A DNA stretch of 64,000 nt from Cellulosimicrobium sp. CUA-896 (GTDB taxonomy: Bacteria > Actinomycetota > Actinomycetes > Actinomycetales > Cellulomonadaceae): contig NZ_MKKH01000033.1 in assembly GCF_001942335.1 (NCBI RefSeq), forward strand, positions 62,001 to 126,000. Reading direction: 5' to 3'. Within the stretch, counting starts at the first letter, position 1. Each line of letters opens with the position of its first letter. Shown in pieces: positions 1 to 64,000 of this stretch. Below the pieces are notes generated by a model. It searched no databases and was not told where the DNA came from. It saw nothing but the letters and a program-made list of their open reading frames with translations. The translations under genes and the position numbers were made by a program.

Positions 1-205
1 GCGAGGGCGCGCGTCGCGGTGATCCCGTCGCCGCCGGGCATGCGCACGTCCATGCACACGACGTCGGGGCGGACGCGGCGCGCGACACGGACGCGTCGGC
101 GCCGTTGGACGCCTCGCCCACCACCTCGAGGCCCTCGCTCTCGAGGATCACGGTGAAGCCGGCGCGGACGACCGCCTGGTCGTCGACGAGCAGCACGCGG
201 GTCAC
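1..205 (-). CDS. LuxR/NarL-type response regulator, N-terminal part (cut by window edge, frameshifted)
   Basis: Receiver domain of a two-component response regulator, the partner of the histidine kinase just upstream. The GTG start at 205 overlaps the kinase stop by 4 bp (GTGA), so the two are translationally coupled. The protein opens VTRVLLVDDQAVVRAGF, with the acidic pair of the receiver, and reaches the phosphoacceptor region VVCMDVRMPGGDG, but only after a frame change near 90-96; one base is missing there (GACGCGTCC reads as if it were GACGCGGTCC). The output domain lies outside the window, so the LuxR/NarL assignment is inferred from the kinase type. Confidence 0.8.
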   Translation of the reverse strand, partial: MTRVLLVDDQAVVRAGFTVILESEGLEVVGEASNGADASVSRAASAPTSCAWTCACPAATGSPRRAPS

Positions 206-1504
206 GGGGCCTCCTCGGTCGTCGCGGTCCGGCGGTCGTCGTCGCGCACCGGCCGTGGCACGGTGAGGCGCACGCGCCACGCGCCGTCGGGCGTCCGGCC
301 CGCGGTGAGCGTTCCCCCCACCATGGCCGCGCGCTCCGACATGCCGATGATGCCGTGGCCGGGACGGGGGCCCACGGCGGGCGCCGCACCGGGCGGGACG
401 GTGTTGCGGACGGTCACGTCGAGCCGTGCCGGGCCGTACTCGCGCAGCACCTCGACGGCTCGTCCCGTCCCGTGGCGGCGGGCGTTCGACAGGGCCTCCT
501 GCAGCACGCGGAAGACGGTGAGCTGGGCCGGCGGCGGCAGGTCCCACGGCTCGCCGCGCGTCGCGTCGTACACGACCGCGCCCGCGGCCCGCGCGTCGTC
601 GAGGAGTGCCGGCACGTCCGCGAGCGTGGGCTGCGGGACGTCCTCGGCGGAGCCGGGGCACGCAGGAGCCCCACGACGAGGCGCATGTTGTCGAGCGTCT
701 CGCGGCCCTGCGCGCGGATGCGCCGCAGCGACTCCTTGGCCCGCTCGGGGTCGGCCTCGACGAGCCGCTCGGCGGCTGCCGCCTGCACGACGATGCCGGA
801 CAGGTGGTGCGCGGCGACGTCGTGCAGCTCGCGGGCCATGCGCCCGCGCTCCTCGAGGACGGCCTGCGCGGCGAGCACCTCGCGCTCGCGCTCGGCCTGC
901 CGCACCCGGTCGCGCAGCTCGGCGAGGAGCGAACGGCGCGTCGCGACGTACTCCCCGACGAGGGCCGCGCCGAGGTAGGTCACGAGCGCGTTGAGCAGCA
1001 GGCCGAGCACCTGCCCGGCGTACGCCGCGTCGGTCCCGCCGAGCGCCGCGGCCCCGCCGAGCGCGAACACGAGCAGCGTCTGCACGGCCGCGGCACCCGC
1101 GGCCGCGAGCAGACCCCGGCGCCGCGAGGCGTAGGCCCCCGCGGAGTAGGCCGCGACGGGCGTCGCGGGCGCTGGAAGGACACGTATGCCGGCAGGACCG
1201 CCAGGAGCACGACCTGTCCGGCGACCGTGAGGGCCAGGCACGCGAGCGGGGACCGGCGGCGCAGCACCAGGCACGCGGACTGCGCCACGAGGACCGCGAG
1301 GACGACGACCCGCTCCGCCGTCGTCACGACGACGACCCCCGGGCCGGCGCCGAACGCCGTGCCCGGCTCCGACGCGACGACGCGCTCGACGACGAGGAGC
1401 AGCGCCACGCTGACCACGGCGACGACGCCCGCGAGGACCGCGTCGCGGCCGGTCGCGGTGCGGACGCCGACGGCGGCGAGCATCCGGCGCGACGCCTCGC
1501 TCAC
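202..1504 (-). CDS. Two-component sensor histidine kinase, HisKA_3/DesK-NarL type (two frameshifts)
   Basis: Membrane sensor kinase. It begins MSEASRRML at GTG 1504, preceded by GGGAGG. The N-terminal half holds several hydrophobic segments (about residues 20-160), followed by a dimerisation/phosphoacceptor helix with ARELHDVAAHHLSGIVVQ (His in the HD motif) and a HATPase domain with EALSNARRHG (N box) and GHGIIGMSERA (G box). The frame changes near 1165 (about TTCCAGCG) and near 655 (GCCCCGG); restoring one base at each joins the three pieces into about 434 residues. It lies downstream of an ABC exporter and overlaps its response regulator, the usual layout of antibiotic or cell-envelope stress exporters. 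The signal is unknown. Confidence 0.85.
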
Positions 1505-1523
1505 GTGGGCCTCCCGGGCTGCT

Positions 1524-1559
1524 GACGGGGTGGACGGGGTGGACGGGGTGGACGCGGTG
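1524..1559. repeat. Four tandem 9-bp repeats (GACGGGGTG) in the kinase leader
   Basis: GACGGGGTG is repeated three times exactly and a fourth time as GACGCGGTG, directly before the ribosome binding site of the histidine kinase. The copies lie in the transcribed leader (minus strand, CACCCCGTC units). A unit of nine keeps any frame, and no ORF needs this stretch. Confidence 0.85.
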
Positions 1560-1561
1560 TG

Positions 1562-1593
1562 CGCGACCGCGCCGCCGGTGCGGCGCGGTCGCG
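1562..1593. terminator. Perfect 14-bp hairpin with CGGT loop between permease and kinase
   Basis: CGCGACCGCGCCGC, a CGGT loop and GCGGCGCGGTCGCG form a perfect GC-only stem. It sits after the ABC permease stop and before the kinase leader on the minus strand, so it can end the exporter transcript or act as an attenuator limiting kinase expression. There is no U-run. A -10-like TAGGGT (minus strand, about 1597-1602) lies just upstream, so the hairpin may instead be inside a separate kinase leader. Confidence 0.5.
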
Positions 1594-1627
1594 ACCACCC
1601 TAGGTGTCGCGGGTCGCGATCCGGGGC

Positions 1628-2496
1628 TCACACGACGTCGCGCCGCACGAACGACCACGCGCCGCCGCCGAGCAGGACCGCGGCCCAGGCGGCGAGGCCC
1701 GCGAGCGCGACCGCCGCACCGAACGGTGCACCGGCGAGCAGCCCGCCGGCACCCGGTCCCGCCGACGCGAGCGACCCGAGGCCGAGCGGCAGCCACTCGG
1801 CCGCGGCCGACGTGCCGCCCGACAGCAGCGCGACGGCGCCACGGACCAGCGGCTCGAGGAGCACGAGCGCGCCGACGACGACGATCGTCGCCACCTGGCC
1901 GCGCACGAGCGTGCCGAGGCCGAGCCCGAACCAGGCGAGCAGGACGAGGACCGCGAGGCCCCGCGCCCAGATCCCGAGCACCTCGCCCGCGGGGAGCGCG
2001 AGGCGCGCGTCCGGCGTCGTCGTGAGCGCGACGAGGAGCCCGGCGGCGCTCACGACGACGAGGCCCGCGCCGACCAGGAGGGCGACCGTCGCGGTCGCGC
2101 CCGCCTTGCCGGCGAGCACCCGCAGGCGCGACGGCTGCACGAGGGCCGTCGGCACCACGCCGCCGGTGCGGAAGTCCGTCGTCACGGCGAGCGCGCCGAG
2201 CAGGAGCATGCAGACAGCCGTCAGGCCGGTCGAGCCGCCGCCCCCGCCGCCGCCCGCGAGCAGGTCGAGGACCGACCGCTGGAACGCGGGCAGGGCCGGG
2301 TCGGCGAGCGCGCCGAGGTCGGGGCCGAGCTCGGCGGGGAGGCCGGCCGCCGGACCGGTGGCGCCCAGCAGGCCGTCGAGGACCCGAGGGAGGGCGATGA
2401 GGAAGCCTGGACGACCAGCATGCCGCCGATCGCGACGGACGCGAGCACCCACGTGGCGCGCGTGCTGCGGAGCTTGAGCATCTCGGCGCGGTACAT
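1628..2496 (-). CDS. ABC-2 type transporter permease (frameshift near 2408)
   Basis: Membrane subunit of an ABC exporter. It starts MYRAEMLKLRSTRATWVL, the typical short cytoplasmic start of ABC-2 permeases, at ATG 2496 overlapping the ATPase stop (TGATG). About six hydrophobic helices follow, including LTAVCMLLLGALAV, LLVGAGLVVVSAAGLLVA and TIVVVGALVLLEPLV, with a poly-Gly loop between helices 1 and 2. The frame breaks in CCAGGCTTC near 2408; one added base joins the first helix to the rest, giving about 289 residues. It pairs with the ATPase upstream; the substrate cannot be read from sequence. Confidence 0.85.
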
Positions 2497-3221
2497 CAGC
2501 GCACTCCTTCGGTGGTGGCGGTGAGGTCGAGGTAGTAGTCCTCGAGCGAACGGTCGGCGACGAGCTCGTCGAGGGTGCCGGTGGCGACGACGCGGCCCTG
2601 CCCGACGACGACGAGGTCGTCCGCGACCTGCCGCACCTCGGACAGCACGTGGCTCGCGAGCAGCACGGCGCCGCCGTCGTCGGCGAAGGCGCGCAGCAGG
2701 TCGCGCAGCCAGCGCATGCCGGCCGGGTCGAGCCCGTTCGCGGGCTCGTCGAGCACGAGCACGTCCGGCTCGCCGAGGAGGGCGGCGGCCAGGCCGAGCC
2801 GCTGGCGCATGCCGAGCGAGTACGTGCGCACGCGCCGGTCCGCGGCGGGCGTCATGCCGACGAGCGCGAGCACCTCGTCGACCCGGCGTGCGGGGAGGTG
2901 GCCCGCGGCGGCGAGGACGCGCAGGTGGTCCCGGCCGGTGCGGCCCGCGTGCAGGCCCCCGGCGTCGAGCAGCGCCCCGACGGTGCGGGCCGGGTCGGCG
3001 AGGTCGTGGTACGCGCGGCCGTGGATCGTCGCGCTGCCGGCGGTGGCGGACGCCAGGCCGAGCAGCACGTGCAGCGTCGTGGTCTTCCCGGCGCCGTTCG
3101 GCCCGAGCAGGCCGACGACGCGTCCCGGCTCGGCCGAGAACGTCACGTCGTGGACGGCGTCGAACGCCCCGTAGGACTTGCGCAGCCCGGTGACCTGGAC
3201 GACAGGCGTGGCGACAGGCAC
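2496..3221 (-). CDS. ABC transporter ATP-binding protein
   Basis: ATPase of an ABC-2 exporter, 241 residues. Walker A is GPNGAGKTTT, the signature is YSLGMRQRLGLA, Walker B is DVLVLDEPANGLDPAG, and the H-loop is LLASHVLSEV. The start is GTG 3221 (VPVATPVVQVTGLRKSYG) because GAAGGAGA lies about 7 bases upstream; the open frame extends further but has no family sequence before this. It is translationally coupled to the permease, then the kinase and regulator, so it is probably induced by that two-component system. Confidence 0.92.
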   Translation of the reverse strand: MPVATPVVQVTGLRKSYGAFDAVHDVTFSAEPGRVVGLLGPNGAGKTTTLHVLLGLASATAGSATIHGRAYHDLADPARTVGALLDAGGLHAGRTGRDHLRVLAAAGHLPARRVDEVLALVGMTPAADRRVRTYSLGMRQRLGLAAALLGEPDVLVLDEPANGLDPAGMRWLRDLLRAFADDGGAVLLASHVLSEVRQVADDLVVVGQGRVVATGTLDELVADRSLEDYYLDLTATTEGVR

Positions 3222-3244
3222 GGTGTCTCCTTCCCGTGGACGGT

Positions 3245-3264
3245 CCGCACGGGGACCCGTGCGG
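3245..3264. promoter_or_regulatory. Palindrome upstream of the ABC exporter start
   Basis: CCGCACGGG and CCCGTGCGG are separated by GA: a 9-bp perfect inverted repeat a few bases before the ATPase ribosome binding site, in the divergent region shared with the PG-binding gene. It could be an operator for the adjacent response regulator or an RNA hairpin. The rest of 3222-3519 shows no gene. Confidence 0.4.
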
Positions 3265-3519
3265 TGGTCCCACCCTCGCGGCGGGGGAGGTCCGCGGTCT
3301 TCGGCCGTACGGGGGAACCGTGGTTGCGCCGCACGGGGGAGGGGGCGCGTCCGCGCGGGGGCGGCGTCCGGCCCGCGTTGGCGTCCACGTCGCCCCAGGT
3401 CAGGACGGCGGGCGTGACAGGGTGCCCCGCCATGGGGCACTGTGTTGTGCCCGACCGACCGTCCGGTGGGCTGCGCGCTGCGCTCCCGCCGGGCCCGAGC
3501 GCGCAGGAAAGGAGGCGAT

Positions 3520-4417
3520 GTGCCCCGTCGTCCCGGACTTCCCGTCCACCCGTCCGACCACCGCTCCGACGCCGGACCGGACGGCGGCACCGAGCGCCGC
3601 CGTCCCGCGCGCACCGCCCGTCGGGGACACGCGCAGCGCTCGTCCCTGCCCTGGGGCGCGGTCGTCGCCGGCGCCGGCGCGGTGACGCTCGTCATCGCGG
3701 CCGCGGGCATGGTCGGTGCCGCGACCGGCGGCCCTCCGGTCGTCGTCGTGCCCGGTGCGACCTCCGGCGGGACCCAGGGCGGTGGGCCGGGAGCACCGGT
3801 CGTCATCCCGCGCGCCGAGGCACCCCGTCCCACGGTGACGCGCATCCCGCCGCGCCCCGAGGGGGAGGGCGACTCCTCGGACGAGCGCGGCGGGGACACG
3901 ACGCCGCGCGAGCAGCCGGAGGAGCCGACGGCGCCCGGGGAGGTCCTGGCCGAGCCGTCGCCCGAGCCGCCCGCCGAGGAGGACCCGGCGTCCACCCCGA
4001 GCCCGTCCTCGGCGACCTCGCCGACGCAGCAGCCGACGCCGGCCGACGAGATCGAGCGCGACGCGCGCTGGGTGCAGGAGCGGCTGCGCGCGCACGGCGC
4101 GACGATCGAGGTCACCGGCGAGCTCGACGACGCAACGGTCGCCGCCCTGCGGGAGTTTCAGTCCTCGGTCGGGCTCACCGCGGACGGGACCACGACACCG
4201 GAGACGGTCGAGCGCTCGCGGCGCAGCCGCAGGACGGGTCGGAGGACGGCGGCGCGCCCGGCGGGTCGAGCAGCCAGCCGACGCCCATGCCCATGCCCAA
4301 GCCGACGCCGACGCCGTCGTTCACGCCCCCGGCGAACGGTCCGCCCCCCACGTCCGGCCTCGCCGGCGCGCCGCCGTCGGTGGCGCCGTCGCCGTCGGCG
4401 CGGGCGACGCCGGCTGA
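3520..4417 (+). CDS. Membrane-anchored peptidoglycan-binding protein (frameshifted near 4212)
   Basis: Starts at GTG 3520 with AAAGGAGG just upstream. It has a short basic cytoplasmic tail, one membrane helix (WGAVVAGAGAVTLVIAAAGMV, split by residue limits here), and a long Pro/Glu/Ser/Thr linker. A PG_binding_1 domain follows, recognisable in RWVQERLRAHGA, DDATVAALREFQSSVGL and ADGTTTPETVE. The frame shifts near 4212 (GAGCGCTCGCGG); after it the tail continues as a Pro/Thr/Ser-rich stretch. The tail frame only meets the TGA at 4415 if a second base is missing, so the true C-terminus is uncertain. Likely attaches to cell-wall peptidoglycan; no catalytic domain is visible. Confidence 0.7.
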
Positions 4418-4429
4418 CGGGCGTCAGCC
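4412..4429. terminator. Bidirectional hairpin shared by two stop codons
   Basis: GGCTGACG-GG-CGTCAGCC is an 8-bp inverted repeat. It contains the TGA of the plus-strand gene at 4415 and the TGA of the minus-strand gene at 4426-4424. Position between convergent genes suggests a bidirectional terminator. No U-run. Confidence 0.55.
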
Positions 4430-5245
4430 CACGAGGTCGGCCGGCAACGGGTCGTCGCTCGCGGCCAGGCACAGGCCGGTCCGGTCGCCGTCGCGCCACG
4501 ACGTCTCGGTCGGGACCCACACGACCCGCTCCAGCCCGGTGGGATCGGGGCCGAGGACCTCGGGACCGCAGACCCGCGCCACGCGGCGCGTCGCCGCCTC
4601 GTCGCCCGGCCACACCTCGTCCGCGCCGAAGTCGGTGCGGGTGACCACCTGTGCCCGGTGCTCGTCCGCGCACGGCACGACACGGACGCGGGCGACCTCG
4701 CCGTCCGGTGGCAGCTCGTCGAGGCAGCTGCCGAGCACGAGCTGGCGGGCGTGCACGGTCGTGGGTGCCGCGACGTCGCCGGCGAGGGGCGAGCGGGCCT
4801 CCTCGAGCTGCCACCACGCGACCGCGCCGACGACCCACCCGACGGTCGCGACCGCGCCGACGACCATCCCCGTGACCGCCGGCCCGCGACCGCGCGTGCC
4901 GTGCGCGCGCACGCGCGACAGCGCCGCGGCTCCGAGACCGATGCCGACCGGTCCGAGGAGGGCGCCGGCGGGCACGCTCGCCACGGCGAGCGGCTCGGTG
5001 CGGGGCGCCGGAGGCTGCCACCCCGGCGCGTGGTAGGCGCCGGCGGCGAAGCCGGGAGCGGCGCCCGGGGCGGCCGGGGCGGCCGCCGGGCCCGTCCCGG
5101 GCGGGGACGAGGAAACCCCGGGCGGGGTCGGCCCGGGCGGGGGAGGCGGTGGTGGCGTCCCCGGGGGACCGGCGTCGGGTCCGGTCCGCCCGTGGGGCGC
5201 GGCGGGACCGCCGGGCGGCGCGAAGAGGTCGTCCGGCACTGTCAC
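4424..5245 (-). CDS. DUF4190 / septum-formation-like membrane protein
   Basis: 273 residues from GTG 5245, overlapping the stop of the preceding DUF4190 gene. There is a Pro/Gly-rich disordered N-terminus to about residue 80, then two hydrophobic segments (VASVPAGALLGPVGIGLGAA and AVTGMVVGAVATVGWVVGAV) typical of DUF4190. The C-terminal extracytoplasmic domain resembles the septum-formation family: LVLGSCLDELPP, VVPCADEHRAQVV and a late Cys (RVCGPEV, GLCLAA). The four Cys could form disulfides outside the cell. Function is unknown; these families are often annotated from association with actinobacterial cell division. Confidence 0.7.
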   Translation of the reverse strand: MTVPDDLFAPPGGPAAPHGRTGPDAGPPGTPPPPPPPGPTPPGVSSSPPGTGPAAAPAAPGAAPGFAAGAYHAPGWQPPAPRTEPLAVASVPAGALLGPVGIGLGAAALSRVRAHGTRGRGPAVTGMVVGAVATVGWVVGAVAWWQLEEARSPLAGDVAAPTTVHARQLVLGSCLDELPPDGEVARVRVVPCADEHRAQVVTRTDFGADEVWPGDEAATRRVARVCGPEVLGPDPTGLERVVWVPTETSWRDGDRTGLCLAASDDPLPADLVG

Positions 5246-5802
5246 ACCCCGTCCACGGCGAGCCCGAGCAGGAGCAGCCCGAGGATCATCGTGCCGACCG
5301 CGCCGACGGCGATCCCCGCGATCGCGAACCCCTTGCCGCGCGTGCCGTCCCGCAGGACCTGGTTCAGCGCGGCGATCCCGAGGACGAGCCCGACGATCCC
5401 GGGGACGCCCATGCACAGCACGAGCGACGCGATCGAGACGACCATCGACGCGACGGCCAGCCCGTTGGTGGGCACCGGGGGCGCGTAGACCGGCGCGTAC
5501 GGGGAGCCGTACGCGCCGGTGTGGCCGCCGCCGGGCGGGCTGCCGTACGGCGCGGTCGGTGCGCCGTGGACCGGCGGCACGGGGCCGGCGTGCCCCGCGC
5601 CGTACGAGGGCCCGTAGGGCGACCCCTCCGGGGTGCCCCACGCGGGCCCGGCCTGCGGTGCCGCGTGCGGTGCCGCCGGGGGTGCCGCCTCGTCGGACGG
5701 CAGCGCGTACGGGGACAGCGGCTGCTGCTGCGGACGACGCGGCGCGTACGGGTCCTGGGGCTCGTCGGGCGACCCGTACGGCGGGGTCGGGGGCGTGGTC
5801 AT
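5242..5802 (-). CDS. DUF4190 domain membrane protein
   Basis: 186 residues. The N-terminal half is Pro/Tyr/Gly-rich with repeats like SPYGPSY and YGSPYAP. Two membrane helices follow (GLAVASMVVSIASLVLCMG and AIAGIAVGAVGTMILGLLLL) around a short loop with LNQVLRDGTRGKG, the DUF4190 pattern. ATG 5802 is chosen because TACGGT (minus strand, 5814-5809) stands 6 bases upstream, as for other leaderless genes here. The downstream gene overlaps its stop and repeats the same two-helix domain, so the pair probably arose by duplication. Confidence 0.75.
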   Translation of the reverse strand: MTTPPTPPYGSPDEPQDPYAPRRPQQQPLSPYALPSDEAAPPAAPHAAPQAGPAWGTPEGSPYGPSYGAGHAGPVPPVHGAPTAPYGSPPGGGHTGAYGSPYAPVYAPPVPTNGLAVASMVVSIASLVLCMGVPGIVGLVLGIAALNQVLRDGTRGKGFAIAGIAVGAVGTMILGLLLLGLAVDGV

Positions 5803-5820
5803 GCACACACCGTAACGACC

Positions 5821-5840
5821 CGGCCCGCACGCTCGGGCCG
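5821..5840 (-). terminator. Hairpin downstream of xthA
   Basis: CGGCCCG-CACGCT-CGGGCCG, a 7-bp GC stem located 33 bases past the xthA stop and just before the promoter of the next minus-strand gene. No U-run. Confidence 0.45.
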
Positions 5841-5872
5841 CGCCGGTGGACGCCGGACGACGCGTCGCGACC

Positions 5873-6667
5873 TCAGCCGTCGGCCAGGTCGACGACGACC
5901 GGCACGTGGTCCGAGGCGCCGGAACCCTTGCGCTCGTCCCGGTCGATCACGACGCGCTGCACGCGGGCCCGCGCCGCGGGGGAGAGGTACTGGAAGTCGA
6001 TCCGCATGCCCTGGTTCCGCGGGAAGCGCAGGCGCTGGTAGTCCCAGTAGGTGTAGGTGTGCTCGGCCGGGACCGCCTCGCGCGTCACCTCGGAGTACCC
6101 GGACGCGCCGAACGCCGCGAACGCGTCGCGCTCGGCCGGCGTCACGTGCGTCTTTCCCGCGAAGGCCGCGACGTCCCAGACGTCGGTGTCGAGAGGTGCG
6201 ACGTTCCAGTCGCCGACGAGAGCGACCTGCGCCGCCGGGTCGTCGGCGAGCCACTTCTCGGCCTGCTCGCGCAGCGCCTCGAGCCAGTGCAGCTTGTACG
6301 CGTAGTGCGGGTCGCCGACCTCGCGCCCGTGCGGCACGTACAGGCTCCACACGCGCACCCCGCCGCACGTCGCGCCGAGCGCGCGCGGCTCGACCCTCGG
6401 CGGGTCGCCGAAGGCGGGCTGCCCAGGGAAGGACGTCGCGACGTCGTCCAGGCCCACGCGCGAGAGGACGGCGACGCCGTTCCACTGGTTCACGCCCGCG
6501 CACGCCACCTCGTACCCGGCGGCCTCGAACGCCGCGACCGGGAACTGCGCCGGGGTGCACTTCGTCTCCTGGAGCGCCAGGACGTCGGTGCCCGACCGGT
6601 CGAGGAACGCGAGCACCCGGTCGACCCGGGCGCGGACGGAGTTGATGTTCCAGGTCGCGAGGCGCAC
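5873..6667 (-). CDS. xthA: Exodeoxyribonuclease III (AP endonuclease)
   Basis: 264 residues. Mg-dependent AP endonuclease and 3'-5' exonuclease of base-excision repair. Family motifs run in order: LATWNINSVRAR, LALQETK (catalytic Glu), NGVAVLSR, WSLYVPHGRE, ALVGDWNVAP (catalytic Asp-x-Asn), RIDFQYLSP and GASDHVPVVVDL (C-terminal Asp-His). The start is GTG 6667, 7 bases after TAGCCT, which suggests a leaderless mRNA. It is divergent from the SDR gene and complete, with no frame break. Confidence 0.95.
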   Translation of the reverse strand: MRLATWNINSVRARVDRVLAFLDRSGTDVLALQETKCTPAQFPVAAFEAAGYEVACAGVNQWNGVAVLSRVGLDDVATSFPGQPAFGDPPRVEPRALGATCGGVRVWSLYVPHGREVGDPHYAYKLHWLEALREQAEKWLADDPAAQVALVGDWNVAPLDTDVWDVAAFAGKTHVTPAERDAFAAFGASGYSEVTREAVPAEHTYTYWDYQRLRFPRNQGMRIDFQYLSPAARARVQRVVIDRDERKGSGASDHVPVVVDLADG

Positions 6668-6674
6668 GGGACCC

Positions 6675-6680
6675 AGGCTA
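6675..6680 (-). promoter_or_regulatory. Leaderless-type -10 element of xthA
   Basis: TAGCCT on the minus strand, followed by 7 bases and the GTG start; no ribosome binding site lies between. Fits the TANNNT actinobacterial -10. Confidence 0.6.
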
Positions 6681-6767
6681 GCGACCGACCGTGACACCGC
6701 CGGACGGCGCTCGCGGGACGCCTGGCGGCGCCGCCTCGTGCCCGGCTGCGGCCCGCACGCGTCCCCG

Positions 6768-6773
6768 TAGGCT
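6768..6773 (+). promoter_or_regulatory. Leaderless-type -10 element of the SDR gene
   Basis: TAGGCT, then 6 bases, then ATG 6780. No Shine-Dalgarno sequence. Confidence 0.6.
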
Positions 6774-6779
6774 GTGGCC

Positions 6780-7543
6780 ATGGCGACAGCACTCATCACC
6801 GGCGCGAGCGCGGGACTGGGCCTGGAGTTCGCGTGGCAGCTCGCCACCGCGCGGCACGACCTCGTCCTCGTCGCCCGCGACGAGGGGCGGCTCGAGCAGC
6901 TCGCGGGGCAGATCCGCGCCGCGGCGGGGGTGCACGTGCAGGTGCTCCCGGCGGACCTCTCGGTGCCCGACGACGTCGCGCGCGTCGCGCAGCGCCTCGC
7001 CGCCGCGGGGGACCAGCAGGAGCGGCCCGTCGGCCTCCTCGTCAACAACGCCGGCTTCGCGACGCACCAGCGGTTCGTCGGCGGCGACCTCGCCGTCGAG
7101 ACCGCGGCGCTCGACGTCATGGTCCGGGCCGTCCTCGTGCTGTCGCACGCCGCGGCCGGGCAGATGACCGCCCGCGGCCGCGGTGCGATCCTCAACGTCG
7201 CGTCCGTCGCCGCGCTCACCGCGGGCGGCACGTACGCCGCCGCGAAGGCCTGGGTGCGCTCGTTCACCGAGGGCCTCGCCGTCGAGCTCGACGCACCGGG
7301 GTCACCGCGACCGTCGTGTGCCCGGGGTTCACGCACACGGAGTTCCACGAGCGCGCGGACCTCGACATGTCCGGCCTGCCCGACGTCGCGTGGCTCCAGG
7401 CCGACCGGGTCGTCGCCACCGCGCTCGCGGACGTCCGCCGCGGCGTCGTCATCTCGACGCCCTCCACGCGCTACCGCGCGGCGTCCGCGCTCCTGCGCGT
7501 GCTCCCGCGGTCGGCGGTGCGGGCGATCGGCAAGTACCGGTAG
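6780..7543 (+). CDS. Short-chain dehydrogenase/reductase, classical SDR (frameshift near 7300)
   Basis: NAD(P)-dependent oxidoreductase. Nucleotide-binding TGASAGLG lies near the N-terminus, then LLVNNAGF, the catalytic Ser in LNVASVAAL and the YxxxK motif TYAAAK. The frame breaks near 7300, where CTCGACGCACC should read CTCGACGGCACC. After repair VTATVVCPGFTHTEF continues, the standard SDR PGF segment, for about 254 residues. GTG 6774 is an alternative start. Substrate unknown. Confidence 0.85.
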
Positions 7544-7594
7544 ACGGCCGCCCGCGGACCTGGACGGCGGGCGGTGCACCCCGTCCGGGACGAC

Positions 7595-7600
7595 TACCCT
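7595..7600 (+). promoter_or_regulatory. Leaderless-type -10 element of pyrE
   Basis: TACCCT, then 7 bases and the GTG start at 7608. No ribosome binding site between. Confidence 0.6.
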
Positions 7601-7607
7601 GGCGGTC

Positions 7608-8183
7608 GTGACCAGCGACCTGTCCTCGACCCCGCGCGAGCAGCTGCTCGACCTCATCCGCGAGCTCGCCGTCGTGCACGGCCGGGTCACGCTCTCCTCC
7701 GGCAAGGAGGCGGACTACTACGTCGACCTGCGCCGGGTCACCCTGCACCACCGTGCGGCGCCGCTCATCGGGCACCAGATGCTCGACCTCCTCGAGGAGC
7801 AGGGGCTCGGCACGGCCGAGATCGACGCCGTGGGCGGGCTGACGCTGGGCGCCGACCCGATCGCCGCGGCGCTCCTGCACGCCGCCGCGTCGCGCGGGCA
7901 GGACCTCGACGCGTTCGTCGTGCGCAAGGCGGTCAAGGAGCACGGCATGCAGCGTCGCATCGAGGGGCCCGACGTCGCCGGCCGGAAGGTGGTCGTCGTC
8001 GAGGACACGACGACGACCGGCGGCTCGCCGATCGCGGCCGTCGAGGCCGTGCGCGAGGCCGGCGGCGAGGTGGTCGGCGTCGCGACGATCGTCGACCGCG
8101 CGACGGGCGCGGACGAGAAGATCCGCGCGCTCGGCGTGCCGTACCACTACCTCTTCGACCTGGCGGACCTCGGCCTGGCCTAG
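7608..8183 (+). CDS. pyrE: Orotate phosphoribosyltransferase
   Basis: 191 residues. Makes orotidine monophosphate from orotate and PRPP in pyrimidine synthesis. The PRPP loop is VVVVEDTTTTGGS; TLSSGKEADYYVDLRR near the N-terminus is the family start motif; RKAVKEHGMQRRIEG is the flexible catalytic loop. Complete. It shares the open frame with the broken SDR upstream, but its own GTG and -10 separate it. Confidence 0.93.
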   Translation: MTSDLSSTPREQLLDLIRELAVVHGRVTLSSGKEADYYVDLRRVTLHHRAAPLIGHQMLDLLEEQGLGTAEIDAVGGLTLGADPIAAALLHAAASRGQDLDAFVVRKAVKEHGMQRRIEGPDVAGRKVVVVEDTTTTGGSPIAAVEAVREAGGEVVGVATIVDRATGADEKIRALGVPYHYLFDLADLGLA

Positions 8184-8220
8184 GCCCGCGGCGGCTTGGG
8201 CCGCCGACCTCCCGCTCTCC

Positions 8221-8253
8221 CGACGCCCCGCGACCGTCCCGGTCGCGGCGTCG
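8221..8253 (+). terminator. Terminator downstream of pyrE
   Basis: A GC-rich hairpin: CGACGCCCCGCGACC, then GTCCC, then GGTCGCGGCGTCG, with a short bulge. It lies 38 bases past the pyrE stop and upstream of the iron-box region. Confidence 0.6.
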
Positions 8254-8313
8254 TCGTGCGCGTGACCTGCGACGTCGCGGAGCACTCTCCGGGCGCACGT
8301 CACAAAGAAGAGG

Positions 8314-8349
8314 TCAGGCTTACCTTGCTTTGGTGAGGCATGCCTTATA
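8314..8349 (+). promoter_or_regulatory. Two adjacent IdeR/DtxR-like iron boxes
   Basis: Two sites abut. TCAGGCTTACCTTGC (8314-8328) matches the TWAGGTWAGSCTWACCTWA consensus in its core, and TGAGGCATGCCTTA (8333-8346) is a near-perfect palindrome. They lie in the only locally AT-richer stretch, just before the promoter of the Htaa surface protein gene, where an Fe-bound IdeR/DtxR would repress it. Exact operator limits need footprinting. Confidence 0.7.
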
Positions 8350-8416
8350 TGGTCCGAGCCGACACGGTGTCAGAACGCCTGACCCCCCGGCTCGGTGTCG
8401 GGGCGGCCGCGACCTG

Positions 8417-8472
8417 CACCTCACGACCAGCTCCTCACGACCAGCTCCTCACGACCAGCTCCTCACGACCAG
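8417..8472 (+). repeat. Four tandem 14-bp repeats (CTCCTCACGACCAG) in the 5' UTR
   Basis: Copy 1 is CACCTCACGACCAG; copies 2-4 are identical CTCCTCACGACCAG units, ending 13 bases before the GTG start of the Htaa protein. The region 8254-8485 has no convincing gene; apart from the iron boxes and this array I see nothing else in it. Confidence 0.9.
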
Positions 8473-8485
8473 CACGGGAGACCTT

Positions 8486-11400
8486 GTGCGCACATCACTG
8501 CCAGGACGCGTCCGGCGCGGCCTCGCGACACTCCTCACCGGCGCGCTCGCCGCCGGCCTCGCCGTCGGGGGCGTGGTCGCCCCCGCGCAGGCCGCGGCCG
8601 CCGACGTCCAGGGCGGCTCGGCCACCTGGAACTTCAAGGACTCGTGGACCGGTTACGTCGGCGGTTCCGGGACGATCACGCCCCCGCTCGAGGGCGGGCA
8701 GTCGGTGTACCCGTCGGCGTCCGGGGCCATGGACCTGCAGACGGCCGTGGGAGACGTCCGGTTCGGCGGCTCCGTGCACTACTCCGCGCACGGAGGCGTC
8801 CTCGACGTCACGGTCTCCGACCTCCGGCTCGCCGTCACGAGCCCGGGCGTGGGGGTTCTCACGGCGGACTTCGTGTCGTCGGGCACCACCTCGGACGACG
8901 TCAAGGTCGCGACGTGCAGGTGACCACGGCACGGGACGGCGACACGCTCGTCGTCACGGCGGACGGAGCGCTCGCGGCGGGCGTCGGCACTGTCGACCCC
9001 CAGTTCGCCGGCTACGTCGGCGAGGCGATGTCGACCCTCACCGCCCGTCTCACCGTGCCGGAGCCGGCGGACCCCGCGGCCGCGACGACGACGACGCTCG
9101 TTGCCGACCCGGCGGGCAGCTCCGTCGAGGGAGCCGCGGTGGCGCTCGCCGCGACCGTCGCGCCGGCCGCCGCGGGCACCGTCGAGTTCCGGGACGGGCA
9201 GACCGCGCTCGGCAGCGCCCCCGTGACGGACGGCGTCGCGCGCCTCGAGGCGACGAGCCTTGCCGTCGGCGACCACAGCCTCACCGCGGCCTTCACGCCC
9301 GCCGACCCCGCGGCCTTCCTCGGCTCGACGTCGTCCGCCGTGACGCACGCCGTCACGGCCGCGGAGCCCGAGCCGGAGCCCGAGCCAGAGCCGGAGCCCG
9401 AGCCGGAGCCCGAGCCGGTGGCGGACCCGCAGGTGACGGTCGCGCCGTCCGGGCCGGTCGACCCCGCGGTGGAGAACAGCTTCACGATCTCGGGGACCGG
9501 CTTCGTCGGCCCGGCCGCGCAGCACGGCGCCTACGTCGTGCTGGGCGACGCGTCGATCTGGGACGGCTCCGGCCCGCTCGTCGCGAACGGGTGGCTGCAG
9601 CTCGCGTGGGTGCGCCCGGACCAGGTGGTGGACGGCGCGTTCACGACCACCCTCACCGTCCCCGCCGGGTCGTTCGACCCCGAGGTGGAGTACGTCGTCG
9701 CGACGTCGGCGGCGCACGGGCTGTCCGCGACCGACCGTCGCCTGGACACGTTCACGCCGGTCCCGGTCGCGCAGCCCGAGCCCCAGGAGCCGGTCTGGGA
9801 GCCCGCCGTCGAGGTGTTCGCGGCGGACGGCACGACGCCGCTCGGCGACACCGCGGTGTCCGTGGGCGACACGATCGTCGTCAAGGGCACCGGCTTCGAC
9901 CCGGCGGGCAACGTCGGTGGGCGTGGCATGCCGATCCCGGCGACCCTCCCGCAGGGCACGTACGTCGTGTTCGGCAGCTTCGCCGAGCAGTGGCGGCCGT
10001 CGGAGGGCGTCGCGTCGTCGGCCCGCAAGGTCGGCTCGCAGTCGTGGGCGCTCGCCGAGTCCGTGCTCGAGCAGGTGCCGCCGCAGTACCAGGGGGCGAT
10101 CCGCGCGGCCTGGACGGAGATCGCCGAGGACGGCACGTTCGAGGCCGAGCTCGTCGTGCGGAACCCGGCCGCGCTCGACGGGGGACGCCACGGCGTCTAC
10201 ACCTACCCGGCGGGCGGCGTGACGAACGCCGCCCAGGAGCTCTTCGTCCCCGTCGCCTACGACGTCCCCGCCGCGCTGACGGTGACGCCCGCGGCGTCGA
10301 CCGTCGAGCCGGGCGGGACGGTCACGCTGACCGTCGACGGCCTCACCGCGGACGACGCCGTCAGGGGCGTCACGCTCGGCGGGTCGTCGGCGACGTACAC
10401 CCGGGACGGCGACACCGTCGTCGTGACGATCCCGGCCGAGGCCGCGGACGGCGAGCTCGTCGTCGGCGTGACCTCGGTGCTGGGTGTCGCCGGCAGCACG
10501 ACCCTGACGGTGAAGGCGCCTCTCGTGGCGGACCCGGTGGTGGCGGTGTCGCCGTCGTCCGGGATCGACCCCGCGGTGGAGAACACGTTCACGGTCTCGG
10601 GCACCGGCTTCGTCGGTGACGCGGCGCGGTTCGGCGCGTACGTGGTGCTGGGCGACGCCTCGATCTGGGACGGGTCCGGTCCGCTCGTGGCGTCGGGCTG
10701 GCTGCAGCTCGCGTGGGTGCGGCCGGCGCAGGTCGTGGACGGCGCGTTCACGACGACGCTCACGGTCCCCGCGGGATCGTTCGACCCGGGCACGGAGTAC
10801 GTGGTCGCGACCTCGGCCGCGCACGGCCTGTCGGCGACGGACCGCTCCCTGGACACGTTCACGCCGCTCGGCATCACGCAGCCCGCTCCCGAGGCGCAGC
10901 GGACGACGACGGCGCTCACGGCGTCGGCGTCGCGCGTCGTCGAGGGCGCGGGCGTGACGTTCACGGCGACGGTCTCGCCCGGGGGCGCGGCCGGCTCCGT
11001 GCGGTTCGACGCCGGGAGCTCCGCGCTCGGCACGACGGCCGTCGTCGACGGCACGGCGTCCCTCACGACCACGGGCCTCGCGGTCGGCACGCACACGGTG
11101 ACCGCGACGTTCGTGCCCGGGGACGAGGACGCCTTCCTGGGCTCCACCTCCACCCCGGCCTCCGTCGCGGTGACGGCGAAGCCCGTCGAGCCGGGAACCG
11201 CGGGCAGCCTCACGTGGGGCGTCAAGAAGTCCTTCCGCGACTACATCGTCGGGCCCATCGCCCACGGCGGCGCCACGGCCTCGGACGGCGCCACCGTCGT
11301 CGACGGCGTGTTCCGCTTCGGCCAGGCCGAGGGCGGGACGTGGTCGTCGGGCACGGGCCGCGGGACCGTCGGGTACGCGGGGACGGTGCGCTTCACCGGT

Positions 11401-12743
11401 CACGGCGGGCTCCTCGACCTGAGCCTGTCGGACCCGGTCGTCGAGATCACCGGAGCGACCTCCGCCCGGCTCCTCGTGGACGCGACGTCGAAGGGCCTCG
11501 ACGGGTCGACGTTCGACCGCGACGACGTCGCGTTCGCGACCCTCGCGCTCGGCGCACCGGCCACCGGCGCGGACGGTTCGGTGACGTACAGCGGCGCGGT
11601 GGCGACGCTGACCGCCGACGGTGCGGCCGCGTTCTCCGGGTTCTACCCGGCGGGCACGGCGCTCGACCCGGTCACCTTCACCGTCGGCGTCCCGGCCCAG
11701 CAGCCGGGCGGTGACGGCGGCGAGATCGGCGACCCCGACGGCGGGTCGGGCGGCGACGTCGACCCGGCGAGGGCGACGCTGTCCGTCGCCCAGGTGGTCC
11801 CCGGCGGCCAGGTGACGATCAGCGGCGTCGGGTTCGACGCGAACGAGACGGGGATGCGGACCGAGATCCACTCGGAGCCCCGGGTGCTCGCGACCGGCGT
11901 CACCGCGAACGCCGGCGGCGCGGCGAGCTCGACCGTCACCGTCCCGACCGACCTCGAGCCGGGCGAGCACACGCTCCTGCTCATCGGCGCGCACCACACG
12001 GCGTCGGCGCCCCTCACGGTCGTCGGGGCCGAGGAGACCGCCGCCGGCGGCCAGGGCGCCGGATCCGGCGCCGCCGCGGAGCAGTGCTTCGCGCAGGGCG
12101 TGAACGGCGCGACGCTCACCTGGGGCGTCAGCGAACGCTTCCGGGCCTACGTGACCGGACCGATCGCGAAGGGCGCCGTCTCCACGACGGGCGTCCGGGA
12201 CGACGGGACGACGTTCACCTGGAGCGGCGGCAAGGGCTCGTTCAACACCGACCTCGGGAAGGGCGCGCGAGCTACGGCGGCACGGTCGCCTTCTCCGGCC
12301 ACGACGGCATCCTCGACCTGAAGATCGCCAACCCGCGCGTCGTCGTCGCCGGCTCGACGGGCACGCTCGTGGTCGACGTGCAGAGCAGCGACATGGAGGG
12401 CAACCGCTCCAGCTCGAACGGAGTGGCGTTCGCGAGCCTCGACCTGTCGGGGGCGAGGTCCACGTCCGGCTCGACCATCACGTGGAGCGGCGCACCCGCG
12501 ACGCTCACCGCGGCCGGGGCGGCGGCGTTCGCCGGCTTCTACGAGGCCGGCACGGCGCTCGCGCCCGTCACCGTCTCGTTCCCCGTCGGCGGGGACGTGG
12601 AGTGCGACGTGTACTCCGGTCTCGCGAGCACCGGGTCCGACGACGCGGACCTCGCGCTCCTCGCGACGACGCTCGTGCTCGCCGGGTTCGTCCTCATCGG
12701 GGCGGCCGCGCGCCGTCGGGCACGCGTGGTCGTCACCGCCTGA
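8486..12743 (+). CDS. Large cell-wall-anchored Htaa-domain (haem-binding) protein, about 1419 aa (two frameshifts)
   Basis: Starts at GTG 8486 with GGGAG 5 bases upstream, followed by a signal peptide ending VVAPAQAAAA. Three Htaa domains lie at about residues 43-190, 905-1070 and 1200-1370, marked by ATWNFKDSW / LTWGVKKSF / LTWGVSERF and AHGGVLDV / GHGGLLDL / GHDGILDL. Between them are Ig-like repeats, an EP-dipeptide linker (9361-9417) and a duplicated ~105-residue module. The C-terminus is LASTG, a hydrophobic helix and RRRAR, fitting class E sortase anchoring. Frames break near 8917 and 12269; 4258 + 2 bases is divisible by three. Htaa domains bind haem in corynebacterial HtaA, so haem capture under iron control is likely. 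Confidence 0.85.
9445..9762 (+). repeat. Intragenic duplicated module, copy A
   Basis: Encodes a ~105-residue unit (from DPAVENSFTISGTGFVG to LDTFTP). It recurs at 10552-10866 with about 90% protein identity, in the same frame. An IPT/filamin-like Ig fold is likely from GTGFVG and the beta-rich pattern. Confidence 0.85.
10552..10866 (+). repeat. Intragenic duplicated module, copy B
   Basis: Second copy of the unit at 9445-9762 (DPAVENTFTVSGTGFVG to LDTFTP). Differences are scattered rather than at one end, so the duplication is not brand new, or gene conversion keeps the copies alike. Confidence 0.85.
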
Positions 12744-12749
12744 CGCACG

Positions 12750-12794
12750 GACGACGGCGCCCGGTCACCCTCGTGGTGGCCGGGCGTCGTCGTC
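12750..12794 (+). terminator. Terminator of the Htaa gene
   Basis: A long imperfect hairpin: GACGACGGCGCCCGG pairs with CCGGGCGTCGTCGTC around CACC/GGTG. It lies just past the stop at 12743 and between convergent genes, so it may serve both strands. Confidence 0.55.
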
Positions 12795-12817
12795 GTGCAG
12801 CGGGGGAGCGGGACCTC

Positions 12818-13594
12818 TCAGACGAGGTCGACGAGGTCCGCGACCGAGTCGACGACCTTGCTCGGCCGGAACGGGTAGCGCTCGACCTCGGAGATCCGCG
12901 TCGAGCCCGTCATGACGAGGTACGTGTACAGGCCGGCCTCGATGCCCGCGACGACGTCGGTGTCCATCCGGTCGCCGATCATCGCGGTCGTCTCCGAGTG
13001 CGCGTCGATGCGGTTGAGCGCCGAGCGGAACATCATCGGGTTGGGCTTGCCGACGAAGTACGGCTTGCGTCCAGTCGCCGACGTGATCATCGCCGCGACC
13101 GCGCCCGTCGCGGGCAGCGGGCCCTCCTGCGACGGCCCCGTCGTGTCGGGATTCGTGCAGATGAACCGCGAGCCGCCCAGGATGAGCCGGATCGCCTTGG
13201 TGATCGCCTCGAACGAGTACGTGCGCGTCTCGCCGAGCACCACGTAGTCGGGGCTCGACTCGGTGAGCGTGTATCCCGCCTCGTAGAGCGCCGTCGTCAG
13301 GCCGGCCTCGCCGATCGCGTACGCGCTGCCGTCCGGCACCTGGTCCGTGAGGAACTGGGCCGTGGCGAGCGCGGACGTCCAGATCGACTCCTCCGGCACG
13401 TCGATGCCGGACGTCGCGAGCCGCGCCCGCAGGTCGCGCGCCGTGAAGATCGAGTTGTTCGTGAGGATGAGGAACGGGCGCCCACGATCCCGCAGCGCCT
13501 TGACGAAGTCCGCGGCACCGGGGATCGCGTGCCCCTCGTGCACCAGGACGCCGTCCATGTCGGTGAGCCACGACTCGATGGTCCGCTCGGTCAC
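12818..13594 (-). CDS. HAD-superfamily hydrolase, NagD type
   Basis: 258 residues. Motif I is LTDMDGVLVHEG (nucleophile and acid/base Asp), motif II ILTNNS, the motif III Lys lies in VGKPNPMMF, and motif IV is MIGDRMDTDVVAG. The C2-type cap is consistent with NagD, which dephosphorylates nucleotides and sugar phosphates. GTG 13594 (VTERTIESW) is chosen for AGAAGGAG 6-13 bases upstream; the frame continues further without family sequence. Complete. Confidence 0.9.
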   Translation of the reverse strand: MTERTIESWLTDMDGVLVHEGHAIPGAADFVKALRDRGRPFLILTNNSIFTARDLRARLATSGIDVPEESIWTSALATAQFLTDQVPDGSAYAIGEAGLTTALYEAGYTLTESSPDYVVLGETRTYSFEAITKAIRLILGGSRFICTNPDTTGPSQEGPLPATGAVAAMITSATGRKPYFVGKPNPMMFRSALNRIDAHSETTAMIGDRMDTDVVAGIEAGLYTYLVMTGSTRISEVERYPFRPSKVVDSVADLVDLV

Positions 13595-13648
13595 GCTGCG
13601 CTCCTTCTGACGGGATGGTGGCCGCGGCCAGCCTACTGGCCCGCCCGC

Positions 13649-13654
13649 TACCCT
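13649..13654 (+). promoter_or_regulatory. Leaderless-type -10 element of the DUF368 gene
   Basis: TACCCT, 6 bases, GTG 13661; no ribosome binding site. Confidence 0.6.
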
Positions 13655-13660
13655 TCGCGG

Positions 13661-14675
13661 GTGACGAACACCGCCCGCGACGACCACGCGAAGCACGGCG
13701 CCACGCCCGCGCAGCCCACCGACCACGACGAGCACCCCGCCCACCTCGCCCGCCCCCGCACCTCGTGGCGGTCGGCGCCCGCCTCCGCCGTCCGCGGCGG
13801 GCTCGTCGGCGCCGCCGAGTCCGTCCCGGGGATCTCCGGCGGGACGATCGCGCTCGTCGTCGGGCTCTACGACGACCTGATCGACGCGGCGGGCCAGCTC
13901 CTGCACGCCGGGCGCGAGCTCGTCACCGGTCTCGTCCGGCGCCGCGGGCTCGCCCCGCCGCGCAGGCGCTGCGCGTCGTCGACTGGGCGCTGCTGGTCCC
14001 CGTGCTGCTCGGCATGGTGGTCGTCCTGCTCCTGTCGTTGCAGCTGATCGCGCCGCTGCTGGAGTCGCACCCCGTCCCCGTCCGGTCGGTGTTCTTCGGC
14101 ATGATCGCCGTGTCCGTGGCCGTCCCGCTCCGGCTCATGCCCGCACGGTTCCGGCCGCTGGACGCCCTCGTGCTCGTCGTCGCGGCCGTCGCCGCCTTCC
14201 TGCTCACGAGCCTGCCGCCCGGCCAGGTCGACGACCCGTCGCTGTGGTTCGTGGTCCTCGGCGCCGCGATCGCGATCAACGCGCTCGTGCTGCCCGGCGT
14301 CTCGGGCTCGTTCGTCCTGCTCGCGATGGGGCTGTACGTGCCCGTGCAGGAGGCCGTGTCCGACCGCGACCTCGCGTTCGTCGGGGCGTTCGCGCTCGGC
14401 GCGGCCGTGGGCCTCGGGTCCTTCGTGAAGCTGCTCCAGTGGCTCCTGCACCACCGCCGCCAGGTGACGATGGCCGTCCTCGCCGGGCTCATGGTCGGCT
14501 CGCTGCGCGCGTGTGGCCCTGGCAGGAGGACGACGGCGCGCTGCTGGCCCCGACGGGCCCGGTCGCCGGCCCGGTGCTGCTCGCGCTCGCGGGGCCGCGG
14601 TCGTCGTGCTCGCGATGCTCTGGGAGGCGCGCGTCGCACGACGCGCCCGGCAGCGCGGATGCGCCCGAGGTCGGC
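13661..14675 (+). CDS. DUF368 membrane protein (three frameshifts; end unresolved)
   Basis: Polytopic membrane protein. After a His/Pro-rich start comes the DUF368 signature VPGISGGTIALVVGLYDDLI, and later the second half-signature LPGVSGSFVLLAMGLY, each followed by hydrophobic helices. This inverted-repeat architecture is shared with the DUF368/PopT group of membrane proteins linked to polyprenyl-phosphate recycling (a published connection for some members, not shown here). Frames change near 13963, 14512 and 14597. No stop codon occurs in any frame between the last helix (AAVVVLAMLWE) and the next gene, so the 3' end here is approximate. Confidence 0.7.
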
Positions 14676-15395
14676 GTGGTCGGCGTGGGGCCGTGGCCCG
14701 GCGGGCCGGACGTGTGGCCGCGCGTCGACGCGTCGGGCGCGCCCTCCTCGGACCGCGGCGACCGGGTCGACCCGCGCTACGACCCGGAGCTGCTCGCGCA
14801 CGGCGACCGGCGCAACGTCGTCGACGCCTACCGGTACTGGACGGTCGAGGCGATCGTCGCGGACATGGACCGGCGCCGCCCTGCCGACCGGTTCCTGCAC
14901 GTCGCGATCGAGAACTGGGCGCACGACCTCAACATCGGCTCGGTCGTGCGCACGGCGAACGCGTTCAACGCGGCGGGCGTGCACGTCGTCGGACGGCGGC
15001 GGTGGAACCGGCGCGGCGCGATGGTCACCGACCGCTACCTGCACGTGCACCACCACGCGTCCGTGGCGGAGCTGGCCGCGTGGGCGGCGGGGGAGGACCT
15101 GCCGCTGCTCGGCGTCGACAACCTCCCGGGCTCGGTGCCGCTCGAGGGGTACGCGCTCCCGCCGGCGTGCGTGCTGCTGCTCGGCCAGGAGTCGACCGGG
15201 CTGACGGCGGAGGCCGTCGAGGCGTGCCGCGAGGTGCTGCACATCACGCAGCTCGGCTCGACGCGCTCGCTCAACGCGGGGGCGGCGGGGGCGATCGCGC
15301 TCCACGCCTGGGCGGCCCAGCACGCGGTGCCCGCGACGGGTGCCGACGGCGGCGCCGCGCCGGGACGCGAGGGACCACAGGCCGAACGGCCCTGA
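14676..15395 (+). CDS. TrmH/SpoU-family RNA ribose methyltransferase
   Basis: About 239 residues. SPOUT methyltransferase transferring a methyl group from SAM to a ribose 2'-OH of tRNA or rRNA. Conserved blocks: HVAIENWAHDLNIGSVVRTANAF (motif 1, with the Asn-x-Gly-x-x-x-Arg core), VVGRRRWNRRGAMVTDRY, LLGVDNLPGSVPLE and LLLGQESTGLT (motif 2), then LGSTRSLNAGAAGAIALHAW (motif 3 knot). The start is uncertain because the preceding gene is broken; GTG 14676 is in frame just before VGPWPGGPDVW, near where relatives begin. Confidence 0.8.
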   Translation: MVGVGPWPGGPDVWPRVDASGAPSSDRGDRVDPRYDPELLAHGDRRNVVDAYRYWTVEAIVADMDRRRPADRFLHVAIENWAHDLNIGSVVRTANAFNAAGVHVVGRRRWNRRGAMVTDRYLHVHHHASVAELAAWAAGEDLPLLGVDNLPGSVPLEGYALPPACVLLLGQESTGLTAEAVEACREVLHITQLGSTRSLNAGAAGAIALHAWAAQHAVPATGADGGAAPGREGPQAERP

Positions 15396-15461
15396 CCCGC
15401 GGCGGGCATCCGTGCCAGACTTTGCCTGACACCACCCCGCACGACTCCACAGGAGCTCCGC

Positions 15462-16483
<1,022 letters not shown>

Positions 16484-16510
16484 TCCCGGCGTCACCCGAC
16501 GCCCCGCGCA

Positions 16511-16544
16511 CGAGAGCCCCCGGTCCACGGACCGGGGGCTCTCG
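16511..16544 (+). terminator. Strong terminator after fba
   Basis: CGAGAGCCCCCGGTCC and GGACCGGGGGCTCTCG are perfectly complementary over 16 bases with AC between. It starts 28 bases past the fba stop, between convergent genes. No U-run, as is usual here. Confidence 0.8.
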
Positions 16545-16591
16545 TCGTCGTGCGCGGCCGGTGCGGGCCGTCGCGGTCCTGCGCGGCCGCG

Positions 16592-17029
16592 TCAGGCCGG
16601 CGCCGGGGCCCCGCTCGTGTCGTCGCCCTCGGTCTCCTTGCCCAGGTCGAAGCCGGGGTCGGCGTCCACGATGTCGAGCAGCTCGCCGATGCGGGTGACC
16701 TCGAGGAGGAACCGCACGGTGGGCGGCGCGCGCAGCACGCGCACGCGGTGCGGCCCGCGCGACGCGAGGCGGGCGAGGAACGCGACGCCGGACGAGTCCA
16801 TGAACGTCACGTGGTGGGCGTCGATCTCGACGGGCAGGCCGGAGTCCTCGGCGGCAGCGGTCGCCTCCTGCAGGTCGGCGCCCAGCTCGGCGTCGATCTC
16901 GCCGGACAGCACGATGCGTGCCCGGGTCGCGCCCACGATGACGTGGACGCTGGCGGGCTCGCTCCCCTGTGCGGGGTCGCCCGTGACGCCGACCGGTCGG
17001 TCGGCGGCCGAGGAGGTACCTTCGCGCAC
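16592..17029 (-). CDS. STAS-domain anti-sigma-factor antagonist
   Basis: 145 residues from GTG 17029 (AAAGGAG upstream). The STAS domain spans about residues 28-120, with the phosphorylatable Ser in HVTFMDSSGVAFLARL as in SpoIIAA/RsbV. The N-terminal 27 and C-terminal 20 residues are disordered extensions. It is divergent from the SpoIIE-type phosphatase, so it is a likely substrate of it: dephosphorylated STAS would bind an anti-sigma kinase and free a sigma factor. No sigma factor gene is in the window. Confidence 0.88.
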   Translation of the reverse strand: MREGTSSAADRPVGVTGDPAQGSEPASVHVIVGATRARIVLSGEIDAELGADLQEATAAAEDSGLPVEIDAHHVTFMDSSGVAFLARLASRGPHRVRVLRAPPTVRFLLEVTRIGELLDIVDADPGFDLGKETEGDDTSGAPAPA

Positions 17030-17200
17030 CGGCGCTCCTTTCAGCGATCCCTGACCCCACGGGTCTCGGGAAGCACCAATCTACGGTTGAATGTCCAGTC
17101 GGGACAGTAACGCGACCGGAGCGTGTGCATCCAGAGGCACGCGCTGTACGGTGCAGGTCGACCGTGCGCGAACCGGGCGCACGAGGCGCCGGAGGTGATG

Positions 17201-19435
17201 ATGGGCGGATCGCCGAGCCTCGGCACCGGCCTGCCCGCGCACGTCCGGGACCTGTGCGCGCGGGCCATGGAGTCCGCGGGCGTCGCGATGTTCGTCACCG
17301 GCGCAGAGGCCGAGGGCATGCCGATCCTCTGGGTCAACGCGGCCTTCGAGCGGCAGACCGGGTTCGCCGCGCACGAGGTCGTCGGGCACAGCCCGCGCGT
17401 GCTCACGACGCTGCTCGCCGAGCCGCTGGACAAGGACTCGCTGCGCGCGGCCATCCTGGACGGCCGTGAGATCACCCACACACTGCGCACGCGTCGCCAG
17501 GACGGCTCGGCGGTGTGGTCCCAGCTCTCGCTGTCCCCGCTGCGGGACGCCGCCGGGGCGACCACCCACTGGGTCGGCGTCCAGGTCGACGTCTCGGAGC
17601 ACGTCGAGCGCTACGCCGCGCAGGTCGCGTCGCTCGCGCTGGAGCGGCGCGAGCGCGCGGTCCTGGACGTCGTGGCGCGCAGCTCCGACCTCCTCGCGGA
17701 CCTCGACCAGCCGTTCGCGCTGCGCGACATCACCGCGCTGCTCGCCGGGTACGCCGTCGACTGGGCGGGCTTCTACCTCAACGACGACGGGCTGCGCTTC
17801 GCCGAGGGGGTCGACTCGGCCGCGCCGCCGAGCGGGCGCGGCCAGCGCCACGGCAGGTACTCCCCGGGCGCATTCCAGCCGGTGCCGCACGTCCACGAGA
17901 CGGACGCGCTCGGCGACGCGGCGGTCGCGGACGCCTCCACGCCGAGGGCCCGCCTCGTCGACGTCCCGGACCGCGTCCAGGACGTGCTCGACGGGCGCGT
18001 CGAAGGACCCGTCGCGCTCGACCTCACCGCGACGTACCCGCAGTGGTCCGCGTCGGGCTGGCTCCAGCGCGACCTCCAGCACCGTCTGGCGCGCCTCGAG
18101 CACCGCCCGACGTCGGTCACGGTCTCCGGCGTCCCCGGTCGCCGTCGCATCCTGGGCCTGCTCGTCACGAGCGGGGACGCGCGCACGGGCGGCGACGGGT
18201 CCGCCGGCGTCGACCGCGAGGCGCAGGACGGCGTGCGCACCCTCATCCAGGTCATCGCCCGCCGTGCCGGCACGGCGATCGACAACGTGCGCCTGTACGC
18301 CCGCGAGCACCGCCTCGCGGAGACCCTCCAGCGCGCGATGCTGCCCGAGCAGGCGGACGTCACCGGGCTCGACGTCTGGACGTACTACGCGCCGAACTCC
18401 GAGCACGCCCAGGTGGGCGGCGACTGGTACGACGTCCTGCAGATCGCGCCCGACGTCATCGGTCTCGTCATCGGGGACGTCGTCGGGCACGACGTCGAGG
18501 CCGCGGCGGCGATGGGGCAGCTGCGGTCGGTCGTGCGCTCGTACGCGTACGAGCTGACGACCCCGGGCCCGGTGCTCGAGCGGGTCGACCAGCTCGTCCA
18601 GGGCATGCGCATCCCGCGCTCGGCGAGCCTGGTCTACGCGGCCCTGACACGACCCGACGTGACCGACCCGGGCGACGCGTGGCGCGTCGAGTACTCGCGC
18701 GCCGGGCACCTGCCGCCGCTGCTCCTGCGCGACGGGACGGTCACGCAGCTCGACGACGCGGGCGGCGCGCTCATCGGCTTCGGTGGGCGCCGCACCCGCG
18801 CGACGGGCGTGGTGTCCCTCCACCCGGGCGACACGCTGCTGTTCTACACCGACGGCCTCATCGAGCGGCGCGACCGCGCGCTCCGGGTGGGGCTGGAGGC
18901 GCTCGTCGCGGCGTCGCGGGCGGTCACGGCGGTCGACGCGGCGGGCGTCGGCGAGGAGCTGCTGTCCCGGCTCGCCGACGCGCCCGAGGACGACGTCGCG
19001 CTCGTCGTCGTGCGGATCCCGGACCCCGAGCGCGACCCGCACGCCGCGGTCCTCAGCCCGCGCAGCCGCCGGTGGCTGCTGCCGAGCGAGGCCGCGTCCA
19101 TCGGGCGCGCGCGGCACGCCGTCGTGCGCACCTGCCAGGCATGGGGCGTCACCGACAGCGCGAACGCCGAGCTCGTCGTCTCGGAGCTCGTCGCGAACGG
19201 CGTGCTCCACGGCTGGGGGCACCTCGCCCTGCGCCTGTTCGACACGGGCGACGGGATCCGCGTCGAGGTCGAGGACGCCAACCCCGCGCCGCCCGTGCCG
19301 ACCGACGGCCACGCGAACCGCATGGGCGGCTTCGGCATGCAGATCGTCGAGCGGCTCGCGGACTGGGGATGGCGCCCGACGGCGTCCGGCAAGCTCGTGT
19401 GGGCGACGCTGCGACCGCAGCCCACGCCGCGCTGA
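17201..19435 (+). CDS. PAS-GAF(?)-SpoIIE phosphatase with C-terminal HATPase (partner-switching regulator)
   Basis: 744 residues, uninterrupted. A PAS domain lies at about 20-136 ([20 protein letters not shown], then [15 protein letters not shown]). A GAF-like region follows to about 365. The PP2C/SpoIIE domain (about 370-605) has metal ligands in VGGDWYD, GDVVGHD and [11 protein letters not shown]-terminal RsbW-like HATPase (about 620-740) has [15 protein letters not shown] and [16 protein letters not shown]. Kinase and phosphatase activities on STAS partners are thus fused in one protein. GGAGG at 17191 supports ATG 17201 (17198 also possible). Confidence 0.9.
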
Positions 19436-19451
19436 GGGCGCGGCCGGCCGG

Positions 19452-19814
19452 TCAGGACTGCGGCTCGACCTCCGCGAACCCCGAGGGCGGCGTCGCGGGC
19501 TCGCAGCGGTGGTCGGCGTCGATGCGGAAGAGCTCGAGCGCACCGCAGACCTCGAGCACGAAGAGGTCGCGGTCGTCGCAGCCGCGCAGCACCGTCGCCC
19601 CGCCCCGCTTGCGGCCCGCGTCCGCGAGGGAGATGAGGAAGGCGGCGCCCGTGGAGTCCATGAACGTCACCCGGCACATGTCGATGACGAGCAGCTGGCG
19701 CCGCAGGCCCACGACCCGGGCGGCGATCTCGGGGAACTGGTCGCGCTCGGCCAGATCGAGGTCCCCGGCGATGACGAGGGTCGTCGTCGCGGGCGAGGTG
19801 GCGATCTCGATCAT
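19452..19814 (-). CDS. STAS-domain anti-sigma-factor antagonist, second copy
   Basis: 120 residues starting [13 protein letters not shown]. The conserved Ser/Thr site reads [17 protein letters not shown], close to the site in the STAS protein at 16592-17029. ATG 19814 is chosen because TAGAGT lies 7 bases upstream; a longer frame exists but is unlike the family. It is convergent with the SpoIIE protein, which therefore has an STAS gene on each side. Confidence 0.88.
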
Positions 19815-19821
19815 GCTGTCG

Positions 19822-19827
19822 ACTCTA
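19822..19827 (-). promoter_or_regulatory. Leaderless-type -10 element of the second STAS gene
   Basis: TAGAGT on the minus strand, 7 bases before ATG 19814. Confidence 0.6.
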
Positions 19828-19856
19828 GACGCGGGCCCGCGCGCCTGCACGCGCGC

Positions 19857-20290
19857 TCAGCGCAGCGCGCGCACCTCGTCGGCCGACGTGCCGGAGCTGC
19901 GCAGGAACGCCTCGCAGCGCTCGGCCTCGTCGACCTCGCCGATGTACGCGGCGCACTCCGCGAGCGCGAGGAGCGCGCGGAGGAAGCCTGGTTGGGGACG
20001 TGGTCGGCAGGGATCGGGCCCTGGCCGCGCCAGCCCGCGCGCCGCAGGGCGTCGAGGCCGCGGTGGTACCCGGTCCGCGCGAACGCGTACGCGGTCACGG
20101 CACCTCGCGAGCCGTTCTCGTGCAGGTAGTCCTCCGCGAGGAAGGCCCACGCGAGGGACGACGACGGCTCGCGCGCCGCGATCTCGTACGGGTCCGTCCC
20201 CGCCTCGATCGCCTCCCGCACGGCGGCGTACTCGTCCGGGAGGTGGACCGGCGCCGGTCCGTCCAGCAGGTTCTGGTGCGCGTCGCTCAT
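19857..20290 (-). CDS. DUF3151 family protein (frameshift near 19990)
   Basis: About 144 residues after repair. It starts [21 protein letters not shown]; the conserved block [17 protein letters not shown] and [28 protein letters not shown] mark DUF3151, a TPR-like actinobacterial family of unknown function. The frame breaks in CCAGGCTTC (minus strand, about 19990); beyond it [24 protein letters not shown] continues. 434 + 1 bases is divisible by three. Confidence 0.85.
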
Positions 20291-20365
20291 CCCCTCATTG
20301 TGCCCGTCCCGCGCCGAGGCGCACCGTCGCCCACAGGCCCGTGCGCCCCGAAGGTCAACGACCGG

Positions 20366-20371
20366 TAAACT
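20366..20371 (+). promoter_or_regulatory. -10 element of purA
   Basis: TAAACT after CCGG, about 140 bases before the purA ATG. The leader between (about 20379-20511) contains a CCCGGG...CCCGGG hairpin and no ORF I can support. Confidence 0.55.
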
Positions 20372-20511
20372 CGTCGCGGTCCCCGGGTGACTGCCGCCCG
20401 GGCGACGCCTCGGACCCGCGGGGGCTGCGCCGTCGGGCACGGACCCCGCCGCGCGAGCTCCGCGCACTCCCGGACCGGCCGAGGAACAGGCAGTGCGAAA
20501 GTGGGGAATCC

Positions 20512-21798
20512 ATGCCAGGCGTGGTGCTCGTCGGAGCGCAGTGGGGCGACGAGGGCAAGGGCAAGGCGACCGACCTCCTCGGCTCCCGCGTCGACTACGT
20601 GGTCAAGTTCAACGGCGGCAACAACGCCGGCCACACCGTCGTGGTCGGGGACGAGAAGTACGCGCTGCACCTGCTGCCGTCGGGCATCCTGTCGCCGGGC
20701 GTCACGCCGGTGATCGCGAACGGCGTCGTCGTCGACATCGAGGTGCTGTTCCAGGAGCTCGACGACCTCGTCGCGCGCGGCGTCGACGTGTCGAAGCTGC
20801 TCGTCTCGGGCTCGGCCCACGTCATCGCCGGCTACCACCGCACGATCGACAAGGTCAGCGAGCGGTTCCTCGGCAAGCGCCGCATCGGCACCACCGGGCG
20901 CGGCATCGGGCCCGCGTACGCCGACAAGATCAACCGCGTCGGCATCCGGATGTGGGACCTGTTCGACGAGAAGATCCTCGCCGAGAAGATCGAGGGCGCC
21001 CTCGACCAGAAGAACCACCTGCTCGTGAAGGCCTACAACCGTCGCGCCATCACGGTCGACGAGACGGTCGACGAGCTGCTCCAGTACGCCGAGCGCGTCA
21101 AGCCGATGGTCGCCGACACGTCGGTCGTGCTGAACAAGGCGCTCGACGCGGGCAGGAACGTCCTCTTCGAGGGCGGCCAGGCGACGATGCTCGACGTCGA
21201 CCACGGCACGTACCCGTTCGTCACGTCGTCCAACGCGACCGCGGGCGGCGCGCTCACCGGCTCGGGCATCGGGCCGACGCGCATCTCCTCGGTCATCGGC
21301 GTCATCAAGGCGTACACCACGCGCGTGGGGGAGGGCCCGTTCCCCACCGAGCTGTTCGACGCGAACGGCGAGTACCTCCTCAAGACCGGTGGCGAGTACG
21401 GCGTCACGACGGGGCGCTCGCGGCGCTGCGGCTGGTACGACTCCGTCATCGCCCGCTACGCGACGCGCGTCAACGGCATCACCGACATGGTGCTCACCAA
21501 GCTCGACATCCTCACCGGCTTCGACAAGGTCCCGGTGTGCGTCGCGTACGACGTCGACGGCGTGCGGCACGACGAGATGCCGCTCGACCAGACGGCGTTC
21601 CACCACGCGACGCCGGTCTACGAGGAGCTCGACGGCTGGTCGGAGGACATCTCCGGGGCACGCACGTTCGAGGACCTGCCCGTCAACGCGCAGCGCTACG
21701 TCCTCGCGCTCGAGGAGATGTCGGGGACGCGGATCTCCGCGATCGGCGTCGGTCCGAGCCGCGACGCGATCATCCCGCGGCACGACCTCATCCACTGA
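20512..21798 (+). CDS. purA: Adenylosuccinate synthetase
   Basis: 428 residues, intact. GTP-dependent joining of aspartate to IMP, the first step to AMP. The P-loop-like start is [11 protein letters not shown] (catalytic Asp and Lys), followed by [13 protein letters not shown], the switch loop [45 protein letters not shown] and the guanine-binding LTKLDILTG. The ribosome binding site is weak (GGGGAATCC). It is monocistronic with a long leader. Confidence 0.96.
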
Positions 21799-21807
21799 CG
21801 CACCCTG

Positions 21808-21824
21808 ACCGGCCCTGCCGGTCC
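21808..21824 (+). terminator. Hairpin after purA
   Basis: GACCGG-CCCTG-CCGGTC, a 6-bp stem 10 bases after the purA stop. Weak. Confidence 0.35.
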
Positions 21825-21896
21825 ACGTGCACCCGCCGCCCGGCCGGCCTCCCGTTCGCGACGCGGGACGCCGGCCGGTCGCGCGAGGGCCGTCGG

Positions 21897-21902
21897 TAGA
21901 CT
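21897..21902 (+). promoter_or_regulatory. -10 element of purD
   Basis: TAGACT preceded by GG, 8 bases before GTG 21911, so the mRNA is probably leaderless. The same GGTAGACT string precedes purS and purL. Confidence 0.6.
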
Positions 21903-21910
21903 CGGCGCCC

Positions 21911-23227
<1,317 letters not shown>

Positions 23228-23254
23228 CGGCCGCCCCGCCGCGCCCCGGCGCGC

Positions 23255-24738
23255 TCAGTCCCCGGCGGAGCCGAGCAGCGAGCGGGTCACGCGCTCGGCG
23301 TCGCCGGTCATCTCGCGACTGCCGACCGCAGGTCGTCGTCGCCGACGTCGTGCCCCGCCTCGGCCGCGCGCAGCACGGCCCGGCGCACCGCCTCCTTGAC
23401 GAACGACGCCGTGACGCCGCCGGTCCGTGCGGTGGCGTCGTCGAGCGCGGCCGCCGAGAACGGCAGCGTCCCGCGGTAGAGCTCGAAGAGGCGCCGGCGT
23501 GCGGAGTCGTCGGGCAGGGGGATCTCCACCGCGAGGTCGACGCGACCGGGCCGCTGGGCGAGCGCCCGCTCGAGCAGGTCGGCGCGGTTCGTCGTCAGCA
23601 CGAACGCCACGTCCGCGTCGCGGTCGAGCCCGTCCATCGCGTCGAGCACCTCGAACAGCAGCGGCTGCGGCCCGTCGTGGAACGAGCGGTCCTCGGCGAT
23701 GAGGTCGCAGTCCTCGAGCACGACGAGGGCGGGCTGCATCGCCCGTGCGGTCTCGGCCGCCAGCCGGACGAGGCCCAACGAGCCGCCCGCGAGCAGGATC
23801 ACCGTCGTGCCGGGGGACTCGCCGACCAGGTGGCGCACGGTGTGCGTCTTGCCGGTCCCCGGCGGCCCGTACAGGAGCACGCCGCGCTTCAGGTGCTGGC
23901 CCGAGGCCTCGAGCTCGGCCCGGTGCCTCGCGACGCCGACGACCTGGCGCTTGATCCGGTCGAGCGTGCCGTGCGGCAGCACGACGTCGGCGGCCGGCAC
24001 CCGGTCGCGGGGCACGAAGGTCATGCCGGCGGACGTCGGCCCGTACTCGGACGGCGTGGTCGTGAAGGTGACGACCTGCCCGCGCAGCACGCTGTGCTCG
24101 ACCATCGCCGTGCGCAGCTCGGAGAGGAGGGCGAGCGCGGCGTCCTCGTCCGTGCACATGACCTCGAGGGACGCCGCGTTCCCGTACCGCGGGCTCGCCG
24201 CGCGCTGCAGCACCGCGACAGGCGTCCCGGCGTAGGTGAACAGGTGCAGGCCGAAGGCCACGGTCCGCCGCTCGGACGTCGGCCCGGTCGCCGCGCGGGC
24301 GTAGTCGACGGCTCCGACGGGGAAGTGGCCCCATCGCGCCGAGTGCTCGACGATCTCGGACAGCGACGCGTGCATGCGCTGCTCACCCCCGCCCACGCCG
24401 AGGAGCCGCCCGCCGCCGTGCCGCGCCGTCACCACCTCGACGGCGACGTCCGCGTCGACCGTGCGCAGGGTGCCCACCGTCTCGGTGACGACGGCGAGCG
24501 CGAGGGGGTCGGTGCCGAGGTGCTCGCGCAGCGCGCCGGCGACCGTCAGACCGCCCGCCGCGCGCTGCCGGCGGTGGCCCTGCTCGTTCACCGTCTCGAG
24601 GAAGGTCGAGAACGTCTCGAGGAACGCGGTGACGCGCGGGTCGTCGAACGCGCCGGCGGCGGTCGCCGGTGCGCCGTCCGAGATCGGCGTCCCGTCCGGC
24701 GGGACGGGTCCGGACGGGGCGGCGGGCGTGAAGTGCAT
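23255..24738 (-). CDS. AAA-family ATPase (frameshift near 23318)
   Basis: 494 residues after repair. The N-terminal ~270 residues have no named domain I recognise. The AAA module has Walker A GPPGTGKTHT (about 290), Walker B LVVLEDCDLIAED (about 346), sensor 1 FVLTTNRAD, the arginine-finger region RPGRVDLAVEIPLP and a sensor-2 helix FVKEAVRRAVLRAAE. The frame breaks just before the end (GCAGTCGCGAG); repair adds EMTGDAERVTRSLLG. It sits between purD and purC on the other strand and is divergent from purC. Related single-AAA proteins are common in actinobacteria without known role. Confidence 0.8.
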
Positions 24739-24744
24739 GGTGCG

Positions 24745-24750
24745 ACACTA
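24745..24750 (-). promoter_or_regulatory. Leaderless-type -10 element of the AAA ATPase gene
   Basis: TAGTGT on the minus strand, 6 bases before ATG 24738. Only 18 bases separate the AAA and purC start codons, so the two promoters overlap. Confidence 0.55.
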
Positions 24751-24756
24751 GGGCGC

Positions 24757-25755
24757 GTGACGGACACGCCCCAGGACTTTGTCCCCCCGCTCTCCCTCGG
24801 CGAGACCGACGCGTTCGACACGGCGGGACTCGAGCTGCCCGGCTGGAAGCACGTCTACTCGGGCAAGGTGCGCGACCTGTACGAGCCCGACCTGCCTGCC
24901 GTAGGGGGCGTCCACCCGCTCGGGGACGTGGTGCTCGTCGTCGCGAGCGACCGTGTGAGCGCGTTCGACCACGTGCTCTCGCCCGGCATCCCCGACAAGG
25001 GCGTCGTGCTCACGCAGCTGAGCCTGTGGTGGTTCGACCAGCTCGCCGACCTCGTGCCGAACCACGTCGTGTCCACCGCCGTGTCGGCGGAGCCGGGGGA
25101 CGGGCTCGTGCCCGACGTCGTGGCGGGGCGAGCGATGATCTGCCGTCGTCTCGACATGTTCCCCGTCGAGTGCGTCGCGCGCGGCTACCTCACGGGGTCC
25201 GGGCTCGTGGAGTACCGGGCGGGCGGTGCCGTGTGCGGCGTACCGCTGCCGGAGGGCCTCGTCGACGGGTCTCGCCTGCCGGAGCCGATCTTCACGCCCG
25301 CGACGAAGGCCGCGGTCGGCGAGCACGACGAGAACGTCTCGTTCGAGGTCGTCGCCGGGCAGATCGGCGCCGAGGACGCGGCACGGCTGCGCGACCTGAC
25401 GCTCGCGGTCTACGCGCGGGCGGAGGAGATCGCGCGCGAGCGCGGCGTGATCCTCGCGGACACCAAGCTCGAGTTCGGGACGCACGGCACCGGCGGGGCG
25501 GCGCAGGTCGTCCTCGGCGACGAGGTGCTCACCCCGGACTCGTCGCGGTTCTGGCCCGCGGACCAGTGGGAGCCGGGTCGGTCGCAGCCGAGCTTCGACA
25601 AGCAGTTCGTCCGTGACTGGCTCGCCTCGCCGGCGTCCGGCTGGGACCGCGCGTCCGACGCCCCGCCGCCGTCGCTGCCGGCCGACGTCGTGGCGCGGAC
25701 CCGTGACCGCTACCTCGAGGCGTACGAGCGGCTGACGGGCTCCTCCCTCGCCTGA
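24757..25755 (+). CDS. purC: Phosphoribosylaminoimidazole-succinocarboxamide synthase
   Basis: 332 residues, intact. Joins aspartate to CAIR to form SAICAR. Motifs: HVYSGKVRDLYE, VLVVASDRVSAFDHVLSPGIPDKG, CRRLDMFPVECVARGYLTGSG, FTPATKAAVGEHDENVSF and DTKLEFGTHG. GTG 24757 is the first start that keeps the family N-terminus. Confidence 0.95.
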   Translation: MTDTPQDFVPPLSLGETDAFDTAGLELPGWKHVYSGKVRDLYEPDLPAVGGVHPLGDVVLVVASDRVSAFDHVLSPGIPDKGVVLTQLSLWWFDQLADLVPNHVVSTAVSAEPGDGLVPDVVAGRAMICRRLDMFPVECVARGYLTGSGLVEYRAGGAVCGVPLPEGLVDGSRLPEPIFTPATKAAVGEHDENVSFEVVAGQIGAEDAARLRDLTLAVYARAEEIARERGVILADTKLEFGTHGTGGAAQVVLGDEVLTPDSSRFWPADQWEPGRSQPSFDKQFVRDWLASPASGWDRASDAPPPSLPADVVARTRDRYLEAYERLTGSSLA

Positions 25756-25767
25756 CCCGCACCGCGG

Positions 25768-26121
25768 TCACGCGCTGCGCCACGCGCTCGGACGCACGTA
25801 GGTGTGCCCGCTCGGCGCGGTCCAGCGGACCGTGCCGTCGGCGAGCAGCGCGGGACGCCAGCCGTCCCGTGCCCGCACGACGCGGTGGTGACGGCACAGC
25901 GCGACGAGGTTGCCCGCGTCGTGGCCCTGCTCGTCGCCCGGGCGGGGCGCCACGACGTGGTCGAGGTCGCACCGGAACGCCGGGACCCGGCAGCCGGGGA
26001 ACGTGCACGTCCCGTCGCGCGCGAGCACCGCGGCGACCGTCTGCACCGACGGTCGCCGCGACGACGGAGGTCCGGCGTGCGTCGCCGCGACGGACCTCCG
26101 TGGAGCAGGTGATGCGGTCAT
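25768..26121 (-). CDS. Stand-alone HNH endonuclease (C-terminal part of the DUF222-HNH/13E12 family)
   Basis: 117 residues from ATG 26121, with GAGAGGAGA 9-17 bases upstream. It contains the HNH/zinc motif: DGTCTFPGCRVPAFRCDLDHV, then NLVALCRHHRVVRA, with Cys pairs and the HH. The closest pattern is the C-terminus of 13E12-type proteins, but the ~250-residue DUF222 region that normally precedes it is absent. A perfect SOS box lies 120 bases upstream. It may be a trimmed but still damage-inducible nuclease, or a relic. Confidence 0.75.
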   Translation of the reverse strand: MTASPAPRRSVAATHAGPPSSRRPSVQTVAAVLARDGTCTFPGCRVPAFRCDLDHVVAPRPGDEQGHDAGNLVALCRHHRVVRARDGWRPALLADGTVRWTAPSGHTYVRPSAWRSA

Positions 26122-26184
26122 CGGGCGGTCTCCTCTCCGCTGTGGCGTCAGGCCGTGCCGTGCACGGCGGTCCGGACGGTGTCC

Positions 26185-26223
26185 GTGCGAGGGCGGGGAA
26201 GGGGCGGGACCCCGCCCTCGCAC
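26185..26223 (-). other. Perfect 14-bp inverted repeat in the HNH leader
   Basis: GTGCGAGGGCGGGG (26185-26198) and CCCCGCCCTCGCAC (26210-26223) around an 11-base loop. Lies between the SOS box and the HNH start, so it would be in the HNH transcript leader; it could be an attenuator. Confidence 0.6.
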
Positions 26224-26240
26224 GCGCTCGAGCGTGCTTC

Positions 26241-26256
26241 TCGAACGTGTGTTCGA
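26241..26256. promoter_or_regulatory. SOS (LexA) box
   Basis: TCGAACGTGTGTTCGA: perfect TCGAAC/GTTCGA arms spaced by four bases, matching the mycobacterial/Gram-positive LexA consensus. It is upstream of the HNH gene (minus strand) and about 90 bases before the purS promoter, so LexA control of HNH is the simpler reading. Other than this, the hairpin and the purS -10, 26122-26470 holds nothing I can identify. Confidence 0.75.
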
Positions 26257-26347
26257 CACTACCCGGCACCTCCGACACGCCCTCGACCTGCACCCGACCG
26301 CCGATGCCCGTTCGTGGAGCGCGGCCCGACCGTGGCGACCGCGCGGG

Positions 26348-26353
26348 TAGACT
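26348..26353 (+). promoter_or_regulatory. -10 element of purSQ
   Basis: TAGACT preceded by GG, about 118 bases before the purS GTG. Confidence 0.5.
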
Positions 26354-26470
26354 GGCGCGCGGAATCCCGCCGTCGGCTCCCGCTCGCTCATGCCGTGCGC
26401 ACCGCGCACGCCGCGTGACCGGGATCCCGGAGCCCCGGCTCTCCCGAATACACCTCCCCTAGGAGCACCC

Positions 26471-26758
26471 GTGGGACGCGTCGTCGTCGAGGTCATGCCG
26501 AAGCCCGAGATCCTGGACCCGCAGGGCAAGGCCGTCGTCGGGGCGCTGCCGCGCCTCGGCTTCACGCAGTTCACCTCCGTCCGTCAGGGCAAGCGGTTCG
26601 AGCTCGAGGTCGAGGGCGACGTGACGCCCGAGGTCCTCGCCGCCGCCCAGGAGGCCGCGGCAAAGGTGCTGTCCAACCCGGTCATCGAGGACGTCGTGCG
26701 CGTCGCCGACGCCGCGACCGACGCGGCCGGCACCGTCCTGTCCGGGGGCCTCGCCTGA
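26471..26758 (+). CDS. purS: Phosphoribosylformylglycinamidine synthase subunit PurS
   Basis: 95 residues. Small subunit of the three-part FGAM synthase (PurS, PurQ, PurL), needed to assemble the ammonia channel. Typical start [22 protein letters not shown] and [17 protein letters not shown] 26471 has AGGAG 5 bases upstream. Its stop overlaps the purQ ATG (TGATG). Confidence 0.93.
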
Positions 26759-27498
26759 TGACCGCCACGACCGTCGCCGCCCCCGAGGCCTCCCTGGGTG
26801 GCGCCCGCGTCGGCGTCGTGACGTTCCCCGGCACGCTCGACGACCGCGACGCGGCCCGTGCCGTGCGCCTCGCGGGTGGCCAGGCCGTGTCCCTGTGGCA
26901 CGCGGACGCCGACCTGCAGGGGGTCGACGCCGTCGTCCTGCCCGGTGGCTTCTCCTACGGCGACTACCTGCGCGCCGGGGCGATCAGCCGCTTCGCCCCC
27001 GTCATGGAGACCCTCGTCGACGCCGCGCGCGGCGGCCTGCCGGTGCTCGGCATCTGCAACGGCTTCCAGGTCCTCACCGAGGCGCACCTGCTGCCGGGCT
27101 CCATGATCAAGAACGACCACCTGCACTTCCTCTGCCGCGAGCAGGTGCTCGTCGTCGAGAACGCGGACACGGCCTGGACGCGCGACTTCACGCAGGGCCA
27201 GCGGATCACGATCCCGCTGAAGAACCAGGACGGCCAGTTCGTCGCCGACGACCGCACGCTCGACGAGCTCGAGGGCGAGGGCCGCGTCGTGTTCCGCTAC
27301 GACGGCTGGAACCCGAACGGCTCGCGCCGCGACATCGCCGGCATCACGAACGCTGCGGGCAACGTCGTCGGGCTCATGCCGCACCCGGAGCACGCCGTCG
27401 AGCCGGGCTTCGGCCCCGCCTCCGCGGCCGGCCCGCGCGCCGGCACGGACGGACTCGGGTTCTTCACCTCGGTGCTGAGCACGCTCGTCCGGGCGTGA
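26758..27498 (+). CDS. purQ: Phosphoribosylformylglycinamidine synthase subunit PurQ (glutaminase)
   Basis: 246 residues, intact. Class I glutamine amidotransferase giving ammonia to PurL. Nucleophile Cys in [12 protein letters not shown]; His-Glu of the triad in [14 protein letters not shown]; also [18 protein letters not shown]. Coupled to purS upstream and to the GNAT gene downstream (GTGA overlap). The N-terminus carries about 14 extra residues before [11 protein letters not shown]. Confidence 0.95.
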
Positions 27499-28658
27499 GC
27501 GTCGCCGCGCGCACGGCGGACGACGCGCGGACGCCGGGTCGCGCCCGACCGGCGCCCGGCGCCGGCATCACCGTGGCTGTGGTCGGCGGCGAGGACGCGG
27601 ACGCGCTCGCGCTCTTCGCCCGGCAGCAGGCCGAGCTCGCCGAGCGCTACGGCGAGCCGGACAGCGGCGCGTTCGACGCGGCCGGGCTCCTCGCCGCGTT
27701 CGTCGTGCACGACGACGGGACGCCGGTCGCGTGCGTCGCGCTGCGCGACGTCTCCGGGACTCCCGACGGGCGTGGTGGCCAGCACCCGCCGACGACGGGG
27801 GAGGTCAAGCGCCTCTACGTCGCGGCCGAGCACCGGGGTCGCGGGCACGCGCGGACGGCCATGCAGGCCCTGCACGCGCACGCCGCGACGTCCGGGCTGC
27901 GGCGGCTCGTGCTCGAGACGGGCACGCGTCAGCCGGAGTCCGTCGACCTCTACCTCGACCTGGGCTACACGCCCACTGAAACCTACGGGCACTACGCGGG
28001 CGACCCGTTGTCGCGGTGCTTCGCCCTGGACCTCGCCGGTCTGCACGACGACGGCTCCGCTGCGGCGCGACGCCGCCCCGCGCCGGTCGGCCCGACGAGC
28101 GGTGCCGCGGGCGCGCACGGCACGGGCGCGCGTGCTTCGATCGCACCCGCCGCGGTCGAGGTGCTGGCCGTGGCCTGGGACGATCCGGACGCCGCAGCGC
28201 TGCGCCGCGAGATGCACGACACGTCGTCCGCCGCGCTCTACCCGGAGCTGTTCACGGGACTCGACGCCGCGGGCGGGTTCGAGGCCGTCGACGCTCGCCT
28301 GGGCGAGGACACGGTCGCGACCTTCGTCGCACGGCGCGGGGACGCGGCGGTGGGCTGCGCCTCGCTCCAGCAGGTCGCGCACGAGGTGCGGGCCGTCCAC
28401 GGCGAGGCGTTCGAGGTGAAGAAGGTCTTCGTGCGCGAGGGAGCGCGCGGGTCGGGCGTCGCCCGGGCACTCCTGGCCGCGGTGGAGGCCGAGGCCCGGC
28501 GGCGCGGCGCGCGCACGCTCCTGCTGGAGACGGGCATCCGACAGCCGGGAGCGATCCGGCTGTACCGGTCGCTCGGGTTCCGGACGGTGCTGCCGTACGC
28601 GCCGTACGACCGCGACGCCCACGGCATCGCGCTCTGCTTCGCCAAGCTCCTGCGCTGA
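27495..28658 (+). CDS. Tandem double GNAT acetyltransferase
   Basis: 387 residues holding two GNAT domains in series. The first (about 15-185) has [21 protein letters not shown] and [20 protein letters not shown]; the second (about 205-385) has [21 protein letters not shown] and [19 protein letters not shown]. Both keep the acetyl-CoA pyrophosphate loop (R/G-x-x-G-x-G/A). The halves share the unusual LETGxRQP segment, suggesting an internal duplication. The GTG start overlaps the purQ stop by 4 bp, so it is made with the purine genes. Acceptor substrate unknown. Confidence 0.85.
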
Positions 28659-28758
28659 GGGTCCGGCGAGCGGCCGACACCTCACGCCCCCTCGGTCGTC
28701 GCGACGCCGCCGGTGGAGCCGCCAGGGGTTTGTCCTGGTTCGCGTCGTCGTGAACCGG

Positions 28759-28764
28759 TAGGGT
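28759..28764 (+). promoter_or_regulatory. Leaderless-type -10 element
   Basis: TAGGGT, 6 bases, GTG 28771. Confidence 0.6.
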
Positions 28765-28770
28765 GCCCGC

Positions 28771-29061
28771 GTGATCTACGCCCTGACCAGCGCATATTCC
28801 GTCCCGGCCCTGCTGGGGGAGCTGCTGGGATGGGTCCTCGGCGCCGTCGCCCACGTCCCCGGGCGCGCCGGTGAGCTCGCCGCGGAGGCACGTCAGGTCG
28901 CGACCGGCTGGGGCATCCCCGTCGCCGAGGTGACCGATCTGTACGCCACGTTCCCGGTCCGCCTGGCCCTCGCCGTCGCCGCGGTGGCGTTCGTGGCCGC
29001 GACGGCGGCGCTCGTGCACGGGCTGCGCGAACGCCGCCGCGCACGCACCGCCGCGCGCTGA
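28771..29061 (+). CDS. Small membrane protein of unknown function
   Basis: 96 residues, not recognised. An amphipathic/hydrophobic N-terminal stretch (VPALLGELLGWVLGAVAHV), a middle part, then one clear membrane helix (RLALAVAAVAFVAATAALV) with a strongly basic tail RERRRARTAAR. Leaderless start, own promoter, typical codon use; probably a real gene. Confidence 0.6.
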   Translation: MIYALTSAYSVPALLGELLGWVLGAVAHVPGRAGELAAEARQVATGWGIPVAEVTDLYATFPVRLALAVAAVAFVAATAALVHGLRERRRARTAAR

Positions 29062-29065
29062 CGAC

Positions 29066-29086
29066 GGCTGCCCGGTGCGGCCGGGC
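29066..29086. terminator. Short hairpin between convergent genes
   Basis: GCCCGG-TGCG-GCCGGGC type stem between the small membrane protein and the LLM gene. Weak. Confidence 0.35.
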
Positions 29087-29104
29087 GTGACCCGCCGCCG
29101 ACGC

Positions 29105-29982
29105 TCAGGCCGTGAGCAGGGGACGTACCTCGCTCCCGAGGAATCGCAGGAACCCGTCGAGGTCCGGCTCGTCCGCGGTCGGCTGGACCGCCACCGCCGT
29201 CGCGCCGCGCCCGCGAGGGCGCGCACCGCACCCGCGATCGTGGCGGCGTCCCCGGCGGCGCCCACTCCCTCTCCGGGCTTGCGCCCCCACAGCGGGAGCT
29301 CCCCGTCCACGCGCTCCTGCGCACCGTCACCGGTCGCGGCGATGAGCGTGGCCTGCACGTCGAAGGCCGACCGCCCCGCCGCGCGCGCCGGGGCCTGCGC
29401 GACCTCGACGACGTCGCGGACCTCCTCCGGCGTGTACGCGTTGGCGAGGATGAGACCGTCGCCGAGCTCGCCCGCGAGCTCGAGCGACCGGGGACCCACG
29501 CCGCCGAGCCACAGCGGCACCGGCTCCGTGGGCGGCCAGTCGAGCCGCACGCGGTCGAGCGTCACGTAGCGCCCGGCCGTCGTGACCTCCTCGCCCGCGA
29601 GCAGGCGACGCAGCGCCTCCGTGTGTTCGCGCAGCAACGTCAGCGGTGAGTCGGCGCGCACGCCAGCCTGCCCCATCCACTCCTGGACACCGTGCCCCAC
29701 GCCGGCGACGAACCGTCCGGGGAACATCCGGCCCAGGTTCGCGACCTCCATCGCCGTGATCGCCGTGCTGCGCAGCGGGGCCGGCATGAGGCCGAGGCCC
29801 ACGCGCACGCGGTCCGTCCAGGCGAGCGCCGCCGCCGCGGACGCGAGCCCGCTCTGCTTGAAGCAGTCCTCCCAGACCCACACGTCGTCCAGACCGGCGG
29901 ACTCCGCCGCCGTCGCGAGCGCGCGCAGGCTCTCCGGGGCGTGGGTGGGGACGAACGCGATGCCGAGCCGAGGTGTCGTCAT
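29105..29982 (-). CDS. LLM-class (F420/FMN) oxidoreductase (frameshift near 29210)
   Basis: About 292 residues after repair. TIM-barrel luciferase-like fold: LGIAFVPTHAPESLRALA, VWVWEDCF, RVRVGLGLMPAPLRST, RFVAGVGHGVQEWM and WLGGVGPRSLELAGELGDGLIL. F420-dependent relatives are common in actinobacteria, so F420 is the likelier cofactor. The frame breaks near 29210 (GGCGCGGCGCGACG); repair gives ATAVAVQPTADEPDLDGFLRFLG. ATG 29991 is an alternative start. Confidence 0.82.
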
Positions 29983-30026
29983 GCGCTCCATCGTGCCGTG
30001 GGCGTCGGACACTCGACCTCGGACGC

Positions 30027-30869
30027 TCAGGCGTCGCGCAGGTAGGCGAGCTGCGCCGCGACGCTCTGCCGCGCCGCGCCGAGCACCGACGGGTCGACGT
30101 CGGCGTAGACGTGCGCCGTCACGCGCGCCACGGCGAGATCGTCGTCCGGCGCGAGGCCGAGGTCGGCGAGTGCGGCGCGCACCTGGGCCAGGCGTTCGAG
30201 ACGGTGGGCGCGGTACGCCTGCACCCGCTCGCCGAGGTCGTCGATCACCGGACCGTGGCCGGGGAGCCCGGTCGTCCGTCGGCCCGCCGCCGCGGCCTCG
30301 AGCCGGCCGAGGCTCGCGAGGTATCGGCCGAGCGACCCGTCCGGCGCGGCGATCACGGTCGTGCCGTGCCCGAGGACCGTGTCGCCCGTGAGCACCGTGC
30401 CCGACGGTACGTGCCGGGGTACGTCGCCTCCGGGTGCGTCGTCCTCGGTGGCGACCGGACCGTCGTCGGGCAGGACGAGGCAGACCGAGTCCGCCGTGTG
30501 GCCGGGGGTGGCGAGCACGTCGATCCGCACGCCGGCGGCCTCGATCGTCTGCCCGTCGGTTAGCGGCTCGCCGCCGTGGCAGTGCGCGGGGTCGGCGCCG
30601 CGGACGGGGGCGCCCGTGAGCGCGCGCAGCCGCACGGACCCGGCCGTGTGGTCGGCGTGCCGGTGCGTGACGAGGACGAGCTCCACCGGGCCGGCGGCGG
30701 CGAGCGCGTCGAGGTGTGCGTCGTCGTCCGGCCCGGGATCGACGACGACGCACGTGCGGGCACCTGGTGCCCGCACGACGTACGAGCGGGTGCCGTCGAG
30801 CGTCATCGGCCCGGGGTTGTCGGCGCGCAGCACCGAGGCGAGACGCGTGACCGGGACCGGTGCGGGCAC
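30027..30869 (-). CDS. Metallo-beta-lactamase-fold hydrolase (LACTB2-like)
   Basis: 280 residues, intact. The metal-binding motif is LVTHRHADHTAGSV, followed by ATPGHTADSVCLVL, VLTGDTVLGHGTT and GLPGHGPVIDD. The C-terminal helical region with YRAHRLERLAQV resembles the winged-helix end of LACTB2-like RNases/hydrolases. GTG 30869 lies 8 bases after the stop of the upstream gene with GAGG between, so the two are coupled. Substrate unknown. Confidence 0.88.
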   Translation of the reverse strand: MPAPVPVTRLASVLRADNPGPMTLDGTRSYVVRAPGARTCVVVDPGPDDDAHLDALAAAGPVELVLVTHRHADHTAGSVRLRALTGAPVRGADPAHCHGGEPLTDGQTIEAAGVRIDVLATPGHTADSVCLVLPDDGPVATEDDAPGGDVPRHVPSGTVLTGDTVLGHGTTVIAAPDGSLGRYLASLGRLEAAAAGRRTTGLPGHGPVIDDLGERVQAYRAHRLERLAQVRAALADLGLAPDDDLAVARVTAHVYADVDPSVLGAARQSVAAQLAYLRDA

Positions 30870-30877
30870 GGCGGGCC

Positions 30878-31366
30878 TCAGGCGCGGTGGCGCAGGACGG
30901 CGGGACGCCCCTCGTCCTGCCACTGGGCGAAGCGGGCGTCGACGAGCGGGCCGACGAGGTCGTACGTGTCCCACGTGTCGGGCACGCGGTAGACGTCGAG
31001 CGGGTCGCCGTCGCCCGGGCTCACCGCGTCGACGTAGTCCTCGAGGTAGAGGCCGGCCTCCTCGTCCTCGTCGTCGCCGCCCGTGTAGTAGGCGGCGGCG
31101 AACGCGGCGGCGTCGTCGTCGAGCGCGTCGGCGTCGAGGCGGCCGTCGCACACGTCGAGCACGAGCCGGCCACCGGTCGTGGTGCGCTCGCGGAGCGCAG
31201 CGACGGCGTCCGCGGCGTCGCGCTCGAGCCCGGCCGACGCGTGGCCGGCGAGCACGGCCCACGCGAGGAACACCCCGACGTGGGTCGCGGCGGCGTCCGC
31301 CCCGAGCTCGGTGGGGTAGCCGTCCTCGGAGGAGTGCCAGGTCGCGTCGTCGAACGTCGTGGTCAT
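30878..31366 (-). CDS. Conserved acidic protein of unknown function (DUF7832-like)
   Basis: 162 residues. Recognisable features: DDATWHSSEDGYPTEL at the start, ATHVGVFLAWAVLAGHAS, an acidic stretch GGDDEDEEAGLYLEDYV, and VDARFAQWQDEGRPA at the end. This pattern recalls a small family of cytosolic proteins sometimes called DUF7832; I am not certain of the name. Leaderless start: TAGCGT 7 bases before ATG 31366. First gene of a probable operon with the MBL-fold and LLM genes. Confidence 0.65.
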   Translation of the reverse strand: MTTTFDDATWHSSEDGYPTELGADAAATHVGVFLAWAVLAGHASAGLERDAADAVAALRERTTTGGRLVLDVCDGRLDADALDDDAAAFAAAYYTGGDDEDEEAGLYLEDYVDAVSPGDGDPLDVYRVPDTWDTYDLVGPLVDARFAQWQDEGRPAVLRHRA

Positions 31367-31373
31367 GACGGCG

Positions 31374-31379
31374 ACGCTA
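31374..31379 (-). promoter_or_regulatory. Leaderless-type -10 element
   Basis: TAGCGT on the minus strand, 7 bases before ATG 31366. Confidence 0.6.
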
Positions 31380-31393
31380 CCCCGCGCCGCGCC

Positions 31394-31486
31394 GTGCCGA
31401 ACCCGGGGTTGCGCGCCGATCGGCGCGGAGAACGGTGCACAACCCGGGGTTCGGCACCGTGAGGGGCGCACGGCCCGGGGTTCGGC
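31394..31486. repeat. Nested inverted-repeat cluster (CCCGGGGTTCGGC elements)
   Basis: Arm 31394-31410 (GTGCCGAACCCGGGGTT) pairs with 31441-31457 (AACCCGGGGTTCGGCAC) with one mismatch. Between them is a perfect 16-bp palindrome, CGCGCCGATCGGCGCG (31412-31427). A third partial copy, CCCGGGGTTCGGC, lies at 31474-31486. The cluster is downstream of one minus-strand gene and upstream of the promoter of the next, so it may be a terminator, an operator or a dispersed palindromic element. Confidence 0.75.
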
Positions 31487-31544
31487 GGTCCGCCGGCGGC
31501 GGGCGGTCCGCCAGCCCCGGGATGCCCGACGGCGGCCGGCGGGG

Positions 31545-32660
31545 TCAGGCGGTCGGCGCGGCGCTCGCCGGGGTGGCCGGGACGCCGTCCGCGACGAGTG
31601 CGCCGGCGAGGAGCTCGAGCGTGCGCTCGCGGCCCGGCGTCGCGTCGAGCGGCTCGTCCGCGCGCGACGCGGCCACGGGCACCACCATGACCTCCTCGAC
31701 ACCGTGGCGACCGGCGAGCCGTCGCAGCTCGGCCGCGGCGTCGTCGGGCGCGCCGATGACCCAGCGCGAGCGCATGGACTCGACGGCGTCCTCGGCGAGC
31801 GCGCCGAGCGGTGACGCCTGCGCCTCCTCGACGGTCTCCAGTGCGGTGAGCGGTTGTCCCGACCGCAGGCGCGCCATCATCCGCAGCTGCGGCAGCGCGC
31901 GGGCGTGCGCCTCCTCCGCGGTCTCGGCCACCACCACGTTGGCGGTGAGGAACGTGCGCGGCTCGGGGTGCGCCTCGCTCGGCCGGTAGCCGTCGCGGTA
32001 GAGCGCGAGGACCTCGTCGACGCCCTGACCCGAGAAGTGGTTCGCGAACACGTAGGGCAGGCCGAGCTCGGCCGCGAGGCGCGCGGAGTAGTCGCTCGAC
32101 CCGAGGAGCCACACGGTCGGCGCGCTCTCGGCGGCCGGCGTCGCCCGGACGTCGTAGACCTGCCCGCTCGTCAGGCGCAGCTGCGCGCCCTGCGCGCTCA
32201 TGAGCGACATGATGTCGGTGACGTGCTGCGGGAAGCGGTCGACGTCGGCGGTCGGGCCGGTGATGCGCAGGAGCTGCGTGACGACCGGGTCGGAGCCGGG
32301 TGCGCGCCCGAGCCCGAGGTCGACGCGCCCGGGGGCGATCGCCTCGAGCGCGGCGAACTGCTCGGCGACGACGAGCGGCGCGTGGTTCGGGAGCATGACG
32401 CCGCCCGACCCCACCCGGATGCGGTCCGTCACCGACGCCGCCGCCCCGATCATCACGGGCGGCGTGGACGCCGCGACCGCGGGCATGTTGTGGTGCTCGG
32501 CGAACCAGTAGCGCTCGAACCCCAGCCGGTCCGCGAGACGGACGAGGTCGAGCGAGGCGCGCACCGCCTGGGCGCTCGTCTGGCCCGAGCGCACGGGCAC
32601 GAGGTCGAGGACGGACAGGCGGGGGCTGGTGGGCGCCGCAGCGCCGGCGGAGGTGCTCAT
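31545..32660 (-). CDS. LLM-class flavin-dependent oxidoreductase (bacterial luciferase-like)
   Basis: 371 residues, intact. MsnO8/YhbW-type: LSVLDLVPVRSGQTSAQAV, RLGFERYWFAEHHNMPAVA, IRVGSGGVMLPNHAPLVVAEQF, RVDLGLGRAPGSDP and VWLLGSSDYSARLAAELGLPYVF, ending with a WVIGAPDDAAAELRRLA segment. ATG 32660 has GAGG upstream. FMN-dependent relatives act as monooxygenases of unknown substrate. No link to the LLM gene at 29105 beyond family. Confidence 0.88.
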   Translation of the reverse strand: MSTSAGAAAPTSPRLSVLDLVPVRSGQTSAQAVRASLDLVRLADRLGFERYWFAEHHNMPAVAASTPPVMIGAAASVTDRIRVGSGGVMLPNHAPLVVAEQFAALEAIAPGRVDLGLGRAPGSDPVVTQLLRITGPTADVDRFPQHVTDIMSLMSAQGAQLRLTSGQVYDVRATPAAESAPTVWLLGSSDYSARLAAELGLPYVFANHFSGQGVDEVLALYRDGYRPSEAHPEPRTFLTANVVVAETAEEAHARALPQLRMMARLRSGQPLTALETVEEAQASPLGALAEDAVESMRSRWVIGAPDDAAAELRRLAGRHGVEEVMVVPVAASRADEPLDATPGRERTLELLAGALVADGVPATPASAAPTA

Positions 32661-32814
32661 CCTCAGCGACAACCGCGTCGCCCGCCGGCCGTATTCCGCG
32701 CCCGATGGCGCCCGACCGTGGTGGGGTGCATGATCGCGGGACGAGGCGGTGTGCCGACCGCGACGACGCGACGACGTGCCGGAGGACGAGAGGCCCTGGG
32801 GCGAGGGGGCGACC

Positions 32815-33171
32815 GTGGACGAGGAGATCAACTTCCACGCCGACGTGGTGCTGTTCTACGACTTCGACGGCATGCCGATCGACGAGCGGACCTGGCACGA
32901 GCTCAAGGGCGACGACCGGTCCGTCGTCGGTCTCGACGTCGTCGGAGGGCTGTCGGTGTACACGCGGTGGGTCGGGTACGACCGGTCCGAGGGCCGCATG
33001 CCGCTCATGTACTGCACGCGCGTCGAGCCCGGCGAGCTGTTCAGCAGCGCGTACACGCGCAGCGGCGCGGAGGTGCTGCACCGCCACGTCGTGGACGAGC
33101 TCGTGCGCGGCGCCCCCGCGACGCGCGCGCTGTTCGACGTCGAGCCGTGGGAGTACCCGGGCTTCGACTGA
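32815..33171 (+). CDS. Small acidic protein of unknown function
   Basis: 118 residues from GTG 32815 (GAGGGGG upstream). Not recognised. Sequence is soluble and acidic: ADVVLFYDFDGMPIDERTW, YTRWVGYDRSEGRMP, CTRVEPGELFSSAYTRSG and FDVEPWEYPGFD at the end. Convergent with recD. The codon pattern is as in neighbours, which supports it being real. Confidence 0.55.
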   Translation: MDEEINFHADVVLFYDFDGMPIDERTWHELKGDDRSVVGLDVVGGLSVYTRWVGYDRSEGRMPLMYCTRVEPGELFSSAYTRSGAEVLHRHVVDELVRGAPATRALFDVEPWEYPGFD

Positions 33172-33211
33172 GCGGCCCGGGACACGTGCGCGGCCGCTCG
33201 GCCGACGTCGC

Positions 33212-35168
33212 TCAGCGCCCGGAGAGCGGCGCGCGCAGCCCGCTCGCCCGGTGCACGGCGGTGGTCACCGCGGTGCGGACGGCGGCCTCGGAGCCGACGA
33301 CGCGGACGAACGTCTGCGCGCGGGTCACCGCGGTGTACAGCAGCTCGCGCGTGAGCAGCGGGGAGGTCGCCGGCGGCAGGACGAGCGTGACCCGGTCGAA
33401 CTGGCTCCCCTGCGCCCGGTGCACGGTCATGGCGTGCACCGTCTCGACCGGGGGGAGCCGGTGCGTGCGGACCCGCAGCGGCGCGCGCGGGTCGCCGAAC
33501 ACCGCCACGACGCCGCTGCTCGAGCTCCCGCCGTCGGCGACCAGCACCCCCGTGTCGCCGTTGTAGAGACCGACCTCGGCGTCGTTCGTCGTGACCAGCA
33601 GCGGGCGGCCCGGGACCCACGGGGAGTCCGTCGCGTGCTGGCCCGTCGCGTGCTCGACCCACGCCTCGACCTGGCCCGCCCAGCGGCCCCGGCCCGCGGG
33701 GCCCCGCCGGTGCGCCACCATGACGCGGTGCTGCGCGAGCGCCGTCAGGGCGCCGGCGGCGTCGCCCGCGCGCGCCGCGGCCACGAGTCGCTCCCCGGCG
33801 GCCACCGCGTCCGCGCGGACGGCCGCGAGCGTCGCCTCGTCCGGCTCGTCGTCGGGCGTCTCGAGGAACTCGACCGACGCGTCGCCCGCGCGCAGCAGCG
33901 CCAGGACCTCCTCCGCGTCGCCGTCGCGGATCGCCGCTGCCAGCGGCAGGATCGACGAGTCGCTGCCCTGCCGGTGGACGGTGCGGAGGCGGACGACGCC
34001 GTTGCCCAGCGCGGCGCGGTCGTCCACCTCGCCCTGCTCGGGCGCCGGGGCGTCGGCGAGGGCGGGCTCCGCCTGGGCCGCGATCGCCGGCGACGACGGC
34101 GCGGCGTGCTGCGGGGGACGGTGCACGAGGTCGCCCAGCACGGCGCCCGCCTCGACGGACGCGAGCTGGTCCGGGTCGCCCACGAGCACGAGCCGGGCGC
34201 GGGCCGCAGCGCCTCGAGCAGGCGTGCCATGAGCGGCAGCGCCACCATCGACGTCTCGTCCACGACGACGACGTCGTGCGGCAGGTGGTGGTGCGCGTCG
34301 TGCCGGAACCGGGTGCGGCTGCCCGCTCGGTGGCCGAGCAGACGGTGCAGGGTCGACGCGACGGGCACGCCGACGCGGTCGCGGTCGTCCGGCTCGAACC
34401 CGGACACGACGTCGCGGACCGCCTCCTGCAGACGGGCCGCGGCCTTGCCCGTCGGTGCGGCGAGCGCGACGCGCAGGCGGGAGCCGTCGGCGGGCGCCGC
34501 GGCGTCGTGCAGGACCGCGAGCAGCCGGGCGACCGTCGTCGTCTTGCCCGTCCCGGGCCCGCCCGTGAGCACGGTCAGGCGCCGGTGCGCGGCGTGGGCG
34601 GCGGCGAGGCGCTGGCGCGCGTCCTGCTCCGCGGGGAACAGACGGGACAGCGCGGCGGTGAGGCGCGCGTCGTCCGCGGGCAGGTCGTGCGCCGCCAGCC
34701 GGCCGTCGACGTCCCGGCGCACGACCAGCTCGTCGCGCCAGTACCGGTCCAGGTAGAGCATCCCGCCGACCCAGCGCGTCGGCCGGTCGTCCGGGCTGTC
34801 CACGCCGGCGGCGACGAGCGGGCTGCGCGCCACGGCCTCGGCCCACTCCTCGGCCCCCGGCCAGGGCAGGTGCTCGGTCTCGGCGCGCGCGGCCTCCTCG
34901 TCCTCGGGCAGGCGCAGCGCGCCGAGGTCGTCGAGCCGGACGCACACCGACCCGCTGCGCACCGCGCGCACCGCGAGCGCCGCGGCGAGCAGCACGCGCT
35001 CGTCCTGCTCGCCCGTCAGCCGGCCGAGCCGCAGGGCGACGCGCAGGTCGGTCGCCGAGACGACGCGCGCGGCGTGAAGGCGGCGAGCCACGGTCGGACG
35101 CCGACGGCGAGACGCGGGTCGCCCTCGTCCACGGGCGCGGCGGCGGGAGCGGCTCCGGGCGCGGTCAT
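33212..35168 (-). CDS. recD: RecBCD enzyme subunit RecD (two frameshifts)
   Basis: About 652 residues after repair. 5'-3' helicase subunit of the RecBCD double-strand-break repair complex. Walker A VLTGGPGTGKTTT, Walker B VVVVDETSMV, LVLVGDPDQLASVEAG (motif III), and motif V/VI HAMTVHRAQGSQFD and LLYTAVTRAQ. The start MTAPGAAPAAAPVDEGDPRL at ATG 35168 overlaps the recB stop (ATGA). Frame breaks near 35077 (GCCGCCTTCAC) and near 34206 (CGGCCCGCGCCC). Confidence 0.88.
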
Positions 35169-38100
35169 GGGGCGTCTCCGTCGAGCAGGGCGGACAGGGC
35201 GGGGACGAGCCCGGGCGGCGGGGTCCACGCGACCACGCCGTGGGGCGTCCCGTCCGGTCCGACGGGCGTCCCCGGACCGGCCATGCCGCGCACGAAGAGG
35301 TAGGCGGCCGCGAGCTGGTCGGGGGAGTACGCGGGGTCGCGCCAGCGCAGGTACCGGTGGAGCGCCACCAGGTAGAGCACGAGCTGGAGCGGGTAGTGCG
35401 AGGCGAGCATCGCGTCGCGCGTCGCCTCGGGGCGGTAGTCGCCGACCGTCAGGGGCACGCCGGGCGGGCCGACGCGGTTCGTCTTGTAGTCGACGACGAG
35501 GTAGCGCCGCCCGCCGTCCGGGCGGGGGACGCGCAGCACGGCGTCGATCGACCCGGTGAGGTAGCCGCGCAGCGGCACGCCGTCGGCGGTGGAGCCGGTC
35601 GCCGTGCGGGTCGACGTGCCGGGTCCGGGGCCGGACGACGACTCGTCGGCGAGCGCGGCGAGCAGGTCGGGGTAGCGGACGAACGGGTCGTCGTCGTCGA
35701 GGTGGGCGCGGAGCACGCCGGCGAGGTCGCGCAGCGTGGACGGGCGGACGCCGTGCGTCTCGTCCCCGCCCGCGAGGGGCAGCTCGAACTCCAGCTCGGG
35801 CAGGCGGTCGCGCGGGTGGACGTCGGCGAGCGTGCGCCCTCCCGCGACGGGGCCGAGCGGCGTGCGCAGCGCGAGACCGAGCGCCGCGGCGAGCGCGACG
35901 GGCTCGACGCCGGGCACGCGGACCGTCGCGGCCTGCGCGCAGCGCGCCAGGAGCTCGGCGTCCAGGTCGTCGGCGGCCGTGTCCACGTACTCGAGGATCT
36001 CGTGCACGAGCGTGCCGAACGCGGTGCCGCCGGGCTGGCCCTCGAACGGGGACGGCAGGTCGGCACCGGGGCCGCCGGCGGGGGCCGCCGTCGGTTCGGG
36101 AGCCCCGGGCACGTCGTCGGCGGTGCCGTCCTCGGGCTCGTCCTGGACGCCGGGGTCCTCCGGCTCCGACTCGACGCCGCCGACCGGGCCGTGGTGGGCA
36201 GCGGCGGTCAGCGCGGAGTACGACGCACGGCGCCACTCGCGGTCGGGCAGGTGACCCGCCCGGGCCAGCTCCAGGGTGCTCGCGCCCGGCGCGGCGGCCG
36301 ACCACGGCGTGCCCTTCGGCCGCGCCTCGACCTGCTCGACGACGACCGTCCCGCCCGAGCGGGCGGCGACCGCCGCGAGCGCGGCGCGCACCGCGTCGTC
36401 CCGCATCGCGTCCGGCCGGGCGTGCCGGCCGGGCTCGCCGTCCAGGTGACGGTCCGCGAGGAGCAGGCGCGTGAGCGGGCCGGAGCCGGAGCTGCGCTTC
36501 GTGGGCGTCCAGTGCACGACCACCTGGTGGCGGGCCCGCGTGAGCGCGACGTAGAGCAGGCGCAGGTCCTCGCCGAGCTCCTCGTCGCGCGACCGGTTGC
36601 GGGCGTCCGTGAAGCCGGGAGAACCGACGCCGCCGACGTGCAGCACGCGCTGCCCGTGGTCGTCGTGGAGCGCGAACAGCTCCTTCTCCTCCTGCTCGAA
36701 CCGCTCCCACGCGAACGGGACGTACACGACCCCGAACTCCAGGCCCTTCGCCGCGTGCACCGTCACGACCTGCACGGCGGCCGCGTCCGTCTCGAGGCGG
36801 CGGGTCCGCTCGTCGGTGAACACGGTCCCGACCTCGGCGATGCGTGAGCGCAACCACGCGGTGAGCGCCGCCGTCCCGAGTCCCTCGGTGGCGGCCGCCT
36901 CGTGCAGCGCCTGCGTGACGTGCCGCAGGTCGGTCAGGTACCGCTCCCCGTCCGGTCGGGCCATGACGCGCTCCGTCGCGCCGCGGCGCGCCGCGGCCTC
37001 CGCGACGGCCGCGACCCCGCGCTCGGCGAGCAGGTGGGACCACGCGCGCACCGTGTCGCCGAGCTCGTCGTGGTCGGCGTCGCCGGCCGTCGCGAGCCGC
37101 TGGGCGTCCCAGCCGACGAACGGCGTGAGGGCGAGCGCGGTCGCCCGGCGGTGCAGTCCGGGCTGCTCGAGCGCCGCGAGCAGCGTGAGCCAGTCCTGCG
37201 CGGCCGCGGAGCCGAACACGCTCGACGGCCCCGAGACGACCGCGGGCACCCCGAGCGCGACGAGCGCGGAGCGCACCGCCTCGGCCTGCGCGTTCGTCCG
37301 CGTCAGGACGGCGACGTCGGGCGGCTCGAGCCCGCGCCAGGTGTCGCCGTCGAGCACGCGGGTCTCGCCGGGCGCGCCCGCGAGCCGCCCCGCGACGTCG
37401 GCCGCGACGTCCTTCGCGAGCAGCGTCCTCGCGTCGGGGGCCGACGGCGCGGACGACCCGCCGAGGCGGTACGCGCGCCGCGTGACCTGGCGCAGGCGGA
37501 CGGGCGCGCCCCCGGCGAGGCGGGCGTCGGCGTGCTCGGCGTCGACCCGGCGCACGACGATGCGCGGGTCGCCGAGGGCGGTCCCCTCCATGAGGGTGTG
37601 CAGGCCGGCGAGCAGCGGGCCGTCGCTGCGCCAGCTCCGGCTCAGGGTCGCGGTCTCCTGCGCGTCCTCGACCGCCTGGAGGTACGTGACGACGTCCGCG
37701 CCCCGGAACGCGTAGATCGCCTGCTTGGGGTCGCCGATGAGCACGAGCGTGCGGTGCCCGTGGAACGCGGTGCGCAGGATCTGCCACTGCTCCGGGTCCG
37801 TGTCCTGGAACTCGTCGACCATGACGACGCGGAAGCGGCTGCGCACGCGCTCGGCGGCGGTCTCCCCGTGCTCCGGGTCGGTGAGCGCGCGGCGCAGGAG
37901 CACGAGCAGGTCGTCGTAGTCGAGCAGGTGCATCGCGCGCTTGCGCGCCTCGACCTCGCGCCGCGCGGCCACCGCGACCTCGTACCGCAGAGCCGCGAGC
38001 GATCCGTCGGGCGCGTCGGCGGGAGCGAGCACGGCCCCCTGGTCGCTGACCGCCGTGCGCGCGATCTCCCGCACGTCCCGCGGGGTGAGCGGCGGGTCCT

Positions 38101-38695
38101 GACGGTCCGCGAAGAGCCGCACGTACAGGTCGTCGGTCACCTCGTCCACGAGGTCGGCGACGTCGGGCAGGAACCCTGTGGCGAGGTCGACGTCGGCCGC
38201 GGTGCCCAGCGCGGACAGCATCTGCTGGCAGAAGCCGTGCGTCGTCGTGATCGTCGCGGCGTCGAGCTGCGAGAGCGCGACCCGCAGCCGGGCGCGGCGG
38301 CGGCCGAGCTCGTCGTCGTCGACCGCCGCGAGGAACGCCACGACCGGGTCGTGGTGCCGCGTGGGGTCCGCGCCCCGCAGGCCGCGCTCGACGGCGACGA
38401 GGCGCTCGCGCACGCGGTCGCGCAGCTCGGACGTCGCGGCGCGACCGAACGTCACGAGCATGATCTCGGGCAGCGTCGCGACGCCCTCGGCGACGTACCG
38501 CGTCGTGAGCGTCGCGATCGTGTGGGTCTTGCCCGTGCCGGCGCTCGCCTCCAGCACGACCGTGCCGGTGGGCAGGTCGCCGAACGCGTCGAAGCGCCGA
38601 GGTGTCGACGGGCGCGGCACGGTACCGTCCGCCGCACCGGTCACCGGTCCGGGCGTCGGGCTCGTCGCCGCCGCGGCGGCCGTCCGGCCGCTCAT
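35165..38695 (-). CDS. recB: RecBCD enzyme subunit RecB (helicase-nuclease)
   Basis: 1176 residues, intact. UvrD-type 3'-5' helicase with Walker A EASAGTGKTHTIA, Walker B VVMVDEFQDTDPEQW, LIGDPKQAIYAFRGAD, VVTVHAAKGLEFGVVYVPF and LLYVALTRARHQVVVHW. The C-terminal PD-(D/E)xK nuclease has GTLVHEILEYV, GSIDAVLRV and VVDYKTNRVG (catalytic Asp and Lys). A Pro/Glu/Asp-rich linker (about residues 850-900) joins the two parts. ATG 38695 overlaps the recC stop. Confidence 0.95.
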   Translation of the reverse strand: MSGRTAAAAATSPTPGPVTGAADGTVPRPSTPRRFDAFGDLPTGTVVLEASAGTGKTHTIATLTTRYVAEGVATLPEIMLVTFGRAATSELRDRVRERLVAVERGLRGADPTRHHDPVVAFLAAVDDDELGRRRARLRVALSQLDAATITTTHGFCQQMLSALGTAADVDLATGFLPDVADLVDEVTDDLYVRLFADRQDPPLTPRDVREIARTAVSDQGAVLAPADAPDGSLAALRYEVAVAARREVEARKRAMHLLDYDDLLVLLRRALTDPEHGETAAERVRSRFRVVMVDEFQDTDPEQWQILRTAFHGHRTLVLIGDPKQAIYAFRGADVVTYLQAVEDAQETATLSRSWRSDGPLLAGLHTLMEGTALGDPRIVVRRVDAEHADARLAGGAPVRLRQVTRRAYRLGGSSAPSAPDARTLLAKDVAADVAGRLAGAPGETRVLDGDTWRGLEPPDVAVLTRTNAQAEAVRSALVALGVPAVVSGPSSVFGSAAAQDWLTLLAALEQPGLHRRATALALTPFVGWDAQRLATAGDADHDELGDTVRAWSHLLAERGVAAVAEAAARRGATERVMARPDGERYLTDLRHVTQALHEAAATEGLGTAALTAWLRSRIAEVGTVFTDERTRRLETDAAAVQVVTVHAAKGLEFGVVYVPFAWERFEQEEKELFALHDDHGQRVLHVGGVGSPGFTDARNRSRDEELGEDLRLLYVALTRARHQVVVHWTPTKRSSGSGPLTRLLLADRHLDGEPGRHARPDAMRDDAVRAALAAVAARSGGTVVVEQVEARPKGTPWSAAAPGASTLELARAGHLPDREWRRASYSALTAAAHHGPVGGVESEPEDPGVQDEPEDGTADDVPGAPEPTAAPAGGPGADLPSPFEGQPGGTAFGTLVHEILEYVDTAADDLDAELLARCAQAATVRVPGVEPVALAAALGLALRTPLGPVAGGRTLADVHPRDRLPELEFELPLAGGDETHGVRPSTLRDLAGVLRAHLDDDDPFVRYPDLLAALADESSSGPGPGTSTRTATGSTADGVPLRGYLTGSIDAVLRVPRPDGGRRYLVVDYKTNRVGPPGVPLTVGDYRPEATRDAMLASHYPLQLVLYLVALHRYLRWRDPAYSPDQLAAAYLFVRGMAGPGTPVGPDGTPHGVVAWTPPPGLVPALSALLDGDAP

Positions 38696-41600
38696 CGCGC
38701 ACCTCGCAGCTCGTGGTCCAGCAGGGGGTCCCACACGCGGCGCGCCAGCGCGCCGAGGCGTGTCGGGTCGTCGGGGTGCCGGCCGAGGTCGGCCGTGGTG
38801 GCGTGCCCGGCGACGTCGTCGAGGACGGCGTCGCGACCCCACGCGAGCACGACGTACGGGTCCTTGCGCTCGAACCCCTTGTTCCACAGCCAGCCGGCCC
38901 GCATCAGGGCGTCGCGCGCCGGGGACGTGCGCCGCTCCTCGGTGTACTTCAGCGAGACCTCCGGCAGGAACGGCAGGGGGGCGCGTGCGGCCTCGTCGCG
39001 CAGCGCGAGGAGGTCCGCGAGGAGCGCCGTCGCGGCGTCGCCGTCCGGCGGTGCGAGGGTCGACCACGCGACACCCGGCCCGCGGGGTGAGCGGCCGATC
39101 GTCACCGCGTCCCACGTGTGCCCGGGGTCGCTCACCGCGAGCGCGAGCGCCTGCACCCACGCGCGCAACCGGTGCTTCGGGCCGAGCCGCGAGTACTCGG
39201 TCCGCACGACGCGCCGGCCGTGCACCCCGGGCACGGTGCCGACGACGGTCCGGCCGTCCGGGAGCTCCGCGCGCACGTCGAGCGTCTCGGCCGACCCGAG
39301 CAGGTCCGCGCTCGCCGGACGGCCCGCCGCCGTGTCGGCCTCGCGCGCAGCCTCGACCGAGACCATGCGCAGCGGACCGACGTACTGCACGACCTTCTGC
39401 AGCTCGGCACGGCCGAGCTCGCGCGGCGGGACCTGCCCGCGGCGCCACTCGGCCTGCTTCGCACGCTCCGGGTCGACGCCCGCGAGCGCGGCGCGCAGCA
39501 CCCGGTCACCGACACCCCATCCGGACAGGCCCGTCAGGGCGAGCGGGAGACGGTCGTCCACGTCGTCCTCGTCCACGACGAGACCGACGTCGAGCGTGGT
39601 CTGCGCGAACCACCGCGGGGCGTTCTCGAGCACGCGGACCAGGTCGTCGAGGTCGACGTCGCGTGCGCCGTCCGCCCCGGACGCACCGCCGGAGGGCAGC
39701 TCGAGCGGAGCGTGCACGAGCGTCGCGACGGACCGTGCGTCGTCGCCGTCCCTGCGCCGGCGCTCGGCGCGTGCCCGCGCCTCCCGCGCACCGGCGAGGG
39801 CCGCGGCGTCGTGGCTGAACGACCCGGGGGACCCGAGCGCGCCGGGCGTGAAGTTGCGCTCGTCGACGGTCTGCAGCGGGTGGCGCACGACGACGTGCTC
39901 GCGCGCGGGCCGCCCGTCGGGTGCGGCTGCCACGCGGTCGAGCGCGTCGAGCAGCTCGGCGACGGGGACGGCCGGCGGCCGCGGTGCGCCGGTGCGCTCG
40001 TCGGCGCCCGTGTGCACGACGACGAGGTGGTCGCCCGCGGCGGCGACGGCGTCGAGGAAGATCTGCCGGTCCTCGCTGCGCGCGTCCCGCTCGCCGATCT
40101 CCGGGTGACGCGCGAGCAGGTCGTCGCCGGCCGTCGCCGTGCCGCGCGGGAAGACGCCGTCGTCCATGCCGAGCAGGCACAGACGCGGTGCGGCACCGAG
40201 CGCATCGGCTCGAGCGAGCAGACGGTCAGCGCGCCGGTGCGGAACCCGGCGCGCGTGGGGCGCCCGGCGAGGCGGTCGTCGAGCACGGCGCGCACGTCCG
40301 CGAGACGGAGCGGGACGTCGCCGTGCGCGGAGCCCGCGGCGCGCACGTCACCGAGCAGCCGCCGCGCCGCGCCGACCTGCCACGCCTCGGTCGGCGGCGC
40401 CTCCGCGAGGAGCGTGACCGCCCGGTCGAGCGCGTCGAGCCAGTGGTGGAGCGGGTGCACGCCGTCGAGGGCCTGCAGCACCTCGGACATCCGGGCGACG
40501 AGCTCGGCGAGCCGGCCCGCGAGGTCGACGTCCGTCGAGCCGACGTCGTCGAGCGGCAGCGCCGGGCCGACGAACCGGGCGTCCTCGTCCGCCATCGCGG
40601 CGCCCAGCAGGATGCGGTCGAGCGCGGCGTCCCACGTGCCCTGCCGCACCCGCGGGTCGACGCCGAACCTGGACCGGCGCGCGCCGTCCTCGCCCCAGTG
40701 CACGCCCGCGTCGACGGCCCACTGCCGCAGGCGGTCGATCTCGTCGTCGGAGAAGCGGAAGCGCCGGCGCACGGGCGCGCTCGCCGCGAGGTCGAGCACC
40801 TCCGACGCGGTGACGCGCCCGTCGGCGTGCCGCAGCAGCGCCTCGAGCAGGCCGAGCACCGGGTTGGCGGACGCGGCACCGCGGTCCGCGAGGCTGACCC
40901 GGAGGCGCTGGCCGGGGTGCGCGTCCTCGCCGAGCTCGGGGACCGCCCCGAAGGACGCGGTGACGAGCGGCGCGAACGTCTCCACGTCCGGGCACAGCAC
41001 GATGACGTCGCGCGCCTGCAGCGTGGGGTCGGCGGCGAAGAGGCCGACGAGCGTCTCGCGCAGCACCTCGACCTGCCGCGCCCGGCCGTGGCACGACAGC
41101 ACCTGGACCGACCGGTCGGCGGGGTCGAGGACGTGCGCGCCGTCGGGTGCGTCCGCTCGCAGGGCGGACTGCAGCGCGCCGAGCAGCGTCGCGGGCGGCG
41201 GACCCGCCGCGTGGTGCGACTCGTCGGCGCCGTGGAGCCGGAGCTGCAGCTCGACGGCGTCGCGCGCCGTCGAGGCGAGCAGCGGGTGCTGGGCGAACGT
41301 CGGGAGGTCGGCGCGGCGGGGTCGCTCGCCCCCCGCCCCTCCGGCGGTGGAGATCTGCGGGGGCGCGGTCGCGTGCGCGGCGACCGTGTCCCACAGCGCG
41401 GGGGAGGGGTGCACGAGCCACAGGTGGACGTCGCGGTGCTCGGCGAGCGCACGGAGCACGCGCAGCTCGTCCTCGGGCAGCCGCGTCGGCCCGTACACCG
41501 ACAGCCGCGGCGGCAGCTCGACGGCCGTCGGGTCGGCGAGCAGCGCCGCGACGGCGTCCTCGACCCGGCGCGCCGGGTCCGGCGCCGGGACACGGTCGAG

Positions 41601-42158
41601 GAGACGCCGCCACAGCTCGGGCTGCCACGCGAGGTCGTCGGGGGCGGCGTGGGCCGAGCCGCCCACGGTGCCCCGCGCGGGCTGCGACCAGGCGCGCACG
41701 ACCTCGGGCCGCTGCCGCGCGTAGTCGACGAGCAGTCCGGCGAGCCGTCGCGCCAGCGTCAGGCGGCGGGCGCGCCGCACCTCGTCGCCCGGCTCGCCGA
41801 CGTAGCGCGCCAGCGGCGCCGCCCACGGGTCGCCGAGGTGGGCGTCGAGCACCTCCAGCACGGACCAGGCGAGGCGCTCGGGGCGCCACGGGTCGTCCTC
41901 CGGCTCCACGCCCGTCAGGTCGGCCACGACCTGCTCGACGAGGCGACGCGGGCCGCGGAAGTCGACGTTCGCGCACACGCCGGAGGCGCCGTCCGCCCCG
42001 AGAAAGTGCGAGAGGCGCTGCGCGAGCCAGCGCTCGACCCCGCGGGTGGGGACCGCGACGACGTCCGTCGCGAACGGGTCGTCCAGCGGGTCGGCCAGGA
42101 CGCGCGCCAGCGGTCCGACGAGCGCGTCGGCGCGCTCGGACCGGTGCACGTGCAGCAC
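38692..42158 (-). CDS. recC: RecBCD enzyme subunit RecC (frameshift near 40203)
   Basis: About 1155 residues after repair. Chi-recognition and scaffold subunit. Family landmarks: VATPRGVERWLAQRLSHFLG (split in text), SVYGPTRLPEDELRVLRAL, VQVLSCHGRARQVEVLRETL, VIVLCPDVETFAPLV, GALTVCSLEPMRSVPHRVC, LLGMDDGVFPR, DRQIFLDAVAAAGDHLVVVH. GTG 42158 is chosen for AGGGGG about 8 bases upstream. The frame breaks in CGCGTCTGTGCC near 40203. Head of the coupled recC-recB-recD operon. Confidence 0.9.
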
Positions 42159-42254
42159 GGCCAACCCCCTGTCGTCAGGTCGTCTCTCGTCCCGCGCGAC
42201 CCTCCAGGCCGCGCGCTACGAGGAGGCTACGGGGCCGCGCCGACACGCACGAAA

Positions 42255-42270
42255 CTCCCTCCACAGGGAG
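42255..42270 (-). terminator. Small hairpin between the DUF6226 gene and recC
   Basis: CTCCCT-CCAC-AGGGAG, a 6-bp stem in a 147-base gap with no gene. Could end the upstream minus-strand gene. Confidence 0.35.
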
Positions 42271-42305
42271 GCGGTGCGGGAGCGGGCAGTTCTGACATGG
42301 CGCGG

Positions 42306-43004
42306 TCAGGCGCGCGGCGGCCAGGCACTCCAGCGGCCGTTCGGCAGGGCGGCCAGACGTCGGCGAGCGGGCGTGAGGCCGCGACGGCGGCGCCGGCCCT
42401 CGCCGTAGCTCGAGTTGTCGTCGGACCACGTCGCGTACCTCACCCATACGGTCCGCGGGTCGTCCCACGCCCGCCGCACGCCTTCTCCGAAACGGCCCGC
42501 GGCGACGGCAAGCACGAGGTGCTCCAGCATCTCGGCCTGGGACTCGGCCGAGTCGTCGCACGCGTCGCACCCGCAGGCCGGGAACGCGTCCACGTGCAGC
42601 ACGCCCGCGCGCACCTGCACGCCGGGGTAGCCGGTGACGACGACCGTCAGCGGCGCCGCGTCGTCCGCGGTGGGCACGAGCCGGACGACGCGCTCGACGG
42701 GCTGGGCGAGGTGCCGGATCCCCGCGAGCAGCGGGTGCGCCGGTTCCTCGGCGGTGTGCGGGGGCACGTCGACGTCGCGCAGGTCCGCGGCCTCGACCGT
42801 GACGTCGTACGTCGCCACGAGGTGCGCCACGAGCGCGTCCGCGACGTCGACCACCGGCGCGAACCGCTCGGGGTGGGAGTCGACGGAGTACGCGTCCTCC
42901 GGCGGGCCGTCCCGGTCCGCCCAGCGCTCGCCGTACTCGTACGGCCGACCCTCGGCGTCGTGGAAGACCTGGCGCGGGACCGGCGGGCGGACGTAGGCGG
43001 GCAC
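42306..43004 (-). CDS. DUF6226 family protein
   Basis: 232 residues, intact. N-terminal MPAYVRPPVPRQVFHDAEGRP, then YGERWADRDGPPEDAYSVDSHPERFAPV, and a Cys-rich segment FPACGCDACDD, which could bind a metal. This fits my recollection of the actinobacterial DUF6226 family; function unknown. Leaderless start: TAGCCT 6 bases before GTG 43004. Confidence 0.7.
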   Translation of the reverse strand: MPAYVRPPVPRQVFHDAEGRPYEYGERWADRDGPPEDAYSVDSHPERFAPVVDVADALVAHLVATYDVTVEAADLRDVDVPPHTAEEPAHPLLAGIRHLAQPVERVVRLVPTADDAAPLTVVVTGYPGVQVRAGVLHVDAFPACGCDACDDSAESQAEMLEHLVLAVAAGRFGEGVRRAWDDPRTVWVRYATWSDDNSSYGEGRRRRRGLTPARRRLAALPNGRWSAWPPRA

Positions 43005-43010
43005 GTCGCC

Positions 43011-43016
43011 AGGCTA
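43011..43016 (-). promoter_or_regulatory. Leaderless-type -10 element of the DUF6226 gene
   Basis: TAGCCT on the minus strand, 6 bases before GTG 43004. Confidence 0.6.
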
Positions 43017-43060
43017 GGGCGACCGTGCGCCGTCGGGCACGGGCATTCCTGCCGGGCGCG

Positions 43061-44329
43061 TCAGGCGCGCAGCGCCTGCTCGACGTCCTCGATCACGTCG
43101 AGGGGGTCCTCGAGGCCCACGGACAGCCGCACGGTCGTCTCCGCGATCCCGACGGCGGCGCGGCCCTCGGGCCCGAGCTTGCGGTGCGTCGTCGTCGCGG
43201 GGTGCGTGACGAGCGACTTGGCGTCGCCGAGGTTGTTGGAGATGTCGACGACCTGGAGCGCGTCGAGGAACGCGAACGCTCTCTTCTTGGCCGTCTCGGG
43301 GTCGGTCCCGGCGGGCACGTCGAGGTCGAACGTCACGACCGTGCCGCCGCCGGACTGCTGCGAGCGCGCGAGCGCGGTCTGCGGGTGCGAGTCGAGGAAC
43401 GGGTAGCGCACGCGTGCGAGCCCCGGCAGCTCCTCGAGCGATCGCGCGACCTGCTCGGCGTTGGCGTTCTGCGCCGCGACCCGCACCGGCATCGTCTCGA
43501 GGCCCTTGAGCAGCACCCACGCGTTGAACGCCGACAGGGTCGGCCCGGTGTTGCGGATGAGCGTCTGCACGGGCCCGCCGACGTAGTCCTCGCTCCCGAG
43601 GATCGCGCCGCCGAGCACGCGGCCCTGCCCGTCGATGTGCTTCGTCGCCGAGTACACGACGACGTCCGCGCCGAGCTCGAGCGGCTTCTGCAGCAGCGGC
43701 GTCGCGAACACGTTGTCGAGCACCACGACGGCGCCGGCGGCGTGCGCGAGCTCGCTCACACGGCGCACGTCGACGATGTCCTGCATGGGGTTGGACGGCG
43801 TCTCGAAGAACACGACGTCCGCGGGCGTCGCGAGCGCCTCCTCCCACTGGGAGAGCACGTGCCCGTCGACGTAGTCCGTCCGCACGCCCCACTTCGCGAA
43901 GATCTCGTCGAAGATCACGATGCTCGAGCCGAACAAGGCGCGCGCCGCGACGATCCGCGAGCCCGACCGCACGAGCGCGGCGAGCGACGTGAACACGGCC
44001 GACATCCCGGACGCCGTCGCGTGGCACGCCTCCGCACCCTCGAGGAGCCGCAGGCGTTCGGTGAACGTGTGCACGGTCGGGTTGCCGTAGCGCGAGTAGA
44101 CGAACCGGTCGACCTCGCCCTTGAACGCCGCCTCCGCGTCGGCGGCGCGGTCGTACGTGTACCCCTGGGTGAGGAACAGCGCCTCGGACGTCTCCTGGAA
44201 GTCCGTGCGCGCGTTGCCGCCGCGCACGGCGAGCGTCGCGGGCCGCGCGCTCGCGGGCAGCGGCTTGCGGCCCGAACCGCCTGGCACCCCGCCCGGCACC
44301 TCGTGCCCGACGCCGCCCGCCGGGCTCAT
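43061..44329 (-). CDS. metZ: O-succinylhomoserine sulfhydrylase
   Basis: 422 residues, intact. PLP enzyme of the Cys/Met-metabolism family, making homocysteine from O-succinylhomoserine (or the O-acetyl form) and sulfide. Motifs: YSRYGNPTVHTFTERLRLLEGAE, ATASGMSAVFTSL, VVFFETPSNPMQDIVD, VVLDNVFATPLLQKPLELGADVVVYSATKHIDGQGR (PLP Lys, described in pieces) and RNTGPTLSAFNAWVLLKGLETM. The lack of a C-gamma-lyase Tyr/Cys pattern favours MetZ over MetB. ATG 44329 overlaps the rhodanese stop, so both are under the SAM-I leader. Confidence 0.92.
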   Translation of the reverse strand: MSPAGGVGHEVPGGVPGGSGRKPLPASARPATLAVRGGNARTDFQETSEALFLTQGYTYDRAADAEAAFKGEVDRFVYSRYGNPTVHTFTERLRLLEGAEACHATASGMSAVFTSLAALVRSGSRIVAARALFGSSIVIFDEIFAKWGVRTDYVDGHVLSQWEEALATPADVVFFETPSNPMQDIVDVRRVSELAHAAGAVVVLDNVFATPLLQKPLELGADVVVYSATKHIDGQGRVLGGAILGSEDYVGGPVQTLIRNTGPTLSAFNAWVLLKGLETMPVRVAAQNANAEQVARSLEELPGLARVRYPFLDSHPQTALARSQQSGGGTVVTFDLDVPAGTDPETAKKRAFAFLDALQVVDISNNLGDAKSLVTHPATTTHRKLGPEGRAAVGIAETTVRLSVGLEDPLDVIEDVEQALRA

Positions 44330-44838
44330 CGCGCGGCCTCGCCGTCCGCGGAGGCGGCCTGGGCGTCGTCGTACGTCGTGACCGGCAGGCCGCGGACCTT
44401 CCAGCCCTCGACGTCGCGCGCCCCGGTGAAGCCCTGCGCGCCCTCGAAGCCCTCGACGACGTTGTACGACGGCCCGATGCCCGCGGCGGTCGCGGCGCGA
44501 GCCGCGCCGATCGAGCGCTGGCCGGAGCGGCACAGGAAGACGACGGGGCGCTCGTCGCCCGGCGCGAGACCGGCCTCGGCGAGGCGGTCGAGGAACGCGG
44601 GGTTGGGACCGAGCGGCGTGACCCACTCGTCGAACAGCACCGCGTGGCCGAGGTCCGCGACGTCGGGCACGCCGATCGTCCGCCACTCGCCCTCGGTGCG
44701 GACGTCCACGAGGACGGCGCGCTCGTCCGCGGCGAGCAGGTCCCACGCCTGCTGCGGGTCGACGTCGCCGGCATAGCCGGCGGCGGGGCGGGCCTGGGGC
44801 ACCGTGGTGGCGGGCTGGTCCTGCACGGGGTCGCTCAT
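44326..44838 (-). CDS. Rhodanese-like sulfurtransferase
   Basis: 170 residues. Single rhodanese domain: WDLLAADERAVLVDVRTEGEWRTIG and catalytic Cys in VVFLCRSGQRSIGAARAA. The tail includes GAQGFTGARDVEGWKVRGLPV, typical of rhodaneses placed next to metZ, where they may supply persulfide sulfur. GGAGGAG upstream of ATG 44838 is next to the P1 stem of the SAM-I riboswitch. Confidence 0.9.
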   Translation of the reverse strand: MSDPVQDQPATTVPQARPAAGYAGDVDPQQAWDLLAADERAVLVDVRTEGEWRTIGVPDVADLGHAVLFDEWVTPLGPNPAFLDRLAEAGLAPGDERPVVFLCRSGQRSIGAARAATAAGIGPSYNVVEGFEGAQGFTGARDVEGWKVRGLPVTTYDDAQAASADGEAAR

Positions 44839-44847
44839 GGCTCTCCT

Positions 44848-44945
44848 CCATCGGTCGTGGCAGTAGCACCCTCGCCCGGGGCCCTCTCGAGCCCGGGGGG
44901 TTGCTGCGGCGTCGACGTGCCACGTCACTCGGCCGCTCCGGATGG
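44848..44945 (-). ncRNA. SAM-I (S-box) riboswitch of the rhodanese-metZ operon
   Basis: On the minus strand, P1 is CCATC (44945 side) pairing with GATGG (44852-44848). Between lie GGAGCGGCCGAGTGAC (P2 5' side with the kink-turn GA), GACGCCGCAGCAACC (P2 3' side and conserved GCAACC), a C/G-rich P3 hairpin, and AGGGTGCTACTGCCAC (P3 3' side and P4). This order matches the S-box core. The 3' strand of P1 runs straight into GGAGGAG, the ribosome binding site, suggesting that SAM binding blocks translation of the sulfur genes. Confidence 0.75.
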
Positions 44946-45103
44946 TTCCTCGGATCGTACGGCACGCCGCGCGGCCTCCGGGACGGCCGTCTCGCCCCGT
45001 GGGCGCGCGTCCCGAGGGTCCGTCGACCCGAGGTCGATCCATCATCCGAGACACGCTGCCCATTCCTTGACACCCCTGCGCGCCTCGCCCATCCTGGTGC
45101 GCA

Positions 45104-45218
45104 GGTCATGAGTGCCAGCGTGAAACCCCGGTTTGCTGGCCGGCAACCCTCCTCCGCGGCGGGGTGCCCCGGGTGACGACCAGGCCGCACGCCGACCGGC
45201 GCGCGGCAAGCGCGGGGA
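45104..45218 (+). ncRNA. SAM-IV riboswitch of the class V aminotransferase gene
   Basis: On the plus strand: GGTCATGAGTGCCAGCG, an ACCCCGGTTT hairpin region, GCTGGCCGGCAACCCTCC, GGCGGGGTGCCCCGGGTG and ACGACC closing P1 (GGTC/GACC). The 3' extension ends GCGCGGCAAGCGCGGG, the extra hairpin and pseudoknot region that separates SAM-IV from SAM-I. The match with the actinobacterial SAM-IV consensus is close throughout. A GGGGAG-CGC-CTCCCC hairpin follows, just before the ribosome binding site, and may be the expression platform. Confidence 0.88.
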
Positions 45219-45251
45219 GCGCCTCCCCGACCGACATCGGAGGACCGTGCC

Positions 45252-46682
45252 GTGACCACACTCGCCGAGCTCGACTGTCAGACGGCTGCCCCGGACGTCG
45301 CCGCCGCGCCGGCTCTGCTCCCCGTCGTCGGGAGCGACACGCTCGTCCCCGTCGTCGACGGGCGCAGCGTGCCGTACGCCAACCTCGACGTCGCCGCGTC
45401 CGCGCCCGCCCTGCGCGCGGTGGCGGACCGCGTCACCGAGGTCCTACCGCTCTACGCGAGCGTCCACCGCGGCGCCGGTTACCTCTCCCAGGTGTCCACC
45501 GCCCTCTACGAGGCCGCCCGCGCGCGCATCGGGGAGTTCGTCGGCGCGCGCGACGAGGACGTCACCGTCGTCACGCGCAACACGACCGACTCGCTCAACC
45601 TGCTCGCCGGCTGCGTGCCGCCGCACCCCGACGGCACGCCGGGCCGCGTGCTCGTCCTCGACGTCGAGCACCACGCGAACCTCCTGCCGTGGCAGCGCAC
45701 CGGCGGCGCGACCGTCCTCGCCGGTGGTGCGAGCGTCGCCGAGACGCTCTCCGGCCTGCGCACCGAGCTCGCCCGGTTCGACTACGCGCTGCTCGCCGTG
45801 ACGGGGGCGTCGAACGTCACGGGCGAGGCGCTGCCCCTCGCCGAGGTCGTGCGGCTCGCGCACGACGCCGGGGCGCGGGTCGTGCTCGACGGCGCGCAGC
45901 TCGTGCCGCACCGCGGGTTCTCGCTCGCGCAGACGGGCGCGGACTACGTCGCCTTCTCCGGCCACAAGACCTACGCGCCCTTCGGTGCAGGGGCGCTCGT
46001 CGGCCGCCGCGACTGGCTCGACGCCGGTACGCCGCACCTCGCGGGCGGCGGCGCCGTGCGCCAGGTGGGGCTCGACGCCACGCAGTGGCAGACGGCGCCC
46101 GCCCGGCACGAGGCCGGGTCGCCGAACGTCGTCGGCGCGGTGGCGCTCGCGGCCGCGTGCGACGCGCTCGCGGCGCTCGACCCCGCCGCGCTCCACGCCC
46201 ACGAGGCCGCGCTGCGCGCCGCGCTCGTCGACGGGCTGTCCTCGATCGAGGGCGTGCGGGTCGTCACGGTCTGGCCCGACGCCACCGACCCCGTGGGCGT
46301 CGTGACGTTCTCCGTGACCGGTCACGACCCCGGTCTCGTCGCCGCCTACCTCTCCGCGGAGCACGGCATCGGCGTGCGCGACGGCCGCTTCTGCGCCCAC
46401 CCGCTGCTCGCGCGCCTCGGCTACGACGCCGGTGCCATCCGCGCGTCGGTCGGCGTGGGGACGACGGGCGCCGAGGTCGCGCGGCTGGTCGACGCCGTGC
46501 GCGCGTACGTCGAGCAGGGGCCGAGTGCGCGGTACGCCGTGGTCGACGGCTGCTGGACCGTCGTCGACGACCCGCGCCCCGTCCCCGCCGGGTCCGGGCT
46601 CGAGGGCCTCTTCGCGACCGCCGCGGCCGGCTTCCTCGCCGACGCCGCGGCGTGCGGCCCCGCACCGGACGGACCCGCCTGA
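45252..46682 (+). CDS. Class V aminotransferase, cysteine desulfurase-like, SAM-riboswitch controlled
   Basis: 476 residues, intact; GTG 45252 has CGGAGGA upstream. PLP fold type I: YANLDVAASAPALRAV, SVHRGAGYLSQVST, DVEHHANLLPW, VVLDGAQLVPHRGF and the PLP Lys in FSGHKTYAPFGAGAL. A Cys in GRFCAHPLLARLGY is placed as the catalytic Cys of CsdA/SufS-type enzymes. It is longer than SufS because of a ~50-residue C-terminal extension (after VEQGPS). Control by SAM suggests a role in cysteine/methionine sulfur flow rather than general Fe-S assembly. Confidence 0.82.
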   Translation: MTTLAELDCQTAAPDVAAAPALLPVVGSDTLVPVVDGRSVPYANLDVAASAPALRAVADRVTEVLPLYASVHRGAGYLSQVSTALYEAARARIGEFVGARDEDVTVVTRNTTDSLNLLAGCVPPHPDGTPGRVLVLDVEHHANLLPWQRTGGATVLAGGASVAETLSGLRTELARFDYALLAVTGASNVTGEALPLAEVVRLAHDAGARVVLDGAQLVPHRGFSLAQTGADYVAFSGHKTYAPFGAGALVGRRDWLDAGTPHLAGGGAVRQVGLDATQWQTAPARHEAGSPNVVGAVALAAACDALAALDPAALHAHEAALRAALVDGLSSIEGVRVVTVWPDATDPVGVVTFSVTGHDPGLVAAYLSAEHGIGVRDGRFCAHPLLARLGYDAGAIRASVGVGTTGAEVARLVDAVRAYVEQGPSARYAVVDGCWTVVDDPRPVPAGSGLEGLFATAAAGFLADAAACGPAPDGPA

Positions 46683-46696
46683 CCTGACCCAGGACG

Positions 46697-46732
46697 CGAC
46701 GAGGGCCCCGCCGCTCGGCGGAGCCCTCGTCG
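46697..46732 (+). terminator. Terminator between the aminotransferase and CsbD genes
   Basis: GACGAGGGCCCCGCCG-CT-CGGCGGAGCCCTCGTC with one mismatch; located 15 bases after the stop, between convergent genes. Confidence 0.75.
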
Positions 46733-46768
46733 CTGTGTCGTGGTGGCCGCCCGGGGCGGCGGCACCGA

Positions 46769-46942
46769 CTACTTCTTGAACGCGTCGCGGACGTCGTCCC
46801 CGGCCTGCTTGAAGTTGGCCTTGGTCTGGTCGCCCTGACCCTCGGCCTCGAGGCGCTCGTCGTCCGTCGCCCTGCCGGTGCCCTCCTTGAGCTTGCCCTT
46901 CGCCTCTTCGGCGGCGTGCTCGATCTTGTCTCCGAGACCCAT
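46769..46942 (-). CDS. CsbD-like stress protein
   Basis: 57 residues: MGLGDKIEHAAEEAKGKLKE, then DDERLEAEGQGDQTKANFKQAGDD and a basic end. This is the CsbD pattern, a small hydrophilic protein controlled by general-stress sigma factors in several bacteria. GAAGGGAG lies upstream of ATG 46942. A partner-switching stress module lies at 16592-19814, but no direct link is visible. Confidence 0.9.
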   Translation of the reverse strand: MGLGDKIEHAAEEAKGKLKEGTGRATDDERLEAEGQGDQTKANFKQAGDDVRDAFKK

Positions 46943-47031
46943 GAGGTGCTCCCTTCGTCGGTCCCCCGACCGTAGGCTCGGGCTCCCGTTCTCGCACGCC
47001 CAGGGCGGCCGGCCGAGCCGGCCGACGACGC

Positions 47032-48126
47032 TCAGCGACGGGGCGTGACACGCCCCGACAGGTGCAGGCGACCCGTGCGGTCCCACCCCTGGTAGGCGAG
47101 GCCCGTGGCAGGGTCGCCCGCGCCGTCGGCCACCGCGGCCGGGACCTGCCCGACGACGTCCCGCACCTCCGCGGCGACGGCACCCTCCGGGCGGATCGCG
47201 ACGTCGACCGTGCTCGGCAGGAGCACCGGCTTGGCGAACGTCACGGTCCAGTCGTACGTCTCGCCGCGCGCCGGACCGGCCTCCGCGAGCGCCCGCGCCG
47301 CCGTGTACATGCCGTGCGCGATCGCGCGCGGGAAGCCGAACGCCTTCGCCCCGAGCGCCGACGTGTGGATGGGGTTCCGATCGCCCGACACCGCGGCGTA
47401 CGTGCGCCCCGTCCCGGCGCCGAGCGTCCAGCGCGCGGTCGGCAGCGGCGGCACGAACGCGTCCGTGCCGTTGGTGCTGCCGTTCGCCGACCCGTTCGCG
47501 CCGGGGCCGTCCGGCGCCGAGCCGTCGGGCAGGCGGACACCCTTCGCGAGGTACGTCGACACCCCGCGGTAGGCGAGCGTCGTCGCGGGCAGGCCCGAGC
47601 CGGCCGCGCGCTCGTCGTCCGTCCGCTCGACCGACACCTCCACCACGAGGTCCACCTGGACGCCGCGCCGGTGCGGGCGCAGGTCCTGCGCCCACGCGCG
47701 CACCTCGAGCGCGTCACCGAGGCGCACCGGCCGTACGAGCGACGCGGAGTTCGCGAGGTGCACCATGCCGACGAGCGGCAGCGGGAAGTCGCCGCGGACC
47801 ATGACCGCGGTGGCGAGCGGGAAGCCGAGCACGTGCAGGTAGCCCGCGGGGAGCGTCCCGCCCGGCACCTCGCCGACGACGTCCGCGTACCGCGCGAGGT
47901 GCTCCTCGCTGCCCGGGCCGCCGGGCTCCGCACCGTTCCCGGTCGGTACGCCCGCGACGCGGTACGTCACCTCGGGGAGCGTGAGGTCGCGCGGACCGCC
48001 GCCCGGCAGGCGCGCGGCCGCGGCCATGCGGGCCGACCCCGCGACGCCCCGCGCGAACAGGCCGCCGAGCCCCGGGATCGTGGGCAGCGTCTCGACGCGC
48101 GCGGGGGCGCTGGTCGCGGCCGTCAC
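47032..48126 (-). CDS. MaoC-family enoyl-CoA hydratase/dehydratase
   Basis: 364 residues, intact. Two hot-dog halves. The C-terminal one carries the hydratase-2 motif [32 protein letters not shown] (catalytic Asp and His; cited in parts). The N-terminal half has [28 protein letters not shown] Gly/Asn/Ser-rich linker (about residues 215-235) joins them. GTG 48126 overlaps the stop of the FabG-type gene, so the two are made together; hydration of enoyl-CoA in fatty-acid oxidation or synthesis is likely. Confidence 0.88.
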
Positions 48127-49709
48127 CGGCCCACCAGGTTCTGCCCGCACACGCGCAGCACCTGGCCGTTCACGCCGCCCGCACCGGGCGAGGCGAGGAA
48201 CGCGATCGCCTCCGCGACGTCCACCGGCTGCCCGCCCTGCTGCAGCGACGCCACGCGCCGCGCGACCTCACGCTGCACGAACGGGATCGACGCCGTCATG
48301 TCCGTCTCGATGAACCCCGGCGCCACGGCGTTCGCCGTGCCGCCGAGCTCGGCCAGGCGCGACGCGAACGCGCGCGTGTGGCCGATGACGCCCGCCTTCG
48401 AGAACGCGTAGTTCGACTGCCCGCGGTTGCCCGCGATGCCGCTCGTCGACGCGAGCGAGACGATGCGCGGCCGGTCCGAGAACCCGTTCGCGCCGAGCAG
48501 GTACTCCGTGATGCGCAGCTGCGCGGCGAGGTTCACCGCGATCACCGCGTCCCACTGGTCCGCCGACATGTTGGCGAGCAGCTTGTCGCGCAGGATGCCC
48601 GCGTTGTGCACGAGGACGTCGAGCCCGCCGTGCCGCGACCGCGCGTGCTCGAGGATCCGGGCCCCCGCGTCCTCGGCCGTCACGTCGAGCTGCAGCGCCG
48701 TGCCGCGGATCTCGTTCGCGACCCGCGCGAGCGCCTCGCCCGCCGCCGGCACGTCCACGACGACGACCCGCGCGCGTCGCGCGCCAGCGTCCGGGCGACC
48801 TGCGCGCCGATGCCGCGGGCCGCACCGGTGACGACGGCGACCTTGCCGTGCAGGGGTCGGTCGGGTCCGTCGCGTCGGTGCCCAGCCCGGCGGGGGAGGC
48901 GGCGTCGGTGCTCGGGCTACCATCCGCGCCGCTCGTTCCTCGCGTCGCTCCCGCCAGGCCCGCCACGCCCTTCGCCTCCGACGCCGCCACCCCCGCCTCG
49001 GTGTCCGCGTCGCCCGAGGTGTCCGACGCCGCCGCCCCCGCCTCGGTGGCCGTGTCGCCCGAGGTGACCGACGACGCAGTCCCGGCTTCCGCGGTCGGCT
49101 CGCCCGGGGTCGTGGGTGCGCCGGGGCCGACGCGCAGGAGCTGGCCGTCGACGAAGGCCGACTTGGCGGAGAGGAAGAACCGGAGCGTCGCGAGCACGGA
49201 CGTGCTGTCGACGGGGGTGTCGTCGACGAGCTGGACGCCGTTGCCGGTGGCGCCGTAGCGGAGCTCCTTCGCGACCGAGCGCAGGAGGCCGTCGACGCCC
49301 TCACGGGTCGCGGCGAGCTCGGGGGCGTCGGCGTCGGACGCGGCGCGCGAGACGGTGACGACGCGGCCGTTCGGCGCGAGGCGGCGCAGGTTGGCCGACA
49401 GGCCCATGACGGCGCCCGCGACGTCCTCGGGGCGCTGCGCCTGGGTGAGCACGACGACGATCGCGCCCCAGCGCGTCGAGTCGTCCGCGTTCTGGCGGAC
49501 GTCGAGCCCGAACCCGTCGAGCAGGGCGGTGGCGACGCGGTCGGCGTCGTCGGGCACGCCGGGCGTGCCGCCGAGGACGAGCACCGGGCCCACGGTGAGC
49601 GGGGCGCCTCGCGGTGGCGGCGCAGGACGGCCGGGCGCGGCAGGCCCAGCTTCTTCGCGAGGGTCTTGGTGAAGCCGGAGTTGACGGCCTTGACGTAGGA
49701 GTCGGTCAC
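48123..49709 (-). CDS. High-molecular-weight FabG-type 3-oxoacyl reductase (three frameshifts)
   Basis: About 529 residues after repair, like mycobacterial FabG4. It starts [26 protein letters not shown]; an N-terminal flavodoxin-like domain ([21 protein letters not shown]) leads to a long Ala/Thr/Asp/Ser linker, then the catalytic Rossmann domain with [51 protein letters not shown] (catalytic Ser, Tyr, Lys; cited in part) and [16 protein letters not shown]. Frames break near 49605, 48865 and 48776. The linker is longer and more repetitive than I expect for the family. Confidence 0.85.
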
Positions 49710-49737
49710 GGGTGGTCCTCTCGGTCGTCGGGGCCGG

Positions 49738-51177
49738 TCAGGCGGGCAGGTCGGCGGCGGGCACGGACTCGAGGATCGCGGCGACGCCGAGGCCCCCGGC
49801 CGCGCACACCGAGATGAGTGCACGCGCCGGCTGGCCCGTCTCGGCCGTCCTGCCGGCCAGGAGCTTGGCAGCCGTCGCGACGATGCGCCCGCCCGTCGCG
49901 GCGAACGGGTGCCCCGCCGCGAGCGACGAGCCGTTGACGTTGAGCCGCGAGCGGTCGATCGAGCCGAGCGGGCCGTCGAGGCCGAGCTCGGTGCGGCAGT
50001 ACTCGTCGTCCTCCCACGCCGTGAGCGTGGTCAGGACGGTCGACGCGAACGCCTCGTGGATCTCGTAGAGGTCGAAGTCGCCGAGCTTGAGGCCGTTGCG
50101 CGCGAGCAGGCGCGGCACGGCGTGCACGGGCGCCATGAGGAGGCCTTCGTGGCCGTGGACGAAGTCGACGGCCGCCGTCTCGGCGTCGACGACCCGCGCG
50201 AGCAGCGGCAGGTCGCGCTGCTCGGCCCACTCGCGCGAGCCGAGCAGGACGGTGGAGGCACCGTCGGTGAGCGGGGTGCTGTTGCCCGCGGTCATCGTGG
50301 GTGCTGCGGGCGAGTCCTCCGACCCGGACCCCGCCAGACGCTTGCCGTACACCGGCTTGAGCGCCGCGAGCTTCTCCATCGACGAGTCCGTGCGCAGGTT
50401 CTGGTCGCGCACGAGGCCGCGGTGGGGCGTGACGAGGTCGTCGAAGAACCCGGACTCCCACGCGGCGGCGAGGTGCTGGTGGCTCGCGAGCGCGACCTCG
50501 TCCTGCGCCTCGCGCGAGATGCCCCAGCGCGCCGTCGTGATCGCCTGGTGCTCGCCCATGGACAGGCCGGTGCGCGGCTCGTCCGTCGCCGGGGTGAGCG
50601 GCGCGAGGTCGGCCGGGCGTACCTTCGCGAACGCCTTGACGCGGGCGCCGATCGTCTTCGCGTGGCTCGCCTCGAGCAGCGCGCGGCGCAGCCCCTCGCT
50701 CACGGCGATCGGGGCGTCGGACACGGTGTCCGTGCCGCCCGCGACACCGGACTCGACCTGGCCGAGCCGGATCTTGTTCGCGACCGTAATCGTCGCCTCC
50801 AGGCCCGTCGCGCACGCCTGCTGGAGGTCGTAGGCCGGGGTCTGCGGCGAGAGCGACGAGCCGAGCACGCTCTCGCGGACGAGGTTGAAGTCGCGCGAGT
50901 GCTTGAGCACCGCGCCGCCGACGACCTCGCCCAGGCGCTCGCCCTGCAGGCCGAACCGTGCGACGAGGCCCTCGAGCGCCGCGGTGAACATCTCCTGGTT
51001 GCTCGACCGGGAGTACTTCCCGCCCGCGCGGGCGAACGGGATGCGGTTGCCGCCGATCACCCACGCGTCCCGGACGCCGGGCCGCTGCTCGACGGGCCCG
51101 GTGGAGCCGGCGCTCGTCCGTCGGTCGGTGCTGGTCGTGCTCGCCGAGCCGTTCGCCGGCGTCTTCCTCATGGCCAC
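49738..51177 (-). CDS. fadA: Acetyl-CoA acetyltransferase (thiolase)
   Basis: 479 residues, intact. Nucleophile Cys in [12 protein letters not shown]; active-site His in [12 protein letters not shown]; second Cys in [31 protein letters not shown] is the family loop. FadI-like thiolases of this length act in beta-oxidation. GTG 51177 and ATG 51171 are both possible starts. First gene of the operon with the FabG-type and MaoC genes and divergent from the TetR gene. Confidence 0.93.
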
Positions 51178-51333
51178 TGCGCCTCACTCCTCGTCCGCAC
51201 TCGCTGCGCTGCGTCGTTCGTCGGGTCCGGCCGGGGGTCCCGGCCGAGACTCGTGGCCGGTGCTCCCGGTCCCGCCTCCAGGCGGCCGGCGAGGGAGCGC
51301 CGACCGGGCGGGTGTCCACGACCCACAGTACCT

Positions 51334-51348
51334 GATACTCTCGGTATC
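51334..51348. promoter_or_regulatory. TetR-type operator overlapping divergent promoters
   Basis: GATACTCTCGGTATC: 5-bp perfect arms spaced by five bases. It covers the -10 (TACTCT, 51336-51341) of the plus-strand transcript and lies next to TACTGT (minus strand, 51330-51325), a -10 for the thiolase operon. A regulator bound here would block both directions, so the adjacent TetR protein is the likely binder. Confidence 0.6.
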
Positions 51349-51408
51349 GTGAGTCGGGTCACACGGCCGCGCCCCGCAAGGAGGGCACGGCTCACGGCAC
51401 CGAGGTGA
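51349..51408 (+). CDS. Possible leaderless leader peptide before the TetR gene
   Basis: A 19-codon ORF (VSRVTRPRPARRARLTAPR, then TGA) begins with GTG exactly 7 bases after TACTCT, the same geometry as leaderless genes elsewhere in the window. It ends 25 bases before the TetR GTG. The product is very basic. It may be only the first start codon on a leadered tetR mRNA. Confidence 0.3.
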   Translation: MSRVTRPRPARRARLTAPR

Positions 51409-51433
51409 CACCGACGTCGCGACGGAGGACGAC

Positions 51434-52240
51434 GTGAACGCACACGCGAGCGGCGTGGGCCCGCCCCTGCGGGCCCGCGGCCGCGCCGAGCCGGGGCAGC
51501 CGGTCGACGGCCGCTCCACCCGCTGGGACGAGCACCGGGCGGCCCGCCGGGCCGAGCTCATCCGTGCCGCGAGCAAGGCGGTGCACCTCCACGGCCCCGG
51601 CGTCTCCATGGACGAGATCGCTGCGGCGTCCGGCACGTCGAAGTCGATCGTGTACCGCTACTTCGACGACAAGACCGGCCTGCAGGTCGCGCTCGGCGCG
51701 GCCGTCGTGGGGCAGATGCACGACGCGCTCACGCAGGCGGCGGAGACCGCCGAGACGCCCAAGCGTGCGCTGCTCGCGATGGTCGGCGTCTACCTCGAGA
51801 TGATCGAGAGCTCGCCCAACGTCTACTACTTCGTCACGCGCACGAGCGCCGTCGCGGGCACGGAGGACTCGGCCGGCCAGGCGCTCGGCGTCGGGACGGG
51901 CGGGCCTCGAGCACCGCTCGCCGCGTTCCTCGACTCCGTCATCCAGCTCGTCGCCGAGCCGTTCGCCCGCGTCACCGACGTCCCGCCGGCGGACGCTGCG
52001 GCGTGGGCGGCGGGCGCCGTCGGCTTCGTGCGGGGCGCCGGCGAGTGGTGGCTCGCCCACCGTGACGCCCCCGGCACCCCCGACCGCGAGCAGCTCACCG
52101 AGCGCGTCGCGTCCTGGCTCTGGTCCGGGCCGGTCGGCGTGCTCTCCCAGAACCCCGGCGCGAACCCCGTCGCGGCGCGCCACCCCGACTCCGCGACGGC
52201 TGCGACCGCGGCCCCGGCACCGACCAAGGAGATCCCATGA
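51434..52240 (+). CDS. TetR-family transcriptional regulator
   Basis: 268 residues from GTG 51434 (ACGGAGGA upstream). The N-terminal HTH has AELIRAASKAVHLHG, VSMDEIAAASGTSKSIVYRYFDDKTGL. The C-terminal ligand domain includes YLEMIESSPNVYYFVTR and WAAGAVGFVRGAGEWWL. The ~40-residue N-terminal extension and the Ala/Pro tail are disordered. It overlaps the acyl-CoA dehydrogenase start by 4 bp and faces the thiolase operon, so it probably senses acyl-CoA and represses both. Confidence 0.9.
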   Translation: MNAHASGVGPPLRARGRAEPGQPVDGRSTRWDEHRAARRAELIRAASKAVHLHGPGVSMDEIAAASGTSKSIVYRYFDDKTGLQVALGAAVVGQMHDALTQAAETAETPKRALLAMVGVYLEMIESSPNVYYFVTRTSAVAGTEDSAGQALGVGTGGPRAPLAAFLDSVIQLVAEPFARVTDVPPADAAAWAAGAVGFVRGAGEWWLAHRDAPGTPDREQLTERVASWLWSGPVGVLSQNPGANPVAARHPDSATAATAAPAPTKEIP

Positions 52241-54371
52241 CCGCCACGTCCGACCGTCCCGCCACCGCCCGCGGCGCGGACGCCGACAGCACCCCGCGCG
52301 ACGACGCCCGGGTCGACGTCGCGTCCCTCCAGCAGGCACTCCTCGGCCGGTGGTCCGAGCTGCGCTCAGCAGCGCGCGCGACCGCGGGGGAGCCGGCGTT
52401 CTGGCGCGTCGAGGGCCAGAGCAAGGAGGTTCACCGCGAGCACGTGCTGGAGCAGATGCACGGGCTCGTCGAGCGTCGCCAGGTCTGGCGCGCCTACCCC
52501 GAGCGGCTCGGCGGCGCCGACGACCCGGGCGGCAACCTCGCCGGGTTCGAGGAGCTCGCCGCGGCCGACCCGTCGCTGCAGATCAAGGCGGGCGTCCAGT
52601 GGGGGCTGTTCGGTGCGGCGATCCTGCACCTCGGCACCCCGGAGCAGCAGGACCGTCTGCTGCCGGGCGCGATGGACCTGTCCGTGCCGGGTGCCTTCGC
52701 GATGACGGAGACCGGCCACGGGTCCGACGTCGCGAGCATCGGCACCACGGCGACGTACGACCCGGAGACCGAGGAGTTCGTCGTCCACACCCCGTTCCGC
52801 GGGGCGTGGAAGGACTACCTCGCAACGCCGCGGTGCACGCGACCGCCGCCGTCGTGTTCGCGCAGCTGATCACGAAGAACGTCGACCACGGCGTGCACGC
52901 GTTCTACGTGCCGATCCGCGACCCGCAGGGCGAGCGCGACGAGCAGGGGCGCCTGCCGTTCCTGCCCGGCGTCGGCGGGGAGGACGACGGGCAGAAGGGC
53001 GGCCTCAACGGCGTCGACAACGGCCGCCTCCACTTCGACCACGTGCGCGTGCCGCGGACGGACCTCCTCGCCCGCTACGGGTCGGTCGACGCCGACGGCA
53101 CGTACTCGAGCCCGATCGACAGCCCCGGGCGCCGCTTCTTCACGATGCTCGGCTCGCTCGTCCAGGGCCGCGTCTCCCTCGACGGCGCCGCCGTCACCGC
53201 GTCGAAGCTCGGCCTGGCGATCGCCGTGCGGTACGCGAACGAGCGCCGCCAGTTCACGGGCGCGAGCGCGACCGAGGAGGTCGTGCTCATGGACTACGGC
53301 ACGCACAAGCGGCGCCTGATCGTCCCCGTCGCGGAGACCTACGCGGCGCACTTCGCGCACGAGCGGCTGCTCGACCTGTTCCACTCGGTGTTCTCCGGCG
53401 ACGAGGACACCCCCGAGCAGCGCGAGGACCTCGAGACCACCGCCGCGGCGCTCAAGGCGACGAGCACCCGGTTCGCGCTCGACGTCCTGCAGGAGACGCG
53501 CGAGGCGTGCGGCGGGGCGGGCTTCCTCACGGAGAACCGCATCACGAGCCTGCGCGCCGACATGGACGTCTACGCGACGTTCGAGGGCGACAACACCGTG
53601 CTGCTCCAGCTCGTCGCGAAGCGCCTGCTCGCCGACTACGGCAAGCAGTTCAAGGGCATCACCCCGGGCCAGATGGCGCGCGTCGTCGTCGAGCGGGCGG
53701 GCGACATGGCGCTGCACCGCACGCCGCTCAAGCGCGCCGCGCAGGCGCTGTCGGACGCCGGCGACCCGCGCCGCGCGGCGGGCCATCTGCGGGACGCCGA
53801 GACGCAGCGCGCGCTGCTCACCGACCGCGTCGAGACGATGGTCGCGGACGTCGCGCAGGCCCTGCGGCCCGCGCAGAAGGCGGACCCGGAGACCGCGGCC
53901 GACCTGTTCAACGCGCACCAGGTGGAGCTCGTCGAGGCGGCGCGCGCCCACGCGGAGCTGCTGCGCTGGGAGGCGTTCACTCAGGCGCTCGCGACGATCG
54001 AGGACGAGGGCACGCGCGAGGTCCTGACCACCGCGCGCGACCTGTACGGCCTGAGCCTCGTCGAGCGGCACCTCGCCTGGTACCTGCTCAACGGCCGCCT
54101 GTCGTCACAGCGCGCGCGCACGGTGACGAGCTACCTCGACCGGCTGATCGACCGCCTGCGCCCGCACGCGCAGGACCTCGTCGACGCGTGGGGCTACGGC
54201 CCCGAGCACCTGCGCGCGAAGATCGCGTCGGGCGCCGAGAAGGAGCGTCAGGACGAGGCGCGCGCCTACTACCGCCGTCTGCGCGCGAGCGGCGACGAGC
54301 CGCTCAGCGAGAAGTCGCTGCGCAAGGCGGAGAAGGCGGCCAAGCGCTCGTCGCTCGCCACGCGCCACTGA
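52237..54371 (+). CDS. Acyl-CoA dehydrogenase/oxidase family protein (frameshift near 52822)
   Basis: About 711 residues after repair, the length of acyl-CoA oxidases. FAD/substrate motifs: GVQWGLFGAAILHLGTPEQQ, FAMTETGHGSDVASIGTTATY, LGLAIAVRYANERRQF, EACGGAGFLTENRI (catalytic region), and ATFEGDNTVLLQLVAKRLL. The C-terminal ~250 residues form the extra helical domain of ACX-type enzymes, ending in a Lys-rich tail. The frame breaks in CTCGCAAC near 52822 (expected CTCGGCAAC). ATG 52237 overlaps the tetR stop; AAGGAG upstream. Confidence 0.88.
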
Positions 54372-54380
54372 CGGGTCCGC

Positions 54381-54435
54381 CGAGCACGAGGTTGCTGTCG
54401 TTATCCGCCGGAGGACGACAGCAACCTCGTGCTCG
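54381..54435. terminator. Perfect 21-bp inverted repeat between convergent genes
   Basis: Arms 54381-54401 and 54415-54435 are exactly complementary over 21 bases (start CGAGCACGAGGTTGC), with a 13-base loop. The loop and inner arms are AT-richer than the surroundings. The site between the acyl-CoA dehydrogenase and lipoprotein stops fits a bidirectional terminator, though it is longer and more perfect than others here. Confidence 0.75.
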
Positions 54436-54475
54436 ACGGCGAGGAGGTGCGTGGTGGGCGGCGCGCCCCTCCGTG

Positions 54476-55372
54476 TCAGGTCGGGTTGCAGCGCGCCGCG
54501 AGCACCGCGACGAGCCCGACGTCGGGCCGCCACGGCTCGAGGTTCCACGTCGCCTTGTCCGGGGCGCCGAGCGCGTGGCACACGAGCTGGTCGTGCATGC
54601 CGGGCACGTCGGCGTCGGGCTCCGCGGCGACGACCTGCGCCCACAGCGTGTCGCTCCCGGCGACGCCCGCGGTCCGGGCCCACGCCGTGGCGTCGACGGC
54701 GAGCGACAGCCCGCCCTCGCGGTCGCCCCACCCGGCGCTGCGCAGGGCGGTCGTCCCGAGCGTCGTCGTCACCGCGTGGCCGTCGGGGACGGCGGCGAGG
54801 GAGCCGCTCTCGGACGGCTCACCGGCCGGGCGCACGACGGCGAGCTCGGCCGTGGTCGGCCCGGTCACCGTGAGCGTCGCGCGCGGGAGCGGAGAGGCGT
54901 CGCCCGGCCCGGTCCCGCCGTCCGTGACGCCCGGCGCGGAGAGCCCGCCGACGGCGGTCCCCGCCGTGTCGAGCACGGTGACGGTCCCGTCGGCGTTGCC
55001 CGTCAGCGAGCCGGGCGTCGTGAGCACGAGGGACACGGGCTCGTCACCGGGGGAGACGGTGAGGACGGCCGTGCCGTCGTCGGCGGGTCCGACCCGGGCG
55101 GGCGAGGCGGTGCCGGTGCCGGGAGCCGGGGGCACGACGTCGAACGCGACCGCACCGGAGGCCAGCGCGACCGGCGCCCGGCCGGGCTCCGAGGGCGCCG
55201 CCCCGGCGTCGGTGGTGGCGTCGGTGGTGGTTTCGGTGCCGGCCGTGGCGGTCGCGCTCGGCGACACCGGTGCCGGGGCGGGGGAGCCGGCGCACGCGCC
55301 CAGGGCGAGGACGCCGGCGAGCACCGCTGCGGCGCTGGTCGGGATCCCACGGCGGAGCGGACGCGGGTTCAT
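54476..55372 (-). CDS. DUF2599 lipoprotein
   Basis: 298 residues. Lipoprotein signal peptide: basic MNPRPLRRG, hydrophobic stretch, lipobox LALGACAG (lipidated Cys about 27). A Thr/Ala/Pro-rich spacer follows, then a beta-rich region. The C-terminus has MHDQLVCHALGAPDKATWNLEPWRPDVG and LAARCNPT, the DUF2599 pattern with two Cys that probably pair. ATG 55372 is chosen; in-frame ATGs at 55384 and 55387 are alternatives. Extracellular role unknown. Confidence 0.82.
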   Translation of the reverse strand: MNPRPLRRGIPTSAAAVLAGVLALGACAGSPAPAPVSPSATATAGTETTTDATTDAGAAPSEPGRAPVALASGAVAFDVVPPAPGTGTASPARVGPADDGTAVLTVSPGDEPVSLVLTTPGSLTGNADGTVTVLDTAGTAVGGLSAPGVTDGGTGPGDASPLPRATLTVTGPTTAELAVVRPAGEPSESGSLAAVPDGHAVTTTLGTTALRSAGWGDREGGLSLAVDATAWARTAGVAGSDTLWAQVVAAEPDADVPGMHDQLVCHALGAPDKATWNLEPWRPDVGLVAVLAARCNPT

Positions 55373-55422
55373 GGCGCCCATCATGCGCGACGCACGCGGC
55401 GGCGCGGGGATCGTCGCGGGGA

Positions 55423-55827
55423 TCAGCGGTCGCGCGTGAGGGCGAACGCGGTCGTGCCGACGAGCGCGAGGCCGACGCCCCACCACACGAGGCCCACGCC
55501 GGCGACGGCGAGCCCGGCGGCGACGAGGAGCGCGACCTGCACGTCGAGGCGCCACGGCTGGGGCAGGCGGTGCGCGGCCGTCCGGGCGAGCCAGCGCGCC
55601 CACACCGCGACGACGGCGGCCGGCAGCGCGAGCGCCAGGACGATCCCCAGGACCGTGGGCAGGGGTGCGGCCGCGTCGGCCGCGGCCCCCGTCCGCCACC
55701 CGGCGACCGCGACGAGGACGAGCAGCGCGACCTCGCACGCGACGGCGGCGACGTCCGCGACGCCCACGCGGCCGCGCGGGCGCGCCGTGCGGCGGGACTC
55801 CGGGCCCCTCCGGTCGTCAGCGGTCAC
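55423..55827 (-). CDS. DUF2568 (YrdB-like) membrane protein
   Basis: 134 residues, four hydrophobic helices (VAAVACEVALLVLVAVAGW, TVLGIVLALALPAAVVAVW, VQVALLVAAGLAVAGVGLV, GLALVGTTAFAL). The short length and WARWLARTAAHRL loop suggest DUF2568/YrdB. Its GTG start lies 11 bases inside the end of the APC permease gene, so the two are coupled. Confidence 0.65.
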   Translation of the reverse strand: MTADDRRGPESRRTARPRGRVGVADVAAVACEVALLVLVAVAGWRTGAAADAAAPLPTVLGIVLALALPAAVVAVWARWLARTAAHRLPQPWRLDVQVALLVAAGLAVAGVGLVWWGVGLALVGTTAFALTRDR

Positions 55828-57298
55828 GCTCGTCCACCTCGTCCTCGAGCCGGGACACGTCGGAGAACGCGATCTGGCGGTGCCGCACCGCGCGGTTCCA
55901 GAGCCACGTCACGAACGACAGCACGACGCCGAGGGCGACGAGCGCGCCCGCGATGACGTACTGCTCCTGCTGCTCGGTGCTGCGCGCCCACGGCCCGGCG
56001 AGGTACCCGCACGTGAGGGCGCCGAGCACGGCGAGGGGCGTCCAGGTGCGGAAGTGCTCGTGGTCCACGGGCCGGCGGCGCAGCACGAGCAGCGCGACGT
56101 TGACGATCGTGAAGACCACGAGCAGCAGGAGCGACGTCGTCCCGCCGAGCAGCGCGACCGCGTTCGCCCCGGTCTCCGTCGCGGACTGCCGCACCACGTA
56201 GACGATCAGCGCGAACGCGATGGCCGTGGTCACGACGATCGACACCCACGGCGTGCGCCGCGTCGGCGCGACGCGTCCGAACGCGCGCGGCAGCACGCCC
56301 TGGTTCGCCATGCCGTACAGCAGGCGCGAGGCCATGAGCATGTTGATGAGCGCGGAGTTCGCGACGGCGAACATGCCGATGAACGGGAAGATCGTCGCGA
56401 ACGGCAGGCCCGGCGCCCCGGCGGCGACGACCTGGGTGAGCGCGGAGCCGCGGGACTCGTCGACGAGGTTCCCCACGGGCACGAGCGCGACGGCCGTGAT
56501 CGCGACGAGGACGTAGATGACGCCGGTGATCGTCAGTCCGGTGAGCATCACGCGGGGGAAGTCGCGGACCGGGTGCGTGCACTCCTCGGCCATGTTGACC
56601 GAGTCCTCGAAGCCGACCATCGCGAAGAACGCGAGCGTCGTCGCGGCGGTCACGGCGAGGAACACGCTCTTGTCGTCGGCGCTCTCGAACACGACGACGC
56701 GCGAGAGGTCGGCGCGGCCCTGCGTCATCGCCCACAGGCCGACGAAGATGACCAGCAGGAGACCGGAGAGCTCGACGAGGGACAGCACGACGTTCGTCCG
56801 CACGCTCTCGGAGACGCCGCGCACGTTGACGAGGGCGACCAGGGTCATGAACCCGAGCGCGATCGCGATGAGCCCGCCGCTGCCCGGCTGCAGCCCGAGG
56901 CCGAAGCCGTCGGAGAGGAACCCCGCGAACGCGTTGGACGCCGTCGACGCCGACGTGATGCCCGAGCTCATCACCATGAACGCGACGACGAACGTCAGCA
57001 GGTGGATGCCGAACGCCTTGTGCGTGTAGAGCGCGGCGCCGGCCGCGCTCGGGTACTTCGTGACGAGCTCGAGGTAGGAGAACGCGGTGATCGTCGCGAC
57101 ACCGAACGCGAGCAGGAACGGGAGCCACGCCGCGCCGCCGACCTCCCCGGCGACCTGGCCGGTGAGCGCGTACACGCCCGTGCCGAGGATGTCCCCGACG
57201 ATGAACAGCAGGAGCAGCCTCGGTCCCATGACGCGGCGGAGCTCCGGCTGCTCCTGCCGCTCCGCACCTGTCTCCGTCTGCCCTGCCGTCCGGCTCAT
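55817..57298 (-). CDS. APC-family amino-acid/amine permease
   Basis: 493 residues, about 12 membrane helices, intact. Family start LLLLFIVGDILGTGVYALTG with the Gly-rich unwound part of TM1, then FSYLELVTKYPSAAGAALY, FFAMVGFEDSVNMAEE (TM6 region) and LLYGMANQGVLPRAFG. The ATG 57298 has GAAGGAG upstream and overlaps the EamA stop. Probably a proton-coupled uptake carrier; substrate unknown. Confidence 0.9.
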   Translation of the reverse strand: MSRTAGQTETGAERQEQPELRRVMGPRLLLLFIVGDILGTGVYALTGQVAGEVGGAAWLPFLLAFGVATITAFSYLELVTKYPSAAGAALYTHKAFGIHLLTFVVAFMVMSSGITSASTASNAFAGFLSDGFGLGLQPGSGGLIAIALGFMTLVALVNVRGVSESVRTNVVLSLVELSGLLLVIFVGLWAMTQGRADLSRVVVFESADDKSVFLAVTAATTLAFFAMVGFEDSVNMAEECTHPVRDFPRVMLTGLTITGVIYVLVAITAVALVPVGNLVDESRGSALTQVVAAGAPGLPFATIFPFIGMFAVANSALINMLMASRLLYGMANQGVLPRAFGRVAPTRRTPWVSIVVTTAIAFALIVYVVRQSATETGANAVALLGGTTSLLLLVVFTIVNVALLVLRRRPVDHEHFRTWTPLAVLGALTCGYLAGPWARSTEQQEQYVIAGALVALGVVLSFVTWLWNRAVRHRQIAFSDVSRLEDEVDERDR

Positions 57299-58299
57299 GA
57301 GAGGCTCCTTCGCGTCTCGGCGCGTCCCGGACCTCCATTCGACTCCTCCGCGGGCCGCTTGTCGCCGCGAACGACGTCGCCGCCGACGCCGCCGCCGACG
57401 ACGACGCCCCGCCGCGCCGTCGCCCGGTGCGGGACGCCGGTCGTGACGGCCACGCCGAGCAGCAGGACCGCGCCGCCGGTGACCTCGGCCACGTTCGGCA
57501 CCTCGTCGAGCACGAGCCACGCCGCCGCCATGCCGACGGGCGGCACGAGCATCGTGAACGGCACGACCGCCGACGCCGGGTAGCGGGCGAGCAGGCCGTT
57601 CCAGATGCCGTACCCGACGAGGCTCGCGAGCCAGGCCGTGTAGGCGGTGGACAGCAGCGGCGCGGGCGTGAGGTGCGTGAGCGCGTGCCCGACGGCGTCC
57701 GGCCCGTCGGTCCACAGCGCGAGCCCGAGCATGGGGACGGGGACGACGAGCGCCGACCACACCGTCATCGACAGCCCGTCCGTCCACGACCGCCCGACGG
57801 CGCCGCCCCCGGACCGGCGCTGGACCACGTTGCCGACCGCCCACGACGACGCCGCGGCGAGCGTGACGACGAACGCCAGCGCGGGCGTCGACTCGCTGCG
57901 ACCGAGGCCGACGACGATCAGCCCCGCCGCGCCCACGAGCACGCCGATCACCTGTCGGCGCGTCGGTACCTCGCGCAGCGCGGCCGCGGCGAACAGCACG
58001 GTGAGGCCGACCTGCGCCTGGAGGACGAGCGACGCGAGCCCGGCGGGCATCCCGAGCGCGAGCGCCGTGTACAGCAGGCCGAACTGCCCGAGGCTCATGA
58101 ACGTCCCGACGAGCAGGACGTCGCGCCACCGCGCGGCGGGCCGCGGCACGAGGAAGATCGCCGGCACGAGCACGGCGAGGAACCGCAGGGCGACGAAGAG
58201 CGTCGGCGGCAGGTCGCCCAGGCCGAGGTCGATGACGACGAAGTTCACGCCCCAGATGACGGCGACGAGCGTGGCGAGCAGGGACGGGCGCAGCGGCAT
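57295..58299 (-). CDS. EamA-family (DMT) transporter
   Basis: 334 residues, ten membrane helices in two EamA repeats: LLATLVAVIWGVNFVVIDLG at the start and LSTAYTAWLASLVGYGIWNGLL in the second half, with PASAVVPFTMLVPPVGMAAA. A ~45-residue hydrophilic Gly/Arg tail follows. ATG 58299 faces the LysR gene 90 bases away. Divergent LysR-EamA pairs commonly control metabolite export. First gene of the EamA-APC-DUF2568 operon. Confidence 0.9.
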   Translation of the reverse strand: MPLRPSLLATLVAVIWGVNFVVIDLGLGDLPPTLFVALRFLAVLVPAIFLVPRPAARWRDVLLVGTFMSLGQFGLLYTALALGMPAGLASLVLQAQVGLTVLFAAAALREVPTRRQVIGVLVGAAGLIVVGLGRSESTPALAFVVTLAAASSWAVGNVVQRRSGGGAVGRSWTDGLSMTVWSALVVPVPMLGLALWTDGPDAVGHALTHLTPAPLLSTAYTAWLASLVGYGIWNGLLARYPASAVVPFTMLVPPVGMAAAWLVLDEVPNVAEVTGGAVLLLGVAVTTGVPHRATARRGVVVGGGVGGDVVRGDKRPAEESNGGPGRAETRRSLS

Positions 58300-58376
58300 G
58301 GCGTCAGCGTGCCCCGCCGGATCCGTGCAGGTCCAGCGCATCGTCGTGACCGTTATCCGGTAGCCACGCTGCACGA

Positions 58377-58382
58377 TAGCGT
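58377..58382 (+). promoter_or_regulatory. Leaderless-type -10 element of the LysR gene
   Basis: TAGCGT, 6 bases, ATG 58389; no ribosome binding site. Confidence 0.6.
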
Positions 58383-58388
58383 GGGCGC

Positions 58389-59369
58389 ATGATCGACCTC
58401 GCCGCGGTCGACGCCCTCGTCGCCGTCGACCGCACCGGGACCGTGCACGGCGCCGCGCGCGACCTCGGGTACACGCCGTCCGCCGTCTCCCAGCAGGTCA
58501 AGCGGCTCGAGCGAGAGCTCGGCGCGCGGCTGCTCGACCGGCAGGGCCGTGGCGTCGTGCTCACCGCGGCCGGGCGGCGCGTCGTCGAGGAGGGGCGCGC
58601 GCTGCGCGAGCGGGTGGAGGCCCTGCGGTCGCGCCTGCACGACGCCGGCGCCCGGCCGACCGGCACCGTGCGGCTCGGGACGTTCTCCACCGCGGTGCGG
58701 GGTGTCGTCGCGCCGCTCGCCGCGGCCGTGCGCACCGAGGAGCCGGACCTGCGGCTCGTCGTCCAGGAGGCCGAGCCGTGGGACGCGGTCGCGGCCGTCG
58801 CGGCGGGGACGCTCGACCTCGCGCTCGTGCACCACTGGGAGGGCGTCGGCATCTCGCTCCCGCCGACCCTGCGCGGCGAGGAGCTGTTCCGGGACGAGGC
58901 CGACGTCCTCGTGCACCGGTCGGACCTGCTCGCCGACCGCGAGGCGCTGACCCCCGCGGACCTGCTCGACGCGACGTGGGTCTGCACGCCCGACGGGACG
59001 ATCTGCTACGAGTGGTTCTGCCACATGTTCGCGCGCGAGCCGCGCGTCCCGCGCATCGACTACCGCTGCCTCGAGTTCGCGTCGCAGGTCGAGCTCGTCG
59101 CGCACGGGCTCGCCGTGGCGCTCGTGCCGCGGCTCGGCCGGGGAGCGCTGCCGCCCGACGTCGTGGCGGTGCCCGTTCGCGAGCCCGTCCCCACCCGCCC
59201 GGTCACGGTGGTGTGGCGCACGACCATGACCGACGCGCCCGCCGTCCGCTACCTGCGGGAACGGCTGCGCGACGTCGGGGGAGACGTCGGAGGAGGGGCG
59301 GGCGGAACCCCCTCGGCGCACGGCTCGTTGCCTCCCTCAGGAGCACGCCGACGCGAGGGAGACCGATGA
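58389..59369 (+). CDS. LysR-family transcriptional regulator
   Basis: 326 residues, intact. N-terminal winged HTH: LAAVDALVAVDRTGTVHGAA, GYTPSAVSQQVKRLERELGARLLDR. LysR substrate domain with RLGTFSTAVRGVVAPL, LALVHHWEGV and FASQVELVAHGLAVALVPRLG. Divergent from the EamA gene, its likely target; a T-N11-A site was not clear in the short gap. Its stop overlaps the next start (ATGA). Confidence 0.9.
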   Translation: MIDLAAVDALVAVDRTGTVHGAARDLGYTPSAVSQQVKRLERELGARLLDRQGRGVVLTAAGRRVVEEGRALRERVEALRSRLHDAGARPTGTVRLGTFSTAVRGVVAPLAAAVRTEEPDLRLVVQEAEPWDAVAAVAAGTLDLALVHHWEGVGISLPPTLRGEELFRDEADVLVHRSDLLADREALTPADLLDATWVCTPDGTICYEWFCHMFAREPRVPRIDYRCLEFASQVELVAHGLAVALVPRLGRGALPPDVVAVPVREPVPTRPVTVVWRTTMTDAPAVRYLRERLRDVGGDVGGGAGGTPSAHGSLPPSGARRREGDR

Positions 59370-59915
59370 GCCAGGACCGCACGCCGACCCGCCGACCCGC
59401 CGACCCGGCGGCGCTCGTGACCGCCGCGGCGACGACGCTCGCCTGGTACGCCGTGCCCGACGTCGTCGGGCCGCGCTGGGGTCGCGCGCTCGCCAAGACG
59501 GCGGTCGGCGTCGCGGGCGCGGTGCTCACCGTGCGCACGACGGCGGAGGGTCGCGAGGCGCGGGAGGCGCTGCGCTCCGCGCGCGACGCCGCCCGGGCGG
59601 CCGCCGACACCCCCGACGACACCCCGACGCCAGGCCGCCGACGGCCCGGGCACGACGGACGCGACCGCCGCCGGGTCACCGTCGAGCGTGCCGCCCGCGG
59701 TGCTCGCGCTCGGCGGGGTCGGCGCCGTCGCCGTGAGCGCGGCGCTCGCCGTGGCGGGGGAGAGGTGGGTCTACCGGCGCGGGGAGCGCCTGCGGGCTCG
59801 TGGGCTGCGGCTCCCGCACACGCGGGTCGGGGTCGCGATGGCGGCCGTCGCCGTCGTGCTCACGGCCGCCGAGCCGTACCTGCCGAGGGACGGCGGGGAC
59901 GAGACGACGGACTGA
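59366..59915 (+). CDS. Small membrane protein of unknown function (frameshifted near 59632)
   Basis: About 183 residues, not recognised. It begins MSQDRTPTRRPADPAALVT with helix TAAATTLAWYAVPDVV, a charged helical part (EGREAREALRSARDAARAA), a disordered Thr/Gly region, and two helices (AVLALGGVGAVAVSAALAVAG and VAMAAVAVVLTAAEPYL). The net shift is +1, meaning two missing bases or one extra, between about 59632 and 59690. It overlaps the LysR stop, so it is probably co-expressed. Confidence 0.55.
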
Positions 59916-59928
59916 CGCGGACCCTCGG

Positions 59929-60270
59929 TCAGGCCGCGCGGGGCGCGGCGGACTGCTGGGGAGCCCGGGCCCCGAACGCCGGGTGCAGGACCGCCGTCCG
60001 CATCGCGCTCAGCAGCCCGATGCGCGTGAGGATACGGTCGCGCTCGGCCATCAGCGCGTCGCGGTAGCGGCCGGCGGCCGGCTCGACCTCCTCGACCGTC
60101 CCGTGGCCCGTGTACGCGCCGGTGCGGCGCGAGTACCCCGTGAGCTGGCGCTCGACGAGCGCGAGCTCGTGCCCGAGGCGCTCGACGTGGGAGTCGACGA
60201 CGGCGTTCGCGGCGGTCGAGGAGACGGTGCGCAGGTGGGTGGAGCGGGTCACCCGACCATGGGAACCCAT
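59929..60270 (-). CDS. Conserved-looking small protein of unknown function
   Basis: 113 residues, not recognised. A helical middle with ESHVERLGHELALVERQL-type heptad pattern (actual start VVDSHVERLGHELALVERQ) and YRDALMAERDRILTRIGLL could form a coiled coil; the C-terminus is Ala/Pro-rich. It is divergent from purL; ATG 60270 gives the longest reasonable product. Confidence 0.5.
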   Translation of the reverse strand: MGSHGRVTRSTHLRTVSSTAANAVVDSHVERLGHELALVERQLTGYSRRTGAYTGHGTVEEVEPAAGRYRDALMAERDRILTRIGLLSAMRTAVLHPAFGARAPQQSAAPRAA

Positions 60271-60339
60271 GGCGGGCCGTGAGCCGTGGCGACGCTCCGG
60301 GGCGCAGCGGGTGAGAAAAGTCGCAGCCACGTGCGCCGG

Positions 60340-60345
60340 TAGACT
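60340..60345 (+). promoter_or_regulatory. -10 element of purL
   Basis: TAGACT preceded by GG, about 52 bases before the purL ATG. Confidence 0.55.
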
Positions 60346-60396
60346 GACGACGCGCCGTCGTGCGCTCCCCGACCACGCGCCCACCCGAGGGAACCG

Positions 60397-62783
60397 ATGA
60401 CCGCCCCCGCACCCCAGGCCTCCGCACGTCCCGACGCCCGTCGCGCCGCCGACCAGTCGCTCGACACCGTCGACCGCGCGGCCGCGACGCCCGACGAGGT
60501 CCAGCCGTTCGCCGAGCTCGGCCTCAAGCCCGACGAGTACCAGCGCATCCGCGACATCCTCGGGCGCCGCCCGACGGCCGCGGAGCTCGCGATGTACTCG
60601 GTGATGTGGTCCGAGCACTGCTCGTACAAGTCGTCCAAGGTGCACCTGCGAAAGTTCGGCGACGCCACGACGGACGAGATGAAGCAGCACCTGCTCGTCG
60701 GCATCGGCGAGAACGCGGGCGTGGTGGACATCGGCGACGGCTGGGCCGTGACGTTCAAGGTCGAGTCGCACAACCACCCGTCGTTCGTCGAGCCGTACCA
60801 GGGCGCGGCGACGGGCGTCGGCGGCATCGTGCGCGACATCATCTCCATGGGCGCGCGCCCGGTCGCCGTCATGGACCAGCTGCGCTTCGGCGCCGTCGAC
60901 CACCCGGACACGGCGCGCGTCGTGCACGGCGTCGTGTCCGGCGTCGGCGGCTACGGCAACTCGCTCGGCCTGCCGAACATCGGCGGCGAGCTCGTGTTCG
61001 ACGCCTCGTACCAGGGCAACCCGCTCGTCAACGCGCTGTGCCTCGGCGTGCTGCGCCACGAGGACATCCACCTGGCCAACGCCTCGGGCGTGGGCAACAA
61101 GGTGGTCCTGTTCGCGCCCGCACCGGCGGCGACGGCATCGGCGGCGCCTCGATCCTCGCGTCCGAGACGTTCGAGGACGGCGTGCCCGCCAAGCGTCCGA
61201 GCGTGCAGGTGGGCGACCCCTTCATGGAGAAGGTCCTCATCGAGTGCTGCCTCGAGCTGTACGCGGCGCAGGTCGTCGAGGGCATCCAGGACCTCGGCGC
61301 GGCAGGCATCTCGTGCGCGACGTCCGAGCTCGCCTCCAACGGCGACGGCGGCATGCACGTGTGGCTCGACGACGTCCTCCTGCGCGACCCGACGCTCAAC
61401 GCGGGCGAGATCCTCATGTCGGAGTCGCAGGAGCGCATGATGGCGGTCGTCGCGCCCGACAAGCTCGACGAGTTCCTCGCCATCACGGCGAAGTGGGACG
61501 TCGAGACCGCCGTCGTCGGCGAGGTGAACGACTCCGGGCGCCTCACCATCGACCACCACGGCCAGCGCATCGTCGACGTCGACCCGCGCACGGTCGCGCA
61601 CGAGGGCCCGGTCTACGAGCGCCCGTACGCGCGCCCGGCCTGGCAGGACGGCCTCAACGCCGACTCGATCAGCGCGACCGACGCCGCCTCCCGCTACGCC
61701 CGGCCGGGGACGGGCGACGAGCTGCGCGCCACCGCCCTGCGCCTGCTCGCGTCCCCGAACCTCGCCTCGAAGGAGTGGGTGACGGACCAGTACGACCGGT
61801 TCGTCCAGGGCAACACCGCGCTCGCGCAGCCCGACGACTCGGGCGTCGTGCGCGTCGACGAGACGACCGGCCTGGGCGTCGCGCTCGCGACGGACGCGAA
61901 CGGGCGCTACGGCAAGCTCGACCCGCGCACGGGCGCGCAGCTCGCGCTCGCGGAGGCGTACCGCAACGTCGCGACGACCGGCGCCCGCCCGCTCGCCGTG
62001 ACCGACTGCCTCAACTTCGGCTCGCCGGAGGACCCGGACTCGATGTGGCAGCTCGTCGAGGCGATCGAGGGCCTCGCCGACGCGTGCCGCGAGCTCGGGG
62101 TGCCCGTCACGGGCGGCAACGTCTCGCTCTACAACGGCACGGGCGAGCCCGGGCAGGTGGACTCGTCGATCCACCCGACGCCGGTGGTCGGCGTGCTCGG
62201 CGTGCTCGACGACGTCGCGCGCGCCACGCCGTCCGGCTGGCGCGAGGCCGGCGAGAGCATCTACCTGCTCGGCACGACGCGTCCGGAGCTCGACGGCTCG
62301 GCATGGGCCGACGTCGAGCACGGCCACCTCGGCGGCGTGCCGCCGCGCGTCGACCTCGCGGCGGAGAAGGCGCTCGCGGGCGTGCTCGTCAACGCGAGCC
62401 GCGACGGTCTCGTCTCCGCCGCGCACGACCTGTCCGAGGGCGGCCTCGCGCAGGCGCTGCTCGAGGCGTCCCTGCGCTTCGGCGTCGGCGCGAGCGTCGC
62501 GCTCGCCGGCATCACCGAGCGCGACGGCGTCACGCCGTTCGAGGCGCTGTTCTCGGAGTCGACGGCGCGCGCCCTCGTCGCCGTCCCGCGGTCCGAGGAG
62601 TCCAAGCTCGTCGACGCGTGCGTCGCCCGCGGCGTGCCGGTCGTCAAGATCGGCGAGACCGGCACCGAGCCCGCCGCCGCGGCCGAGTCGGGCGAGGCGC
62701 TCGACGTCGAGGGCCTGTTCACCCTCCCGCTCCGGGAGGCGGACGAGGCGTTCCGCGGGACCCTGCCGCGCATCTTCGGCTGA
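60397..62783 (+). CDS. purL: Phosphoribosylformylglycinamidine synthase subunit PurL (frameshift near 61122)
   Basis: 795 residues after repair. ATP-dependent amidation of FGAR, with PurQ and PurS. N-terminal [16 protein letters not shown] (catalytic His), [42 protein letters not shown], then after the break [43 protein letters not shown] and [11 protein letters not shown]. The frame breaks in TTCGCGCCCGC near 61122 (expected GCGGCCCGC). Separated by about 33 kb from purSQ. Confidence 0.94.
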
Positions 62784-62796
62784 CGGTCCTGACGCC

Positions 62797-62827
62797 GGGC
62801 CGCGACCACCCGGGTGGTCGCGGGCCC
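62797..62827 (+). terminator. Terminator after purL
   Basis: GGGCCGCGACCACC-CGG-GTGGTCGCGGGCCC hairpin with one bulge, 14 bases past the stop. The remaining 62828-62951 holds no feature I can identify. Confidence 0.75.
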
Positions 62828-62951
62828 GACGTCTCCCCGGGGAGCGGCGACCTCGTCGGCCCGGGACCGGTCCGGCCGGTCTCGTGAAGATCGGGCGGAC
62901 ACCCGTCGCGCGTGCGTGACGCCGCCGTGGGAGCGGTGTCAGCATGCGGCC

Positions 62952-63947
62952 ATGACCTCGGCCACCGCTGGACGCGTCACGACGCGCCGCCGCCCGGGAG
63001 GGCCCGTCGTGACCGGTGTCCTCGTGACGCTCACCGCACTCGTCGTCGTCCTGACATTCGTGCGTCTCGTGCCGTTCGACGCCGTGACGCCGTTCGCGCA
63101 GGTCGTCGGCCTGACGCCGTGGGTCGGCGCGCTCGGCGTGCTCGTCCTGCTCGGCGCCCTCGTCGCCCGACGGCGGCTCGTGGCGCTCCTGCTGGCCGCC
63201 TGCCTCGTCGCGCACGCGGTGTGGCTCGCACCGTTCTTCTCGGGTGGTCCCACGGCGGCACCGCCGGGAACGGCGCCGCTGCGCGTCCTCGGCGTCAACG
63301 CGTGGTTCGGGCAGGCGGACGCCGCGGCCGTCGTCGAGACGGTCCGCGCGGAGGACGTGGACGCGCTCGCGGTCGTGGAGCTCACCACGGACTTCCGTGA
63401 GCGCCTCGTCGCCGCCGGCATCGAGGACGTCCTGCCGCACCACGTCGACGCGAAGGTCGGCTCCGGCGCTCCCGGGAGCGGGCTGTGGTCCGCGCTGCCG
63501 CTGTCGGACGTCGACACGACGGAGTTCTCGACGTTCGCCATGCCGTCGGCGGTCGTGGAGGTCGGGGGCGTCCCGGTGCGGGTCACGGCGGTGCACCCCG
63601 TGCCGCCGCTGCCGGAGCTCGCGCACGAGTGGCACGCGGAGATGCTCCGGCTCGGCCACCGGGCGCACGAGGACCCGCTGCCCCAGGTGCTGGTCGGGGA
63701 CTTCAACGCGACCTACGACCACGCCACCTTCCGCGACCTGCTCGGCGACCGCTTCCACGACGCGACCCGCAGCGCCGGACAGGGGCTCAACCTGTCGTGG
63801 TCGGCGCGGCCGGGCACCCCGGCGCTGCTCGACCTCGACCACGTGGTGACGGACCGGGAGAACGTCGTGACCGACGTCGGCTCGCTGCACGTCCCGGACA
63901 CCGACCACCGGGCGGTCGTCGCGACGGTGCACGTGCCGGTCGGCTGA
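62952..63947 (+). CDS. Membrane endonuclease/exonuclease/phosphatase-family protein
   Basis: 331 residues, intact. Three hydrophobic helices at the N-terminus (VVTGVLVTLTALVVVLTFV, VGALGVLVLLGALVA, LVALLLAACLVAHAVWL), then an EEP domain: LRVLGVNAWFGQAD, LAVVELTTDF (catalytic Glu), VTAVHPVPPLPE, VLVGDFNATYDHATF and VPDTDHRAVVATV. The domain would face outside, as in secreted EEP phosphatases/nucleases of actinobacteria. ATG 62952 lacks a clear ribosome binding site. Downstream 63948-64000 is empty. Confidence 0.85.
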   Translation: MTSATAGRVTTRRRPGGPVVTGVLVTLTALVVVLTFVRLVPFDAVTPFAQVVGLTPWVGALGVLVLLGALVARRRLVALLLAACLVAHAVWLAPFFSGGPTAAPPGTAPLRVLGVNAWFGQADAAAVVETVRAEDVDALAVVELTTDFRERLVAAGIEDVLPHHVDAKVGSGAPGSGLWSALPLSDVDTTEFSTFAMPSAVVEVGGVPVRVTAVHPVPPLPELAHEWHAEMLRLGHRAHEDPLPQVLVGDFNATYDHATFRDLLGDRFHDATRSAGQGLNLSWSARPGTPALLDLDHVVTDRENVVTDVGSLHVPDTDHRAVVATVHVPVG

Positions 63948-64000
63948 CGACGCCGTCGAGGACGGGCGGCGTCCTCGGGCCCGACCGGCGCGACCCGCGC

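Follow-up and report, generated by a model that had tools for sequence, protein, structure and literature searches.

Why bacteria retain more than one riboswitch class for the same ligand is difficult to test by comparing species. A locus in the soil actinobacterium Cellulosimicrobium sp. CUA-896 poses the question within a single cell. In the 64,000-nucleotide stretch of contig NZ_MKKH01000033.1 analysed here (the window), a sequence-only reading had placed two elements back to back in an intergenic region of ~410 bp: a SAM-I (S-box) riboswitch on the minus strand and a SAM-IV riboswitch on the plus strand, each heading sulfur genes. It had also suggested that two architectures sensing one ligand from a shared divergent region could set different SAM thresholds for the two arms. 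Are both elements genuine members of their classes, how would they act on the two transcripts, and is the divergent arrangement itself a regulatory device? The region measures 413 bp (44839-45251), between the start of a rhodanese gene (44838, minus strand) and that of an aminotransferase gene (45252, plus strand), and the coordinates given for the two elements proved correct to within 3 bp. Since two members of one riboswitch clan, with a common pocket and different peripheries, here precede two sulfur operons of one soil actinobacterium from predicted starts ~155 bp apart, their affinity, speed and output should be directly comparable. The pair thus provides a natural experiment, side by side, on the reasons why a cell would have more than one sensor type for a metabolite.

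The minus-strand arm begins with a gene for a rhodanese-domain protein of 170 aa (44326-44838; PF00581, E 1.7e-8), followed by metZ, encoding O-succinylhomoserine sulfhydrylase (43061-44329, minus strand; NF005870 725.9 bits at a cut-off of 618, TIGR01325 574.6 bits at a cut-off of 510). In the window sequence the rhodanese stop codon is overlapped by the metZ start as ATGA, which suggests translational coupling of metZ to the rhodanese gene. The plus-strand arm encodes a class V, cysteine-desulfurase-like aminotransferase of 476 aa with a GTG start (45252-46682; PF00266, E 4.7e-82). Its best named match is a protein of Cellulosimicrobium terreum (88% identity), and against the SufS family TIGR01979 it scores 280 bits, under the family cut-off of 475. 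The genome assembly (3.7 Mb in 78 contigs, 83% complete) contains one SAM-IV match and, besides the minus-strand element, one further SAM-I (52.9 bits).

On the plus strand the RF00634 scan returned a full-length match (45104-45218; model positions 1-116 of 116) with 111.5 bits, compared to a gathering score of 38, and an E-value of 9.5e-20 over the window. The SAM-IV call ahead of the class V aminotransferase was therefore correct. The aptamer comprises P1, P2a/b, P3, P5 and the pseudoknots PK1 and PK2, the 3’ strand of PK2 lying at 45212-45215. It thus has the features of SAM-IV membership: P4 is absent, and the P5 hairpin and both pseudoknots are present. Across 22 sequences 96.8% of the positions in its pairs, PK1 and PK2 included, are paired, with 65 double changes compared to 26.2 in shuffled alignments, a number reached in none of 500 shuffles. 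In its helices and both pseudoknots the element is the same as the RF00634 family, and we saw no difference in the aptamer.

The minus-strand element (44845-44948) required closer consideration. RF00162 matches it over the full length of the model (44948 to 44845) and is the best clan match on this strand, with an E-value of 4.6e-8 when 1.1 kb was searched and 3.7e-8 when the whole genome was searched. Its score of 42.5 bits falls below the Rfam gathering score of 44.4, which is why it is missing from a scan of the window at the gathering threshold. The sequence-only reading had named failure of RF00162 on this strand as its refutation; by E-value the match stands, at the curated cut-off it does not. 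We also built a model (R3) from the SAM-I elements of 22 relatives, leaving out both the window and the second SAM-I of the genome. R3 gives the minus-strand element 92.7 bits (E 3e-25), and the next-best site in the 64 kb window 15.6 bits. Together with the covariation described below, this score rules out a chance match to RF00162. Four of eight scanned relatives of the locus pass the Rfam cut-off. The SAM-I elements of L064, L080, L088 and L090, like that of the window, fall under the gathering score, and the cut-off thus hides some of these elements.

The conserved P1-P2-P3 core and the pocket segments (AUC, GAG, GCAACC, GGUGC and GAU) are all present in the element. P1 has 5 bp, formed by CCAUC (44945-44941) and GAUGG (44852-44848), and the L2 strand CGUGG (44924-44920) pairs with CCACG (44860-44856) in the pseudoknot. 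In a plain MAFFT alignment of 24 sequences, among them the window, the pocket segments are invariant, and 98.4% of the cells of the 26-pair structure hold standard pairs, with 19 double-change cells compared to 4.6 in shuffles. The pseudoknot is paired in 94.2% of its cells in this alignment, seven being non-standard. A second alignment, of 28 distinct sequences of the locus, took the helices but not the pseudoknot as a guide; in it 98.9% of the cells are paired and double changes occur in seven pairs (42 cells). This compares to 16.6 in shuffles, none of 500 equalling it, and to at most 5 for structures slid along the alignment; the relatedness of the sequences inflates these counts. The five pairs between L2 and J3/4 are here paired in all cells. 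Two of them show double changes, one being C-G in 15 and G-C in 13 sequences (G-C in the window). No variation is seen in P1 or in the six outer pairs of P3, which are therefore uninformative. Since P1 is invariant in both aptamers, covariation cannot support this helix in either of them.

One might take the element for a degenerate or non-functional remnant of a SAM-I riboswitch, for it scores below the gathering score and has no P4. The invariant pocket segments and the 42 double-change cells rule such a remnant out in practice. The overlap of P1 with the Shine-Dalgarno sequence and the -10 box (see below) are also kept, and half of the eight scanned relatives pass the cut-off, so we regard decay as highly improbable.

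P4 is part of the canonical SAM-I riboswitch. In the aligned relatives (alignments A6 and A9) only 11-12 nt separate P3 from P1, which leaves no room for a hairpin, and P4 is thus absent. The earlier SAM-I call had not mentioned this. It was right as to the core, the kink-turn and the pseudoknot; P4 is lacking and the Rfam cut-off is missed. Other members of the clan were considered as well. SAM-IV lacks P4 but has P5 and PK2, as described in the accessible part of PMC6890682. We rejected this identity for the minus-strand element: P5 and PK2 are missing, and the Shine-Dalgarno sequence and start codon come directly after P1. In the SAM-I/IV variant, P2 has no internal loop (PMC2864571, available text). 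This identity was rejected as well, as P2 of the element has an internal kink-turn loop and RF00162 is its best clan match. Judged by sequence only, the kink-turn has six unpaired nucleotides on its 3’ side (columns 33-38 of A6), with an invariant GA at columns 19-20 and GAC at 36-38; in the excerpt seen of PMC6890682, six nucleotides are given for SAM-I vs four for SAM-IV. Compared with the RF00162 family, the element is alike in P1, the P2a/P2b kink-turn loop, the L2 pseudoknot, P3 and the conserved segments; it differs in having no P4, a 5-bp P1 that runs into the Shine-Dalgarno sequence and a score under the cut-off. By its core and pseudoknot it is a SAM-I riboswitch, in a P4-less variant and not as a canonical member.

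The lack of P4 is not a trait of this family alone. Model R1 matched 104 of 246 genomes sampled across the phylum, and among its best 29 loci 20 of the 27 usable ones have no room for P4, a share that is overstated because R1 itself contains no P4. The bias of RF00162, which includes P4, goes the other way and favours P4-bearing loci: parsing succeeded for 24 of its best 30 loci in the phylum, and in every one of these P3 is followed by at least 32 nt, with a P4-like hairpin visible by eye.

How could these aptamers act on the genes behind them? On the minus strand the arrangement is compact. The 3’ strand of P1, GAUGG, is continued by GGAGGAG (44843-44849), the Shine-Dalgarno sequence of the rhodanese gene, which shares positions 44849-44848 with the end of P1, and the start codon comes next. 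The Shine-Dalgarno sequence overlaps P1 in 25 of 29 loci. In these it begins within P1 and the start codon comes 4-12 nt later. The four exceptions (L068, L069, L071 and L088) are all from Sanguibacter; they keep the aptamer and have a separate Shine-Dalgarno sequence 9-15 nt past the start of the P1 3’ strand. Upstream, a proposed -10 box (TACGAT, 44954-44959, minus strand) lies 14 bp from P1, measured start to start. Most loci (26 of 29) have a -10-like box of the TANNNT type that begins 13-15 bp ahead of P1. No clear -35 box of the rhodanese-metZ promoter was seen by eye. With a -10-like box this close, the RNA would be expected to begin almost at P1. An S-box expression platform consisting of this overlap of P1 and the Shine-Dalgarno sequence would be very simple. 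In Xanthomonas campestris the SAM-I riboswitch of the met operon acts mainly at translation, as stated in the accessible text of PMC7270179. The likeness lies in translational action, which in the window is suggested by the P1/Shine-Dalgarno overlap as read from sequence.

On the plus strand we propose an aminotransferase promoter at 45067-45095, with TTGACA (45067-45072), a 17-bp spacer and CATCCT (45090-45095), and this would place the transcript start directly next to SAM-IV. All but one of the 29 family loci have TTGAC 36-38 bp ahead of SAM-IV. In a strict scan for the sigma-70 consensus (at least 4 of 6 positions per hexamer) neither of the two proposed promoters passes. The predicted expression platform (45214-45243) holds two alternative pairings: GGGGA (45214-45218), which overlaps PK2, can pair with UCCCC (45224-45228), or CCUCC (45222-45226) can pair with the Shine-Dalgarno sequence GGAGG (45239-45243). 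When the PK2 strand was blocked from local pairing in an energy calculation, to mimic the bound state, the Shine-Dalgarno sequence of the window became 2.5 kcal/mol more costly to open. Across 28 leaders this cost rose by more than 0.5 kcal/mol in 16, fell in 2 and changed little in 10, compared to 7 with a rise and 12 with a fall when other positions were blocked as a control; the energy model is crude, the starts of L078 and L086 are probably misassigned, and in a 29th leader no start was found. These energies support, short of proof, a translational OFF switch in the SAM-IV leader.

Our preferred reading, to which we assign a probability of roughly 0.7, is that the locus carries two independent SAM-responsive translational OFF switches, both from the same riboswitch clan and each on its own divergent transcript. 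From the sequence features we infer that both RNAs bind SAM, that SAM represses, that control is exerted at translation and where the transcripts start. On the minus transcript the P4-less SAM-I aptamer would adjoin the predicted 5’ end. SAM would stabilise P1, and the GAUGG strand running into GGAGGAG would close the Shine-Dalgarno sequence, keeping the ribosome off the rhodanese gene and probably, via the ATGA overlap, off metZ as well. On the other transcript SAM-IV would begin at the expected start site of the aminotransferase promoter. In the SAM-bound state PK2 would take GCGG and compete with the GGGGA/UCCCC hairpin, so that the C-rich segment would be free to cover the Shine-Dalgarno sequence of the aminotransferase gene. 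High SAM would thus lower both sulfur arms via two different RNA mechanisms.

The same riboswitches might instead cause premature termination of transcription, possibly Rho-dependent, in place of controlling ribosome access. In Streptomyces clavuligerus the SAM-IV preceding a class V aminotransferase gene was called as a premature transcription unit (PMC8269248, part of the text), which points to transcription attenuation there. Many relatives also show, by eye, a GC-rich hairpin of the GGGG/CCCC type after SAM-IV. Against this, a scan of 44780-45320 for terminator-like sites with a T-run, a search outside of which Rho-dependent sites fall, found none. At SAM-I, a Shine-Dalgarno sequence within P1 and a start codon 4-12 nt further on (25 of 29 loci) leave little room for a terminator. 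We therefore consider termination rather unlikely, though the nearest competitor of the two translational switches.

We then turned to the divergent arrangement. The best 80 of 587 relatives of the aminotransferase were examined, and in 75 of these 80 a SAM-IV precedes the gene. In all 28 loci from related genera (L064-L091) a divergent SAM-I is present as well, with rhodanese and metZ on the SAM-I side in every case. These loci come from Cellulosimicrobium, Sanguibacter, Promicromonospora, Myceligenerans, Isoptericola, Xylanimonas, Xylanimicrobium, Cellulomonas and one Actinomycetes MAG, genera that we take to form one family in GTDB. None of the other 52 loci among the best 80 has a divergent SAM-I at E 0.001, the closest being L102 with E 0.004. 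At the level of genomes, a divergent pair within 4 kb was found in 44 of 61 family genomes among the matches listed. A renewed search of the 13 family genomes that had a SAM-I match but no pair among the matches listed added three (G025, G049 and G065), giving 47 of 61. A SAM-I match is absent in four of the 61; in the other ten a SAM-I was found without the pair, and broken pairs may be missed in some of these because the assemblies consist of many contigs. The count of the pair in related genomes that had been proposed with the first reading thus speaks for conservation. As judged by sequence and comparison, both riboswitches are real, belong to known classes and are conserved as a pair; the SAM-I lacks P4, and its P1 runs into the Shine-Dalgarno sequence.

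The gap between the two riboswitches is below 300 bp in 37 of the 47 genomes and 318-3369 bp in the remaining 10. With gaps of up to 3.4 kb, close adjacency is not required. Because more than 300 bp separate the elements in 10 of the 47 genomes, conserved synteny of two separate cis-switches could explain the pair. The sequence supports the original proposal of two SAM architectures in one divergent region, each heading its own sulfur gene or genes, and this is conserved. The idea of a shared-region design is weakened by the separated pairs. In eight of the loci (L065-L067, L070, L074, L081, L082 and L089) 0.7-3 kb lie between the riboswitches, SAM-IV staying with the aminotransferase and SAM-I with rhodanese-metZ; ORFs were listed for the extra DNA of six of these loci. 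In a member of another family of the same order (G117, L035) a divergent SAM-I/SAM-IV pair lies 151 bp apart, and SAM-I there precedes MTHFR and metE genes and not rhodanese-metZ. A similar arrangement with another operon exists. A further genome of that family (G102) has a SAM-I/SAM-IV pair 157 bp apart.

The spacer also contains a palindrome-like motif, GTCTCGGATGATGGATC (45036-45052, minus strand), 14 bp upstream of the -35-like box of SAM-IV, a putative operator for a transcription factor. It matches 15 of 17 positions of the consensus GTCTCGSATGNYGGGAC (GTCTC-N7-GAGAC type). Among the 29 family loci, 24 have their best match, with varying scores, 67-72 bp ahead of SAM-IV and close to the -35-like box. 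At least 13 of 17 positions match in 19 of the 29 loci, 17 of them at this distance, compared to 4.8% of spacers after mononucleotide shuffling and 4 of 47 other loci, an excess that is partly built in because the consensus was derived from these same loci. A scan of the window with the strict consensus (at most 3 mismatches) gave four matches elsewhere, the site at 45036-45052 not being among them, and 8 of 100 shuffles gave as many. A close pattern was found 16 times in five genomes compared to 2 for a reversed control; the window site is again not among these. The palindrome may be the operator of a putative sulfur regulator protein. Some of the genome matches lie, by eye, near sulfur-type genes and others do not. 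One is located near a Cys/Met PLP enzyme gene in the genome of the window (L206), and matches in G009 are located near genes for a rhodanese and an NMT1-type substrate-binding protein. Jiangella (L123) and Nocardioides (L094) have similar palindromes, 73 and 80 bp ahead of SAM-IV, respectively.

Retention of the pair in 47 of 61 family genomes, its recurrence ahead of MTHFR and metE genes in G117 and the palindrome in the spacer would all fit a two-threshold module, in which one architecture closes at lower SAM and so orders both arms under a shared operator. Such a module would be compatible with two OFF switches. The 10 of 47 pairs more than 300 bp apart speak against it, and the retention may largely reflect shared descent. 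Different SAM thresholds for the two sulfur arms are plausible as an idea; we regard the module as improbable. The pairing may largely be inherited synteny, with each switch belonging to its own operon. Similarly doubtful is a more far-reaching view: that the pair is a maintained dual-architecture controller, in which a minimal P4-less SAM-I, with P1 itself locking the ribosome site, and SAM-IV would be retained opposite each other because they differ in the SAM level or the time scale at which they close. The palindromic operator would be a third input, and the P4-less SAM-I of the phylum would represent a living intermediate between SAM-I and SAM-IV, P4 being absent from the latter as well.

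Two independent translational switches thus remain our preferred reading, and the question arises in how far their arrangement is new. No description of a divergent SAM-I/SAM-IV pair was recognised in the titles and beginnings of abstracts searched, mostly of papers accessible without subscription. For S. clavuligerus, a class V aminotransferase gene preceded by SAM-IV is already published (PMC8269248, seen in part), and what differs in the window is that its SAM-IV faces a SAM-I; we regard the novelty of the divergent arrangement as modest. Tandem riboswitches in series, SAM-II with SAM-V and SAM-II with SAM-I/IV, are described in the available text of a review (PMC9481103). They share with our locus the use of two classes for one ligand at one locus, but stand in series ahead of one gene, whereas here the transcripts diverge. 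The words “divergent” and “opposite strand” do not occur in the text of this review (PMC9481103). A Klenkia MAG (L097) has two SAM-IV riboswitches back to back (2875-2984, minus strand, and 3080-3192, plus strand), 95 bp apart. As in the window, a class V aminotransferase is encoded on one side; the other side has a luciferase-like monooxygenase, and the riboswitch class is the same on both sides.

Finally, the second SAM-I of the Cellulosimicrobium genome (L002, 1501-1603, plus strand) has the same CCAUC/GAUGGAG layout as the minus-strand element, and the ORF downstream of it carries a methylenetetrahydrofolate reductase domain (PF02219).
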